From Candidatus Eiseniibacteriota bacterium (lineage in GTDB: Bacteria > Joyebacterota > Joyebacteria > Joyebacterales > Joyebacteraceae), in the NCBI GenBank assembly GCA_030595835.1, contig JAUVLG010000008.1:1-54468 (forward strand): DNA of 54,468 nt, written 5' to 3'. Numbering within the stretch: the first letter of the stretch is position 1; each line of letters begins with the position of its first letter. Of this stretch, positions 1 to 54,468 are shown one piece after another. The notes under the pieces were generated by a model. That model was not told the DNA's origin. It searched no databases and saw only the letters and a list, made by a program, of their open reading frames with translations. The position numbers and the translations under genes are program-made.

Positions 1-1
1 C

Positions 2-832
2 GGCTGGCTGGGGCTGGGCCATCCGAACACGTTCGCCGCGCTGCTTCTGATGACGATGCCCATCTGGTTCTTCGCCGTCAGTCACCTGAGGCATGGAATC
101 CGCCGGCTCGTGGCGGAGGTCGCCGTCATCAACGGCTTCCTTGGGATTCTCTTCACGTACTCGCGCGCCGCCTGGGTCGGCTCCATGCTGGGCGTCGGCC
201 TCGTGGGCCTCGCCGACAGGAAGTCGCTGCGACGGATCTTCCTGTTCAGCATTATCTTCGTCATCGCCGCACAGACGCTGATTCTCTTCACCACCGACAT
301 GAACCTGGTCGAGGTCATCGCGAACCGCATCAAGCAGCTCGAGAGCTCGGACTTCTCGTCGCGGCCCCTCATCTTCGCATCAGCGATCGAGGTTGTCAAA
401 GCCCATCCCTGGCTGGGAGTGGGTCTGGGCGCGTTCAAGGCACACGCCCCGGCGACAGGGTTGGGTTGGGTGGCGTCGCACGCGCACAACGCCTATCTCG
501 CGTACGCCGCGGAGGCGGGCATCCCCGCCGCGGTCGTGTTTGTGACTCTGCTGGTGCGCATTCTGGCGATGTCCGTTCGGAACCTGAGGGCCATCGGACG
601 GCTGCCGGGGTATGGTTTCATCGCGCTGGGCTCGTGCGGTGCGCTCATCGGCCTGACCGCCCAAGCGATGGTCGAGCAGGTCTTCTATCACCGGATGCTG
701 GGATTCGGCTTCTACGCCCTCGTGGCGATAGTCGTCGCGCTCGACCGGATGATCAAGCAGGGGCAGTTCGACGAGATTATGGTCTCCGAACCGGGAACGC
801 GCGCAGCGCGTAGCGCCTGGATCGAGTCCTGA
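2..832 (+). CDS. O-antigen ligase / polymerase family membrane protein (3' part only)
   Basis: The reading frame is already open at base 2 and gives 276 residues, so this is the C-terminal part of a longer polytopic membrane protein. It shows alternating hydrophobic helices and the family's landmarks: TYSRAAWVG in the first third, HPWLGVGLGAF, and SHAHNAYL followed by AEAG in the large periplasmic loop. Members of the Wzy/WaaL family join or polymerise lipid-linked glycans at the periplasmic face of the inner membrane. It is followed after 7 bases by a glycosyltransferase, which supports a role in making surface polysaccharide. Whether it is a ligase or a polymerase cannot be told from sequence. 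Confidence 0.85.
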   Translation, partial: GWLGLGHPNTFAALLLMTMPIWFFAVSHLRHGIRRLVAEVAVINGFLGILFTYSRAAWVGSMLGVGLVGLADRKSLRRIFLFSIIFVIAAQTLILFTTDMNLVEVIANRIKQLESSDFSSRPLIFASAIEVVKAHPWLGVGLGAFKAHAPATGLGWVASHAHNAYLAYAAEAGIPAAVVFVTLLVRILAMSVRNLRAIGRLPGYGFIALGSCGALIGLTAQAMVEQVFYHRMLGFGFYALVAIVVALDRMIKQGQFDEIMVSEPGTRAARSAWIES

Positions 833-839
833 TGGGAGC

Positions 840-2000
840 GTGTCATTGGGCCGTCTGCCGGATACGATAGCGTTCTTCACGGACGCCAGGGCGTGGGGAG
901 GGGCGGAGGTGTACCTGATGCAGCTCCTGGCCGGCGTCCGCGCGGCGGGGCTCGAGCCCCGGGTCTTCTGTGCCGACAGGCCGGATGCGCACGCGTGGAT
1001 CGAGGAACTCACACGGCGGGGTTACTCCGTCGAGCGATATCGCCCGACCAAGGAGTTCAACCCCCTCGGGTACCTCATCGCGCGCAGGCTCCTGAGAGGC
1101 TTCGAGCTCGTGCACATCAACAAGACCCACCCGAGGGACTCACTCCCGGCGATCGTCGCGGCCAGATGGAGCGGGGCGAGGGGCGTCGTGGCGACGGAGC
1201 ACCTGGCACTGGCGCCTGATTCCCATTACCCGATGGGCCGTCGGATGATCACGTTTCTCGTGCGGTGCACCAACAGGTTGCTGGACAGGACCATCGCGGT
1301 GTCGGAACTGAGCCGCGACATGCTCATTGAGAAGTACCGCATTCCGCCCGACAGGATCGTAGCCATTAGAAACGGCATCGACATCGCGAGGTTTGACGAT
1401 GACGTGGACGGAGACGCTGTCCGCGCCGAACTCGGGCTCGCGCCCAACGACAGAGTGGCGATTCTCATAGGACGCTTCGCGGCGCGCAAGGGCCACAACT
1501 ATGCAATGAGAGCTGTGAGGCTGGCGTCCGCGCGTGTTCCGGATCTCAGGATGATCTTCGCCGGGGACGGAGAACTGGAGAGCGAACTCCGGGCGGAGGC
1601 GGCGGAGCTGGGGGTTTCTGACCGCGTGCTCTTTGTCGGTTTCCGCCGCGACATACCGCGGCTTCTGGCTGCCTCGGACCTGCTGCTGCTGCCGTCGGAG
1701 GATGAGTGCCTGCCGTTTGTCATCCTCGAGGCGATGTCGTCGCGGCTTCCGGTCATAGCCACGGACGTCGGTGGGATCAGTGAGGCCGTCGATGATGGCA
1801 GGACGGGCATTCTGGTGAGGCCACGGGACGCAGAGGGTCTCGCCGATGCCATGGTCGAGGTGCTGGGGGACCGGGACCGAGCCCGTGCCATGGGCCTCGA
1901 GGGCAGGCGGAAGGTGGAGGCGGAGTTCAGTCTCGAGGCCTGTTCCGCCGCGGTGTTCGACGTCTATGACGAACTGCTCACGAGGAAAGGCCGGACGTAA
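840..2000 (+). CDS. GT4-family glycosyltransferase
   Basis: A 386-residue GT-B fold enzyme expected to transfer a sugar from a nucleotide donor to a growing lipid-linked glycan at the cytoplasmic membrane. The N-terminal acceptor domain covers about residues 1-185; the donor domain begins near ILIGRFAARKGH. The EX7E donor-binding motif is present in the stretch ECLPFVILE, followed by a VGGISEAV loop. The start is a GTG with GGGAG just upstream. It sits between the O-antigen ligase and a second GT4 gene with only 2 bases to the latter, so all three are probably co-transcribed. The sugar and linkage cannot be predicted. Confidence 0.88.
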   Translation: MSLGRLPDTIAFFTDARAWGGAEVYLMQLLAGVRAAGLEPRVFCADRPDAHAWIEELTRRGYSVERYRPTKEFNPLGYLIARRLLRGFELVHINKTHPRDSLPAIVAARWSGARGVVATEHLALAPDSHYPMGRRMITFLVRCTNRLLDRTIAVSELSRDMLIEKYRIPPDRIVAIRNGIDIARFDDDVDGDAVRAELGLAPNDRVAILIGRFAARKGHNYAMRAVRLASARVPDLRMIFAGDGELESELRAEAAELGVSDRVLFVGFRRDIPRLLAASDLLLLPSEDECLPFVILEAMSSRLPVIATDVGGISEAVDDGRTGILVRPRDAEGLADAMVEVLGDRDRARAMGLEGRRKVEAEFSLEACSAAVFDVYDELLTRKGRT

Positions 2001-2014
2001 AGATGGAGCGCAGC

Positions 2015-3244
2015 GTGAAGATCCTCTGCATCAATCAGTTCTTCTACCCGGACAGCTTCGGTGGCGTGGAGCGTGTGGCGTACGAGACCATGCGCCGGCT
2101 CGCGATGCGGGGGCACGAGATCCATCTGGTTGGCCAGAGAACGAAGCCCGACACTCCGGACGTGGAGGATCTCTTCGGTCTGACGGTGCACCGATACGGG
2201 CGCGCGGACAGCCGCCGGTACTTCGGAGGACGGACGCGCGACGCGCTCCACCGTTCCGGTCGCGTGATGTCACGTCTGCTCGACTCTACCTCGTTCGACA
2301 TCGTCATGCCGCATCACTACTTCCCCTACTACGCGTACCTCAGGCTGCCCAGAGCGAAGGTAACGCCCGAGCTCATGACGTTCCACGCTTCGTTCTGGCA
2401 GGAGCTGAAGCTGGAGGGCGCCGAGCGGTCGATTGGCAAGCCGCTGGAGTCGCTGTTGTTCGGGCGGCTGGCCAGGCGCACTGAGACGTCCTGCCTCAAG
2501 CGCGCCGACCGCGTTGTTGTCCTGAGTGACTTCTCGAGGGAACAGCTGGTCAGCTACTACCCTTTCGCCAGGGAGAAGGTCATCAAGATTCCGGGCGGTG
2601 TCGACCTCGAGAAGTTCCACCCTGCGCCGGACCGCGCGGCGGTCAGGCGGTCTCTCGGTCTGCGGCCGGAGGGTCCGATGCTTTTCACGGCGCGACGCCT
2701 CGTGCCGCGGATGGGCGTGGAAAATCTGCTGATGGCGCTGGCGGGCGTGAGGTCGTCGTTCCCGGAGGTCCTTCTCGTCATCGCAGGTCGCGGTAGGATG
2801 GAGGGTGAGCTCCAGCGACTCGTGGCGGCGGAGGAGCTCGCCGACAACGTGAAGTTCGTGGGATTCGTGGACGACAGCGACTTGGTCAGCTACTACCAGG
2901 CGGCCGACTTGTTCGTGCTCCCTTCGCTGGCGTTCGAGGGGTTCGGGATGGTTACGCTGGAGGCGCTCGCGTGCGGCACCCCTGCCGTGGGCACGCCGAT
3001 CGGTGCTACGCCGGAGATTCTGGAACGGCTCGCTCCCCAGCTTCTGCTGGCGGGAACGGAGCCGCACGCGATACGCCGAGGGATCACGGCGATGTTGGAG
3101 TGGCTCTCGGACGCCGACGCCGTCGGGCGATTGAGGGCACTCTGTAGGAGCTACGTCGAAGCGCGCTACGGATGGAACCACGCCGTCGACGCCCTGGAGG
3201 CGACGATGGACGAACTACTTGCGGAGGGCGGGAGGCATGGGTAA
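2015..3244 (+). CDS. GT4-family glycosyltransferase
   Basis: Retaining GT-B glycosyltransferase, about 409 residues. The N-terminus (VKILCINQFFYPDSFGGVE) is typical of polysaccharide GT4 enzymes. The donor domain carries FTARRLVPRMGVENL and the EX7E motif in EGFGMVTLE. I chose GTG 2015 because GGAG at 2005-2008 lies 6 bases upstream; an ATG at 2003 would add four residues but has no convincing ribosome binding site. The usual glycine-rich phrase is R-M-G-V rather than the common K-G, a small deviation. The gene overlaps the next by 8 bases, indicating tight coupling in the polysaccharide operon. Confidence 0.85.
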   Translation: MKILCINQFFYPDSFGGVERVAYETMRRLAMRGHEIHLVGQRTKPDTPDVEDLFGLTVHRYGRADSRRYFGGRTRDALHRSGRVMSRLLDSTSFDIVMPHHYFPYYAYLRLPRAKVTPELMTFHASFWQELKLEGAERSIGKPLESLLFGRLARRTETSCLKRADRVVVLSDFSREQLVSYYPFAREKVIKIPGGVDLEKFHPAPDRAAVRRSLGLRPEGPMLFTARRLVPRMGVENLLMALAGVRSSFPEVLLVIAGRGRMEGELQRLVAAEELADNVKFVGFVDDSDLVSYYQAADLFVLPSLAFEGFGMVTLEALACGTPAVGTPIGATPEILERLAPQLLLAGTEPHAIRRGITAMLEWLSDADAVGRLRALCRSYVEARYGWNHAVDALEATMDELLAEGGRHG

Positions 3245-5588
3245 CCCGGCGGAGCCCGCGTGGAAGGTGCGCAGACTGCTCGCGATGAGCCCCGCCGAGG
3301 TGGGGCTTCGCGTCGTGAGGGGGATCGTTAACAGGACGCACCGCTCGCGTACGCCGCAAGCTCAGAGGGAGCTACTCTCCGCGGAATCGGTGCTGGCCAG
3401 TCCGGTCGCGGCGTCAGACGTCTGCGCGTGGCTCGAGCGTGAGCTGGACGGCGGCCGCGGCAGACTGCTCGCCGGCGCGCGGGACGTCGCGGCGCTTACG
3501 TCTGCACTCAGCAATCTAGGGGTGGGACCGGAGTCGACCGTCGAGGCTGCCGAGTCAGTGCTCGAGGGACACGTCCCGGCCTTCGGATGGTCCACGATCG
3601 ATATCGGTGAGGCTCCCGACTGGCTGAGAGACCCCGTCTCGGGCGGCAGGTGGCCCCTGGAGTTCTGGGCGGACGTGGCGTTCCGCGAGACCGGGGGGCT
3701 CGCGGACCCGCGATACGTCTGGGAGGTGAATCGTCATCATCATCTTGTTACTCTGGCCAGAGGCCATGTTCTGTCCGGCGAGGTGCGCTTCGCGGAGCGT
3801 GTCTGGAGAGATATCGTCTCGTGGATCGAGGCAAACCCGCCGCTATTCGGTATCAACTGGTCCAGTCCGCTTGAGATTGCGATTCGCCTGATGTCGTGGG
3901 CCATGGCGCTCGATCTGATCGGCGCCGAAGGGGCTGAAGGTGGCGACGCCGCTCTTGTCGCGGCAAGCGTTTCGTTGCAGGTGGGCCATCTGTCTGATAA
4001 CCTATCAGTTTACGCCTCTTCTCGGAACAACCACCTGATCGGCGAGGCGGTGGGGCTCCTTGTCACGGGGGCCAAGTTCCCGTTCCTCCGCCGCGCTGAT
4101 CGGCTGTCACGAGCTGGCAGAAGGGTGCTGGAGCGAGAGCTGATCGCACAGGTGAGCACGGATGGCGTGACACGTGAGCAGGCGTTCCAGTACCAGTCGT
4201 TTGTTCTGGAGTTTGCCCTGCTCGGCATGGCCGCGGGCGCGTCTATGGGCACGTCACTTGCTCCGAACTGTGTAGGGCGAATCGGACGGATGTCCCGGTT
4301 CCTGAGCAAGGTCTCAGGAATCGGTGGTGTTCCGCCCTGCGTCGGCGACGGCGACGGGGGGAGGGCGTTGGGGCTCTCCGACAACGCGGGCCGTCAGGCG
4401 GCGGAGGTTGTTGTCGCCGGGGCACTGGCGGCGGGCGGGATGCCCACCGGCTCCTTCGCCGCGGCCGATCTCACGCCGGCGCTGTGGCTCTTTGGTCCGG
4501 ACGCGATCGATGATCTGGCCGGCCGTTGTGCCGAGGGGCGTGAGCCGATCGAGGAAGAGACGGCGTCCTGTTTCTTCGCGGAGGGCGGCTACTTCGTGCC
4601 CTCGTCGGAGAAGCAGCACGGTGTCATCGACTGCGGACCGCTCGGCTACCTGTCAATAGCCGCGCACGGTCACGCCGATTGTCTGTCGCTGTGTGTGTCA
4701 CATCGCGGGCGACGGGTCCTGGTGGACCCCGGGACGTTCTGCTACCACCGCGACGCACTCTGGCGCGACCATTTCAGGAGCACGCTCGCTCACAACACGG
4801 TGAGCGTCGACGGTCGGAGCCAGTCGACGATGCTCGGGCCGTTCATGTGGGGCAGGAGAGCGCGCGCCGAGCAGATCGCGTGGGCGACGACACGGAGGTT
4901 CGACTACTTCGAGGGCGCCCATGACGGGTACGCCGGTGCAGGTGGTGTGCGGCACAGAAGGTCCGTCCTCTTCGGCAAGCGGGGCTATTGGCTGATAGTA
5001 GACCATCTGGAGGGGGAGGGACGCCACCGGATCGACGCGACGTTCCAGCTGGACCGGGGGTTCTCCCGCAGAGCGGGGAGTGGATTGGTTTTCGCCTCGG
5101 ACGACGGGGCGGCCGTGGAGTTTCGGACCTGGCTCCCGGGCGGCATGTCCACAGAGATCTTCGAGGGCGCCGACGCGCCCCCGCGCGGGTGGGTTTCCGA
5201 TGGTTTCGGGCGGAAGGACGCGGCGCCGGCTGTGGTGGTGGGAGGCGTGGTAGAGCTGCCGGTGACCCTTCTGACGGCGGTGATCCCGTTTGACGGGAAG
5301 AACGCCGTCGATGTCGACTGTCTGACGAAAGAGTGGAGTGGGGGAGCGATCTTTGAGATCGTCTTCCCTGAGGGACGGGACAGAGTTTTGCTTGGTGCGT
5401 CCGGCGCAGCACTTCCGGACGAGCGTTTCTCGGGAACCCTCGGGTTCGTCACTGAGCGTGAGAGCGGCAGGGAGACCATGGGTCTCGATGTCATCGAATG
5501 GACGAAGGCGGGGTCTGACGTCATCCACGAGCCCGTCGCGAACATCCTGTTTGGCAGGGGAATGAGAGGAGCGCGACCCAGATGTTGA
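3237..5588 (+). CDS. Heparinase II/III-like protein (polysaccharide lyase family)
   Basis: A 783-residue protein with the two-part layout of heparinase II/III and alginate-lyase relatives. An N-terminal alpha/alpha toroid domain includes an RNNHLIGEAVGL helix and a KVSGIGGVPPCVGDGDGG stretch. The C-terminal beta-sandwich domain begins near HGVIDCGPLGYL and has AAHGHADCLSLC, VDPGTFCYH and STLAHNTVSVDG. These histidine-, tyrosine- and asparagine-containing motifs are the family's catalytic hallmarks. Such enzymes cleave uronic-acid polysaccharides by beta-elimination. No clear signal peptide is seen, as is common for members inside exopolysaccharide loci. ATG 3237 is preferred over an upstream in-frame TTG (3219) because it follows a GGAGG run. 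It overlaps both neighbours. Confidence 0.85.
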   Translation: MGNPAEPAWKVRRLLAMSPAEVGLRVVRGIVNRTHRSRTPQAQRELLSAESVLASPVAASDVCAWLERELDGGRGRLLAGARDVAALTSALSNLGVGPESTVEAAESVLEGHVPAFGWSTIDIGEAPDWLRDPVSGGRWPLEFWADVAFRETGGLADPRYVWEVNRHHHLVTLARGHVLSGEVRFAERVWRDIVSWIEANPPLFGINWSSPLEIAIRLMSWAMALDLIGAEGAEGGDAALVAASVSLQVGHLSDNLSVYASSRNNHLIGEAVGLLVTGAKFPFLRRADRLSRAGRRVLERELIAQVSTDGVTREQAFQYQSFVLEFALLGMAAGASMGTSLAPNCVGRIGRMSRFLSKVSGIGGVPPCVGDGDGGRALGLSDNAGRQAAEVVVAGALAAGGMPTGSFAAADLTPALWLFGPDAIDDLAGRCAEGREPIEEETASCFFAEGGYFVPSSEKQHGVIDCGPLGYLSIAAHGHADCLSLCVSHRGRRVLVDPGTFCYHRDALWRDHFRSTLAHNTVSVDGRSQSTMLGPFMWGRRARAEQIAWATTRRFDYFEGAHDGYAGAGGVRHRRSVLFGKRGYWLIVDHLEGEGRHRIDATFQLDRGFSRRAGSGLVFASDDGAAVEFRTWLPGGMSTEIFEGADAPPRGWVSDGFGRKDAAPAVVVGGVVELPVTLLTAVIPFDGKNAVDVDCLTKEWSGGAIFEIVFPEGRDRVLLGASGAALPDERFSGTLGFVTERESGRETMGLDVIEWTKAGSDVIHEPVANILFGRGMRGARPRC

Positions 5589-6910
5589 GAATCAGCGTGC
5601 TGGGCCTCGGATACGTCGGGTGTGTTTCTGCCGCCTGCTTCACGGAGCTTGGCCACGATGTGGTCGGTCTGGACGTCGATCCCAGGAAGGTCGAGCTCAT
5701 CAGGAACGGCACGAGTCCCATTGTTGAGCCCGGGCTGCCGGAGCTGGTGGCGAAGGGGGTGGACGGGGGGCGGCTGACGGTGACGGACGACTACGAGGCG
5801 GCCGTGATGGGCTCGGATGTGTCGCTCGTGTGTGTGGGGACGCCGTCGATGGAGTCGGGACATCCGAACCTCGCGTACACGAAGCGCGTCTGCGAGCAGC
5901 TGGCCCATGTCATCAGCCGGAAGGACGACTTCCACGTTGTCGTGTTCCGGAGCACGATCCCTCCGGGCACGGTGGAGACCAAACTCATTCCCATTCTGGA
6001 GAGCGAGTCCGGGAAGAAGGAGGGCGAGGGGTTCGGGGTGTGCTTCAATCCCGAGTTCCTGCGTGAGGCGTCAGCGATCCAGGACTTCTACCACCCGCCC
6101 AAGATCGTGATCGGTGAGCGCACGCCCGGCAGCCGCGCGGGCGACGTTCTGATTGAGCTGTACAGTACAATAGACGCGCCGACAGTCAGGACCCAGATCA
6201 GGGTCTCCGAGATGGTCAAGTACGCCGACAACTGCTTCCATGCTATCAAGGTCTGCTTCGCAAACGAGATCGGCAATCTGAGCAAGGCTCTCGGGATCTC
6301 CGACAGCCACCAGGTCATGGACATATTCTGCCTCGATACTCAGCTCAACCTGTCGCCCTACTACATGAAGCCGGGGTTTGCCTTCGGCGGATCCTGCCTT
6401 CCGAAGGACCTGCGTGCCATTGTGAGAATGAGCCAGGAGAACGGTGTGCCGTGTCCGGTCATCTCTGCGGCAGATCCTTCCAACCAGCTTCAGATCAAGC
6501 GCGCGATCGACTACATCAGGGACACGGGTAAGAAGAAGGTCGGGGTGCTAGGCATGAGCTTCAAAGCCGAGACGGACGATCTCAGAGAGAGTCCCATAGT
6601 GCAGGTCGTGAGCACGCTCATCGGGAAGGGCTACGAACTCTGCATCTACGACCGCAATATCAACTGGGAGGATCTGTTCGGCTCGAACCTGGGTTTCCTG
6701 GAACACGAGCTTCCGTATGCCCGGAGTCTCAAGGCCGACACCATAGATGAGTTGATCGAGAGGTCGGACGTCATAGTGGTTGCCAACGGCGCGGCCGAGT
6801 TCAGGGACGTTCCGTTGAAGATGCGTGAGGACCAGGTGCTGGTCGATCTCGTGCGCATCGTGGACGACCCGTCGGTGGCGCGCGGAGAGTACATCGGGAT
6901 CGCGTGGTAG
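5582..6910 (+). CDS. algD: GDP-mannose 6-dehydrogenase (AlgD-like nucleotide-sugar dehydrogenase)
   Basis: Oxidises the C6 hydroxyl of a nucleotide sugar to a carboxylate in two NAD-dependent steps. The 442 residues follow the AlgD pattern along their length: Rossmann motif GLGYVG near residue 8, SPIVEPGL near 45, VCVGTPS near 83, NPEFLRE near 156, catalytic Cys272 in FGGSCLPKD, and a C-terminal GIAW like the GICW end of AlgD. It resembles AlgD more than UDP-glucose dehydrogenases, and a ManC enzyme that makes GDP-mannose lies in the same locus, so GDP-mannuronate is the likely product. The start overlaps the heparinase-like gene by 7 bases. Substrate choice is an inference from similarity. 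Confidence 0.85.
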   Translation: MLRISVLGLGYVGCVSAACFTELGHDVVGLDVDPRKVELIRNGTSPIVEPGLPELVAKGVDGGRLTVTDDYEAAVMGSDVSLVCVGTPSMESGHPNLAYTKRVCEQLAHVISRKDDFHVVVFRSTIPPGTVETKLIPILESESGKKEGEGFGVCFNPEFLREASAIQDFYHPPKIVIGERTPGSRAGDVLIELYSTIDAPTVRTQIRVSEMVKYADNCFHAIKVCFANEIGNLSKALGISDSHQVMDIFCLDTQLNLSPYYMKPGFAFGGSCLPKDLRAIVRMSQENGVPCPVISAADPSNQLQIKRAIDYIRDTGKKKVGVLGMSFKAETDDLRESPIVQVVSTLIGKGYELCIYDRNINWEDLFGSNLGFLEHELPYARSLKADTIDELIERSDVIVVANGAAEFRDVPLKMREDQVLVDLVRIVDDPSVARGEYIGIAW

Positions 6911-6956
6911 GCGGGCCGTCGCCGCGGGCCAAACCTGTGTGGGGATGGAGCTGAAC

Positions 6957-8174
6957 GTGGGAAAGACGAATCGGATACTCATCATCGTAGAGAACCTCCC
7001 GGTCCCGTTTGACAGACGGGTCTGGATGGAGGCGACGACGCTCAAGGAGACCGGGTACGAGGTCAGCGTCATATGCCCTCAGGGGAAAGGTTACACGGAG
7101 CCGTATGAGGAACTCGACGGAATCCGCATCTACCGCTACCCGGCGCCTCCTCCGACCACGTCGAAGCTGTCATACGCGTGGGAGTTCCCCTACTGCTGGT
7201 TCCAGAGCCTGAAGTTTGCGATGAGGGCGTGGAAAGCGGGCGGCTTCGACGCGATACACGCCTGCAATCCCCCCGACACGTTTTTCCTCATCGGTTTTCT
7301 GTTCAAGCTGTTCCACCGGACGAAGTTCGTGTACGACCAGCACGACCTGTGTCCGGAGCTCTACCTCTCGCGCTTCGGAGGAAGCCGCTCCGTCTACTTC
7401 GGTCTTCTGAGGATGCTGGAGCGGGCGACCTACCGTACCGCCGACATGGTCATCTCGACGAACCTGTCCTACAAGGAGCACGCGGTAACGGTGGGCCGGT
7501 TTCCCGCGGAAGACATCTTCGTTGTTCGGAGCGGCCCGAAGGCGTCTCTTCTGACGCCGGTCGAGCCAGAGCCGGTCCTCAGGAAAGGGAAGAAATACCT
7601 GGTGTGCTATCTGGGAGTGATGGCGCCGCAGGACGGAGTCGACTATCTGCTCCGGGCCATTCGCCACGTCGTCGATGTCGTAAAGAGGAAGGACATCCAG
7701 TTCACGCTCATAGGTTCCGGTGACTCGTTCGGTGCCATCCAACAACTCCGGGGCGACCTGGGTCTCACCGACTGTGTCGAGCTGACGGGGAGGATATCCG
7801 ATGCGGACGTCGCGAGCTATCTGTCGACGGCGGATGTCTGCGTCTGTCCCGATCCCCTCAACCCTCTGAACGATGTGTCCACCATGAACAAGGTATTGGA
7901 GTACATGACCTTCGGGCGTGCCATGGTCTCCTTCGATCTGAAGGAGAGCCGCTTCTCCGCTCAGGACGGAGCTCTGTACGTCACACCGAACGACGAGATA
8001 GAGTTCGGCGAGAAAATAATACAGCTCCTGACCGACGAGGAGCTCAGGGAGAAGATCGGGCGCCGGAACAGGGAACGCATCGACCAGGAACTCTCGTGGG
8101 AGCACACCAGCAAGGAGCTTGTCAAGGCATACGGCTCCCTCCTCGGTGAACCCTCGGGGACGGAGGGGCGCTGA
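6957..8174 (+). CDS. GT4-family glycosyltransferase (WbuB-like)
   Basis: A GT-B glycosyltransferase of about 405 residues. It opens with ILIIVENLPVPFDRRVW, a signature of the WbuB-like branch that builds O-antigen or exopolysaccharide repeat units, and carries YDQHDLCPELY in the acceptor domain. The donor side has CYLGVMAPQDGVDYLL and a DVSTMNKVLEYM motif in place of the simple EX7E form. I place the start at GTG 6957, with GGAG at 6947-6950; ATG 6945 would add four residues. A longer in-frame extension overlaps algD and does not look like protein. The stop codon overlaps the ATG of the radical SAM gene. Confidence 0.88.
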   Translation: MGKTNRILIIVENLPVPFDRRVWMEATTLKETGYEVSVICPQGKGYTEPYEELDGIRIYRYPAPPPTTSKLSYAWEFPYCWFQSLKFAMRAWKAGGFDAIHACNPPDTFFLIGFLFKLFHRTKFVYDQHDLCPELYLSRFGGSRSVYFGLLRMLERATYRTADMVISTNLSYKEHAVTVGRFPAEDIFVVRSGPKASLLTPVEPEPVLRKGKKYLVCYLGVMAPQDGVDYLLRAIRHVVDVVKRKDIQFTLIGSGDSFGAIQQLRGDLGLTDCVELTGRISDADVASYLSTADVCVCPDPLNPLNDVSTMNKVLEYMTFGRAMVSFDLKESRFSAQDGALYVTPNDEIEFGEKIIQLLTDEELREKIGRRNRERIDQELSWEHTSKELVKAYGSLLGEPSGTEGR

Positions 8175-9157
8175 TGGCGGGTCCTGTTGGCTGCGTGGCT
8201 GCGGTTACCTACAGGTGCAACGCGCGTTGTACCGTGTGCGACATATGGAAGAACGAGTCCAGGGTTCAGGATGAGCTCGCGCCATCTGACTACGCCTGGC
8301 TTCCTCGGTCGCTCCGGTCGGTCAACGTCAGTGGTGGGGAGCCGTTCCTGCGCGACGACCTCGTTGAGATCGTCTCCGTGATCGGGCGGGCCTGCCCGCG
8401 TGCGCGGGTGGTCATTTCGACCAACGGTCTCAGTCCTTCCCGCATCGAGAGGATGATGGCGGAGATGAGTGACGTCGCCGTCAGGGTTTCGGTCGACGCG
8501 GTGGGAGAGAAGCACGACGAGATCCGCGGGATCGAGGGCAGCTTCGAGAAAGCCATCGACACGGTCGGAAGGCTGAAGGCACTCGGTATCTCCGACTTGG
8601 GGCTAGCGGCGACGTCGTCAGAGAAGAACCCGGGCGAGCTTCTTCGCGTGAAGAACCTCTCCGACGAGTTGGGCGTCAGCTTCATAGCCAGCGCGGCCCA
8701 CAGCTCGCCGATCTTCTTCGGCGAGCACGAGGACGACCGCCCCACGTCCGACGAGGCGGTGGATGAGATGGCTGAGATCATGCGTCACGAGCTCGCGTCG
8801 CGGAATCCGCGCGACTGGGCGAGGGCCTATTACATGCGGGGGCTCATCGACTACGTTCGTGGGAAGCCCCGCAGGCTGCCGTGCGGCGCCGGAGTCGACC
8901 ACTTCTTCCTCGACCCGTTCGGGGAAGTGTATCCGTGCAACATATCCGGCGTCAGGATGGGTAACATCAGGGACGGGAGCTTCGAGCAGATCAGAAGATC
9001 ATCCACGGGTGAGGTAGTCCCCGCGGTGGCGGGTTGCGAGGAGCAGTGCTGGATGGTCTGCACTGTGAGTCCTCCCATGAGGCGCCGGCCGTTTCGCCCG
9101 AGTGCGTGGATAGCCGGAGCCAAGCTCATGGGACTTGACACTTCGGTGGACCGATGA
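8174..9157 (+). CDS. Radical SAM / SPASM-domain protein
   Basis: A 327-residue radical SAM enzyme. The SAM-binding 4Fe-4S cluster motif CX3CX2C is Cys15, Cys19 and Cys22, and the GGEP motif is at 54-57. The C-terminal part has five further cysteines (237, 255, 288, 292, 296) arranged like a SPASM or twitch domain that binds auxiliary iron-sulfur clusters. SPASM enzymes usually modify peptides, sugars or cofactors by radical chemistry. ATG 8174 overlaps the previous stop codon (TGATG), so translation is coupled to a glycosyltransferase. This suggests a glycan-related reaction, but I see no direct evidence for its substrate. Confidence 0.85.
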   Translation: MAGPVGCVAAVTYRCNARCTVCDIWKNESRVQDELAPSDYAWLPRSLRSVNVSGGEPFLRDDLVEIVSVIGRACPRARVVISTNGLSPSRIERMMAEMSDVAVRVSVDAVGEKHDEIRGIEGSFEKAIDTVGRLKALGISDLGLAATSSEKNPGELLRVKNLSDELGVSFIASAAHSSPIFFGEHEDDRPTSDEAVDEMAEIMRHELASRNPRDWARAYYMRGLIDYVRGKPRRLPCGAGVDHFFLDPFGEVYPCNISGVRMGNIRDGSFEQIRRSSTGEVVPAVAGCEEQCWMVCTVSPPMRRRPFRPSAWIAGAKLMGLDTSVDR

Positions 9158-9194
9158 CAAGCTGTAGCATCCCTGAGGGGAGCCCGGGCGACGC

Positions 9195-10415
9195 ATGAAG
9201 GTTCTCACCGCGAACAAGTACTACTTTGTCAAGGGTGGTGCCGAGCGGTATCTCTTCGAACTCAATCGCATCCTCGAGGCGCGGGGGCACGCGGTCGTCC
9301 CGTTTGCGATGCAGCACGAGCAGAACGAAACGACCGAGTTCGAGCGGTACTTCGTCTCGCATGAGGCGTTCGATGAGAGCGATGGGCTCGCGGCCCGAGT
9401 GAGAGCGGCCGCCCGCATACTGTATTCGCGGGAGGCGAAGAAGAAGATCGAAGCGCTCGTCGATCGGACCCGTCCGGATGTTGCGCATCTGCACAACATC
9501 GCGCACCAGCTGTCGCCGTCGATCCTCTACGGGCTCAAGTCCCGGGGCGTCCCGATCGTGCAGACGCTGCATGACTTCAAGCTGGTGTGCCCGAACTACC
9601 AGATGTTTGTGCGAGGCGCCACATGCGAGCGCTGCGCCACGTGGCGGTACTACAACGCGGTTCTCAACCGGTGCATGCGCGATTCGCTGACCTCGAGCGC
9701 GCTGGTTGCGGCGGAGGCATACGTCCACAAGCTCATGGGCAGCTACGCCCGCAACGTCGATATGTTTGTGGCCCCGAGCCGGCAACTGAGAACGCGGATG
9801 ATAGCTCACGGTGTGGATGAGGACCGCATCGTCCATCTGCCGTACTCGATCGCTCTTGAAGAGTACGAGCCCAGATACGAGTCGGACGGCTACGGGGTGT
9901 ACGTCGGCAGGCTGTCGGTGGGGAAAGGACTCGAGACGCTTCTCGCCGCTCTGTCGAAGGCCAGAGCGGTCAGGCTCAAGATAGTGGGCGGGGGACCGCT
10001 GGCCGAGAGTCTCGAGAAGACGGCGGCCGCCGAAGAACTCTCGAACGTTGAGTTCGTAGGTTACAAGGAGGGTGCGGAGCTCAGGTCCTTAGTCGGAGGC
10101 GCCCTCTTCGTGGCGGTGCCCTCCGAGTGTTTCGAGAACTCGCCACTGACGATTTACGAGGCGTTCGCTCAGGGTAAGGCCGTCGTGGGCTCGAGGATGG
10201 GGGGCATTCCGGAACTCGTTTCAGAGGGGGAGTCGGGGCTGATCTTCGAACCCGCTGACGCCGACGGACTCGCTACCACGCTACTCACATTCTGGAACGA
10301 CCCGGACCGGGCGATCCGGATGGGGAGAGCGGCCCGGGAGAGGGTCGAGACGTATTTCGGGCCCGACGTTCACTACGAGAAGATGATGGCGATCTACGAA
10401 AGGGCAATGGCGTGA
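9195..10415 (+). CDS. GT4-family glycosyltransferase
   Basis: A 406-residue GT-B enzyme beginning MKVLTANKYYFVKGGAERY, a typical start for the GT4 branch that acts on cell-surface glycans. The acceptor domain has HLHNIAHQLSP and QTLHDFKLVCPNY, the latter a motif shared by many glycan glycosyltransferases. It also contains a CERCATWRYYNAVLNRC cysteine cluster that may be structural. The donor domain has YVGRLSVGKGLETLL and the EX7E motif in ENSPLTIYE. It starts 37 bases after the radical SAM gene and overlaps the next gene by 4 bases. Confidence 0.88.
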   Translation: MKVLTANKYYFVKGGAERYLFELNRILEARGHAVVPFAMQHEQNETTEFERYFVSHEAFDESDGLAARVRAAARILYSREAKKKIEALVDRTRPDVAHLHNIAHQLSPSILYGLKSRGVPIVQTLHDFKLVCPNYQMFVRGATCERCATWRYYNAVLNRCMRDSLTSSALVAAEAYVHKLMGSYARNVDMFVAPSRQLRTRMIAHGVDEDRIVHLPYSIALEEYEPRYESDGYGVYVGRLSVGKGLETLLAALSKARAVRLKIVGGGPLAESLEKTAAAEELSNVEFVGYKEGAELRSLVGGALFVAVPSECFENSPLTIYEAFAQGKAVVGSRMGGIPELVSEGESGLIFEPADADGLATTLLTFWNDPDRAIRMGRAARERVETYFGPDVHYEKMMAIYERAMA

Positions 10416-11509
10416 AGATCGCGATGCTGGGACAGAAGGGCATACCCGCGACCTACGGTGGCATAGAGCGCCACGTGGAGGAGCTGGGAGTACGCCTGGT
10501 GGAGAGAGGCCACGACGTGACCGTCTACTGCCGCCCGTACTACACGAAGATGCAAGGTAACTATAGGGGCATCCGGATCGTGAACATTCCGAGCGTGCGG
10601 ACCAAGCACCTTGATACTGCGTCGCACTGCGGCCTCGCGATACCCCACATCCTCACTCAGGACTACGACATCGTACACCTCCACGCCCTGGGCCCGTCTC
10701 TGTTCGCGAACGTGCCGCATCTGCGTGGTGCGAAGTCGGTTGTGACGGTCCACGGGCTCGATTGGCAGAGGGAGAAGTGGGGCTCGTTTGCCACATGGGT
10801 GCTCAAGCGCTGCGAGTACACGGCGGCTAACTATCCTGACAGGACCATCGTTGTGTCCAAAGCGCTGCGCGAGCACTTCCGAACGGTGCACGACAGCTAC
10901 GTCACCTACATTCCCAACGGAACTGTTCTTCCGCACGTCCGCAAGGCCGAGAAGATTACCGAAATGGGTCTCGACCCAGGCAACTACGTCCTCTTCGTGG
11001 GCAGGCTGGTTCCTGAGAAGGGGGCGCACTACCTTCTCGACGCGTATGCCAAAATGAACACGGACATGGAACTGGTAGTGGCCGGTGGTACCAGTTTCTC
11101 GACCGACTACGTTGACCAGCTGCACGAGAAGGGCGGAGATCGAGTGCGTTTCCTGGGTTACGTCTACGGTGACGTTCTCGACGAACTATATTCGAACGCC
11201 CGAGTGTTCGTGCTTCCCTCCGACATAGAGGGCCTTCCCATTGCTCTCCTGGAGGCGATGAGCTTCGGCATCTGCTGTCTGACCAGCGACATTCCCGAGA
11301 ACATCGAGGTGATCGGGGACTGCGGGGCCACGTTCCGACAGGGTGACGTCGATGATCTGGCCGAGAAGCTGACGGGGCTTCTGGAGAGCCCGGACGAGTG
11401 CCACGCGATTGGCGACAGGGCCAGGCGTCACGTGCTGGAGACGTACGACTGGGACGGAGTGACGCTTCACACCGAGGCCGTCTACTACACGCTGCTCAGG
11501 GGTTTCTAG
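10412..11509 (+). CDS. GT4-family glycosyltransferase with DUF1972-type N-terminus
   Basis: A 365-residue glycosyltransferase. The N-terminal MLGQKGIPATYGGIERHVEEL is the hallmark of the DUF1972 acceptor domain, found in rhamnosyl- and related transferases of capsule and O-antigen loci. The donor domain shows FVGRLVPEKGAHYLLDAY and the EX7E motif in EGLPIALLE. The GTG start overlaps the preceding TGA (GTGA). It is the last glycosyltransferase of the run; a polyprenyl diphosphate synthase follows after 31 bases. Donor and acceptor are unknown. Confidence 0.88.
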   Translation: MKIAMLGQKGIPATYGGIERHVEELGVRLVERGHDVTVYCRPYYTKMQGNYRGIRIVNIPSVRTKHLDTASHCGLAIPHILTQDYDIVHLHALGPSLFANVPHLRGAKSVVTVHGLDWQREKWGSFATWVLKRCEYTAANYPDRTIVVSKALREHFRTVHDSYVTYIPNGTVLPHVRKAEKITEMGLDPGNYVLFVGRLVPEKGAHYLLDAYAKMNTDMELVVAGGTSFSTDYVDQLHEKGGDRVRFLGYVYGDVLDELYSNARVFVLPSDIEGLPIALLEAMSFGICCLTSDIPENIEVIGDCGATFRQGDVDDLAEKLTGLLESPDECHAIGDRARRHVLETYDWDGVTLHTEAVYYTLLRGF

Positions 11510-11540
11510 AGGCGCCGGCCACGCGGACGTCGAGGAGCGA

Positions 11541-12434
11541 GTGATCTTGGACATCGCCACTGTTCTCGAGCAGGAACGTCGACACGTCGAGGAGGAACTC
11601 GAACGTCATCTTCCCGATGAGGGCGAGTATCCTGAGCGGATCCACGAGGCCATCAGGTACTCGGTGCTGAACGGTGGCAAGCGCCTGAGACCCATCATCA
11701 CCTTCGCCGCCGCCCGTGCGTTCGGTCACGACCGCGCGAAGGTCGTCAAGTCAGCCTGCTCTGTTGAGTACGTGCATTGCTGTTCCCTCGTGCTCGATGA
11801 TCTCCCGTCCATGGACGACGCCATGATGCGCCGCGGCAAGCCCACGACCCACAAGATCTTTGGTGTGGCGACCGGCATCCTCTCGGCTGACGCGCTTCTC
11901 ATGCACGCGTTCAAGTTGGTGGCGGACAACGGCGTGGACGTGGGGGCGGACGGCCCGAGCGTGGCGAAGGCCATCCGTGATCTCGCCACGGCCGTCGGGT
12001 CGTATGGCATGGTTGGTGGACAGCACGTCGATCTCGAGATCGGCGTGCGCGGCAACGTCGACACAGAGACGCTCGAGTACATCCAGACACGTAAAACGGG
12101 AGCGCTCTTCGTTGTCGCCGCCACGCTGGGCGGCACGTTGCTCGGCGTCGCACCCGAAGAACTGGAGGGGCTCAGGCAGTACGCGGGTGATCTCGGACTG
12201 GCCTACCAGATCGTCGACGACATCCTCGATGCGGAGGGCGACGCCGGGGAGATCGGGAAGGACGTCGGGAAGGACGTCGGGAAGGCGACTTCCGTTACGG
12301 TTCACGGCATCGAGGCGGCGAGAGAGAAGGCCGCCCGCCTGATCTCGCAGGCCCGCGAGGCGCTGGGCGTCCTGGATGGAGATACGACGGCGCTCGACGA
12401 CATCGCCCTGTACTGCCTCAACAGATCACACTGA
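11541..12434 (+). CDS. Polyprenyl diphosphate synthase (FPP/GGPP synthase type)
   Basis: An all-alpha trans-isoprenyl diphosphate synthase, 297 residues, that condenses isopentenyl diphosphate with allylic diphosphates. It has GGKRLRP near residue 46, the first aspartate-rich motif DDLPSMDD, and the second, YQIVDDILD. The GK..GKD..GKAT loop is here a 12-base tandem repeat encoding GKDVGKDVGK. The GTG start follows GAGGAG at 11531-11536. A second synthase is encoded at 35642, next to xseB and dxs. This copy follows the glycosyltransferases, so it may supply the polyprenol carrier for polysaccharide assembly, but chain length cannot be read from sequence. Confidence 0.88.
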   Translation: MILDIATVLEQERRHVEEELERHLPDEGEYPERIHEAIRYSVLNGGKRLRPIITFAAARAFGHDRAKVVKSACSVEYVHCCSLVLDDLPSMDDAMMRRGKPTTHKIFGVATGILSADALLMHAFKLVADNGVDVGADGPSVAKAIRDLATAVGSYGMVGGQHVDLEIGVRGNVDTETLEYIQTRKTGALFVVAATLGGTLLGVAPEELEGLRQYAGDLGLAYQIVDDILDAEGDAGEIGKDVGKDVGKATSVTVHGIEAAREKAARLISQAREALGVLDGDTTALDDIALYCLNRSH

Positions 12435-12455
12435 GCAAGACGTAAGGAAGGGCTG

Positions 12456-13511
12456 ATGACCTACGCGGTGATACTGGCGGGAGGCTGGGGCGAGAGACTC
12501 TGGCCGATGAGCACACGCGCCAGACCGAAGCAGCTCCTCAGTCTCACGGGGGAGTCCACCCTGGTCGGCAGTACCCTCGCGCGCATGGCAACCATTGTGT
12601 CGCTTCCTGACACGCTTGTGATGACGAGCGAGGCTCTGAAAGAGCGGATGGTCGAGGAGCTTGCCTCCGTCCCGGCTCACCGGGTCATCGGAGAGCCTGA
12701 GGGGAAGAACACGGCTCCGGCCATCGCGCTGGCGGCGAAGCTCCTGGTTGCCGACGATCCCGACGCCATCATGGTCGTGCTTCCCGCCGACCATGTGATC
12801 GCTGACGACGACGGATTCCGCGCCGCGATAAATCTGGCGGTCGGCGCCGCGGAGACGAAGAGGGCTCTTGTCACGCTTGGCATCCGGCCGACGAGACCCG
12901 ATACGGAGTATGGGTACATCAGAGCCGGAAGCGCCTGTGACCTTGAGGGTGTCTTCGAGGTCGAGTCGTTCGAGGAGAAGCCTGACCTTGAGCGGGCCGA
13001 GGGCTTTATTGAGGCTGGCGGGTACTTCTGGAACAGCGGGATGTTCATCTGGCGCGCTGACGTCTTCCTCGCCGAGGTTACGAGGTGCCTTCCCGATGTG
13101 GCCGCCGCGCTCTCGGGCGTCTCGTGCGGGCCGGGTGACACCGGTTTTGACGACGAGCTGGTCCGCTTCTACGAGTCGGTTGAGGCTATCTCTGTCGACT
13201 ACGGCATTATGGAGAAGGCCGACGGAGTTCTCGTGGTTCCGGCCGACTTCGGATGGGACGACATCGGAGCGTGGCCGGCGGTCGCCAGGATATGGCCGGG
13301 CGATGACGATGGCAACACGGTGCGGGGAGACGCGCTGGTGATGGATTCGAGCGATTGCGTTGCGTACTCGGAGAGCGGTACCGTGGCGGTTCTCGGAATG
13401 AGTGGCGTGATTGTTGTCAGAACGGCCGAAGCCACGTTGGTAGTACCCAAGGACCGGGCCCGCGACGTCAGGCGCATCGTTGCGGCTCTCCGGACCAGGG
13501 ATGGCAAGTAG
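12456..13511 (+). CDS. manC: Mannose-1-phosphate guanylyltransferase
   Basis: Forms GDP-mannose from mannose-1-phosphate and GTP. The 351 residues cover only the nucleotidyltransferase domain, without the phosphomannose isomerase extension of longer ManC/AlgA proteins. Visible motifs are the pyrophosphorylase signature LAGGWGERLWPMS near residue 8, GEPEGKNTAPAIALAA, VLPADHVI, the FEEKP sugar-binding motif and YFWNSGMFIW. It lies 21 bases after the polyprenyl synthase gene. Its product is the expected substrate of the AlgD-like dehydrogenase at 5582. Confidence 0.92.
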   Translation: MTYAVILAGGWGERLWPMSTRARPKQLLSLTGESTLVGSTLARMATIVSLPDTLVMTSEALKERMVEELASVPAHRVIGEPEGKNTAPAIALAAKLLVADDPDAIMVVLPADHVIADDDGFRAAINLAVGAAETKRALVTLGIRPTRPDTEYGYIRAGSACDLEGVFEVESFEEKPDLERAEGFIEAGGYFWNSGMFIWRADVFLAEVTRCLPDVAAALSGVSCGPGDTGFDDELVRFYESVEAISVDYGIMEKADGVLVVPADFGWDDIGAWPAVARIWPGDDDGNTVRGDALVMDSSDCVAYSESGTVAVLGMSGVIVVRTAEATLVVPKDRARDVRRIVAALRTRDGK

Positions 13512-13585
13512 CGGGCGTGGGTTCAGAGGGTCCCGTGCGCGCCACGCGTGAATGACCCTAAGGCAGCCAGTGCACGTCCTTAGGC

Positions 13586-13614
13586 TTGACCGCGGGCTCT
13601 CGTTCTGCTACCGA
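13586..13614 (+). promoter_or_regulatory. Candidate promoter before galT
   Basis: TTGACC at 13586-13591 is followed after 17 bases by a weak -10 (TACCGA, 13609-13614) preceded by TGC, giving an extended -10-like TGCTA. The same TTGAC-N14/15-TGCTA layout occurs before cvpA and the OmpP1-type gene. The assignment is tentative because the -10 hexamer itself is poor. Confidence 0.35.
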
Positions 13615-13618
13615 TTGC

Positions 13619-13662
13619 AGCTTCCGCGCTGCGGTGGCCGCGGCCACCGCCACACAGAAGCT
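13619..13662 (+). repeat. Nested palindrome between manC and galT
   Basis: A perfect 20-base palindrome at 13631-13650 is flanked at 13619-13624 and 13657-13662 by complementary AGCTTC and GAAGCT, with 6-base spacers of unlike sequence. As RNA it would fold into an 8-bp stem with a CGCG loop on top of an internal loop and a 6-bp base. CTACCTTTTCC follows, so it could be a weak terminator for manC, a structured galT 5' leader, or a binding site for a dimeric protein. Confidence 0.6.
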
Positions 13663-13711
13663 ACCTTTTCCGCACCGGTGTGTGCGGGCACGGGCACCAA
13701 GAGGAAAGCGA

Positions 13712-14731
13712 ATGCCGCAACTGAGGAAAGATCCCATACTTGGCCGCTGGGTCATCATTGCCACCGAGCGCGGAAAGCGCCCGACCGACTTCGCGATCGA
13801 TCCCGAGGAGAGGACGGGCGGTTTCTGCCCCTTCGATGAGGGCAACGAGGACAAGACTCCTCCCGAGGTAATGGCATACCGCGCCCCGGGCACTGCTCCG
13901 AACACGCCAGGCTGGAAGGTCAGGGTGGTCCCGAACAAGTTCCCGGCGCTGTCCATTGAGGGAGACCTGGACAGGGCGGGCGAGGGCATGTACGACAAGA
14001 TGAACGGCATCGGCGCTCACGAGGTCATCATCGAAACACCGGACCACGACCAGCGGTTCGCCGACCTCCCGGTGGATCACGTGGCTCTCGTCATCAAGGC
14101 GATCCAGCAGCGGATGCTCGACCTCCAGGGAGATAGTAGGTTTCGGTACATTCAGGTCTTCCGGAACTGCGGGAGCGCCGCCGGAGCGTCGCTGCAACAT
14201 CCTCACTCCCAGTTGATAGCCCTGCCCATTCTCCCGAAGCGTCTGACGGAGGAACTGGCCGGCAGCAAGAAGTACTACGGTTACAAGGAGAGGTGCGTCT
14301 TCTGCGACATCGTGGCGCAGGAGGAGTGGACGAAGACCCGCATCATATGTGAGAACGACAGTTTCATTACGCTGGCTCCGTTCGCCGCGCGATTCCCGTT
14401 CGAGACGTGGATCCTCCCGAGGGAGCACCATTCGTCCTTCGAGGTGATGGACGACGACATGCGGCCGCGGTTCGCCGAAGTGCTCAAGGAGACACTGACG
14501 CGCATCAACGGCGCCCTCTGCTGCCCGCCGTACAATTTCATCGTGCACACGGCGCCGAGCGGCGAAACGGATCTGAAGTACTACCACTGGCACGTCGAGA
14601 TAATGCCGAAGCTCACGAAGGTGGCGGGTTTCGAGTGGGGGTCGGGTTTCTACATCAACCCCGTGCCACCCGAGGAGGCCGCCGGATACCTGCGTGAGGT
14701 AGAGGTTCTCAAGGAGGGGATCAAAGTTTGA
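13712..14731 (+). CDS. galT: Galactose-1-phosphate uridylyltransferase family protein
   Basis: A 339-residue HIT-superfamily nucleotidyltransferase. It starts MPQLRKDPILGRWVIIATER, has a GASLQHPHSQ active site whose second histidine would be the uridylylated residue, a CVFCDIV cysteine pair probably binding zinc, and HWHVEIMPKL near the C-terminus. GalT exchanges UMP between UDP-glucose and galactose-1-phosphate; close relatives use ADP or other sugars. ATG 13712 follows GAGGAAAG; an upstream in-frame extension is not protein-like. The stop overlaps the TTG start of the glycogen synthase gene, so the pair is translationally coupled. Confidence 0.88.
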   Translation: MPQLRKDPILGRWVIIATERGKRPTDFAIDPEERTGGFCPFDEGNEDKTPPEVMAYRAPGTAPNTPGWKVRVVPNKFPALSIEGDLDRAGEGMYDKMNGIGAHEVIIETPDHDQRFADLPVDHVALVIKAIQQRMLDLQGDSRFRYIQVFRNCGSAAGASLQHPHSQLIALPILPKRLTEELAGSKKYYGYKERCVFCDIVAQEEWTKTRIICENDSFITLAPFAARFPFETWILPREHHSSFEVMDDDMRPRFAEVLKETLTRINGALCCPPYNFIVHTAPSGETDLKYYHWHVEIMPKLTKVAGFEWGSGFYINPVPPEEAAGYLREVEVLKEGIKV

Positions 14732-16218
14732 GGATTCTGATGGCATCCGCGGAGGTCGCGCCCTTCGCGAGGGTTGGCGGCCTCTCTGACGTCGTGGGCG
14801 CTCTCTCGAAGGCGGCGTCGGAACTCGGGCACGAGGTGTCCGTGTTTCTGCCGAAGTACAGGACCGTTGACGCCGAGTCATACGGTTTCGGCAGGCTCGG
14901 CGTTCCGGGTGCGCTGGCGGTGCCGATGGGGGAGAGGGATGAGACGGTCGAGATCTGGCGGGGTCACATGCCCGGCTGCGACGATGTGACCGTCTATCTT
15001 GTCGGCCACGACGGGTACTTCGATCGGGAGGGCATCTACGTTGATCCCGAGACCAGGGAGGGATACCCGGATGAGGTCGAGCGATATGCTCTGTTCAGCC
15101 GCGCGATCCTGGAGGCCGCGGTGGCGCTTGAACTCTCGCCCGACGTGCTGCATCTGAACGACCACCACACCGCGATGGCGGCGGTCTATCTGAGGAAGTT
15201 CTACGCTGACGCTCCCGGAATAGGAAGCGCCGGCGTCATCTTCAGCATCCACAATCTGGGCTACCTCGGGCAGTTCGAATCCGGGCTCCTGCCGTCGCTC
15301 GGATTCACGGAGGATCTGTGTGTTCCCGGCAGCCCGTTCGAGTACAACGGCATGGTGAGTACGCTCAAGCTGGGAATGGAGTTCGCCGACTACGTTAACA
15401 CGGTGAGCGAGCGGTACGCGGAGGAGATCTCCAGCCTGCCGGAATTCGGGCTCGGCCTTGAGGGGGTGCTCGCCGAGAAGCGGGACAACGGGAGGCTTCT
15501 GGGAATACTGAACGGTGTCGATTACTCCGTCTGGGACCCGTCCGTGGACACGCTGATACCGGCTCGCTACTCGGCCGAGGACATGGACGGGAAGGACGTC
15601 TGCAAGACGGAACTGCTCGAGCGTTCCGGCCTGCCGTGTGACACGGATGTTCCCATCATCGGAATGGTGTCGAGGCTCGCGGACCAGAAGGGGTTTGACC
15701 TTCTCAGGGAGAAGGCGGACGCAATCGTGATGACGGGCGCCGCTCTTGTGATTCTGGGAACGGGGCAGGAGGAGTACCACGAGTTCCTGTCCGGGCTTGC
15801 CGACCAGCATCCGGAGCGGGTTGCGGCGCACCTCACGTTCAACGATGAGCTGGCGCATCTCATAGAGGCGGGCTCGGACATGTTCCTGATGCCCTCGCGC
15901 TACGAGCCCTGCGGACTGAATCAGATGTACAGTTTGCGGTACGGGACCGTTCCGATCGTCCGGGCCACGGGGGGCCTCGCGGACACGGTTCTGGACTTCG
16001 ACCCGTTGACGGGGACCGGAACCGGTTTCGTCTTCGAGGAATACGAGGCGTCCGCCATGCTCAAGGCAGTCGAGCGGGCCGTGGCGGCCTACGGCGACGG
16101 CGAGGTTTGGAAGGGCCTTGTGAAGCGTGGGATGGTTCTTGACTACAGTTGGGGGGCATCCGCGGGCAAGTACGTGGAGCTCTACGGGCGGGCCAGGGCC
16201 GTCTCCGTCAGATCTTGA
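14728..16218 (+). CDS. glgA: Glycogen synthase (GT5)
   Basis: Transfers glucose from ADP- or UDP-glucose to an alpha-1,4-glucan. The 496 residues match the usual GlgA length. The N-terminal starch synthase catalytic domain has PLLKTGGL-like sequence at residues 12-19, here P-F-A-R-V-G-G-L, and DVLHLNDHHTAM. The C-terminal domain has MVSRLADQKGFDLL, LGTGQEEY and a PSRYEPCGLNQMYSLRYGTVP motif. Arg15 stands where E. coli GlgA has donor-binding Lys15. TTG 14728 is supported by AAGGAGGGG at 14711-14719. A terminator-like hairpin follows the stop. Confidence 0.9.
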   Translation: MRILMASAEVAPFARVGGLSDVVGALSKAASELGHEVSVFLPKYRTVDAESYGFGRLGVPGALAVPMGERDETVEIWRGHMPGCDDVTVYLVGHDGYFDREGIYVDPETREGYPDEVERYALFSRAILEAAVALELSPDVLHLNDHHTAMAAVYLRKFYADAPGIGSAGVIFSIHNLGYLGQFESGLLPSLGFTEDLCVPGSPFEYNGMVSTLKLGMEFADYVNTVSERYAEEISSLPEFGLGLEGVLAEKRDNGRLLGILNGVDYSVWDPSVDTLIPARYSAEDMDGKDVCKTELLERSGLPCDTDVPIIGMVSRLADQKGFDLLREKADAIVMTGAALVILGTGQEEYHEFLSGLADQHPERVAAHLTFNDELAHLIEAGSDMFLMPSRYEPCGLNQMYSLRYGTVPIVRATGGLADTVLDFDPLTGTGTGFVFEEYEASAMLKAVERAVAAYGDGEVWKGLVKRGMVLDYSWGASAGKYVELYGRARAVSVRS

Positions 16219-16230
16219 GGGACGCGAGAC

Positions 16231-16254
16231 GGGGGCAGCGTCCGCCCCCTCTTT
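16231..16254 (+). terminator. Probable terminator after glgA
   Basis: GGGGGC (16231-16236) pairs with GCCCCC (16244-16249) around a 7-base loop, followed by TCTTT. It begins 12 bases after the glgA stop and precedes the tRNA promoter. The T tract is short. Confidence 0.5.
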
Positions 16255-16325
16255 GGGGAGGACGTCTTCCCATTGCAGTTGCCGGGGACACGGTCTGATT
16301 GGTTAGGCAGAGCAGTGTTACGGAC

Positions 16326-16354
16326 TTGACACCTGCTTTGGGGGTGGGTATACT
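16326..16354 (+). promoter_or_regulatory. Sigma-70-type promoter of the tRNA-Gly/Cys/Leu cluster
   Basis: A consensus -35 TTGACA (16326-16331) and a near-consensus -10 TATACT (16349-16354) are separated by exactly 17 bases. Transcription would begin near 16361, about 14 bases before the first tRNA. This is the best housekeeping promoter in the window. Confidence 0.8.
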
Positions 16355-16374
16355 ACTCTTTCGCGGGAACTTAC

Positions 16375-16449
16375 GCGGGAATAGCTCAGTGGTAGAGCGC
16401 CACCTTGCCAAGGTGGATGTCGCGGGTTCGAGCCCCGTTTCCCGCTCCA
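16375..16449 (+). tRNA. tRNA-Gly (GCC)
   Basis: A 75-base cloverleaf. The acceptor stem GCGGGAA pairs with TTCCCGC, followed by an encoded CCA end. The D-loop has AGCTCAGTGGTAGAGC, the anticodon loop is TTGCCAA within a CACCT/AGGTG stem, and the T-arm is GCGGGTTCGAGCCCCGT. The anticodon GCC reads glycine codons GGC and GGU. First of three tRNAs sharing a promoter. Confidence 0.95.
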
Positions 16450-16461
16450 GAGCGCGACAGG

Positions 16462-16486
16462 CAGGGGCGGTTTGCGCACGCCCCTG
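16462..16486 (+). other. Hairpin between tRNA-Gly and tRNA-Cys
   Basis: CAGGGGCG (16462-16469) pairs perfectly with CGCCCCTG (16479-16486) around a 9-base loop. No T-run follows, so a processing or stabilising element is more likely than a terminator. Confidence 0.5.
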
Positions 16487-16498
16487 TCGTCGTCAATA

Positions 16499-16572
16499 GG
16501 CGGCGTAGCCAAGTGGTAAGGCAGAGGACTGCAAATCCTTGAGCACCGGTTCGAATCCGGTCGCCGCCTCCA
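16499..16572 (+). tRNA. tRNA-Cys (GCA)
   Basis: A 74-base cloverleaf. The acceptor stem GGCGGCG pairs with CGCCGCC, followed by T and an encoded CCA. The anticodon loop CTGCAAA carries GCA, and the T-arm is CCGGTTCGAATCCGG. Second gene of the three-tRNA cluster. Confidence 0.95.
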
Positions 16573-16581
16573 GTGAATTCG

Positions 16582-16639
16582 CCGGTGGTCTGGTTCCTTA
16601 TGGGACGGGAGATCGTCCCGTCCGGGCATCGGCCACCGG
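16582..16639 (+). other. Two-tier hairpin between tRNA-Cys and tRNA-Leu
   Basis: An inner stem GGACGGGA/TCCCGTCC (16603-16610 with 16616-16623) sits inside an outer stem, CCGGTGGTC (16582-16590) with GGCCACCGG (16631-16639), which has one G-U pair. No T-run follows. It could be an RNase processing signal. Confidence 0.45.
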
Positions 16640-16651
16640 TTTGCTGTGCCT

Positions 16652-16741
16652 GCCGGGGTGGCGAAACTGGTAGACGCATCGGACTTAAAATCCGTTGAGG
16701 CCTAGCGTCTCGTGCCGGTTCGATTCCGGCCCCCGGCACCA
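16652..16741 (+). tRNA. tRNA-Leu (TAA)
   Basis: A 90-base type II tRNA with a long variable arm. The acceptor stem GCCGGGG pairs with CCCCGGC, followed by A and an encoded CCA. The anticodon loop CTTAAAA carries TAA and reads UUA/UUG. The T-arm is GCCGGTTCGATTCCGGC. Last gene of the cluster. Confidence 0.95.
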
Positions 16742-16764
16742 CACAGGCCACATCCGTGAGCGCC

Positions 16765-16786
16765 CGCCCGGGATCGCTCCCGGGCG
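16765..16786 (+). terminator. GC-rich hairpin after tRNA-Leu
   Basis: A perfect 9-bp stem, CGCCCGGGA with TCCCGGGCG, closes on a 4-base loop 23 bases after tRNA-Leu. No T-run follows, so it is a weak or factor-dependent terminator candidate. The rest of 16787-16992 holds no gene, only the sigma-54-like element listed separately. Confidence 0.4.
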
Positions 16787-16906
16787 ACGCCGTTCTCCGC
16801 AGCCCTCGGCGCGCTGCATTCTGATTCCCCAGTCAGTTGGTTGACCATCGATCGGCCTTGAGCACTGCTTTCCAGAGCTCCAGGGGCGGATGTTATACAT
16901 GCCTAC

Positions 16907-16922
16907 TGGCACAAAGCTTGCA
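16907..16922 (+). promoter_or_regulatory. Sigma-54 (-24/-12) promoter candidate
   Basis: TGGCAC (16907-16912), a 5-base spacer and TTGCA (16918-16922) match the sigma-54 consensus TGGCACGNNNNTTGCW at all but one fixed position, with the exact GG-to-GC spacing of 12. It lies 71 bases before the start of the secreted glycoside-hydrolase-like gene, pointing the same way; transcription would start near 16933. It lies in a slightly AT-richer, gene-free stretch. Confidence 0.55.
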
Positions 16923-16992
16923 ATCTAGCAGGAATATTAGGAACCGCGGATATTCACGCTACAGGAGCTGAGGCTTGGGGAGGCAGGGTCGT

Positions 16993-19191
16993 ATGGCCGT
17001 CAAGGGGGGAGCGATTAGAGACAGGGATCCATCGCGAAGGTGGGCGTTGGCTGCCTGGGGACTAGCGCTGGGCGCGTTTCTTCTTGTTGGTGTAGCCGAT
17101 GAGTCGTGGGCGGCGCATTCGTACCCGCGGCTCGTGAACATCTACTTCCCGTCGCTGGGTGAGGTCGACCTGGAGCTGCTTTCACGATGGGACCTGCTGG
17201 TGCTATCGAAGCGCGCGGAGGACCTGCATCAGGCGGAGCTTGCTGAGCTCCGTGTCCTGAACCCCGACGTCACTATGATTGTGCACATGGCGGTTGGCTA
17301 CAGCAGCGACTTCACGGAGCCTCCGATCAATGGCGATCTGACGGCGGCGCTCTATGCGAACGGGTGGTGGATGAGAGACACGGCGGGCGGGAGGATTGGT
17401 TTCGGCAGCGAGCATGGCACCGAGAACTTCCTGTTGAACATGACGCTGGAGTGCCCGACGAACGCGGAGGGGCAGAGGCTGTGCGAGTGGTTGCCGGAGT
17501 ACATCGCCGATAGGCTGTACGAGGGCGGTCGCTGGGACGGCATCTTCCTGGACTACTGCCTCAAGGGCGTGGCGTGGTTGGATGGACATCTGGACTATCC
17601 GATTGACCACGACCTGGATGGCGAGCCTGCGGCCGCGGAGGACCTCAACGAGAGCTGGCGCCTAGGCATGCGGGAGTGCGTCTCGAGGATTCGAGACCTG
17701 GTCGGGGACGAGTTCCTTCTGGTCGGGAACGGGAACAACACGCTGTACGACGTGTGCGATGGGAACACGCGTGAGAGCTTCCCTGAGATGCACGGCGATT
17801 GGTACGACAACATGATGAATGAGGAACACGGATACCTCGCGTACGAGGCGCTCTATCGCAAGCCAACCACCAGCATCATCAACACGATATGGCGCGGGGA
17901 CGTCACGCCGGACGGACCGGTGAGATACGGGGATTTCGACCGGAAGTTCCTCCTCGGTCTCACGAGCACGCTGGTCTTCGGCAGCGGGTACTTCTCGTGC
18001 GACGGTCCCATCCACTCTGAGACGTGGTGGATCGAGTACTACGACATCGATCTGGGGCAGCCGCTCGGGCGTGCCGAGGACGTCGATGTGCCTGCGGGCC
18101 CCGTGCCCCCGTGGGTCGAATTCATCAAGACACGGCGCTTCGAGAACGGCATTGCCGTCGTCAACCCGTGTCGCTGGAGCATCGACATCGCGCTCGGAGG
18201 GGCGTACTACGACATCCACTCGTGGAACGGGCAGTTCTACGAGTTCAGCGGGATGCGAACGAGCGTGCGGCTTAGCTCACAGACGGGGGAGGTGCTCGTT
18301 GGTGCGGGCGTCGTTCCGGAGCACAAGATAGGCTCAGCGAATGCAGTGGCTAGCCGTGACGCCGTCGTTCTGACGTGGGACCACGTCGACGGCGCGAGCT
18401 CCTACAGTATCTACCGCGCGAAGGTGGACAGCAGCGGGACCCCCCAGGGAAAGGTGCTCGTCACGGTCGTCGAGGAGCCGTTCTACATCGACCGAGATCT
18501 TGTGGGCGCGAGCGGCTACCGCTACTACATCGCGCCCATCGATGCACTGAAGTGCGAGGGGCGGCAGTCACGTGCTATAGTAGTATCGGCAGAACCGGGG
18601 AGCGTCCTGCCCATAGTGCTCATGGTCGATGAGCTTGACGGGCTGCCGACCCTCCACTGGAATCCCCCGGTCGACTCCTCTCCGCCGTTCGTGAGCTATG
18701 ACCTCTGGCGGACGAGGGAGGGCGGCGAGAGGACCAGGCTCGCGGACGGACCTCTGACGTCGAGCATGACCAGGTACACCGACGCTAGCGTCGAGCCCGG
18801 ATGCAGCTACGTCTACGAGATCGTGGTTCGATCCGGAGGCGTTGAGGAGACGCTCGCTTCAGCGCGGGCGACCGTGCCCGAGGTTGGGGAGCGCTACCGC
18901 ACCTCACTCGCCGGCGTGTGGCCGCAGCCCGCCAGACTGCGGGCTTCAGTTGCCTTCACGCTGGCCGACAGCGGCGCTTGGGCGGAGACGTACACGACGC
19001 GGCTCAGCGTCTACGATGTGGCCGGCAGGCTCGTGCGTCGTTTGGTCGAGGGCGCGCTCGAGCCCGGGCAGTACGTCCGGCAGTGGGACCTGAAGAACGG
19101 CGCGGGCTCGGGGGTTGCCTCCGGCTGCTACTTCTTCGTACTGGAGCACGGTCAGGAGCAGGTGACCTCCAAGGTCCTCGTGCTCAAGTAG
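16993..19191 (+). CDS. Secreted glycoside-hydrolase-like protein (GHL15 type) with C-terminal sorting-like domain
   Basis: A protein of about 732 residues. A signal or anchor segment (about residues 20-40, ending SWAA) is followed by a TIM-barrel-like region with WDLLVLSKR, VTMIVHMAVGY and WDGIFLDYC, resembling the putative glycosyl hydrolase family GHL15. The aspartates of FLDY and DHDLDG are candidate acidic residues. Two fibronectin-III-like repeats follow (about 445-545 and 545-635), then a terminal FlgD/T9SS-like domain with VYDVAGRLVRRL, a W-D pair and SGCYFFVLE, ending in KVLVLK. ATG 16993 follows GGGGAGG at 16977-16983. A sigma-54-like promoter lies upstream and a strong terminator downstream, so it is probably its own transcription unit. 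Its substrate is unknown. Confidence 0.7.
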   Translation: MAVKGGAIRDRDPSRRWALAAWGLALGAFLLVGVADESWAAHSYPRLVNIYFPSLGEVDLELLSRWDLLVLSKRAEDLHQAELAELRVLNPDVTMIVHMAVGYSSDFTEPPINGDLTAALYANGWWMRDTAGGRIGFGSEHGTENFLLNMTLECPTNAEGQRLCEWLPEYIADRLYEGGRWDGIFLDYCLKGVAWLDGHLDYPIDHDLDGEPAAAEDLNESWRLGMRECVSRIRDLVGDEFLLVGNGNNTLYDVCDGNTRESFPEMHGDWYDNMMNEEHGYLAYEALYRKPTTSIINTIWRGDVTPDGPVRYGDFDRKFLLGLTSTLVFGSGYFSCDGPIHSETWWIEYYDIDLGQPLGRAEDVDVPAGPVPPWVEFIKTRRFENGIAVVNPCRWSIDIALGGAYYDIHSWNGQFYEFSGMRTSVRLSSQTGEVLVGAGVVPEHKIGSANAVASRDAVVLTWDHVDGASSYSIYRAKVDSSGTPQGKVLVTVVEEPFYIDRDLVGASGYRYYIAPIDALKCEGRQSRAIVVSAEPGSVLPIVLMVDELDGLPTLHWNPPVDSSPPFVSYDLWRTREGGERTRLADGPLTSSMTRYTDASVEPGCSYVYEIVVRSGGVEETLASARATVPEVGERYRTSLAGVWPQPARLRASVAFTLADSGAWAETYTTRLSVYDVAGRLVRRLVEGALEPGQYVRQWDLKNGAGSGVASGCYFFVLEHGQEQVTSKVLVLK

Positions 19192-19228
19192 CGTCCGATA
19201 CACTTCGTTGTCGTCGACCCAGCATTCT

Positions 19229-19259
19229 CGCGAGACCCTCACCAGGGTCTCGCGCGTCT
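19229..19259 (+). terminator. Intrinsic terminator
   Basis: A perfect 11-bp stem (19229-19239 with 19244-19254) on a CACC loop is followed by CGTCTTT. It ends the transcript of the secreted GHL15-like gene. The T tract is short but the stem is very stable. Confidence 0.8.
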
Positions 19260-19314
19260 TTAGGGCCTCGTCTTTGGGCCCTCGGGGAGGCGTGTGGAGC
19301 CCCCGGAAGCTCGC

Positions 19315-19343
19315 TTGACAGGATTCGCGCGCGATGCTAGCGT
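19315..19343 (+). promoter_or_regulatory. Candidate promoter of the cvpA-clp-aldehyde dehydrogenase unit
   Basis: TTGACA (19315-19320) is followed after 17 bases by TAGCGT (19338-19343), preceded by TGC to give TGCTAG. It lies just after the terminator and about 50 bases before cvpA, a sensible place for a new transcription unit. The -10 hexamer is weak. Confidence 0.45.
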
Positions 19344-19392
19344 GACCCAAGCTAGTTGCGCGCAGGCGGAGGAAGTAAGCGCTGGAGGGAAC

Positions 19393-20061
19393 ATGAACTG
19401 GGTAGATATCATCATTGTGATCGTACTTGCGACCGGTCTGGTCAAGGGGCTGGCGAACGGGTTCGTGCGAGGGATCTTCGGGATCGCCGCTCTTGTGCTC
19501 GGCGTCGTGGTTGCGGCGGGCAACTACGAGCAGGTGACGGAGGTTCTGTTCTCGCGCCTGCAGATAGGCGCGCAGGGTCAGATGATCCTCGGATTCCTGG
19601 TTGTCTTCGTCGTCGTGCTCATCCTCGTCAGCGTAGTCGGCCGCATAATCGCCAAGGCTCTCAAGCTGGCATCGCTGGGCTGGATGGACAGACTTGCCGG
19701 GGGCCTGCTCGGTCTGATCATGGCCTGCGTCTTCACGGGTGTGCTCCTGCTCCTTGTCGTGATGGCCGGGTTGCAGGGCAACACCGGTGTTGCGAGGTCG
19801 ATCGTCGCACCCACGGTCATCGGCGTGATGGACACCATAGTAGCGTATGCGCCCGACGTGGCGCGCGATATGATAGACGAACACTACCTTGAGCTTCGCG
19901 TGGAGTGGGAGAAGGCCAAGCGAGAGCCGCCGCGCGAGGAGGAGGGTGAGGAGGAACAGAGCGTCGCCCTCATCTATTCGGAGCCGCGCATCACGGCCGG
20001 CGTGCCGGCGCTTGATTTTACGGTTGGGAACCGCACGGGGGTTGCGGCCGGTGGCGCGTGA
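19393..20061 (+). CDS. cvpA: CvpA-family membrane protein
   Basis: A 222-residue inner-membrane protein. It starts MNWVDIIIVIVLATGLVKGLANGFVRG, the conserved CvpA opening, and has four hydrophobic helices within the first 130 residues, including a WMDRLAGGLLGL segment. The remaining 90 residues are charged and probably cytoplasmic, with an acidic EEEGEEEQS patch. CvpA proteins are linked to colicin V production and envelope-stress tolerance; their biochemical role is not settled. ATG 19393 follows GGAGGG. An upstream in-frame extension is not protein-like. The stop overlaps the start of the Clp-like gene by about 11 bases. Confidence 0.85.
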   Translation: MNWVDIIIVIVLATGLVKGLANGFVRGIFGIAALVLGVVVAAGNYEQVTEVLFSRLQIGAQGQMILGFLVVFVVVLILVSVVGRIIAKALKLASLGWMDRLAGGLLGLIMACVFTGVLLLLVVMAGLQGNTGVARSIVAPTVIGVMDTIVAYAPDVARDMIDEHYLELRVEWEKAKREPPREEEGEEEQSVALIYSEPRITAGVPALDFTVGNRTGVAAGGA

Positions 20062-21991
20062 ACCCGACGACTCGAAAGGACTGAGCGCCCCCCATGGGTC
20101 TGGTGACGTCGCCAACGTCCCCAACGCTGGCAGCACTGCGGAGTTGCGCGGCGACGCGGCGCCGGGTGCGGACGAGGGCGTGGAGACACCGGGCATGTCC
20201 GTCCTCGGTCAGCTGGGGATAGATCTGACGGAGATCGCCGCGGGGCTTGAGATCACGCTCGACGGCGAGTTGTGGGGAACCGAGCTCAGACAGATCAAGG
20301 AGATACTCGAGCGACGGGAGCGCCACTCCGGTGTCCTGGTCGGACCCGACGGGGTGGGCAAACGGGCGCTCGTCCTCACGCTGGCCCGCGAAATATCGCA
20401 GGGTCAGGTCCCGCGCCGGCTGGTAGGCCGGCGTATCATCGAACTTCCTTTTCACAGAGTTCTGGCCAGCGTCCGCGAGGCCGGCGATTTCGAGAAGATC
20501 GTGTTCAGCGCTCTCAGAGAGGCCACGGTCCGTGAGGACGTCATCCTGTTTCTGAACGGGATCACGAGCTTCATGGGCGTGACTGCCGTGGGGGCCCGGG
20601 GCGGTCTGTTCAATGCTTCCTACCTGCTGGAGATGGGATGCCACCAGCCGGGGCTCTACCTCTTGGGCAGCACTACTCCCGAGCTCTTCCGGGAGGTGCT
20701 GCGCTCTCTTCCATGGTGCGAGAACCTCTTTCAGCGTGTCGACGTGCGCGAACCGAGCAGAGAGACAACTGTCGAAGTCCTGAGGGACGCCGCGCGCGGA
20801 CTGGAGGAGTTCCACGGCGTCCGTTTTGGCGCCGGCGCCGTCGAGGCAGCCGTCAACCTGTCCGACGAGTACATCCGCGAGCGTGTTCTTCCCGGGAAGG
20901 CGCTCGACCTCCTGGATCGCACCGCATCGAAGTCGGCGACCTCGGTCGCGGGCACGGACACGGTTCCCCTGGTGGGCGTCGAGCAGGTGAAGGACGCGCT
21001 GGCTGACTGGACGGGGATACCGTCTGAGAAGCTGTCGGGCGCGGGGCACGCGGAGCTGGTGGGGTTGGAGGAAGGACTTCGCAAGAGGATCAGAGGACAG
21101 GACGGATGCATCAAGAAGCTGGCGGACGTCATTCGCGTCACCAAACTCAATCTGAACGCGGTCCCGGCGCGCCCGGATGGTGTCTTCCTGTTCGTCGGGC
21201 CGAGTGGCGTGGGGAAGACGGAGCTTGCACGTGCCCTGGCGGAGGAACTCTACGGCATTGAGTCGCGGCTTCTGACGTTCAACATGGCCCGGTACGGGGC
21301 GGAGGACGGACTGCCGCGCCTGGTCGGAGTGCAGTCGGGAGACGTGGAGTACGAGGGGGAGCTGACGACCGCCGTAGCGCAGCACCCGCACTCGGTGATA
21401 GTCTTCGAGCATATCGAGCGCACGCACATCGATGTCGCCGTCATGCTGACGCAGATCTTCCATGACGGGTACGTCGTCGACGGCCGCGGCTCCAAACTAC
21501 CCCTGTCGAACTGCACCATCATCATGACCTCCAACTCCGAGAACATCGTTCCGAGCAGGGACGACGACGGCACCGTGGGGTTCGGGGCCGTCAATCACAA
21601 CACGAGCGAGCGCTATCTCCAGCAGGCGAAGGATGCCATCGAGGAGTTCTTCCCTCCGGAGTTCATGGATGGTATCGACGAGGTGCTTCTCTTCGATCCT
21701 CTGACCAACGACGCGCTCAGGGAGATCGTCCAGATCCACCTCAGGGACATCCACGAGCGGCTGGCTCGCCGCTCCATCTCGCTTGACGTCTCGGACGAAG
21801 CGGTAATGAAGATAGTGGAGAAGGGGGCGAGTCGGGAGTACGGGGCGCGCAACCTCGGCAGAACCGTTGAGGGTCTGCTACTCAAGCCGCTGGCGCGATT
21901 CCTGGTCGCCAACCCCGACGCGCGCAGAGTGGCCGCGCGCGTGGTCGAGGGAGACGTCGAGGTCGTGTCACTGAACGGCGGGCGGGAGTGA
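20051..21991 (+). CDS. Clp/Hsp100-like AAA+ protein with degenerate ATPase sites
   Basis: About 646 residues with two AAA+ modules in ClpB/ClpC order and no repeat-type Clp N-domain. Module 1 has Walker A GPDGVGKR (98-105, Arg in place of Thr/Ser), N169-G170 where Walker B needs Asp-Glu, and ENLFQ where the usual ERRFQ arginine fingers are. The EEFHGV and LPGKALDLLD motifs confirm the family. Module 2 has an intact GPSGVGKT (383-390) and a TSN sensor, but E453-H454 replaces Asp-Glu, and PEFMDGID replaces PEFxNRID, losing that arginine finger too. It may still bind nucleotide but is predicted to hydrolyse poorly. GTG 20051, inside cvpA, is preferred; the Shine-Dalgarno is weak. The pairing with cvpA suggests a shared envelope or stress role. 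Confidence 0.8.
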   Translation: MAREPDDSKGLSAPHGSGDVANVPNAGSTAELRGDAAPGADEGVETPGMSVLGQLGIDLTEIAAGLEITLDGELWGTELRQIKEILERRERHSGVLVGPDGVGKRALVLTLAREISQGQVPRRLVGRRIIELPFHRVLASVREAGDFEKIVFSALREATVREDVILFLNGITSFMGVTAVGARGGLFNASYLLEMGCHQPGLYLLGSTTPELFREVLRSLPWCENLFQRVDVREPSRETTVEVLRDAARGLEEFHGVRFGAGAVEAAVNLSDEYIRERVLPGKALDLLDRTASKSATSVAGTDTVPLVGVEQVKDALADWTGIPSEKLSGAGHAELVGLEEGLRKRIRGQDGCIKKLADVIRVTKLNLNAVPARPDGVFLFVGPSGVGKTELARALAEELYGIESRLLTFNMARYGAEDGLPRLVGVQSGDVEYEGELTTAVAQHPHSVIVFEHIERTHIDVAVMLTQIFHDGYVVDGRGSKLPLSNCTIIMTSNSENIVPSRDDDGTVGFGAVNHNTSERYLQQAKDAIEEFFPPEFMDGIDEVLLFDPLTNDALREIVQIHLRDIHERLARRSISLDVSDEAVMKIVEKGASREYGARNLGRTVEGLLLKPLARFLVANPDARRVAARVVEGDVEVVSLNGGRE

Positions 21992-22016
21992 TTGTGTCGA
22001 CTGGAGGCTGGCGAGC

Positions 22017-23438
22017 ATGAAGATGCTCATCGGTGGTACGGCGGCCGGCGACGGCGCGGAGGTTCCGGTGCGCAACCCGTTCGATGGCTCCGTCGTCGAC
22101 ACGGCGCCCGCGGCCACACCGGATGAAGTGGAGCGGGCGCTCTGCCTTGCGATGGAGGGTGCGTCCGCCATGGGCCGCCTGCCGCGGGTCGAGCGCGTCG
22201 CCGTTCTCGCGAGGGCAGCGGACGGCATCAAGTTGCGGGCCGGTCAGCTTGCCCGGACAATAGCCGAGGAGTCGGGCAAGACCGTGCGCGAGGCCGAGGG
22301 AGAGGTCGCCCGCGCGGTTCAGACGTTCCGGGTCGCTTCGGAGGAGGCGCGCCGCCTGGCGGGTGAACTGGTGCCGTTCGATGGGGCGCCCACCGGTACG
22401 GACCGTTTTGGATTCTTCCTGCGCGTTCCCCTGGGACTGGTGGTTGCGATAACGCCGTTCAACTTCCCACTGAACCTGGCGGCGCACAAGGTGGCGCCGG
22501 CACTCGCCGCCGGCAACTCCGTGATCCTGAAGCCGGCGAGCGCGACGCCTCTGACAGGGATCGCTCTTGGAGAGATCCTGTGCGAGGCGGGGCTGCCCCC
22601 CGAGGCGATGTCCGTCCTCACCGGGCCGGGCGGCGACGTGGGCGCGAGGTTGGTCTCGGATTCCAGACCCCGCATGGTCACCTTCACTGGAAGTCCCTCG
22701 GTGGGCGCGGCGATAGTGCGCGCCGCCGGCCTCAAGAAGACAGCGATGGAGCTGGGGTCGAATGCGGCGGTGATCGTCACGGAGAAATGTGATGTTGAGG
22801 CTGCGGCGGAGCGCTGTTCTCTGGCGGCGTACGCGCTGGCCGGACAGGTCTGCATCTCGGTTCAGCGTGTCGTCGTAGAGCGTGGCGTATACGACAGATT
22901 CGTGGAGAGGGCGTGTGCGGTGGCCCGGTCGCTCGTGGTCGGAGACCAGTTGTCCGCCGGGACCGACATCGGCCCGATGATCAACGAGGGGGAGGCCGAG
23001 CGGGCGGAGCTGTGGGTCGGCGAGGCCACGGGCGCGGGAGCGTGTGTCCTGACCGGAGGCTGTCGGCGGGGCTCTCTGTTCGAGCCGACCGTCATCACAG
23101 ACGTTCCGCTCGACGCGAGGGTCTGGCGCGAAGAGGCGTTTGCCCCCGTGATGTGCGTTCGGCCGTTCGACACACTGGATGAGGCAATAGCAACCGTCAA
23201 CGACTCCGCCTACGGACTGCAGGCGGGGATCTACACCGACAGCCTGGACGACGCCCTCCGGGCCGCGCACGAGATAGAGTGCGGCGGCGTGATGGTCAAC
23301 GACGTGCCCACGTTCCGGGTGGATCTCATGCCCTACGGCGGCCAGAAGGGGAGCGGCATGGGCCGTGAGGGGCCCAGATTCGCTATGGAGGAGATGACCG
23401 AGATCCGGGTCGTCGCCGTCCGGAGGCCTGTTCAGTAG
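22017..23438 (+). CDS. Aldehyde dehydrogenase family protein
   Basis: A 473-residue NAD(P)-dependent aldehyde dehydrogenase. The Rossmann domain has ITPFNFPLN, with the oxyanion-hole Asn, then KPASATPLTG and VTFTGSPSVG. The catalytic pair is Glu245 in MELGSNAA and Cys279 in GQVCISVQR. The end shows PYGGQKGSGMGREG. It resembles lactaldehyde and non-phosphorylating glyceraldehyde-3-phosphate dehydrogenases, but the exact aldehyde is not predictable. It starts 25 bases after the Clp-like gene and may share its transcript. Confidence 0.85.
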   Translation: MKMLIGGTAAGDGAEVPVRNPFDGSVVDTAPAATPDEVERALCLAMEGASAMGRLPRVERVAVLARAADGIKLRAGQLARTIAEESGKTVREAEGEVARAVQTFRVASEEARRLAGELVPFDGAPTGTDRFGFFLRVPLGLVVAITPFNFPLNLAAHKVAPALAAGNSVILKPASATPLTGIALGEILCEAGLPPEAMSVLTGPGGDVGARLVSDSRPRMVTFTGSPSVGAAIVRAAGLKKTAMELGSNAAVIVTEKCDVEAAAERCSLAAYALAGQVCISVQRVVVERGVYDRFVERACAVARSLVVGDQLSAGTDIGPMINEGEAERAELWVGEATGAGACVLTGGCRRGSLFEPTVITDVPLDARVWREEAFAPVMCVRPFDTLDEAIATVNDSAYGLQAGIYTDSLDDALRAAHEIECGGVMVNDVPTFRVDLMPYGGQKGSGMGREGPRFAMEEMTEIRVVAVRRPVQ

Positions 23439-23472
23439 CCTCTGCGAACCTGCGCGACGGGTACGAAGGGTC

Positions 23473-23501
23473 TTGACAGGACGCCCTCCGACGGATATGT
23501 T
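23473..23501 (+). promoter_or_regulatory. Promoter of tRNA-Val
   Basis: A consensus TTGACA (23473-23478), a 17-base spacer and TATGTT (23496-23501). Transcription would start near 23508, 46 bases before the tRNA. Read-through would also supply the infC leader. Confidence 0.65.
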
Positions 23502-23553
23502 TACTGTGCTGGCGGGGAGTTCCATTCCCCGGCGGGCGCTGTTGTTTCCACGG

Positions 23554-23631
23554 GGGCGATTAGCTCAGCTTGGTTAGAGTGCTTGCTTGACATGCAAGAA
23601 GTCACTGGTTCAAGTCCAGTATCGCCCACCA
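23554..23631 (+). tRNA. tRNA-Val (GAC)
   Basis: A 78-base cloverleaf. The acceptor stem GGGCGAT pairs with ATCGCCC, followed by A and an encoded CCA. The D-arm is TAGCTCAGCTTGGTTAGAG, the anticodon loop TTGACAT carries GAC inside a CTTGC/GCAAG stem, and the T-arm is ACTGGTTCAAGTCCAGT. It stands alone upstream of the infC operon. Confidence 0.95.
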
Positions 23632-23844
23632 CTCCAGGCGGTAGCCGGCAGCGCGACATTACGAGCAGAAGCAGAAGCATCTCGCTTCTCACCTTGAGGG
23701 CTCCTTGCGAGACCCGAAGAGGTTGTGAGAGAGACCCGGGGGAGACGTTCTCCCTGGGGCTCTAGTTACGGGATGCCCGAGTTTGAGCATCCCGTTTTTC
23801 GTTTTTCTGCTGTCGGGTAATCCGACAAGCGGGAAGGGGGGAAG
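23632..23844 (+). promoter_or_regulatory. Structured leader of the infC-rpmI-rplT operon (attenuator candidate)
   Basis: 213 bases between tRNA-Val and infC encode no protein. GCATCTCG at 23677-23684 can pair with the 5' arm of the downstream terminator (CGGGATGC, 23769-23776; 8 bp with one G-U), but the same bases also fit a local hairpin, AGAAGC/GCTTCT at 23673-23689. A GGGAGA/TCTCCC hairpin lies around 23740-23755. These mutually exclusive pairings, and the precedent of infC and L20 leaders in other bacteria, suggest autoregulation by a ribosomal protein. This is inference from base pairing only. Confidence 0.45.
23768..23806 (+). terminator. Intrinsic terminator in the infC leader
   Basis: ACGGGATGC (23768-23776) pairs with GCATCCCGT (23787-23795) over a 10-base loop and runs into two T tracts (TTTTTC then GTTTTT). 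It is the strongest terminator signature in the window and lies only about 40 bases before infC. Confidence 0.85.
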
Positions 23845-24441
23845 GTGGCGATACAGAGCCCGCGCGTCAACAGGCGGATTAGAATCCCGCAGGTTCGCGT
23901 TGTCAACGACGACGGCGAGCAGCTGGGAGTCATTCTGACATCTGAGGCGCTTGCTATGGCGGAAGAGAGAGGGCTCGACCTTGTTGAGGTCTCTCCGAAA
24001 GCCAGGCCGCCGGTGTGCAAGATCATGGACTACGGCAAGTACATGTATCAGCTCAACAAGCGGGCGAAGGAAGCGAAGAAGCGTCAGCACGTGACCGTGG
24101 TAAAAGAAGTGAAGATGCGACCGAAGATCGAGCCGCACGACTACGAGTTCAAAGTGCGGCACGCGCGCCAGTTTCTCGAGGCGGGCGACAAGGTCAAGTA
24201 CACGGTCATCTTCCGTGGACGAGAGCTGGCGCACAAGGAAATCGGCAGACGTCTCATGGAACGGGCGATCGAGGATCTGTCCGATGCGGCGAACGTCGAG
24301 GTTGCTATCAGGGCGGAGGGGAGAAGCATGGTCATGGTGCTGGCGCCCAAGCCGGTAACCAAAAGCAAGGAGCGTGGGAGCAAACCAGATGCCGAAGATC
24401 AAGACTCACAGGGGAGCGGCGAAGAGGTTCAAGCGGACTAG
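23845..24441 (+). CDS. infC: Translation initiation factor IF-3
   Basis: Binds the 30S subunit, blocks 50S joining and checks the start codon. The 198 residues comprise the N-domain (RVNRRIRIPQVRVVNDDGEQLG), a basic linker and the C-domain (VKMRPKIEPHDYEFK, VIFRGRELAHKEIG, MVLAPKP). The final ~30 residues after LAPKP are an acidic, low-complexity tail not usual for IF-3; that stretch also contains the rpmI ribosome binding site and start. The GTG start follows GGAAGGGGGG. The leader upstream carries a terminator. Confidence 0.95.
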   Translation: MAIQSPRVNRRIRIPQVRVVNDDGEQLGVILTSEALAMAEERGLDLVEVSPKARPPVCKIMDYGKYMYQLNKRAKEAKKRQHVTVVKEVKMRPKIEPHDYEFKVRHARQFLEAGDKVKYTVIFRGRELAHKEIGRRLMERAIEDLSDAANVEVAIRAEGRSMVMVLAPKPVTKSKERGSKPDAEDQDSQGSGEEVQAD

Positions 24442-24583
24442 CTCGGGCAAGTTCAAGAGGGCCAGAGCTTACGGCGGCCACTTCTTCATCCGCAAGAGCG
24501 CACGTCAGAAGAGGAACCTGAGGCGGGTTGGGTACGTCCATCCAAGCGACCAGGCACGCGTCGAACGACTCATCCCGAAGTAG
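24389..24583 (+). CDS. rpmI: Large ribosomal subunit protein bL35
   Basis: A 64-residue basic protein starting MPKIKTHRGAAKRFK, diagnostic for L35. ATG 24389 with GGGAG at 24376-24380 lies inside infC, giving a 53-base overlap. An in-frame GTG five codons upstream is less likely because it would precede the conserved start. Standard infC-rpmI-rplT order. Confidence 0.95.
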   Translation: MPKIKTHRGAAKRFKRTSSGKFKRARAYGGHFFIRKSARQKRNLRRVGYVHPSDQARVERLIPK

Positions 24584-24615
24584 ACCGGTAGACAAGGCAA
24601 GAGAAGAGGTAAGTA

Positions 24616-24972
24616 ATGTCCAGGGTACGAGGAGCTCCGTCATCCAGGCGGAGGAGAAAGAAGATACTCAAGGCGGCGAAGGGGTACCGCGGCGCCAGGA
24701 GCAAGCTGATTCGCACGGCCACGGAGAGCGTGCACAGGGCCGGGCAGTACGCCTATCGTGATCGCAAGAGGCGCAAGGGCGATATGCGCCGTCTGTGGAT
24801 CATCCGTATCAACGCGGGCGCCCGCATGCACGGACTCACCTATAGCCGGTTTATGCACGGCCTGAGGGAAGCCAACGTAGAGGTCGATCGCAAGATGCTG
24901 GCTGACATGGCAGTCAACGACATGAGCGCCTTCGAGAAGCTCGTGACGATTGCCAAGGGCGGGTCGGAGTAG
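24616..24972 (+). CDS. rplT: Large ribosomal subunit protein bL20
   Basis: A 118-residue basic protein with [19 protein letters not shown] and [13 protein letters not shown], the conserved L20 rRNA-binding helix and core. It is needed early in 50S assembly. In several bacteria L20 represses its own operon by binding the leader, which fits the structured leader seen before infC. ATG with GAAGAGG upstream. Confidence 0.96.
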
Positions 24973-25001
24973 CGAAGCCGCGTGAACGCGGAGGTGGTCC
25001 C

Positions 25002-26009
25002 TTGCTGGACCGTTTGACGGAACTTGGGAGAGAAGCTAAAGCGGCGCTTCAGAGCGCCGCGAGCGTTGTTGAACTCGAGAACGTCCGCGTCAAGTATCTG
25101 GGTCGCAAGAGCGAGTTCAATCAGGTGTCGAGGGGACTCAAGGATCTCGATCCTGACGAGCGGCGCTCCGTGGGCAGGGCCGTCAACGAGCTCAAGAACG
25201 CGCTCGGCGCTTTGTTGGAGCAGTCGAAGGAGCGTCTGGAGTCGGCCGGCGACGAGCCGGTCGGACTGGACCCTACGTTGCCCGGGCGGCGACCCTGGGT
25301 GGGGCGCAAGCATCCGCTCACTCGTACGTACGAGCGGCTGGAGTCCATCTTCAGAGGTCTGGGGTTCGAAGTCGCACTTGGGCCGCACGTCGAGGATGAC
25401 TTCCACAACTTCGACGCGCTGAATATCCCGGCCGACCATCCCGCCAGAGACGGATGGGACACGTTCTACATCGACGGCGACGCGCTTCTTCGAACGCACA
25501 CGTCGCCGGTACAGATACGTGTGATGGAGTCCAGGAAGCCCCCGATCAGGATCATTGCTCCTGGCAGGGTCTACCGTAACGAGACCCAGGACGCGTCGCA
25601 CGGCTCAGAGTTCTACCAGCTCGAGGGCCTCTACGTGGACCGCGGAGTTCGGTTTGGGGAGCTCAAGGGCGTCCTGATCCGGTTCATGAAGGAGCTGTTC
25701 GGGGAGGACGTGACCCTGCGTTTCAGGGCGGGTTTCTTCCCGTTCACCGAGCCCTCGACCGAGGTGGACGTGGAGTGCCTCATCTGCCAGGGGGCCGGCT
25801 GCAGCGTGTGCAGCGGGACGGGATGGGTCGAGCTTCTGGGCGCAGGCATGGTTGACCCCAGGGTGTTCGAGACAGTGGGGTACGACCCCGGTGAGTTCAC
25901 CGGGTACGCGTTTGGGCTCGGCGTGGACAGGATCTGCATGATGATGACCGGGACGGACGACATCCGTCTGTTCCTCGAGAACGATCTACGCTTCCTGAGG
26001 CAGATCTAG
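25002..26009 (+). CDS. pheS: Phenylalanyl-tRNA synthetase alpha subunit
   Basis: Catalytic subunit of the alpha2-beta2 synthetase that charges tRNA-Phe. The 335 residues include an N-terminal coiled coil, the class II core with GRVYRNETQDASHGSEFYQLEG (motif 2, about residues 188-208), a CLICQGAGCSVCSGTGW cysteine cluster normal for bacterial PheS, and the motif 3 region GFGLGVDRICMM-like near the end. TTG 25002 is supported by GAGGTGG. It precedes pheT by 30 bases. Confidence 0.95.
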   Translation: MLDRLTELGREAKAALQSAASVVELENVRVKYLGRKSEFNQVSRGLKDLDPDERRSVGRAVNELKNALGALLEQSKERLESAGDEPVGLDPTLPGRRPWVGRKHPLTRTYERLESIFRGLGFEVALGPHVEDDFHNFDALNIPADHPARDGWDTFYIDGDALLRTHTSPVQIRVMESRKPPIRIIAPGRVYRNETQDASHGSEFYQLEGLYVDRGVRFGELKGVLIRFMKELFGEDVTLRFRAGFFPFTEPSTEVDVECLICQGAGCSVCSGTGWVELLGAGMVDPRVFETVGYDPGEFTGYAFGLGVDRICMMMTGTDDIRLFLENDLRFLRQI

Positions 26010-26039
26010 GGGCCTTACGGGAGAGGCAGGGCACGCGAG

Positions 26040-28424
26040 ATGATAGTCAGTCTCAACTGGCTCAGGCGCTACGTCGATTTCGACATGAGTGCGAGGGAAC
26101 TCGCGCTTCGTCTGACGGACTCACTGACCGAGGCGGAGCTTGTCGACGCGCCGTGGAAAGGCGTCACGGGCGTGGTCGCGGCGAAGGTCGTGACCGCTGA
26201 ACCCCATCCAGAGGCCGACAAGCTGTCGGTCTGTGTCGTGGATTGGGGCGGCGGATCCTCGACCGTCGTGTGCGGAGCACCGAACGTGCGCGAAGGGCTC
26301 ACATCCGTGCTTGCGCCTCCCGGCTCCGCCATCGCGGGTGGACGCCGGGTTGGCGAGCAGACGATACGCGGGCGCAGGTCTCACGGGATGCTCGTGTCGG
26401 CCCAGGAACTGGGCCTCGAGGAGTCCTCGGAGGGCATCCTCGAACTCGATGGGGTCGAGCCGGGAGCCGACGTCAGGTCGCTCCTTGGGCTCGACGACGA
26501 GATAATCGACCTGGATGTCCAGCCGAACCGGCCGGACTGTCTGGGCATGATAGGCGTCGCGCGCGAGGTCGCCGCCCTGACCGGGGCTGAGTTCCGGTTT
26601 CCCGGAGTCGACCTGAACGAGGCGGGCACGACGGCCGCCGAGATGGCCGCCGTGGAGATCGAGGATCCCCTCGGTTGCCCGCGGTACATAGCGAGGGTCA
26701 TCTCTGATGTGACGATCGGGCCGTCGCCCGCGTGGCTGGCGACCGCCCTGAGAAGTGTGGGCGCGCGCAGCATCAACAGCATCGTGGATATCACCAACTT
26801 CGTGATGCTCGAGTTCGGGCACCCTATCCACGCCTTCGACTACGATCGAGTGGCCGACCATAAGATTATTGTTCGCAGGGCCAGGGGCGGAGAGGTGCTG
26901 GTCACCCTGGACGACATAGAGCGCACGCTGACGCCCGAACACCTGCTCATCTGCGACGGCAAGAACCCCGTGGCGCTCGCGGGTGTCATGGGCGGCGTGG
27001 ACTCCGAGGTGTCGGAAGCGACGCGCAACATCTTGCTGGAGTGCGCCTGGTTCGACCCCGTCGTGGTCCGACGCGGAGCCTGGAAGCTTGGCATCCGGAC
27101 CGAGGCGTCCCAGCGTTTCGAGCACGGAGTGGATCCCAAGGCCATGGAGATGGTCGCGGCGCGCGCGTGTTCCCTTATGGCCGAGCTGGCCGGCGGGCAG
27201 GTCGCGCCCGGACTCATCGACGCCGGCACGGACGGTGGCGCCATCCCAGCCATCACGCTCGACGTACACCACGTCACCTCGATGCTGGGTGAGGACGTCG
27301 GACGCGACGAGACCGTCGCCGCGCTGAGATCCTACGGATTCGGTATCGCGGACGGTGCGGACGGCAAGCTGACCGTCGATGTGCCGTCGCACAGAGCCGA
27401 CGTCACCATTGAGGCCGACCTGATCGAAGAGGTGCTGAGGGCGCACGGTTACGAGAGCGTGCCGCCGGAGGTGCCGTTTCGTTCCCTCGAGACGTCTCCT
27501 GACTCTGGGCAGGCGGCGAGGGATCACGTCCTCGAAGCAATGGTACGGCTGGGTTTCTACGAAGTAATGACCACATCGTTCATGAGCGGGAACGCGATCG
27601 AGCGGCTCGGCGGCTCCGGCGTTCGAGGAGAGCCCATCGAGCTCTCGAACCCGGTCAACAAGGAAATGCCGTTCATGCGGATGGCGATCATGCCGTCTCT
27701 TCTGGACGTCGTGCGCAGGAACAGAAACGTGGGCGAGAAGGACCTGAGGGTCTTCGAGTTGGGGAAGGTCTTCTGGAAGGACGGCGATGGTCTTGGGGAG
27801 CGCTGGGCGCTCGCTGGAGCGATGGCCGGGCAGATCCACAGGCAGTCGTGGGATGAAACACCCAGGCCAGTCGATTTCTTCGATGGGAAGGGCATTCTCT
27901 GGGCCATGGCCGAGGCGCTCGATATTGACACCCCGGAAACGGCCTGCTACGATAGCGAGTTGCTGGATGCTGGAGCGAGTGCGGGATTCTCAGTGCGAGG
28001 CGACGGGCTTGGGTTCTTCGGGATGCTATCGAAGAGAGTCCGTGCCGCGTGGGAGCTTGCGGACCCCGTGTTCGTGTTCGAGATCGACCTCGACAGGTTG
28101 TGCGGGCTCATCCCCACGGCCGTCGAGTTCGAGGAACTGCCACGATACCCCAAGGCGCGGCGGGACGTTGCGCTCGTCGTCGGCGAACGTACGGCGGCGG
28201 GAGACGTCTTGGCAGCAGTTAACGCACTGGGGGAGCCGCTCCTGGTTGATGTGCAGGTGTTTGACATCTACGTGGGCAAGCAGCTTCCTCCCGGCAAGAA
28301 GAGCCTGGGGTTTGGACTGACGTACATGTCGCGGGAGAGGACCCTGACTGACGGAGAGGCCGACGAGGCGCACTCTCGCATCGTCAGCCATCTCACTGAG
28401 AAGTTCGACGCGACGCTTCGGTAG
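26040..28424 (+). CDS. pheT: Phenylalanyl-tRNA synthetase beta subunit
   Basis: Partner of PheS; binds tRNA and edits tyrosyl-tRNA-Phe. Full length at 794 residues. Domains in order: tRNA-binding OB domain (about 40-150, with VTAEPHPEADKLSVC), B3/B4 editing domain (about 210-385), B5 (about 405-475), the catalytic-like core with SNPVNKEMPFMRM, and the C-terminal anticodon-binding FDX-ACB domain (about 700-794, with FEELPRYPKARRDVALVV). No interruption is seen. Confidence 0.95.
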   Translation: MIVSLNWLRRYVDFDMSARELALRLTDSLTEAELVDAPWKGVTGVVAAKVVTAEPHPEADKLSVCVVDWGGGSSTVVCGAPNVREGLTSVLAPPGSAIAGGRRVGEQTIRGRRSHGMLVSAQELGLEESSEGILELDGVEPGADVRSLLGLDDEIIDLDVQPNRPDCLGMIGVAREVAALTGAEFRFPGVDLNEAGTTAAEMAAVEIEDPLGCPRYIARVISDVTIGPSPAWLATALRSVGARSINSIVDITNFVMLEFGHPIHAFDYDRVADHKIIVRRARGGEVLVTLDDIERTLTPEHLLICDGKNPVALAGVMGGVDSEVSEATRNILLECAWFDPVVVRRGAWKLGIRTEASQRFEHGVDPKAMEMVAARACSLMAELAGGQVAPGLIDAGTDGGAIPAITLDVHHVTSMLGEDVGRDETVAALRSYGFGIADGADGKLTVDVPSHRADVTIEADLIEEVLRAHGYESVPPEVPFRSLETSPDSGQAARDHVLEAMVRLGFYEVMTTSFMSGNAIERLGGSGVRGEPIELSNPVNKEMPFMRMAIMPSLLDVVRRNRNVGEKDLRVFELGKVFWKDGDGLGERWALAGAMAGQIHRQSWDETPRPVDFFDGKGILWAMAEALDIDTPETACYDSELLDAGASAGFSVRGDGLGFFGMLSKRVRAAWELADPVFVFEIDLDRLCGLIPTAVEFEELPRYPKARRDVALVVGERTAAGDVLAAVNALGEPLLVDVQVFDIYVGKQLPPGKKSLGFGLTYMSRERTLTDGEADEAHSRIVSHLTEKFDATLR

Positions 28425-28491
28425 CGCTGCTGTTCGTGGCGCCGTTCGGTGGAGCGCGTCGGGGGTCAGGAAGCCCGCAAGAGAGTGAGCT

Positions 28492-28725
28492 ATGCAGCTG
28501 CCAGGTTTGGATGAGCTCGAGTCTTCGGTGGCCAGGGCCGCGGAGGAACTCAAGCGGCTCAAGGCCGAGAACGCCGGACTCAACGAGAGGCTTCAGGTCT
28601 TGGGAAAGGAGCTGGATGATCTGGGGGCCCTGATAGGTGGTATAGGGCCGGACCAGAAAGTGGATTCCAAGACGCGGAAGCGCATGGGGCTGAAGTTGAA
28701 ATCGATGGCCGATCACGTTGGGTGA
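28492..28725 (+). CDS. Small coiled-coil protein, ZapB-like
   Basis: A 77-residue protein. Residues 8-45 form a heptad-rich coiled coil (ELESSVARAAEELKRLKAEN onward), followed by a basic tail. It lies between pheT and zapA. ZapB-type division proteins are short coiled coils that partner ZapA, so the position and form suggest a Z-ring accessory protein; sequence similarity alone would not establish it. Confidence 0.55.
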   Translation: MQLPGLDELESSVARAAEELKRLKAENAGLNERLQVLGKELDDLGALIGGIGPDQKVDSKTRKRMGLKLKSMADHVG

Positions 28726-28842
28726 CGGCCCCTCGAGTGTGATGTGTATAGAGCTGGGAACGAACGGTAGTAACGGGACAGTCTGGCAAGCAGCCTTGTT
28801 GGTTCGTCGGAGGTACTACTCCTGGGACACGATAACACCGAG

Positions 28843-29124
28843 ATGAACAGCGTCAAGGTTGAGATATACGGTTCGGAGTATCGGATCCGCGGTGATGCCG
28901 ATCCTGACTATATTCAGGAGATAGCTCACTACGTGGACAGCAAGATGAACGAGGTGACCAGGGAGACCTCCCTGGGATCATCGCTCAAGGTGGCCATTTT
29001 GGCCGCGCTCAATATCGCCGGAGAGTTGTTCCGCGAGCGCGATGACAGGAACAAACTGCTCGCGCACGTCCAGGAACGGACCGAGGAGCTGTCACAGACG
29101 CTCGACGGCGAGTTGGGTGACTGA
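28843..29124 (+). CDS. zapA: Cell division protein ZapA
   Basis: A 93-residue Z-ring-associated protein that cross-links FtsZ filaments. The N-terminal domain contains VEIYGSEYRIRGDADPDYI; AHYVDSKMNEV leads into a long C-terminal helix with VAILAALNIAGELFRER, the ZapA pattern. The 118-base leader has a long-range ACGAAC/GTTCGT pairing around a CAAG/CTTG hairpin, but the Shine-Dalgarno just before ATG is weak. A candidate 6S RNA follows, an order seen in other bacteria. Confidence 0.9.
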   Translation: MNSVKVEIYGSEYRIRGDADPDYIQEIAHYVDSKMNEVTRETSLGSSLKVAILAALNIAGELFRERDDRNKLLAHVQERTEELSQTLDGELGD

Positions 29125-29143
29125 TTCGAACCGCCTGCCAGTA

Positions 29144-29327
29144 GCACTGCTGTGCCCCGAACCTCCCGTTCGGCGATCCCCTCGGGTCGCGTGGTGATGT
29201 TCGCCACTCGGCGTTCCTGACGGATCGCGTGCTGTGATTCCCAGCCCCGGCATGTTCCGACAGATGCACGTGAGGACGTTCGCGCTCTTTCGAGCGTAGC
29301 GGTCGTACGGCGCCTGGTTCCTTGTGC
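29144..29327 (+). ncRNA. ssrS: Candidate 6S RNA
   Basis: The zapA-rarA gap holds no protein frame but can fold into one long irregular hairpin. The ends pair (GCAC 29144-29147 with GTGC 29324-29327, and GAACC 29159-29163 with GGTTC 29316-29320). The middle is open around a GCGATCC/GGGTCGC hairpin on the 5' side and a CGCTC/GAGCG hairpin (29283-29296) on the 3' side. An 8-bp apical stem is formed by 29225-29232 with 29266-29273. That is the closed end stem, central bubble and apical arm of 6S RNA, which mimics an open promoter to sequester RNA polymerase. The 184-base length and position after zapA fit. Based on fold and synteny only. Confidence 0.5.
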
Positions 29328-29419
29328 CCGTCGTGGCGGAGTTCTCTGTGGCGGAGCGTCGTTACGAAGCTGGATCTGATCCGGGCGAGGGCGGAGGCAG
29401 CGCAGGGAAGGGGTGCTTC

Positions 29420-30760
29420 GTGGGAACCGAAGCGGGCGAGAGCGGCGAGCTCTTCGCCGAAGAGAGAATCGAGCACGTCTCGCTGGCGCGGAGGCGGCGC
29501 CCTCTGGACCTCGCCGACTACGTCGGTCAGGGGCACATCATGTCCGAGGGGCGGCTTCTGAGGCGGGCCATCGAGAGCGACCGGATCTTCTCGATGATCC
29601 TCTACGGCCCTCCCGGGTGCGGGAAGACATCGCTCGGGAACGTGATCGCCGGGGCAACGCGGTCGACCCTGGTGATGCTGAACGCCGTCGAGGCCCGGGT
29701 CTCGGACCTCCGGACCGCGGTGGCGACCGCCAGAGTGCGGGCGCCGAAACGGACGATCCTCTTCATCGACGAGGTGCACCGTTTCAACAAGGCGCAGCAG
29801 GACGTGCTCCTGGCGCCGCTTGAGAACGACGTGGTGACGATGATAGGCGCGACGGTCGAGAACCCCTTCTTCTATCTGAACCAGGCGGTTCTCTCCCGCG
29901 TGCACGTGTTTGAACTCAGGCCCCTTGCGAGCGACGAGATTCGCACCGTTCTTCTGCGCGCGCTCGCCGACGGGGATCGGGGACTGGGTGACTACAGTGT
30001 GGAACTCGCGGACGCGGCGCTCGACCACATCGTCGATAACTCGCTGGGGGATGCCAGGAAGGCCCTGGCGGCTCTCGAGTTGGCCGCGCTGTCGACGCCG
30101 CCGGACAGGAACGGCGTCATCAGGATTGGTCTTTCAGCCGCGAAGGAGTGCTTGCGTCAGCGGGTGGTCCGTTACGACAGAGACGGCGATTCGCACTACG
30201 ACGTGGCCTCGGCGCTCATCAAGAGCGTCAGGGGGTCACAGCCGGACGCCGCGCTGCACTGGATAGCGAGGATGATGGAGGGTGGGGAGGATCCGAGGTT
30301 CATCGCCCGCAGGCTGGTGATCGCAGCGTCAGAGGACGTGGGGCTGGCCGACCCCGGAGCTCTGGAGGTGGCGGTCGCGGCGGCGCGGGCCACCGAGATG
30401 CTCGGGATGCCGGAGGCGAGATACGCGCTCGCCGAGGCGGTTGTCTACCTCGCGACCGCGCCTAAGAGCAGGAGCTGCGCGGACGCGATCGCGAGGGCTT
30501 CTGAGGACATCGGGAATGGTGTGGCGTTTGAGGTTCCCGGTCATCTCAGGAGCGCAGGTTACAAGGGGGCGGAGCGACTGGGGCACGGAGAGGGCTATCA
30601 ACTGCCCGCCTCCGAGGCCGAGGGCCGCGCCCAGGAGTACATGCCGGAGAGAAGGCGGTACTACCGCCCCGGCAACCGTGGTTACGAAAGGGAGGTCCGA
30701 GAGCGCATGAAGGAGTGGGACGGCGCTCTCACGTCCGCCCCGACGGAAGACCGGACGTAG
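29420..30760 (+). CDS. rarA: Replication-associated recombination protein A (RarA/MgsA AAA+ ATPase)
   Basis: Clamp-loader-like AAA+ ATPase acting at stalled replication forks. About 446 residues: RRRPLDLADYVGQGHIM, Walker A GPPGCGKTS, Walker B ILFIDEVH followed by RFNKAQQD, sensor 1 GATVENPFF, and the tetramerisation region with SALIKSVRGSQPDAALHWIARM, characteristic of the MgsA family. GTG 29420 is preceded by AAGGGG with a 6-base spacer; an in-frame GTG 32 codons upstream gives low-complexity sequence overlapping the candidate 6S RNA. Confidence 0.92.
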   Translation: MGTEAGESGELFAEERIEHVSLARRRRPLDLADYVGQGHIMSEGRLLRRAIESDRIFSMILYGPPGCGKTSLGNVIAGATRSTLVMLNAVEARVSDLRTAVATARVRAPKRTILFIDEVHRFNKAQQDVLLAPLENDVVTMIGATVENPFFYLNQAVLSRVHVFELRPLASDEIRTVLLRALADGDRGLGDYSVELADAALDHIVDNSLGDARKALAALELAALSTPPDRNGVIRIGLSAAKECLRQRVVRYDRDGDSHYDVASALIKSVRGSQPDAALHWIARMMEGGEDPRFIARRLVIAASEDVGLADPGALEVAVAAARATEMLGMPEARYALAEAVVYLATAPKSRSCADAIARASEDIGNGVAFEVPGHLRSAGYKGAERLGHGEGYQLPASEAEGRAQEYMPERRRYYRPGNRGYEREVRERMKEWDGALTSAPTEDRT

Positions 30761-30830
30761 GCACCTCCGGCGCCGGGCGGGCGAGAGTCTCAAGGGACCG
30801 CAATTAAATAGATGGGAGGGTGAGGCGTAC

Positions 30831-32396
30831 ATGGACAACAACCTGGTATCTCTAGTCATAATGTTCCTCATCGGCGTTGCCGTCTTCCTCGCGGGCTGGT
30901 TCGCGAGGAGGCTGGTCGACCGCAGCAAGATCGTCAGCGCCGAGGAACTGGCCGAGAAAATTGTCAGGGAGGCTCAGCGGGAAGGCGAGACCCAGAAGAA
31001 GGCCGCCGTGCTCGAGGCCAAGGATGAGTGGTACAAGGCCAAGGCCAAGTTCGAAGAGGACACGCAGTCGACGAGGGGCGAGCTCGACAAGCTCCAGAGG
31101 TCCGTGGAGAAGCGTGAGGAGAATCTCAACCGGAAGGTCGAGTTCCTCGACAAGAAGGAACAGGAACTCAACAAGCTGACGGAGGACGTGAAGAAGACCG
31201 AGGTCCAGGTCAGCGAGCGTACTGAGAAGCTCTCCAGACTCGTCGATGAGCAGAACGAGAGACTCGAGCGGATCGCGGGCATGAACCGCGACGATGCTAA
31301 GAAGCTTCTCATCAAGAACATGGAGAGCGACGCGAGGCTTGAGGCCGCCCGCATGGTCAAGGACATCAAGGACGAGGCGCGCAGGCAGGGCGACAAGGAG
31401 GCGCGCGAGATCCTGACGCTCGCCATTCAGAGATGTGCAGCGGACCACGTGGTCGAGTCGACCGTGTCGGTCGTGCACCTCCCGGGCGATGAGATGAAGG
31501 GGCGCATCATCGGCCGCGAGGGCAGGAACATCCGGGCCTTCGAGACCGCGACCGGCATCGACGTCATCGTCGACGACACCCCGGAGGCCGTCATTCTCTC
31601 GGGCTTCGATCCCGTGAGGCGTGAGGTCGCGAGGCTCGCCCTCGAGCGCCTGATAACCGACGGTAGGATCCACCCCGGGCGGATCGAGGAAGTTGTAAAC
31701 AAAGTGTCCAAGGAGTTGGACGAGCACATCATCGAGCTGGGTGAGGAAGCGTGTCTCGACGTGGGCATTCACGACCTGAAGCCCGAGATGATCAAGTTGC
31801 TGGGCAGGCTCCGCTACCGCACCAGCTACGGCCAGAACATGCTGCAGCACTCCAAGGAGGTCGCGTACCTCTGCGGGCTGATGGCCGGTGAACTGCAGTT
31901 CGACGTGGCGGTCGCCAAGAGGGCCGGGCTCTTGCACGATATTGGCAAGGCCGTCGACCAGACAATGGAGGGCACTCACGCCGGTCTCGGAGCCGAGCTG
32001 GCCCGCCGCTACAGCGAGGACGACATCATTGTCAACGCCATCGAGTCGCACCACGAGGACGTGGAGCCGACGTCGATGATCGCCGTGCTGGTGCAGGCGG
32101 CGGACGCCGTGTCCGGCGCGAGGCCGGGCGCGAGGCGAGAGACCCTCGAGACATACATCAAGCGGCTCGAGAAGCTCGAGTCCATAGCGTCCAGCTTCGA
32201 CGGCGTCGAGAGGTCGTATGCGATCCAGGCGGGGCGCGAGATCAGGATCATGGTCCAGCATCGCAAGATCGACGACGCACGCGCCGAGGCGCTCGCATCG
32301 GCGGTGGCGCGGAAGATAGAAGCTGAGCTCAAGTACCCGGGTCAGATCAAGGTGGTAGTGATCCGGGAGACACGTGCCGTGGAGTACGCCAAGTAG
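30831..32396 (+). CDS. rny: Ribonuclease Y
   Basis: Membrane-anchored endoribonuclease that initiates mRNA decay. The 521 residues comprise one N-terminal transmembrane helix (about 5-26), a long charged coiled coil (about 35-165), a KH RNA-binding domain with the MKGRIIGREGRNIRAFE signature and an HD domain with LLHDIGKAVD near residue 367. The ATG follows GGGAGGGTGAGG. ymdB follows, a widely conserved pair. Confidence 0.95.
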   Translation: MDNNLVSLVIMFLIGVAVFLAGWFARRLVDRSKIVSAEELAEKIVREAQREGETQKKAAVLEAKDEWYKAKAKFEEDTQSTRGELDKLQRSVEKREENLNRKVEFLDKKEQELNKLTEDVKKTEVQVSERTEKLSRLVDEQNERLERIAGMNRDDAKKLLIKNMESDARLEAARMVKDIKDEARRQGDKEAREILTLAIQRCAADHVVESTVSVVHLPGDEMKGRIIGREGRNIRAFETATGIDVIVDDTPEAVILSGFDPVRREVARLALERLITDGRIHPGRIEEVVNKVSKELDEHIIELGEEACLDVGIHDLKPEMIKLLGRLRYRTSYGQNMLQHSKEVAYLCGLMAGELQFDVAVAKRAGLLHDIGKAVDQTMEGTHAGLGAELARRYSEDDIIVNAIESHHEDVEPTSMIAVLVQAADAVSGARPGARRETLETYIKRLEKLESIASSFDGVERSYAIQAGREIRIMVQHRKIDDARAEALASAVARKIEAELKYPGQIKVVVIRETRAVEYAK

Positions 32397-32437
32397 GGCC
32401 TCCGGTACGGCGGTTCGGCAACTGACGGGAGCGATTG

Positions 32438-33223
32438 TTGAGGATCCTCTTCATTGGGGACATAGTCGGGAGTGTTGGCAGGCGCGCACTGGTGGCGCTC
32501 TTGCCGGAGCTGGTCGAGACTCACGACGTCGATTTCACGATAGCCAATTGTGAGAACGCGGCGGGCGGATTGGGGATCACGGAGCGAACTGCGATGGAGC
32601 TCCTTGATGCCGGTGTCCAGGTGCTGACGGGGGGGGACCACAGCTGGGACCGACCCGAGGGGATCCCCTTTCTTGATGAGTGCGAACGTGTTCTCCGTCC
32701 TGCCAACTACCCCACGGGCGTCGCTGGTCGGGGGGTCGGGGTCTTCGTATCTCCCTCCGGAGTGAAGGTGGGCGTGGTCAACCTGCAGGGGCGTGCCTTC
32801 ATGAAATCGCTCGATTGCCCGTTCCGCATGGGGTTGGAGCTTGTGAAATCCGTCAAGAAGGAAACCCCTATCGTCGTGGTGGATTTCCACGCGGAGGCAA
32901 CGTCAGAGAAGACAGCTCTGGGTCTCTACCTGGCAGGAGTCGCCTCGTGTGTCCTCGGCACGCACACGCATGTACAGACGGCGGACGAGCGAGTGCTCAC
33001 CGGTCGCACGGCCTACATCACCGATGTTGGCATGACCGGCCCCGCGGATTCCGTGATCGGCATGGACGCGGAGGTCGCTCTTGAGCGCTTCCTCATGGGC
33101 GTGCCTCGACGCTACAAGCTCGGGCAAGGCCCGGCGATTCTCAATGGTGTTGTAGTCGACATCGAAGAGGAAACTGGCGCGGCCATCGGTATCGAGCGCG
33201 TGGTCGCGCATCACGACGAGTAG
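32438..33223 (+). CDS. ymdB: YmdB-family metallophosphoesterase
   Basis: A calcineurin-like phosphoesterase of about 261 residues, family TIGR00282. The metal-binding residues are in FIGDIVG, ANCENAAGG, GGDHSWD, VDFHAEATSEK and GTHTHVQTAD. In Bacillus YmdB hydrolyses cyclic nucleotides and affects biofilm decisions; the physiological substrate here is unknown. I place the start at TTG 32438 with GGGAG six bases upstream; TTG 32435 would add one residue. It lies 41 bases after rny, so the two are probably co-transcribed. Confidence 0.9.
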   Translation: MRILFIGDIVGSVGRRALVALLPELVETHDVDFTIANCENAAGGLGITERTAMELLDAGVQVLTGGDHSWDRPEGIPFLDECERVLRPANYPTGVAGRGVGVFVSPSGVKVGVVNLQGRAFMKSLDCPFRMGLELVKSVKKETPIVVVDFHAEATSEKTALGLYLAGVASCVLGTHTHVQTADERVLTGRTAYITDVGMTGPADSVIGMDAEVALERFLMGVPRRYKLGQGPAILNGVVVDIEEETGAAIGIERVVAHHDE

Positions 33224-33272
33224 CGCGTCGCTTCCTTCACAGGAAGCGGCACCGTCCCCGTGGAGGTCGCCC

Positions 33273-34145
33273 GTGGACACAGTTCTCCTCAAAGGCAAAG
33301 CGGTCGCAGGTGAGATCAGGCAGGACGTTGCGCGGCGCGCGGCGGCTCTTCCGTTCGATCCGGCTCTGGCTATTGTTCTGGTCGGAGACGACCCCGCATC
33401 CGCGTACTACTCCGCCAGCATCGAGCGCGCCGCCACGAAGGTAGGCGTCGCGACACGTCTCGTTGAACTGGAGGCGTCCGAGGGCACGGAGAGAGTCGCA
33501 TCGTCGATCCGCGACCTCAGTCGGGATGCGTCCGTGCACGGGATCATCGTGCAGCAGCCTCTCCCGGACGGGATTCTCCAGCAGGTTGTCGAGGAGGTAG
33601 CCGCGGAGAAGGACGTCGACTGCGCGACCACCTACTCCCTGGGACTTCTGATGACCGGGCGCGAGACGTTCGCCCCGTGCACCGCTTTGGCGGTGCTCGA
33701 GATGCTGCACGGCCACGACATCGCTCTGCCCGGCAAGCACGTCGTCATCGTTGGGCGCAGCACTGTTGTGGGGAAGCCCCTGGCCAATCTGCTCCTGCGT
33801 AAATCTGAGCGAGGGAACGCCACCGTGACCGTGTGCCATACGGGAACGAGTGATCTGGCGCTGCACACGCGGCAGGCCGATATCCTCGTCGCGGCCATGG
33901 GACGTCCCGGAGGGATAAGGGGCGACATGGTCTCGGAGGGCGTCGTCGTTATCGATGTCGGCGTCAATCAGATCGACGATCCTGAGAGCGAGAAGGGCTA
34001 TCGTCTGGTAGGCGACGTCGCGTTCGACGAGATGACCGGGTTGGCGTCCGCCGTGACACCCGTGCCCGGTGGTGTCGGCACCCTGACCACGGCGCTCCTT
34101 CTGAGGGGCGTGGTGGTCGCGGCCGAGAGCGCGGCCGCCCGGTAG
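33273..34145 (+). CDS. folD: FolD-type methylenetetrahydrofolate dehydrogenase, catalytic lysine missing
   Basis: FolD interconverts methylene-, methenyl- and formyl-tetrahydrofolate. The 290 residues have the FolD plan: IIVQQPLPDG, KDVDC, the NAD(P) motif VVIVGRSTVVGKP and VTPVPGGVGTLT. The YxxxK active-site motif reads Tyr46-Ser-Ala-Ser-Ile50, so the lysine essential for cyclohydrolase activity (Lys56 in E. coli) is Ile. KDVDG is KDVDC (Cys117), and the PCTPxG loop reads PCTALA. The aspartate of KDVD and the Gln of VQ are kept. Dehydrogenase activity could survive; cyclohydrolase activity is doubtful. It precedes xseA by 44 bases. An ordinary second folD elsewhere is possible. Confidence 0.85.
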   Translation: MDTVLLKGKAVAGEIRQDVARRAAALPFDPALAIVLVGDDPASAYYSASIERAATKVGVATRLVELEASEGTERVASSIRDLSRDASVHGIIVQQPLPDGILQQVVEEVAAEKDVDCATTYSLGLLMTGRETFAPCTALAVLEMLHGHDIALPGKHVVIVGRSTVVGKPLANLLLRKSERGNATVTVCHTGTSDLALHTRQADILVAAMGRPGGIRGDMVSEGVVVIDVGVNQIDDPESEKGYRLVGDVAFDEMTGLASAVTPVPGGVGTLTTALLLRGVVVAAESAAAR

Positions 34146-34189
34146 CAGTAGCCGCTGGCCCCCCGGGAACCCCGTTGGGAACGACAGAC

Positions 34190-35419
34190 ATGCACAAGAT
34201 GCAGGACGAGCAGATCTACAGCGTCAGTGAGGTGACCGCCCGCATCAAGGCGGTACTCGAGACGTCGTTGCCCGTGTTCTGGGTTGAGGGCGAGATGTCG
34301 AATTTCGTCCACCACACGTCGGGGCACATGTATTTCTCCCTCAAGGACGAGAAGAGCCAACTCCCCTGTGTGATGTTCAAGACGGCCAACCGCGGTCTGA
34401 CTTTTGTCCCGGAGAGCGGGATGAAGGTGGCCGCATGGGGGCGCGTCAAAGTCTACGAGCCGTCCGGCCGCTACCAGCTCTACGTGGAGACGATGAAGCC
34501 GGCCGGCATCGGCGCGCTCGCCGCCGCCTTCGAGGAGCTCAAGCGTCGGCTGGCGGCGGAGGGTCTCTTCGACGCGGAGCACAAGAAGCCGCTTCCCCGG
34601 TTCCCCCGGACGGTCGCAGTCGTGACGTCCGCGACCGGAGCGGCGGTCAGGGATATCATCCGGGTGGTCGGGGAACGTTTTCCCTCGACGCGAGTGGTTG
34701 TTGTGCCCGCGCCCGTGCAGGGCCGCGATGCCGTCTCGGGGATCGTGCGCGCCATCGAACTTATCGACGAGTGGGGCGAGGCCGACGTGGCCATCGTCGG
34801 ACGCGGCGGGGGTTCGCTGGAGGATTTGATGGCGTTCAACGACGAGGCGGTCGCGAGGGCCATATTCGTTGCGCGCATCCCGATCGTGTCTGCCGTTGGG
34901 CACGAGATCGACACGACAATTGCGGACCTGGTGTCCGACAGACGGGCGGCGACCCCTTCGAACGCCGGCGAGCTCGTCGTGCCGGACAGGCGGGACCTCG
35001 CGCGGTCGGTCGGGTCCCTGAGATTCAGGCTGTGCGGTGCGATCGAGAGCGGCCTGGACAGGCTGGTCGACAGAACCCGAACCTGCGCCAGGGCGTACGC
35101 GTTCCGGCTGCCGGGAGAATTGGTCGACAGGCTGACTCAGCGGACCGACGAGCTGACGCGGCGTCTGTTCGCCGCGATTACGGCGCGTCAGAACACGGCC
35201 GCCACCCGCGTCGAGCGTCTGACGTCTGAACTGAGGTTGGCCGATCCCTCACACATCATGGCGCGGGGATTCGCCGCGGTCTCCCTGGTTCCCTCCCTGA
35301 CCCCGGTTCGATCGATAGGCGATGTCTCAGACGGTTCGGAAGTCAGGGTGACGGTCGCCGATGGTTCTTTTGACTGCGAAGTGCAGAGCGTGGCTGTGAA
35401 GCCCGGGAGGACGAGTTGA
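34190..35419 (+). CDS. xseA: Exodeoxyribonuclease VII large subunit
   Basis: Large subunit of the single-strand exonuclease. About 409 residues: OB-fold DNA-binding domain (IYSVSEVTARIKAVLE, GHMYFSLKDEKSQLPCVMF), catalytic domain with VAVVTSATGAAVRDI, the GGGSLEDL motif near residue 210 and SAVGHEIDTTI, then a helical C-terminus ending GFAAVSL. ATG 34190 is preferred over an upstream TTG (34175). The stop overlaps the TTG of xseB. Confidence 0.93.
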   Translation: MHKMQDEQIYSVSEVTARIKAVLETSLPVFWVEGEMSNFVHHTSGHMYFSLKDEKSQLPCVMFKTANRGLTFVPESGMKVAAWGRVKVYEPSGRYQLYVETMKPAGIGALAAAFEELKRRLAAEGLFDAEHKKPLPRFPRTVAVVTSATGAAVRDIIRVVGERFPSTRVVVVPAPVQGRDAVSGIVRAIELIDEWGEADVAIVGRGGGSLEDLMAFNDEAVARAIFVARIPIVSAVGHEIDTTIADLVSDRRAATPSNAGELVVPDRRDLARSVGSLRFRLCGAIESGLDRLVDRTRTCARAYAFRLPGELVDRLTQRTDELTRRLFAAITARQNTAATRVERLTSELRLADPSHIMARGFAAVSLVPSLTPVRSIGDVSDGSEVRVTVADGSFDCEVQSVAVKPGRTS

Positions 35420-35655
35420 GCAAGCGGGCCACTTTCGAAGACGACATGGGGAAGCTGGAAGCGCTGGTAGAGAAGCTGGAACAGAACGAGCTGCCGCTCG
35501 AGGAGTCCATCAAGGCCTTCGAGGAGGGGATGAAGCTGACGGGTTCTCTCGTGAATGTGCTGGAGAAGGCCCAGGAGCGGGTGAGGACGCTGATGAAGAC
35601 GGAGCAGGGTTCGTTTCAGCTGGATGAGTTTGGGGGAGGGGATGAAGACGAGTAG
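35416..35655 (+). CDS. xseB: Exodeoxyribonuclease VII small subunit
   Basis: A 79-residue helical protein with FEDDMGKLEALVEKLEQNELPLEESIKAFEEGM, the family signature. It binds XseA in multiple copies. The TTG start overlaps the xseA stop and follows GGGAGG. The C-terminal end is acidic (GGGDEDE) and overlaps ispA by 14 bases. Confidence 0.93.
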   Translation: MSKRATFEDDMGKLEALVEKLEQNELPLEESIKAFEEGMKLTGSLVNVLEKAQERVRTLMKTEQGSFQLDEFGGGDEDE

Positions 35656-36544
35656 CGGTGAGCGGAGCCTCAAGGCCTACCTGAGTGAGCAGCGCGATGT
35701 GATCGACGCCGCGCTGGAACGATTCCTCCCGGACGCCTCCTCGCCGTCCCGGAAGTTGCACGAGGCGATGCGGCACAGCGTCTTTTCGGGAGGCAAGAGG
35801 CTACGTCCTGTTCTGGCTCTGACGACCTATGAACTCGCGGGCGGTGAGGGCGACGCAGTGCTGGCGCCGGCCTGCGCGACGGAACTCATACACACGTACT
35901 CGCTCATCCACGACGACCTTCCGGCGATGGACGATGACGACACGCGGCGCGGCCGTCCGACCTGTCACAGGGCGTTCGGCGAGGCCACGGCAATACTGGC
36001 GGGGGACGCTCTTCTGACGCTCGCGTTTGAGATCGTTGCTTGCGAGGAGCGGCTCGCGCCCGAGAGGAGACTCTCCGTTGTGGCGGAACTCGCGGCGGCT
36101 AACGGTCTCGCCGGTATGGTGGGCGGCCAGGTCGCGGACATGGAGGGTGAGAGAACAGCAGTTACTCTCGAGGCCGTTGAGTTCATTCACCTGAACAAGA
36201 CGGCGCGACCGCTCCGGGCCGCGGTTCTGGTGGGTGCTCTGGCGGCTGGAGCTCCGCCCGACAGCATCCTTGCGCTGGGCGTATTCGGTGAGAAGATGGG
36301 TCTGGCGTTCCAGATCGCCGACGACCTCCTGGACGTGACCGGAAGCGAGGAGGAGATGGGCAAGGCGGTTGGGAAAGACGAAGGCCGTGGAAAGCTGACG
36401 TACCCGGCCGCGGTGGGCGTTTCCGGCGCCGCGGCCCGGGCGAGGGAGTTGATGGAGAAAGCGCTCGCGGCCCTGGACGTCTTCGGCGACCGGGCCTGGG
36501 CTCTTCGTGAGATAGCGCGCTTCGTGGTGGAGCGACGAAACTGA
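35642..36544 (+). CDS. ispA: Polyprenyl diphosphate synthase (farnesyl/geranylgeranyl type)
   Basis: A trans-isoprenyl diphosphate synthase, 300 residues, in the common xseB-ispA-dxs order. It has GGKRLRP, the first aspartate-rich motif DDLPAMDDDDTRRGRPT, GGQVADME and the second motif FQIADDLLD. The usual KTG helix reads KTARPLRAA, a small deviation near the active site. ATG 35642, inside xseB, is chosen for its GGGGGAGGGG. It is the housekeeping copy by position; a paralogue lies at 11541. Confidence 0.92.
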   Translation: MKTSSGERSLKAYLSEQRDVIDAALERFLPDASSPSRKLHEAMRHSVFSGGKRLRPVLALTTYELAGGEGDAVLAPACATELIHTYSLIHDDLPAMDDDDTRRGRPTCHRAFGEATAILAGDALLTLAFEIVACEERLAPERRLSVVAELAAANGLAGMVGGQVADMEGERTAVTLEAVEFIHLNKTARPLRAAVLVGALAAGAPPDSILALGVFGEKMGLAFQIADDLLDVTGSEEEMGKAVGKDEGRGKLTYPAAVGVSGAAARARELMEKALAALDVFGDRAWALREIARFVVERRN

Positions 36545-36600
36545 CGGTCGCAGCGCGGCTGTGCAGCGCCCCGCTGGATAGGGGCTGACGGGAAAGAGCG

Positions 36601-38502
36601 ATGCCACGGATACTCGACAGCATAGATTCGCCCGCTGACGTCAAGAGGCTCAGCGTCGCTGAACTTGCGACTCTCGCGGGCGAGCTTCGAGACGAGATCA
36701 TTCGGGTTGTTTCGAGAAACGGCGGGCATCTGGCCCCGAGTCTCGGTGTCGTCGAGCTCACTCTGGCTCTGCATTACGTGTTCGACTCACCGGACGACAA
36801 GCTGGTCTGGGACGTCGGGCACCAGAGCTACGCTCACAAGCTCATCACCGGTCGCAGGGAGGCCTTCGATACTCTCAGGGAGTACGGAGGGTTGTCCGGT
36901 TTCCCGCGCCGCGAGGAGAGTGCCCACGACGCATTCAACGTGGGGCATGCCAGCACGTCCATCTCCGCGGCGCTCGGCATGGCTTGCGCACGCGACTTCC
37001 TGGACGACGACAATCACGTCATCGCGATCATCGGTGACGGCTCCTTGACGGCAGGACTGGCGTTCGAAGGACTGAACCAGGTGGGGCATCTCAAACGGAA
37101 CCTGATGGTCGTCGTCAACGACAATCGCATGTCCATCGCGAAGAACGTTGGCGCGCTGTCGCAGTATCTCGCGCGCCTGCGCTCCGCCCCGACCTATCAG
37201 CGTCTCGAATCCGAGGTCTGGGAGATCATGGGCAAGATACCGGCCGTCGGCGGGCGGGCAAGGGAACTGGCGAGCAGGGCGCTGGAGGGCATGCGCGGTC
37301 TGTTGGTCCCCGGCGTGCTGTTCGAGGAGCTGGGGTTCAAGTACTTCGGCCCTCTCGACGGTCACAACACGGAGCTTCTCATCGCGGCTTTCGAGCGTCT
37401 GAAGCACACGGACGGCCCACTGCTCGTTCACGTGATCACCCAGAAGGGCCGGGGATACCAGCCGGCCGAGGATGACGCGTCCCGCTTCCACGGCATCGGT
37501 TCGTTCGAGAAGGAGACGGGGACGCTGACTGGTAAGCCGACGTCTGTCTCGTATACGGCGGTCTTCGGCAGGACGCTCACCGCTCTGGCGGAGGACGACG
37601 AGCGCGTGGTAGCGATCACCGCGGCAATGCCTGCGGGGACCGGTCTGGCGGATTTCGCGGGACGGTTCCCGGATAGGTTCTTCGACGTCGGGATCGCCGA
37701 ACAGCACGCGGTGACCTTCGCCGCCGGGCTCGCCTCGACAGGCATGAAGCCCGTGGTGGCACTCTACTCGAGCTTCCTGCAGCGGGCGTACGACCAGGTC
37801 ATCCACGACGTCTGTCTGCAGCGTCTTCCCGTGAGGTTCATGATAGACAGGGGCGGGATCGTCGGCGACGACGGTCCGACCCATCATGGCATGTTCGACC
37901 TGACGTTCCTTCGCGCCGTTCCCGATCTTGTGATAATGTCTCCCAAGGACGAGAACGAGCTGGCGGCAATGGTGCGCACGGCTCTGGAGTACGACGACGG
38001 TCCGACCGCGGTCAGATACCCCCGCGGAGCGGGTCTGGGTGTCAAGATGGACTACGACCCGCAGTCGCTGCCCATAGGTCGGGGCGAGATCCTGAGGCGG
38101 GGCGGCGACGTCAGCTTCATCGCGATTGGCTCGATGGTCGACGTGGCCGTCAGGGCGGCGGAGGAGCTGGCGGGAGACGGCGTAGATGCGTCGGTCATCA
38201 ACGCGCGGTTCGTCAAACCGCTCGACCGAGAGCTGATCGTGGAGGAGGCGCTGAGGACGAGGCGTGTCATCACGCTCGAGGAGAACGTGGCGTCGGGTGG
38301 GTTTGGAGCGGCGGTGCTCGAACTCCTGCATTCGGAGGGTGCCTCACAGGTGACCGTGCGGATCATGGCCCTTCCCGATGAGTTCGTGACGCACGGGTCC
38401 AGGGCGCAGCTGCTCTCGGACTGCGGTCTCACGCTCGACGACGTTGTGGCGTGCGCGCACGCGCTCGTGACCACGCAGGAGGCTGGACGAAGGAGGGCTT
38501 GA
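36601..38502 (+). CDS. dxs: 1-deoxy-D-xylulose-5-phosphate synthase
   Basis: First step of the MEP isoprenoid pathway: thiamine diphosphate-dependent condensation of pyruvate and glyceraldehyde-3-phosphate. The 633 residues include HLAPSLGVVELT, WDVGHQSYAHK, GDGSLTAG near residue 145 (ThDP-Mg binding), the catalytic Glu367 in VGIAEQH and GPTHHG, with the transketolase C-terminal domain at the end. It directly follows ispA. Confidence 0.95.
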   Translation: MPRILDSIDSPADVKRLSVAELATLAGELRDEIIRVVSRNGGHLAPSLGVVELTLALHYVFDSPDDKLVWDVGHQSYAHKLITGRREAFDTLREYGGLSGFPRREESAHDAFNVGHASTSISAALGMACARDFLDDDNHVIAIIGDGSLTAGLAFEGLNQVGHLKRNLMVVVNDNRMSIAKNVGALSQYLARLRSAPTYQRLESEVWEIMGKIPAVGGRARELASRALEGMRGLLVPGVLFEELGFKYFGPLDGHNTELLIAAFERLKHTDGPLLVHVITQKGRGYQPAEDDASRFHGIGSFEKETGTLTGKPTSVSYTAVFGRTLTALAEDDERVVAITAAMPAGTGLADFAGRFPDRFFDVGIAEQHAVTFAAGLASTGMKPVVALYSSFLQRAYDQVIHDVCLQRLPVRFMIDRGGIVGDDGPTHHGMFDLTFLRAVPDLVIMSPKDENELAAMVRTALEYDDGPTAVRYPRGAGLGVKMDYDPQSLPIGRGEILRRGGDVSFIAIGSMVDVAVRAAEELAGDGVDASVINARFVKPLDRELIVEEALRTRRVITLEENVASGGFGAAVLELLHSEGASQVTVRIMALPDEFVTHGSRAQLLSDCGLTLDDVVACAHALVTTQEAGRRRA

Positions 38503-38506
38503 GGCG

Positions 38507-39373
38507 ATGAAGAACGTTGGCATCGTGGCCAATCCTACCAAGGACGGCGTGAGGGAGGCCATCGACGCTGTGCGGCGCTGGTGCGACGAACACGGGCTGG
38601 ACGTGCTGGCAGACGATGGGCTTCAGGAGCACGCTGGCGGTTCCGTACCGTGCGTCCCTTCGAGTGAACTGGTCGAGAGGGCTGAGCTGGTGTTCGCCTT
38701 CGGCGGGGACGGCACGCTACTGCGCGCGGTGCGCTTGGTCGCGACGGCCGGGCGCGAGACGCCGGTCATTGGCGTCAACCTCGGGAGCTTGGGTTTCCTG
38801 ACCCAGATAGCGGAGGAGGAACTCGAGGACGTCTTGAATCACCTCGACCCCGGGGATCTGCCCTCCAGTAGCCGGATGATGCTCGAGGTGAGCGTCAGAG
38901 GACGGGACGGATTCGTCCTTGCCCTCAACGACGTAGTGATATCCAAGGGCGCCGATTCGCGGATCATGTCCTTCGAGGCCAGGGTCGACGGGGAGGTGGT
39001 GACGCGCTACGCGGCCGACGGTCTCATCCTGGCGACGCCCTCCGGTTCGACCGCGTACTCGGTCTCGGCGGGCGGGCCCGTCGTGACGCCGCGAGTCGAG
39101 GCCATAATCCTGACGCCGATATGCCCGCACTCGCTGAGCATGAGGTCGTGCGTGATTCCTCCTTCTGCCATGGTAGAGGTGGAGATGCTCAGGTGCGATG
39201 ACAAGACCGTGATCTCGACCGACGGAGACAGTGCCTTCGGTCTGCGCGAAGGAGACGTCGCCCTCGTGCGTACCGCCCCGACGCGAGCGGTGCTGGTGGA
39301 CGTTTCGAAGCACTCGTACTACGAAATCCTGAGGAAGAAGATGCACTGGGCCGGGCGCGTGAAGGAACGCTGA
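38507..39373 (+). CDS. nadK: NAD kinase
   Basis: Phosphorylates NAD to NADP. The 288 residues contain the GGDGT motif at 66-70, GVNLGSLGFLT, LNDVVISKG, DGLILATPSGSTAYS and a GGPVV loop. The ATG lies 4 bases after the dxs stop with GGAGGGCTTGAGG upstream, indicating translational coupling. Confidence 0.94.
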   Translation: MKNVGIVANPTKDGVREAIDAVRRWCDEHGLDVLADDGLQEHAGGSVPCVPSSELVERAELVFAFGGDGTLLRAVRLVATAGRETPVIGVNLGSLGFLTQIAEEELEDVLNHLDPGDLPSSSRMMLEVSVRGRDGFVLALNDVVISKGADSRIMSFEARVDGEVVTRYAADGLILATPSGSTAYSVSAGGPVVTPRVEAIILTPICPHSLSMRSCVIPPSAMVEVEMLRCDDKTVISTDGDSAFGLREGDVALVRTAPTRAVLVDVSKHSYYEILRKKMHWAGRVKER

Positions 39374-39376
39374 AGC

Positions 39377-39940
39377 ATGGTTGATACTCCCCGAGTGAAT
39401 CTGCGGGACATCACAGCGCCGCCCAACCTGGTGACGCTCGCCCGCATCGCGCTCGTCCCCGTGGCGCTGGTGTTCCTGGCGGGGGGGCACAGGCTCGCGG
39501 CCGTTGCCGCTCTGCTCGTGATGTTCGTGAGTGATGGACTGGACGGACACCTGGCCCGGAAGCTGGGTCGGGTCACGGAACTGGGGAAGATCCTCGACCC
39601 GGCGGCCGACAAGATAGCCGTGGCGGCCGTCCTGGTGTTCCTGGTTGTGACCGGTGAGTTCCCGCTTTGGGTGTTTGTGCTGGTTGTCGTTCGTGACGTC
39701 GCCATTGTGTTGGGTGGGATGGCGATAATGAGAAGGTCCCGGACCGTGCCGCAGCCGCTGATGGTAGGGAAGGTCGCCGTCGTTGCGCTGGGTCTCGTGG
39801 TGCTCGTGTTCGCGGCGGACATCGGCGTCCTTGAGCCGGCGGCTCTGGTGCTGTGCGTGGTCGCCGTCTTGACGTCCGGCGTCGCATATGGGGTGGTGGC
39901 GCGACGCGCACTCTTGGGTGCGGAGAACTCCGTGGGGTGA
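39377..39940 (+). CDS. pgsA: CDP-alcohol phosphatidyltransferase (PgsA-like)
   Basis: An integral membrane enzyme, 187 residues, with the CDP-alcohol motif DG..DG..AR followed by G...D...D (SDGLDGHLARKLGRVTELGK then ILDPAADK) and PNLVTLARIALVP before it, as in phosphatidylglycerophosphate synthases. It transfers a phosphatidyl group from CDP-diacylglycerol to an alcohol, most likely glycerol-3-phosphate. It begins 3 bases after nadK. Confidence 0.88.
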   Translation: MVDTPRVNLRDITAPPNLVTLARIALVPVALVFLAGGHRLAAVAALLVMFVSDGLDGHLARKLGRVTELGKILDPAADKIAVAAVLVFLVVTGEFPLWVFVLVVVRDVAIVLGGMAIMRRSRTVPQPLMVGKVAVVALGLVVLVFAADIGVLEPAALVLCVVAVLTSGVAYGVVARRALLGAENSVG

Positions 39941-39955
39941 GCGGCGTCAGCTGAC

Positions 39956-39969
39956 GGGAGGGATAGATC
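39956..39969 (+). promoter_or_regulatory. Strong Shine-Dalgarno placed for an AUC start
   Basis: GGGAGGGA at 39956-39963 lies four bases before ATC 39967. The bases before ATC end in an in-frame TAG, so no upstream start is possible. The site has no sensible alternative target nearby; the GTG at 39997 is 33 bases further on, too far. Confidence 0.6.
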
Positions 39970-41073
39970 AAGAAGAGCAGAGTCCATTTCCTCAAGGTGG
40001 GCGCGGGCGGAGCGGACGACATCGCCGCGCGGCTCGATGCGCTCCTGGACGAGAGCTCCCTTTCTGATGTGGTCGCGCCCGGCGAGCTCGTTGCGGTGAA
40101 GATGCACTTCGGCGAGAGCCGGGTCACCGGGCATGTCCGGCCGAGGTTCATGCGCAGAGTGGTCGGGTGGCTGCAGAAGCAAGGTGCCCGACCGTTTCTG
40201 ACCGACACCAACACGCTCTACAGGGGCTCTCGTGCGGACACCGTCTCACACCTGCGCACCGCTGTGGAGCACGGGTTCACGCATCAGGCGCTGGGCGCTC
40301 CGGTGGTCATTGCCGGCGGCCTGCGAGGGACGACCGATACGATGGTTCCCGTGGAGGGCCGCTTGATGACGAGCGCAGGGATAGGGCCGGAATTCGTCCA
40401 GGCGGACGCGCTCCTTTCGGTGGCTCACTTCAAGGGCCACGAGATTACGGGTTTCGGAGGGACGCTCAAGAATCTGGGGATGGGCTGCGCCTCAAGGGCC
40501 GGTAAGCTGGACATGCATTCGACCACCAAACCCTACGTGAAGCCATCGTGTAGCGGCTGCGGCGTCTGTGTGTCGTGGTGTCCGGCGGATGCGATCACGG
40601 TGGGGGAAACGGCCGAGATAGATGACGGGAAGTGCATCGGCTGCGCGGAGTGCATATCGGTGTGCCCCACGAAGGCGGTTGGCATTCGGTGGAACGAATC
40701 AACTGACACCTGCCAGAGGAAGATGGTAGAATACGCCATGGCGGTCGTGGCTACGAAGCCCGGCAGAGCAGGCTACATCAGTTTCATCACGGACGTTCAT
40801 CCGGTCTGTGACTGTTACGGGACGGAGAAGATATCGATTGTCCCTGACATTGGTGTGGTGGTTTCGCTGGATCCTGTGGCAATCGACCAGGCCGCCTACG
40901 ATCTTGTGAATGCGGCGCCGGTTGCGGATGGCGGGCAGCTGTCCGACGGTTACAGCGCTGGCAGCGACAAGTTCAGAGATCTCCACCCGGATGTCGATCC
41001 GACGGTCCAGCTCAGGTACGCGGAAGAGCTGGGTCTCGGAACACGAAACTACGAGTTGGTCGAAATCGCATAG
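39967..41073 (+). CDS. DUF362 / 4Fe-4S ferredoxin-domain protein, probable AUC start
   Basis: About 368 residues. The N-terminal DUF362 domain includes GELVAVKMHFGE, FLTDTNTLY and AHFKGHEITGFGG. Two 4Fe-4S cluster motifs follow (CSGCGVCVSWCP and CIGCAECISVCP), then DCYGTEKISIVPDIGVVVS. The conserved N-terminal strand (KKSRVHFLKV) begins at ATC 39967, directly after an in-frame TAG, with GGGAGGGA four bases upstream. The next standard start, GTG 39997, would remove that strand. DUF362 proteins are putative iron-sulfur redox proteins of unknown reaction. The stop codon ends one base before tRNA-Arg. Confidence 0.8.
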   Translation: MKKSRVHFLKVGAGGADDIAARLDALLDESSLSDVVAPGELVAVKMHFGESRVTGHVRPRFMRRVVGWLQKQGARPFLTDTNTLYRGSRADTVSHLRTAVEHGFTHQALGAPVVIAGGLRGTTDTMVPVEGRLMTSAGIGPEFVQADALLSVAHFKGHEITGFGGTLKNLGMGCASRAGKLDMHSTTKPYVKPSCSGCGVCVSWCPADAITVGETAEIDDGKCIGCAECISVCPTKAVGIRWNESTDTCQRKMVEYAMAVVATKPGRAGYISFITDVHPVCDCYGTEKISIVPDIGVVVSLDPVAIDQAAYDLVNAAPVADGGQLSDGYSAGSDKFRDLHPDVDPTVQLRYAEELGLGTRNYELVEIA

Positions 41074-41074
41074 A

Positions 41075-41151
41075 GCGCCCGTAGCTCAGCTGGATAGAGC
41101 ACTGGATTCCGGTTCCAGGGGTCGGAGGTTCGAATCCTCTCGGGCGTACCA
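41075..41151 (+). tRNA. tRNA-Arg (CCG)
   Basis: A 77-base cloverleaf. The acceptor stem GCGCCCG pairs with CGGGCGT (one G-U), followed by A and an encoded CCA. The anticodon loop TTCCGGT carries CCG, and the T-arm is GGAGGTTCGAATCCTC. It starts one base after the stop codon of the DUF362 gene; no separate promoter is evident in the gene end. Confidence 0.95.
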
Positions 41152-41155
41152 AAAC

Positions 41156-41192
41156 GGCGCGGGCCGGCGGGGTAAGTTCGCTGGCCCGTGCC
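41156..41192 (+). other. Hairpin after tRNA-Arg
   Basis: GGCGCGGGCC (41156-41165) pairs with GGCCCGTGCC (41183-41192), 10 bp with one G-U, over a 17-base loop. No T-run follows. It may end or help process the transcript. Confidence 0.45.
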
Positions 41193-41240
41193 ACTGGTCC
41201 GTCGCGCAGGCGTGTCGGCGCGGGTACGAGGAGGCATACC

Positions 41241-43460
41241 ATGAGGGCACATTCCTTGGTTGTGATGACGATCTGTCTCGTGGCCGTCATGACTGCGACG
41301 GCCGGCGCCGGATCGCTCTACGCCGTGCGGCTGGCCGACGGGGCGTCTCTTGCCGCCGCGGCGGAACTGCGGGCGGTGGTGAGGCACGTGGGACTCACGG
41401 AGATGATCGTGGAGGGGGACGAAGGGCTCGGCGGCGAGCTCAACGCTCGGGGTCGTGTGGCCAGGAGGATCTCCGGACCACGCACACCGGACCCGCTCTA
41501 CATCAGCTATCCGAGAGGGTCGGTTGATGACTTGGCGCGCCTGTTTGAAGTGCTCTGGTCGGAGGTCGACGGTGCCGTGCTCGTTTCCTGCGCGTTCGAG
41601 TTCGCGCACGAACTGCACTCTCTGTCGCACTCGGCCTATCTGCTTCCCGAGTCGATCAGCGTCTCCTCGTGGTTCGACAATACGCCACCGGCCCACATCC
41701 GCTCGCGGTCACTGGCGGACGAGCGCGCGGTCAGGAGCGTCGTCCGCGACATCATCTCCTCCATTTCACCCGACTCCCTGATGGGGCATGTGCGGGCGCT
41801 GGTGGAGCATCCCGGGGGAGAATCGAGGTCGCGTTTCGTGTTGCGTGAGGAGTGTCTGACGGTCGCCAAACCATACATAGTAGACCGTCTGAACGAATAC
41901 CTGCCGACGCCGGCGGTCGTTGACACACAGCGCTTCACCGTCCAGGGCTACACGTGCGAGGGCGGCTCAAGCGGGCCCGTCGTCCAGTACCCCGCCGACA
42001 ACATCATCGGAGTGCTGCCCGGGACGGGGCGGTGCTCGGGTTACTACGTTATCTGCGCTCACTATGACGCGATCGCGGGCAATTCGTTTTCGGATCCATT
42101 CACGGAGCCCCCGTGGTACTGGTGGTGCGAGAACCCCGCGCCAGGCGCGGACGACAACGCGACGGGAGTCGCCACCGTCCTCGAGGCCGCCAGGGCTCTC
42201 TCCGACCTGAGTTTCCCCTTCGACATTCACTTCGTGCTCTTCAGCGGTGAGGAGCTCGGGCTCTACGGCAGCACCGCGTACGCGGACTCCGCGGCCGGCT
42301 ACCGCGCGGTGGTGGACTCCTTTTCGGCTCCTCCGGACACCATCTACGGCGTACTCAACGTGGACATGATCGCGTACAAAAGAAGCGCCGCGGACCCCGA
42401 CACCTGCCACATCGTTACCAACCCGGGCACGGTCTGGTTCGCGGACTGGATCATCGACACGGCCGAGTCGCTCTACGAGGACCTCTTTCCCGATTTCGAG
42501 GTTCAGAGGATCGACAAGTCGCTCGCTTACAGCGACCACGCTCCGTTCTGGGCACACGACTACGATGCCCTCATTGCGATCGAGCACTGGGATCCCCGCA
42601 CCCGGAACACGAACTACCACACGATCAACGACGTGCTCTCGACGGTTTACCCCTCGCAGCTTGCTTCCACAGCGCGCATGGTGACGGGCGCCCTGGCGCG
42701 GCTGGCCGACCCGGACGGCGAGTTCAACCTGGCTGTCTTTGCGGACGACGTCGTGTTCTACGCGACGACAGCGGGCGGGACCGAGTATCACACGGACCAT
42801 TTCGTCGTCGGGGAACTGGCCCCGGCGCGCGTGGACTTCCACGCCTTCGGCCCTGACGGGAACGTCAACGTCACGCTCGAGGTCTGGGACGGGCCGCCGG
42901 ATGAGGGTGACCTTCTGTCTACGGCTTCGTTCAGCGGCGCCATGGGTGGGGGAGAGGTGCTGACTCACGAGTTCGAGTGGGATCTGGATGGTGCTTATGT
43001 CGGAGGGCATCTGCTCAGTGTCCGGCTGATCGTGACCGGAGACGACGAGACCCTCAGCGACAACGTCGTCGAGGGGATCGCGTTGCGTGTCGAGGCGCTC
43101 GCGGAGGAGGAGCTCTGCATCGTCGACCACTTCGCGTGGCCGAATCCGGTCGCTGACATCGGTGAACTCAAGCTCGCCTACTGGTTGTCCCGCGAGCCGG
43201 AGTCGCAGGACAGCAACAGCGTTGAGATCGAGGTCTTCGACCTGCTCGGGCAGAGCATCGGCAAGACCGCGTTGTTCTACGACCCGACGCCCGGAGCCGA
43301 AGGTCTACGCGCCGGGTTGAACAGCATCGGTTGGGACACCTTCGACGGAGCCGACACGGGCCTGGCGAGCGGGGTCTACATCTACCTGATCACGCTCTAT
43401 GATAGACTCGAACTCGATCCCATCGAGCAGGTCACGGGCAAGTTCGCCATCGTGCGCTGA
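41241..43460 (+). CDS. Secreted M28-family metallopeptidase with C-terminal sorting-like domain
   Basis: A 739-residue exported zinc peptidase. It has a signal peptide (about 1-24), a ~200-residue propeptide-like region, and an M28 catalytic domain whose two-zinc ligands are visible: His274, Asp304, Glu338, Asp375 and His460, with Glu337 as general base (SGEELGL). A C-terminal beta domain and a FlgD/T9SS-like end (WPNPVADIGELKLAYWL, IEVFDLLGQSIG, GLASGVYIYLITL) resemble the end of the protein at 16993. M28 enzymes are aminopeptidases or related exopeptidases. The terminal domain suggests secretion and surface attachment by a dedicated system. Confidence 0.85.
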   Translation: MRAHSLVVMTICLVAVMTATAGAGSLYAVRLADGASLAAAAELRAVVRHVGLTEMIVEGDEGLGGELNARGRVARRISGPRTPDPLYISYPRGSVDDLARLFEVLWSEVDGAVLVSCAFEFAHELHSLSHSAYLLPESISVSSWFDNTPPAHIRSRSLADERAVRSVVRDIISSISPDSLMGHVRALVEHPGGESRSRFVLREECLTVAKPYIVDRLNEYLPTPAVVDTQRFTVQGYTCEGGSSGPVVQYPADNIIGVLPGTGRCSGYYVICAHYDAIAGNSFSDPFTEPPWYWWCENPAPGADDNATGVATVLEAARALSDLSFPFDIHFVLFSGEELGLYGSTAYADSAAGYRAVVDSFSAPPDTIYGVLNVDMIAYKRSAADPDTCHIVTNPGTVWFADWIIDTAESLYEDLFPDFEVQRIDKSLAYSDHAPFWAHDYDALIAIEHWDPRTRNTNYHTINDVLSTVYPSQLASTARMVTGALARLADPDGEFNLAVFADDVVFYATTAGGTEYHTDHFVVGELAPARVDFHAFGPDGNVNVTLEVWDGPPDEGDLLSTASFSGAMGGGEVLTHEFEWDLDGAYVGGHLLSVRLIVTGDDETLSDNVVEGIALRVEALAEEELCIVDHFAWPNPVADIGELKLAYWLSREPESQDSNSVEIEVFDLLGQSIGKTALFYDPTPGAEGLRAGLNSIGWDTFDGADTGLASGVYIYLITLYDRLELDPIEQVTGKFAIVR

Positions 43461-43572
43461 GCACCGAGTGGGCTCGGTCCGCGTGCGGCGGGCGCGGCGT
43501 CTGCCTGCACCGTGCGAATCGGGTCCCGGGGAACCTGCTGCAACGGCACAGGCGAAGAATCTGGAGAGAGCG

Positions 43573-43809
43573 GTGCGTCACCGCGATTCGCGTCCGTACG
43601 AACAGAGGCTCTATAGGATTGTAGTGGGTGGGGTGAATCTCGCGCTCGCAGTGATGCTCTTTTACGGGGCCTCGAGGTATTTCGATCTCATCGTGCCGCG
43701 ATTCGGGCACCGTTTTGTGTACGTGCCGGTCGTGATGTGTGGCATCGCCGCATGGGTGGCGGTGAGAGGGTTCCTGGTCCTTCTCCGGAGGGGACGTGGG
43801 AACCACTGA
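43573..43809 (+). CDS. Small two-helix membrane protein
   Basis: I do not recognise a family. About 78 residues starting at GTG 43573, with GGAGAGAG upstream; the earlier in-frame part overlaps the M28 gene and is low complexity. Two hydrophobic helices, around VVGGVNLALAVMLFYGA and VPVVMCGIAAWVAV, flank a short basic loop, with a basic C-terminus. It overlaps the HAD-kinase fusion gene by 14 bases, which suggests joint expression. Confidence 0.6.
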   Translation: MRHRDSRPYEQRLYRIVVGGVNLALAVMLFYGASRYFDLIVPRFGHRFVYVPVVMCGIAAWVAVRGFLVLLRRGRGNH

Positions 43810-45061
43810 GCAGACGGAATCGGGCAGGCGGGGAGTCGTTGCGTTCGACGTGGACGGCGTCTTCCTGCGCGGCCTTTTCCTCACCAGAGTAGCCAGTACG
43901 ACCAGCGCTTGGATATGGATCCGGACCATATGGCTCGGGTTTCTGCTCAAGGTCGGATCAATAGATGTGCGCAAGGCCGTCGAACGGGCGTACTCCTTTC
44001 AGCGCGGCGTGCCGGTGAAGCGGATCCTGAGCGTTGGGGATTCGGTCCGTCTCGCGCGGGGCGCACGGGAACTCTGCACGGAGCTCAGGGCGGCCGGCTA
44101 CCTCGTCGTCCTGGTGAGTGCGGGGGTTCCGCAGCAGATCGTTGAGAGGATTGCCTCCCACGTCGGTGCGGACGGTGCCTACGGTGTCCTGCTCGAGGAG
44201 TCCGGCGGCGTCTTCACCGGACGTTTGCTCGGAGGCCGCCATTCGGCACACGGGAAAAAAGAGGGCCTATGGCGGATGCTGCGTGAGCGTGGGCTCGCCT
44301 GGTCGGACGCCACCGTCGTCGTGGACGACGCCAGCAACACCGAGATAGTGGCGGCCGCGTGGCGGAGCATCGGTGTGAACCCTGAGTGGCGCATACTGCG
44401 CAAGGCGGACTTCGTCGTCTACACCAGAAATCTCCGCGAGATTCTGGAGTTCTTCCCTGAGGGGTACACGTCCGGCGTCACGCTGCGCGGAACCGCCATA
44501 CTGCACGAGGTGTTCCGCAAGGCGATCCACTCATGCTCCATTGTCATCCCTGTCCTGGCCGCGTCGTGGAAGACGCCGACTCTCTGGCTCATTGGTTCGG
44601 TGACCGTCACGTATCTCATGTCGGAGGTGATGAGACTTCTGGGTGTGGCTGTGCCCATCTTCTCCTCGGTGACCTGGCGCGCAATGCGTCCCTCGGAGCC
44701 CAGGATGATAGTGGTTGGGCCGTTCCTGTTCGGGGTGGGCATCTTCATCGCGGTCGCGTTCTTTGAGCCTGCGGCCGCCACCGTGGGGGTGCTGGTTCTG
44801 GCAATAGGTGACAGCGCGGCGGGTCTCATCGGGAAGACCTTTGGGCGCACCACGCTGCCCTACAATCCCGGCAAGACGGTCCTGGGGTCGCTTTCGCTCT
44901 TTGCCGTGGGTGTGCTTGTTGCTATATTCTTTGTCTCGGTGCCTTGGGCTCTTCTCGTGGGTGCGGTGGCCAGCCTGGTCGAGTCGTTGCCGCTCGGGCC
45001 GAGTGACAATCTTCTGCTTCCGCTTGCGACAGCGGGGGTCGTGGCCCTGGCGCTGACCTAG
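43796..45061 (+). CDS. HAD phosphatase fused to a CTP-dependent polyprenol/dolichol-kinase-like membrane domain
   Basis: 421 residues. Residues 14-210 are a phosphoserine-phosphatase-like HAD domain: Asp18-Val-Asp20 (nucleophile motif), LVSAG, GKK lysine and VVDDASNTE. Residues 245-421 form several transmembrane helices with GDSAAGLIGKTFGR (Asp339), a conserved lysine (NPGKTVLGSLS) and ESLPLGPSDNLLLPL, the signature of SEC59/dolichol-kinase and phytol-kinase relatives, which phosphorylate polyisoprenols using CTP. One chain could thus both remove and add phosphate on a lipid. The activity is inferred from motifs. The gene sits between the small membrane protein and nucleotide-sugar genes. Confidence 0.7.
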   Translation: MGTTEQTESGRRGVVAFDVDGVFLRGLFLTRVASTTSAWIWIRTIWLGFLLKVGSIDVRKAVERAYSFQRGVPVKRILSVGDSVRLARGARELCTELRAAGYLVVLVSAGVPQQIVERIASHVGADGAYGVLLEESGGVFTGRLLGGRHSAHGKKEGLWRMLRERGLAWSDATVVVDDASNTEIVAAAWRSIGVNPEWRILRKADFVVYTRNLREILEFFPEGYTSGVTLRGTAILHEVFRKAIHSCSIVIPVLAASWKTPTLWLIGSVTVTYLMSEVMRLLGVAVPIFSSVTWRAMRPSEPRMIVVGPFLFGVGIFIAVAFFEPAAATVGVLVLAIGDSAAGLIGKTFGRTTLPYNPGKTVLGSLSLFAVGVLVAIFFVSVPWALLVGAVASLVESLPLGPSDNLLLPLATAGVVALALT

Positions 45062-45117
45062 CGCGACGCGCGGGGCTCGGATCGCGCACCCGCCGCCGGC
45101 GGGGCAAGGAGGACGCG

Positions 45118-46410
45118 TTGCTCAAGGAGAAACTTCAGTCCAGGGAAGCGCGGCTGGGTGTGATCGGGCTCGGCTATGTCGGGCTGCCGCTGTCCATGGA
45201 GTTCGCCCGTTCGGGCTTCCACGTTGTGGGAATTGACACCGACGCTGAGAAGGTCCGACTTCTGGGCGAGGGCGAGTCCTACATCCAGGATGTGCCCGCC
45301 GAGTGGATCAAGGAGGCGATCGATGCCGGGACGTTCGAGGCGACCGCGGACTTCTCCGTGCTGGAGTCGCTGGACGCCGTCGATATCTGCGTTCCCACAC
45401 CGCTTCGCAAGACCAGGGATCCCGACATCTCCTATGTCAGGGCCGCGGTGGCTGAGATCGTCAAGTACCTGCATCCGGAAATGCTCGTGATTCTCGATAG
45501 CACTACGTATCCCGGCACAACCGACGAGGTGATCCTCTCGAGGTTGGAGACGACGGGGCTCAAGGTGGGGGAGGACTTCTACCTCGCGTTCTCACCCGAG
45601 CGAGTCGATCCCGGTAACGCGGACTGGAACACGCGGAACATCCCCAAGGTCGTCGGTGGTGTGACGCGAGCGTGCACGGAGCACGCGACTCTCCTGTACG
45701 AGCAGACTCTCGGACCGGTTGTTCCCGTGTCCTCGACGAGGGTCGCCGAGATGGTCAAGTTGCTCGAGAACACGTTCCGCAGCGTCAACATCGGTCTCGT
45801 GAACGAGGTTGCGCTCATGTGCGACCGCATGGGCATCGACGTCTGGGAGGTCATCGACGCCGCCGCGACCAAGCCGTTCGGGTTCATGCCGTTCTACCCG
45901 GGGCCGGGGCTCGGTGGTCACTGCATTCCTATCGACCCGTTCTACCTGTCCTGGAAGGCCAAGGAGAGCGGATTCGAGGCCAGGTTCATCGAGCTGGCCG
46001 GCGTCATCAATGGTAGTATGCCGTACCACGTCGTCTCCAAGGTCGTCGATGGCCTCAATGAGGACGGGAAGCCGGTCAAGGGCTCCAAGATCCTCCTCCT
46101 GGGTGTGGCGTACAAGGAGGACATCGACGATGTCAGGGAGGCGCCGTCACTCGACATAATGAAGCTCCTGCGGGAGAAGGGGGCCATCCTGTCGTACTCC
46201 GACCCCTTCGTCTCCACTCTGTATCAGGGCGGCTTCTCGTTGACCAGCCAGGAGCTGACGCCGGAGCTGCTCGGTGACGTAGACTGCATTGTCATCACAA
46301 CGGCGCATTCGTCCATTGATTATCAGGCCGTGGTCGACGCGGGCACGCCCATAGTCGACACGCGCAACGCACTGAAGGGCTTCACCGGGGATCACATTCT
46401 GAAACTCTAG
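45118..46410 (+). CDS. wbpA: UDP-N-acetylglucosamine-type 6-dehydrogenase (WbpA-like)
   Basis: A 430-residue nucleotide-sugar dehydrogenase of the WbpA/TviB branch. GVIGLGYVGLPL is near residue 14 and CVPTPL near 91. FSPERVDPGN and the catalytic Cys269 in GLGGHCIPIDPFYLSWK follow; the HCIPIDP form distinguishes it from UDP-glucose and GDP-mannose enzymes. It oxidises a UDP-HexNAc at C6. TTG 45118 follows AAGGAGGA. The epimerase that follows is a natural partner. Confidence 0.88.
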   Translation: MLKEKLQSREARLGVIGLGYVGLPLSMEFARSGFHVVGIDTDAEKVRLLGEGESYIQDVPAEWIKEAIDAGTFEATADFSVLESLDAVDICVPTPLRKTRDPDISYVRAAVAEIVKYLHPEMLVILDSTTYPGTTDEVILSRLETTGLKVGEDFYLAFSPERVDPGNADWNTRNIPKVVGGVTRACTEHATLLYEQTLGPVVPVSSTRVAEMVKLLENTFRSVNIGLVNEVALMCDRMGIDVWEVIDAAATKPFGFMPFYPGPGLGGHCIPIDPFYLSWKAKESGFEARFIELAGVINGSMPYHVVSKVVDGLNEDGKPVKGSKILLLGVAYKEDIDDVREAPSLDIMKLLREKGAILSYSDPFVSTLYQGGFSLTSQELTPELLGDVDCIVITTAHSSIDYQAVVDAGTPIVDTRNALKGFTGDHILKL

Positions 46411-46435
46411 CGGTCTCTGCCGATTGGAGCGTTCG

Positions 46436-47362
46436 ATGTCAGTCATGCTCGTTACGGGTGGGGCGGGGTTCATAGGATCTCATATCGTGGAGAGGCTCGT
46501 TGGTCTCGGCCACGAAGTGAGGGTCCTGGACAACTTTTCCACGGGGAGCCGCGAGAATCTATCTTCGGTCGAGGGCGTCGATATCATCGAAGGAGATATC
46601 CGCGACGTGCCCAGCGTTGAACGGGCCGTCAAGGGAGTCGAGGTCGTTTTTCACGAGGCCGCGCTTGCCTCGGTGCCGCGTTCGGTCGCTGACCCTGCTT
46701 CCAGCAATGAGGTGAACGTGACGGGAACGCTCAACGTGCTGGTCGCGAGCAGGGACAGCGGAGTGCGGCGGCTGGTCTATGCTTCGTCCTCGTCGGTCTA
46801 CGGGGACAGCCCCGAGCTGCCGAAGCGTGAGCGCATGGCTCCGTCACCCGAATCGCCGTACGCCGCGAGCAAGCTCGCTGGAGAGAACTACTGCCGCGTG
46901 TTCTCCTCCCTGTATGGTCTGGAGTGCGTGTCTCTCCGTTACTTCAATGTGTTCGGACCGAGGCAGGACCCGGGCTCGCAGTACGCCGCCGTCGTGCCCC
47001 TCTTCGTGAAGGCACTTCTTTCGGGAACGCCGCCGGTCATCTACGGTGACGGCGAGCAGTCGAGGGACTTCACTTACGTGGCGAACGTCGTCGATGCGAA
47101 CGTGCTCGCGCTGTCCGCCACCGGTGTCGCCGGCGAGGTCTTCAACACCGCGTGCGGCCGCACATCCACTGTCAACGAACTCCTGGCCAAGCTGCAGGGA
47201 ATCGTCGGCACTTCGCTCATAGCTCACCACACGGACACGAGGGCCGGAGACGTCAAGCACTCGTACGCGGACATCTCGAAGGCCGAGGGTGCACTGGGTC
47301 TCGGCTCGGGGGTCTCGCTCGACGATGGGTTGGCACTCACGGTCGACTGGTTCCGTTCGTAG
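46436..47362 (+). CDS. NAD-dependent epimerase/dehydratase (WbpP/GalE-like)
   Basis: A 308-residue short-chain (extended) epimerase. It has NAD motif GGAGFIGSH, the catalytic SSSSVYG and YAASK (Tyr-Lys), RYFNVFGPRQDP and FTYVANVVDAN, typical of UDP-sugar C4-epimerases in the WbpP/Gne branch. With the WbpA-like enzyme next door it would make a UDP-HexNAc uronate, for example GalNAcA. ATG 46436 follows GGAG at 46426-46429; an earlier TTG (46424) is less likely. Confidence 0.82.
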   Translation: MSVMLVTGGAGFIGSHIVERLVGLGHEVRVLDNFSTGSRENLSSVEGVDIIEGDIRDVPSVERAVKGVEVVFHEAALASVPRSVADPASSNEVNVTGTLNVLVASRDSGVRRLVYASSSSVYGDSPELPKRERMAPSPESPYAASKLAGENYCRVFSSLYGLECVSLRYFNVFGPRQDPGSQYAAVVPLFVKALLSGTPPVIYGDGEQSRDFTYVANVVDANVLALSATGVAGEVFNTACGRTSTVNELLAKLQGIVGTSLIAHHTDTRAGDVKHSYADISKAEGALGLGSGVSLDDGLALTVDWFRS

Positions 47363-47421
47363 GCACTGCCGTTTGAAGACACGCGGGCCGCGCGTGCGCG
47401 ACGCCCGCCGGGAGGCAGACT

Positions 47422-48816
47422 GTGAAGAAGGTCTGGATTCTCGATACCGACGAGTCGTCAGCCGATGAACTTGTGAACGTGCTGTCCACTCTGGCGTACG
47501 ACGTCGCCGTCTGGACCTCGCCGCGCAAGATGCTGGCGGCCCTGAGCGACGGTGCACCGGACCTCGTGGTCGCGGAGCACGGTCTCGAGGGGACCGACGC
47601 GGTCGACGTACTGCGTGAGGTCAAGAGAGTGGGGGGGCGAGTGCCCGTCGTCATAGTGGCACGGCGGACCAGCAGCCAGGGCGCCATAGAGTCGATGCGC
47701 GAGGGGGCCTACGACTACCTGCCCCGCGAGACGCTTCCGTCAGGGCTGGAGGACGCCGTGAGACGCGCGCTCTCCGCCGACGGCGGTATGATACGCACCG
47801 TGGGTTCGCCGGGACCGGGAGATGTCGCCGATCTCGGGGCCATCATCGGCAGGACGCCGGAGATGGTCGAGATACACAAGCTGATCGGGCAGGTCGCGGC
47901 CACCGATGCCGCCGTCCTGGTGCATGGGGAGTCGGGAACCGGCAAGGAGCTTATCGCCAGGGCTATCCACTACAACAGCAACCGGCGTGAGCGCCCCTTC
48001 GTCGCCGTGAACTGCGCGGCGCTGCCCGGCGACCTGCTGGAGACCGAGCTCTTCGGCGGTCGCGGCGCGGGGGGCCAGGAGACGACGGGGCGGTTCGAGC
48101 TGGCGCGGGGCGGCACCATCTTCCTGGACGAGATAAGCGAGACCAGCCTCGCTGTGCAGGGCAGGATACTCACTGTAATGGAGGACGGGTTCTACGAGCG
48201 TCCCGGCACCAGGGCCAGGTCCAAGATCGACGTCAGGGTCATAGCCGCGACGGGACAGAGTCTGGTCAAGCGCATGAAGGAGGATCAGTTCAGGGTTGAC
48301 CTCTTCTATCGACTGAAGGTCATCTCCGTCTACATCCCGCCCCTCAGGGAGCGGAAGGCGGACATCACGGTGCTGACCGAGCACTTCCTCGAGCGTACAA
48401 GAACGAAAATGCAGAAGGACATCAGCGGCGTGACGCCCGCCGCGTTCGAGATGCTCGAAAGCTACCCCTGGCCGGGCAACGTGCGCGAGCTGGAGCAAGC
48501 CGTCCACCACGCGGTCGCGTTGAACAGGACCGGGGTTCTGGTGCCGGAGGACTTCGAGATGTCCGGCGATGAAGAGCTTGCCGACCTCAATGCCGCGGCC
48601 GCTCAGGGAGAGATCGCACGTTGCGTCCGGGCTCAGCTGAGGAGGCGTTCGGAGGCCGGGGAGGAGAGCATCGGTGACGGGATCGTGGCTGAGGTGGAGG
48701 CGGTCCTTGCGCACGAGGCGCTCGAGCTGACCGGCGGCAATCAGGTGAAGGCTTCCAAGCTCCTGGGGATAAGCAGGAACACGCTGCGCAAACGCCTGTC
48801 CTGGAGGGAGTCATGA
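47422..48816 (+). CDS. NtrC-like AAA+ regulator with degenerate receiver and no GAFTGA loop
   Basis: 464 residues: receiver-like domain (1-110), AAA+ domain (about 138-380) and a Fis-type helix-turn-helix at the C-terminus (GNQVKASKLLGISRNTLRKRL). The receiver lacks the phosphoacceptor: Glu52 sits at the Asp site, Ala80 at the Ser/Thr site and Arg102 at the Lys site. Walker A GESGTGKE and Walker B FLDEI are intact, but the sigma-54-contacting GAFTGA loop is replaced by GGRGAGGQET (residues 212-221). It therefore may not activate sigma-54 polymerase as ordinary family members do; GAFTGA-less relatives can act on sigma-70 promoters. lptE overlaps its stop codon. Confidence 0.85.
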   Translation: MKKVWILDTDESSADELVNVLSTLAYDVAVWTSPRKMLAALSDGAPDLVVAEHGLEGTDAVDVLREVKRVGGRVPVVIVARRTSSQGAIESMREGAYDYLPRETLPSGLEDAVRRALSADGGMIRTVGSPGPGDVADLGAIIGRTPEMVEIHKLIGQVAATDAAVLVHGESGTGKELIARAIHYNSNRRERPFVAVNCAALPGDLLETELFGGRGAGGQETTGRFELARGGTIFLDEISETSLAVQGRILTVMEDGFYERPGTRARSKIDVRVIAATGQSLVKRMKEDQFRVDLFYRLKVISVYIPPLRERKADITVLTEHFLERTRTKMQKDISGVTPAAFEMLESYPWPGNVRELEQAVHHAVALNRTGVLVPEDFEMSGDEELADLNAAAAQGEIARCVRAQLRRRSEAGEESIGDGIVAEVEAVLAHEALELTGGNQVKASKLLGISRNTLRKRLSWRES

Positions 48817-49412
48817 TAGTACGTGCGATACTCCTGACGCGCGCCCGGAAGGCGCGCGGACGGACGGCCCCCGGAGGTGCCGCAGGGGCGCTTCCGACCA
48901 CCGCGCTGCTCGTCGGCGTGCTGATGATCGGCACGGGGCTGGTGGTCCTGGGTGGCGCTGGGTGCTCGCACTACGGCTTCTCGTCGTCCGTGAAGACCCA
49001 CATTTCCACGATCGCCGTGCCCGTTCTTCTGAACGAGACGCTCGAGTACGGCGCCGAGCAGGGCGTGACGGACGCGATAATATCCGAGTTCACCGAGGAC
49101 AACGCTCTGAGAGTGGTCCGAGAAGAAGAGGCGGATTCCATTCTGAGAGGGGCGGTCGTCCTGTACGAGCGCCCCGTGATGTCGTACGACGCGGCGGGGA
49201 ACCCGAAGGAGTACAAGGTCCGGGTCGTGGCTAAGCTGTCGTACGAGGACCTGACGAAGAACGAGATCGTCTGGGAGAAAGAGATCGAGGGCTGGGCGGT
49301 CTACTCGGATACCGCGGCGGGCGGCTACGAGGCCACCGAGGAGGAGGCGCGAGCGTACGCCTTCGTGAAGCTGGCCCAGGACGTTCTCTCCGAGACAGTG
49401 CAGGGGTGGTAG
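48813..49412 (+). CDS. lptE: LptE-like LPS-assembly lipoprotein
   Basis: 199 residues. A hydrophobic segment ends at Cys51 (GGAGC), a weak lipobox with Gly at -3. The mature part contains IAVPVLLNETLEYGAEQGVTDAIISEF and SILRGAVVLYERPV, the LptE pattern. LptE plugs the LptD translocon in the outer membrane. The ATG overlaps the previous TGA. Pairing with holA, as in many Gram-negatives, supports the call. Confidence 0.8.
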   Translation: MIVRAILLTRARKARGRTAPGGAAGALPTTALLVGVLMIGTGLVVLGGAGCSHYGFSSSVKTHISTIAVPVLLNETLEYGAEQGVTDAIISEFTEDNALRVVREEEADSILRGAVVLYERPVMSYDAAGNPKEYKVRVVAKLSYEDLTKNEIVWEKEIEGWAVYSDTAAGGYEATEEEARAYAFVKLAQDVLSETVQGW

Positions 49413-49414
49413 GC

Positions 49415-50407
49415 ATGACGTTTGCTGAGTTTCAGAAAGCGCTGACCGGCGATTCGCTGCCGCCTGTGCTCGTCTTCCACGGCGAAGAGCCCTTCCTGGC
49501 AGGTCTGGGCGTCGATCTCCTGAAGAAGCACCTGCTCACTCCGGGAAGTGAGGCCTTCGACTTCGTCAGCCTGTCCGGGCGGGAGACCACGGCCGAGGCC
49601 ATAGCCGCACACGCGGCCACCGTTCCCATGCTGTCCGAGAAGCGCGTGACAGTCGTCTACGAGTTTCTGGGGCTTGCCCCGACCCAGCGGACGCAGCTCC
49701 TGGCGTATGTCAGGAAGCCGGTGACGAGCGCCTGCGTGGCCCTCGTGAGCTTCGAGCGCTTGATGGGGAAGAACAAGTTCGAGCGCGAGCTTCTGGATAC
49801 GGCAGAGCCCGTGGACTGCAGTCGGGCCTCCGGCAAGCAGCTCGTCGCCATCGTGAAGCGCATGTCCGAGAAGCGGGGCAGGGAGATCGAGGACGAGGCC
49901 GTGTCGGCTCTTGTCGACTGGACGGACGGCAGACTCAACAGCATCGCCAACGAGCTGGACAAGCTGGACTGTTTCGCACCCGAGGGCTCCTTGATAGGGC
50001 TCTCGGAGGTCGAGACCGTCGTCGGTGCCAGAACATCCGGGCTGCGCGATCTGGCGCTGGCCATCGGCGAGCGAGAGACCGGAAAGGCGCTGACGCTTCT
50101 TGACGAGCTCGCCGACGGCGGCATGGACGAGGCGCAGCTGGTCTCCCGGCTCTACGGTTTCTGGATCGCGCTCTGGCTGGCCAGGACAGGCAGCGGAGGC
50201 GGTGGCCGGGGCTACGCCGGCGGCTCCTACGACCGACTCTGGTCGAACAGGGGTGAACTGGTCGAGATGGCTCGCGGCAGGACGTCGAGAGAGTACGCGC
50301 ACGGGGTCGGACGCTTCTACAGGGCGGACGTCGATATCAGGCGCGGCATGCCCCCGCGTCCCACGGTGGGGCTGCTTGTCTACGAACTTACCGCCGGCAC
50401 GAGCTAG
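49415..50407 (+). CDS. holA: DNA polymerase III delta subunit
   Basis: Clamp-loader subunit that opens the sliding clamp. About 330 residues: VLVFHGEEPFL near the start, domain I with SLSGRETTAEAI and RVTVVYEF, a helical linker with RLNSIANELDKLDCF, then the C-terminal collar with LLDELADGGMDEAQLVSRLYGFWIALW. No functional Walker A is present, as expected for delta. ATG 49415 follows the lptE stop by 3 bases. Confidence 0.88.
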   Translation: MTFAEFQKALTGDSLPPVLVFHGEEPFLAGLGVDLLKKHLLTPGSEAFDFVSLSGRETTAEAIAAHAATVPMLSEKRVTVVYEFLGLAPTQRTQLLAYVRKPVTSACVALVSFERLMGKNKFERELLDTAEPVDCSRASGKQLVAIVKRMSEKRGREIEDEAVSALVDWTDGRLNSIANELDKLDCFAPEGSLIGLSEVETVVGARTSGLRDLALAIGERETGKALTLLDELADGGMDEAQLVSRLYGFWIALWLARTGSGGGGRGYAGGSYDRLWSNRGELVEMARGRTSREYAHGVGRFYRADVDIRRGMPPRPTVGLLVYELTAGTS

Positions 50408-50421
50408 GATGTCGATGTGGG

Positions 50422-50667
50422 GTGGGGGAGAGGGCGGGGGAGCGCGGCTGGCTCGCCCGGACCAAGGCCAGGAGGATCAAACAGATCCTGCGCGACATTC
50501 ACGCCACCACGGGCAAGCTGGACCTCGGTTTTCTGAGACGGATGTCCGACGATGAGGTCATTGCGTATCTCCTCGCGCTCGACGGCGTGGGCATCAAGAC
50601 CGCAGCCTGCCCCGTCAGGAGCGAGTGCGACCTCGGACGTTCTGACGAAGTTCCCCAGAGCCCCTGA
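50422..50667 (+). pseudogene. Endonuclease III-like DNA glycosylase remnant
   Basis: An 81-codon frame right after holA matches only pieces of the Nth family. LARTKARRIKQIL and LDGVGIKTAAC correspond to the helix-hairpin-helix region. The frame then jumps to CPVRSECDLG, which looks like the end of the C-terminal iron-sulfur motif, and stops. The N-terminal part and the catalytic Asp/FeS core between the two pieces are missing. I read it as a decayed gene with an internal deletion. A functional short protein is unlikely. No good Shine-Dalgarno start is present. Confidence 0.6.
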
Positions 50668-50685
50668 GGGCCTGCCAGAAATGGC

Positions 50686-50715
50686 TTGACGGGGTTTCCC
50701 TGCCTGTGCTAGTCA
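50686..50715 (+). promoter_or_regulatory. Candidate promoter before the OmpP1-type gene
   Basis: TTGACG (50686-50691), an 18-base spacer and TAGTCA (50710-50715), preceded by TGC (TGCTAG). It shares its layout with the candidate before cvpA. It lies about 125 bases before the start codon, leaving an untranslated leader with no evident feature. Confidence 0.4.
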
Positions 50716-50838
50716 GATATAAGCGGTTCCGTGCTGGCGCGCATCCGCGCGACTGTTTCCGGAGTACGTACACGTATGTTGGTGCGCCGGGCCGGGCCGT
50801 GCCCCCGAGCATTTCGTCGCTTGAGAGGAGGGTGTGTG

Positions 50839-52242
50839 ATGCATTCCCGCGGAAGTATGCTGATTACGTGCGTTGCGTTGCTGGTCCTGGGACCGGTGCT
50901 GGCACTTGCGAACGGTTTCTACACGCCGACGGTGGGTCCGCGTGCGAGCGCCATGGGTGGCGCCTTCATGGGTCTTGCCGACGACTACAGCGCCGTCTAC
51001 TGGAACCCCGCCGGCATCACCCAGATCAAGGGCATGGAACTGACTGTCACGGGGCAGGACGTCATCTCGTTCGCCTCCCGTGACGGGTTCGTGAGTTACG
51101 AAGGGTACGGGGATGCAGAGGGTCTCTTTGCCCGAGCTCACGTTGGGGCGACCAGCGAGGCTGTGAACCGGATAGCGCCCGGCGTGTTCTTCTACACGGA
51201 TGCGGGGCCTCTGCGTTCAGTGTTCGACAAGGTCGGAATCGCCGCCTACACCCTGATGGAGTACGGCTCCAAGTGGGACGGCGACGACGTGCTCAGCGAC
51301 GATGACTTCTTGCTCGGCGACTTCAGCGACACGGAACTCGTCGGCGACATGCAGGACTACGAGAGCAGCATCAGGACCTACGTGTTCTCCCCGATTGTCG
51401 CCAAGGAAATCGTGCCGGGTCTGAGCGTCGGTCTGACGGCGAACATCGCCTACAGCCACTTCACGCTCAGCGATGTATACATGGACCTGAGTGTCGAGAC
51501 CATCGAGACGCCGTCGGGTGATGAATATGAGCTCGACATCATGCCGGTGCAGGTGACCGACGACGTCACCGGATGGGGCTACGGCGCCACTGCCGGAATG
51601 CTCTACCGGGCCACCAGACAGGTCAGCTTCGGACTGATGTTCCGGACGGCGATGAAGATCCGTTACGAGGGCGTCTCGCGCAATGTGCGGAGCGACGAGC
51701 CGGACGCGGAGTACCGGTCCGACTTCGATGTCATGCACCCGGGGTGCCTCGGTGGCGGCTTCGCCTACCGTGATTTCCTGTTTGACGGTCTGACGATGAC
51801 GGGTGACGTGCAGTGGACGGCGTGGTCCACCATCGACACGCTCAGCCGGGACATCGTGTGGGGTGCGGGGGGCGGCGGGTGGACAGCCGAAGAACGCGCG
51901 GCGTTCGAGACGACCGAGTTCAATTGGGAAGACACCGTTGAGGTAGGCATCGGTTTCGACTACAGGCTGGGACGCTCGCTGTCGCTCAACTTGGGCTACA
52001 GGAACTCGCCGTCGCCGGTAGGGGACGACAACTACTACGATTTCGTGCTCCCGCAGTCATCCAAGGACGTGGTCGCCGCGGGCGTGAGCTACCGCCAGGA
52101 TTTCTGGCGCGCTGCGTTCGCGATCGAGTACCACACTGGGGATGAACGCATGATCCGGGACACAGAGGACATAACGAACATGAACGGCAAGCACCTCGAT
52201 GACGTGCTCATCCCGTCGCTGTCGTTCACCTACGCGTTCTAG
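50839..52242 (+). CDS. OmpP1/FadL/TodX-family outer membrane protein
   Basis: About 467 residues. A signal peptide (1-24, ending LALA) precedes NGFYTPTVGPRASAMGGAFMGLADDYSAVYWNPAGI, the family's N-terminal hatch signature. The rest consists of amphipathic beta strands and ends in SLSFTYAF with a C-terminal phenylalanine. Such porins carry hydrophobic molecules across the outer membrane. ATG 50839 follows GAGAGGAGGG; longer in-frame starts lack signal-peptide character. A strong terminator follows. Confidence 0.85.
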   Translation: MHSRGSMLITCVALLVLGPVLALANGFYTPTVGPRASAMGGAFMGLADDYSAVYWNPAGITQIKGMELTVTGQDVISFASRDGFVSYEGYGDAEGLFARAHVGATSEAVNRIAPGVFFYTDAGPLRSVFDKVGIAAYTLMEYGSKWDGDDVLSDDDFLLGDFSDTELVGDMQDYESSIRTYVFSPIVAKEIVPGLSVGLTANIAYSHFTLSDVYMDLSVETIETPSGDEYELDIMPVQVTDDVTGWGYGATAGMLYRATRQVSFGLMFRTAMKIRYEGVSRNVRSDEPDAEYRSDFDVMHPGCLGGGFAYRDFLFDGLTMTGDVQWTAWSTIDTLSRDIVWGAGGGGWTAEERAAFETTEFNWEDTVEVGIGFDYRLGRSLSLNLGYRNSPSPVGDDNYYDFVLPQSSKDVVAAGVSYRQDFWRAAFAIEYHTGDERMIRDTEDITNMNGKHLDDVLIPSLSFTYAF

Positions 52243-52266
52243 CGGGACAGCGGAGCTTGATTTTCC

Positions 52267-52302
52267 GGCCGGCACCGCTCACCGGTGCCGGCCTTCTTCT
52301 TT
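52267..52302 (+). terminator. Intrinsic terminator after the OmpP1-type gene
   Basis: An 11-bp perfect stem (52267-52277 with 52283-52293) over a 5-base loop is followed by TTCTTCTTT. It separates the porin gene from leuS. Confidence 0.85.
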
Positions 52303-52343
52303 CATAACACCGCCAGCAATGATCAGAGGAGAGGCTCGGTCGC

Positions 52344-54468
52344 ATGACACGCTATCCATTCGCTGAGATAGAGCCGAAGTGGCAGGAACGGTGGGAAGAG
52401 CAGAAGCTCTTCCGATGTTCGACGGACTCCGAGAACAGGTACTACTGCCTGGTGATGTACCCGTACCCGTCCGGCGATCTTCACGTTGGCCACGGCCGCA
52501 ACTACATCATCGGCGACTCCGTTGCGCGCTACAGGATGATGACGGGTAGGTCGGTCCTGACTCCCATGGGCTGGGACGCCTTCGGGCTGCCGGCCGAGAA
52601 CGCGGCCATTGAGAAGGGCATCCACCCGCCGGTGTGGACGGACGCCAACATCATCAAGATGAAGGACCAGTTCCGCAGGTGGGGGATAGGTTACGACTGG
52701 GACCGGGAGTTCGCGTCGCACCAGCCCGCCTTCTACAGGTGGACACAGTGGCTCTTCCTCAAACTCTTCGAGCACGGCCTGGCCTATCGGAAGGGCGCGC
52801 CGGTCAACTGGTGTCCGTCGTGCGCCACTGTTCTGGCGAACGAGCAGGTGGTCGAGGGCAAGTGCGAGCGGTGCAAGTCGATAGTGACCATCCGCGATCT
52901 CGAGCAGTGGTTCTTCAAGATCACGGACTACGCCGACAGGCTGCTCGATGGCCTGGACGAGCTGCCCGACTGGCCGGAGCGCGTCAAGCTGATGCAGCGT
53001 CACTGGATCGGGCGCAGCGAGGGCGTCGAGATCGACTTCGCGGTCGCCGAGACCGGCGAGCGGCTGCCGTGCTTCACGACGCGAGTGGACACGATATTCG
53101 GCGTTACCTACATGGTGATGGCGGCCGAGCACCCGGCGCTCAGGGGGCTCGTTGCCGGCACCGAGCATGAAGCAGAAGTGATGGCCTTCGCGGACCGCGT
53201 CAAGGGCGAAGGCTCGATAGTGCGCGGCGACGCCGACGTCCCGAAAGAGGGCGTCTGGACCGGGCGGCACGTGATCAACCCCGTCAACGGCGAGAAGGTG
53301 CAGCTGTGGGTCGCCAACTACGTGCTCATGGAGTACGGCACGGGAGCGGTGATGGCGGTCCCCGCACACGACCAGAGAGACTTCGAGTTTGCCAGGAACT
53401 ACGGTCTGCCCATCCGCGTGGTCATCGACAGGCCCGGGGGCGGTCTCGACGGCGAGACGATGACAGAGGCCTACGTGGAGGACGGCGTCCAGACGAACTC
53501 CGCGCAGTTCGACGGGCTTTCCAATCGCGATGCGATGGAGAAGATAGCCGACTGGATGCAGGCGGAAGGCATCGGGCGCCGGACTGTCAGCTTCAGATTG
53601 AGGGACTGGCTCGTTTCGAGGCAGCGCTACTGGGGCACGCCGATCCCGGTCATCTACTGCGACCAGTGCGGTATCCAGCCCGTCCCGTACGACGAGCTTC
53701 CTGTCCTTCTGCCCACGGACGTGACGTTCTCGGGCAAGGGCGAATCACCGCTGACCACGTCGGAGTCCTTCCTCAACGCGACCTGCCCGAAATGCGGTGG
53801 CAAGGGGAGGAGGGAGACCGACACGCTCGACACGTTCGTTGATTCCAGCTGGTACCTCCTGCGCTACATCTCGCCCGGCGAGGAGTCGGTTCCGTTCGTC
53901 AAGGCGGACGTCGACAGGTGGCTCCCGGCGGATAGGTACATCGGCGGGATCGAGCACGCCTGCGGGCATCTCATCTTCGTCAGGTTCATGACGAAGGTGC
54001 TGAAGGACCTGGGGTTCCTGTCGTTCGACGAGCCGATCGAGCGGCTGTTCTGTCAGGGGATGATCACGAAGGAAGGCGCGAAGATGTCGAAGTCGGTCGG
54101 CAACGTCGTTCCGCCCGACAAGCTGATCGCGCGCTACGGCGCGGACACCGAGCGGCTCTACACGCTCTTCAGCGGACCGCCGGACCGGGACGCCGAGTGG
54201 AACGACACCGCGGTCGAGGGAGCGCACCGCTTCCTGAACCGAGTCTGGAATCTCGTACTCGAGTGGCCCTTCGACCCGTCGGCGTCGGACGCCGTCTGTA
54301 CGGAACTGGCCTGCGACGGCCTTCCTGACAACGTGAACAAGCTGCACAGGAAGGCGCACCAGACCATCAGGAAGGTCACAGCCGATATAGAGGCGTTCCA
54401 CTTCAACACGGCCGTGGCGGCGACGATGGAACTGGTCAACGCCGTGCGCTCTTTCATCGATGAACTCG
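52344..54468 (+). CDS. leuS: Leucyl-tRNA synthetase (5' part; runs off the window)
   Basis: 708 codons to the window edge with no stop. Class I synthetase motifs: HVGHGRNY (the HIGH signature) near residue 47, GWDAFGLPAENAA and a zinc-type WCPSCATVL/CERC pair. The editing domain (about 220-420) has FTTRVDTIFGVTYM, and KMSKSVGN marks the KMSKS loop. The usual IEHAILHLLY reads IEHACGHLIF. The ATG follows AGAGGAGAGG. Everything seen is consistent with a functional gene. Confidence 0.95.
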   Translation, partial: MTRYPFAEIEPKWQERWEEQKLFRCSTDSENRYYCLVMYPYPSGDLHVGHGRNYIIGDSVARYRMMTGRSVLTPMGWDAFGLPAENAAIEKGIHPPVWTDANIIKMKDQFRRWGIGYDWDREFASHQPAFYRWTQWLFLKLFEHGLAYRKGAPVNWCPSCATVLANEQVVEGKCERCKSIVTIRDLEQWFFKITDYADRLLDGLDELPDWPERVKLMQRHWIGRSEGVEIDFAVAETGERLPCFTTRVDTIFGVTYMVMAAEHPALRGLVAGTEHEAEVMAFADRVKGEGSIVRGDADVPKEGVWTGRHVINPVNGEKVQLWVANYVLMEYGTGAVMAVPAHDQRDFEFARNYGLPIRVVIDRPGGGLDGETMTEAYVEDGVQTNSAQFDGLSNRDAMEKIADWMQAEGIGRRTVSFRLRDWLVSRQRYWGTPIPVIYCDQCGIQPVPYDELPVLLPTDVTFSGKGESPLTTSESFLNATCPKCGGKGRRETDTLDTFVDSSWYLLRYISPGEESVPFVKADVDRWLPADRYIGGIEHACGHLIFVRFMTKVLKDLGFLSFDEPIERLFCQGMITKEGAKMSKSVGNVVPPDKLIARYGADTERLYTLFSGPPDRDAEWNDTAVEGAHRFLNRVWNLVLEWPFDPSASDAVCTELACDGLPDNVNKLHRKAHQTIRKVTADIEAFHFNTAVAATMELVNAVRSFIDEL

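Follow-up and report, generated by a model that had tools for sequence, protein, structure and literature searches.

Among the Hsp100/Clp proteins, ClpA, ClpC and ClpX dock on ClpP via a hydrophobic-Gly-Phe/Leu tripeptide that is plugged into pockets of ClpP, and ClpB works without ClpP. In Hsp100 proteins the Walker B Glu is the catalytic base; it acts within its own subunit, and the arginine fingers of AAA+ proteins act between subunits. To our knowledge, the well-studied bacterial partners of ClpP that dock by a hydrophobic-Gly-Phe loop are ATP-driven motors, and we know of no bacterial Hsp100 branch in which the motor was lost and the ClpP dock kept. Plants possess degenerate relatives of Hsp100, and the protease side of Clp has known inactive subunits. 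The plant SMXL/D53 proteins are eukaryotic regulators with a double Clp-N domain, for which we know of no role with ClpP. Compartmental proteases also have members without catalytic activity or partners that act independently of ATP, such as plastid ClpR and ClpT and the proteasome activator Bpa/PafE (PMC6508832, PMC4243950, PMC10415612). They provide a precedent for how the protein described below might work, but they have other folds or belong to the protease side, and none of them is an ATPase-dead two-module Hsp100. Searches of the literature returned no bacterial pseudo-ATPase Hsp100 partner of ClpP, which does not prove that there is none. Judged from its sequence and those of its orthologues, the protein reported here belongs to an old lineage of pseudo-ATPases within the Hsp100/Clp family and, on balance, is probably a non-motor partner of ClpP.

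The pClp protein

The window (the whole stretch of DNA analysed, 54,468 nucleotides) belongs to a 2.85-Mb draft genome and contains an open reading frame to which we gave the working name pClp, for pseudo-ATPase Clp gene:

20051-21991, + strand: pClp gene, 646 aa, GTG start; two AAA+ modules (D1 and D2), without Clp N-domain and without M-domain
19393-20061, + strand: cvpA, Colicin_V family membrane protein, upstream neighbour given for context; its stop overlaps the pClp start

The gene begins 11 bases ahead of the end of cvpA and overlaps its stop codon (20059-20061), and in support of this start call, the proteins of several other genera begin with a similar head, [M/V]-x-R-E/D-x-D. Residues 1-48 show low conservation and no predicted structure. 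The Pfam matches above cut-off are AAA_2, AAA_lid_9 and ClpB_D2-small, which correspond to Clp-type lids and the D2-small domain; Pfam gave no match to Clp_N and the alignments show no insert in D1, hence both the ClpC-type repeat N-domain and the M-domain are absent. Pfam also detected no membrane or targeting domain and no added DNA- or receptor-binding domain. An alignment spanning both modules and fold matches to ClpC assign pClp to the class I Hsp100/Clp architecture, with ClpC chains from ClpC/ClpP complexes as the best structural matches; the AlphaFold model is a monomer of moderate confidence (pLDDT 74.8, pTM 0.58). NCBIfam puts pClp in the vicinity of ClpA and ClpB, but against the equivalogs ClpA, ClpB, ClpV, ClpK and ClpG the best score was 372.7 bits (ClpA), compared to a cut-off of 993.15. 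Close relatives of the gene, 85-89% identical, come from metagenome bins, some of them labelled Candidatus Eisenbacteria.

pClp shares with ClpC and ClpA the module order, the lids, the D2-small domain and the place of the docking tripeptide (see below), and with ClpA also the absence of the M-domain, but it differs from both in the loss of the Walker B pair, the arginine fingers, the pore aromatics and the N-domain, and falls far under the equivalog cut-offs. Identity to ClpC is 38% in D2. The modules of ClpB/Hsp104 are likewise homologous to those of pClp (about 38% identity in D2), but ClpB has all motor residues as well as an M-domain, and no ClpP tripeptide. With SMXL/D53, pClp has in common that a degenerate Hsp100-related protein was kept for a non-motor role; its similarity to SMAX1 is weak and limited to D2.

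Loss of motor residues in both modules

The original prediction proposed that neither module can hydrolyse ATP. In D1 it noted N169-G170 in place of the Walker B Asp-Glu, Arg in place of the Walker A Thr/Ser, and the disappearance of the ERR arginine fingers; in D2 it noted that GPSGVGKT is kept, while E453-H454 replaces Asp-Glu and PEFMDGID replaces PEFxNRID. We placed the motifs by two independent alignments, with solved ClpB/ClpC chains and with the ClpC and ClpB proteins of the same genome, and all of these columns were confirmed. Neither module shows an intact DE pair or a double arginine at any other place in these alignments, and the agreement of the two alignments, including the genome's own ClpC and ClpB, rules out a misalignment masking an intact motif. 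Site counts refer to 24 orthologues, with fragments lacking a given site omitted from that count; f1 denotes the family that holds all 20 genomes of the window's GTDB phylum, and f99 a family in a second phylum. The sites in D1 are:

20342-20365, + strand: Walker A GPDGVGKR (residues 98-105); R105 aligns with the Walker A Thr
20474-20485, + strand: pore loop REAG (142-145), standing for KYRG; the aromatic is gone
20540-20560, + strand: Walker B VILFLNG (164-170); N169-G170 stands for D-E
20720-20728, + strand: arginine-finger site E224-N225-L226, standing for E-R-R

The Walker A Thr/Ser site of D1 is occupied by Arg in 19 and by Gln in 3 of the 22 orthologues that have the site, no orthologue of the set has Glu at the Walker B Glu position, and a single Arg is left at the first finger position in 6/24 orthologues. 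The corresponding sites in D2 are:

21197-21220, + strand: Walker A GPSGVGKT (383-390), intact
21338-21349, + strand: pore loop GDVE (430-433), standing for GYVG, with a two-residue deletion
21395-21412, + strand: Walker B VIVFEH (449-454); E453-H454 aligns with D-E, the catalytic Glu being replaced by His
21656-21679, + strand: arginine-finger site PEFMDGID (536-543), PEFLNRID in canonical Clps; N-R is replaced by D-G, with G541 at the finger
21842-21850, + strand: sensor 2 GAR (598-600), intact

Across the 24 orthologues, the catalytic Glu position of D2 carries His (10), Gly (6), Gln (5), Asn (1), Ala (1) or Glu (1), and the arginine-finger position Gly (18), Ser (3) or Ala (3). The sole Glu is found in genome G013 (locus L064, VVVFEEIE), in a protein that has nonetheless lost the pore loop and the arginine finger. 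As this protein is nested among Gln-bearing relatives, the Glu looks like a reversion. Pore-loop aromatics occur in neither D1 nor D2 of any orthologue that has the sites, so that pClp, even with an energy supply, would be unable to thread polypeptides by the known mechanism. Apart from the G013 Glu and the residual D1 Arg, which are minor exceptions, the substitutions are conserved in the orthologues. Since they are universal in two phyla and the gene is under purifying selection (see below), the proposal that ATP hydrolysis is impossible in both modules is well supported; the same is true of the proposal that pClp is not an unfoldase, given the loss of the pore aromatics. The further suggestion that a partner supplies the missing residues holds as a possibility for the arginine fingers, but not for the Walker B Glu, which cannot be supplied.

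In the window's pClp the Walker A, sensor 1 and sensor 2 motifs of D2 are all intact, and every f1 member has GKT or GKS. D2 of f1 still has the Lys and the Thr/Ser, together with an acidic residue in Walker B and, for the most part, sensors 1 and 2, which makes binding of ATP without turnover likely; D2 would then probably retain ATP in a structural role, in effect a naturally occurring Walker B trap. In f99, Walker A reads GKN in 4/6 members and the sensor 2 Arg is kept in only 1/6, so ATP may not matter there at all; from these residues, nucleotide binding looks lost in most f99 members.

A conserved, putative ClpP-docking tripeptide

21575-21583, + strand: V509-G510-F511, proposed ClpP-docking tripeptide, in loop 501-521

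Between sensor 1 and the arginine-finger site of D2, pClp carries the docking tripeptide characteristic of ClpP-dependent ATPases of the ClpA/ClpC/ClpX type. VGF aligns with IGF in the ClpC protein of the same genome and with LGF in ClpA-type and f99 ClpC proteins, and the ClpB protein of the same genome has no hydrophobic-Gly-Phe tripeptide at the aligned place. It is invariant in 24/24 orthologues from both phyla and comprises the only invariant columns between alignment columns 496 and 528, the surrounding loop being variable; AlphaFold assigns loop 501-521 a pLDDT below 50. In such Clp-ATPase/ClpP complexes the docking loop is flexible. VGF is counted among the common binding epitopes of Clp-ATPases (PMC8745299), and in Staphylococcus aureus ClpC, where the motif is AGF, mutating the hydrophobic-GF motif abolishes ClpP binding (PMC12521514). 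From these sequence features we infer that pClp probably docks on ClpP, in which case the VGF loop of each subunit would enter a hydrophobic pocket on the ClpP ring face, as in ClpA/ClpC/ClpX; a motif of three residues could also be retained for a different partner. The original prediction had missed both the loss of the pore aromatics in the two modules and this tripeptide, which points to ClpP.

ClpP was detected by strong matches in 17/20 f1 and 6/7 f99 genomes, and the ClpP of the window's genome retains the Ser/His/Asp catalytic motifs. The f1 genomes without a match are G010, G019 and one that is 57% complete. In G010 and G019 the contig stops within the adjacent lon gene, so the absence is uninformative, and G010 does not count as a ClpP-less genome that would contradict docking. 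A canonical ClpC is encoded in 19/20 f1 and 7/7 f99 genomes, including all well-covered ones, and in none of the genomes inspected does pClp adjoin clpP. Both points count against a partnership with ClpP, the first in that a role of pClp on ClpP independent of ClpC is then no more than a possibility.

The usual gene order around clpP is tig-clpP-clpX-lon. Among the clpP regions L182, L183 and L186 (genomes G000, G011 and G007, respectively), lon follows directly after clpP in G011 and G007, with the order tig-clpP-lon in G007, and the ClpX zinc domain was not found in the four f1 genomes searched (G000, G010, G011 and G019). Taken together, gene order and the zinc-domain search suggest a loss of ClpX in the window's phylum. 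We rejected a role of pClp as a stand-in for the missing ClpX because the f99 genome G383 has both proteins and retains tig-clpP-clpX.

Phylogenetic distribution and selection

A strong match to pClp is present in 19/20 f1 genomes, and a fragment in the 20th, which is the 57% complete one. The f99 group (6/7 genomes) was identified by a profile search of 386 genomes, in which its members scored 521-549 bits versus 432 bits and below for canonical Clps; a second set of 386 genomes, chosen around f99, revealed no third group. High-scoring proteins from G043, G072, G141, G146, G211, G082, G066 and G259 possess canonical motor motifs in the second module and are not part of the pClp branch. In the tree, f1 and f99 group together in a single clade that excludes the canonical D2 sequences (support 100/99, to be taken with caution because of long branches), which makes a single origin of the degenerate branch most likely. 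For eight pairs, dN/dS over residues 49-640 is 0.07-0.21. Between genera, pClp proteins are 55-61% identical, compared to 80-87% for ClpC.

The branch nearest to the pClp clade (93/80) is represented by a protein from G072 (L129), in which TPR-like repeats are fused to a Clp of two modules; its motor residues are canonical, and it carries LGF as the tripeptide.

Proposed function and alternatives

Under selection the motor was lost while the dock was maintained. A non-motor partner of ClpP is the most economical reading of pClp. Being unable to pull, pClp would govern entry to ClpP. It might do so by forming its own ring, a cap or gate-opener, or by joining ClpC rings as an inert subunit that carries substrates or limits their delivery; the data do not discriminate between the two forms. 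That a ring of pClp opens or gates ClpP without ATP, in analogy to Bpa or PA28 for proteasomes, is conceivable, if unlikely; should it be true, ClpP would have a second, energy-free mode of degradation in these bacteria. The pClp branch separates docking from unfolding by natural selection, so that the effect of docking alone on ClpP becomes testable in a natural protein, a matter of relevance to the mode of action of acyldepsipeptides and other ClpP activators. The branch is perhaps the most clear-cut example of a pseudo-Hsp100 in bacteria.

The inert-subunit form can be stated more specifically: pClp could be a regulatory subunit of mixed hexamers with ClpC, where its VGF loop would contribute to docking, and the ring would turn over more slowly owing to its inactive sites and its lack of arginine fingers. 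We regard this sub-case of the ClpP-partner explanation as possible but somewhat doubtful. The co-occurrence of canonical ClpC described above speaks for it, as does the retention in f1 of the D2 ATP-binding pocket and the D2-small domain, which support ring assembly; however, pClp lacks the N-domain and M-domain through which ClpC is controlled, is distant from ClpC (38% in D2) and evolves faster (55-61% versus 80-87% identity between genera). A nucleotide-gated interface between pClp and ClpC is doubtful as well, because the P-loop and sensor 2 also erode in f99. Distinctly less probable is that pClp has left ClpP behind and now serves as a scaffold in signalling or regulation, like plant SMXL/D53, with VGF kept for another partner or for folding. 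Plants do have degenerate Clp-related regulatory proteins, and SMAX1 is among the sequence matches of pClp, but the VGF loop has no predicted structure, only the docking residues are kept in it, and no DNA- or receptor-binding domain has been added. The intact Walker A and sensors of D2 in the window and the E-E pair of one orthologue could be taken to indicate residual, slow ATP hydrolysis in which E453 or a different acid acts as the base and ClpC provides a finger; we consider this highly improbable, as residues as different as H, Q, N, A and G occur at the catalytic position, the Walker A Ser/Thr is lost in 4/6 f99 members, and E453 replaces the metal-binding Asp rather than the base. As for a functionless, decaying paralogue, the loss of catalytic residues and a rate faster than that of ClpC are what it would predict, but the data on selection and distribution already refute it: dN/dS is low (0.07-0.21), the gene occurs in 20/20 and 6/7 genomes with full-length open frames, and its origin is single and ancient.

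Gene neighbourhood

The gene neighbourhood bears on one more alternative, an envelope-associated scaffold acting with CvpA, as the original prediction had taken the coupling to cvpA to suggest an envelope function. It is true that cvpA lies directly upstream of pClp in every f1 genome whose contig shows the spot, with overlapping frames in the window. However, cvpA is one link in a fixed f1 block of ten genes, galT-glgA-GHL15-cvpA-pClp-aldH-infC-rplT-pheS-pheT, eight others of which are equally fixed, and no cvpA match was found in the 15.6-18 kb covered by each of three f99 loci, so cvpA gives no specific clue and the suggestion is not supported. Moreover, pClp has no membrane or targeting domain according to Pfam, and the scaffold would leave VGF unexplained; we find this alternative hardly probable, and prefer the interpretation of pClp as a ClpP partner.

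At the f99 loci (L137, L138 and L139) pClp is divergently oriented to a conserved lipoprotein-like gene with weak TPR similarity. In the window, the region between glgA and cvpA (16975-19191) encodes a GHL15-like hypothetical glycosyl hydrolase with an FlgD-type C-terminal domain; orthologues are found at L058, L059, L060 and L063, and genomes G016, G009, G007 and G013 have two tandem copies. Positions 16375-16741 of the window comprise three tandem tRNA genes (Gly, Cys and Leu), antisense to which small spurious ORFs are called.
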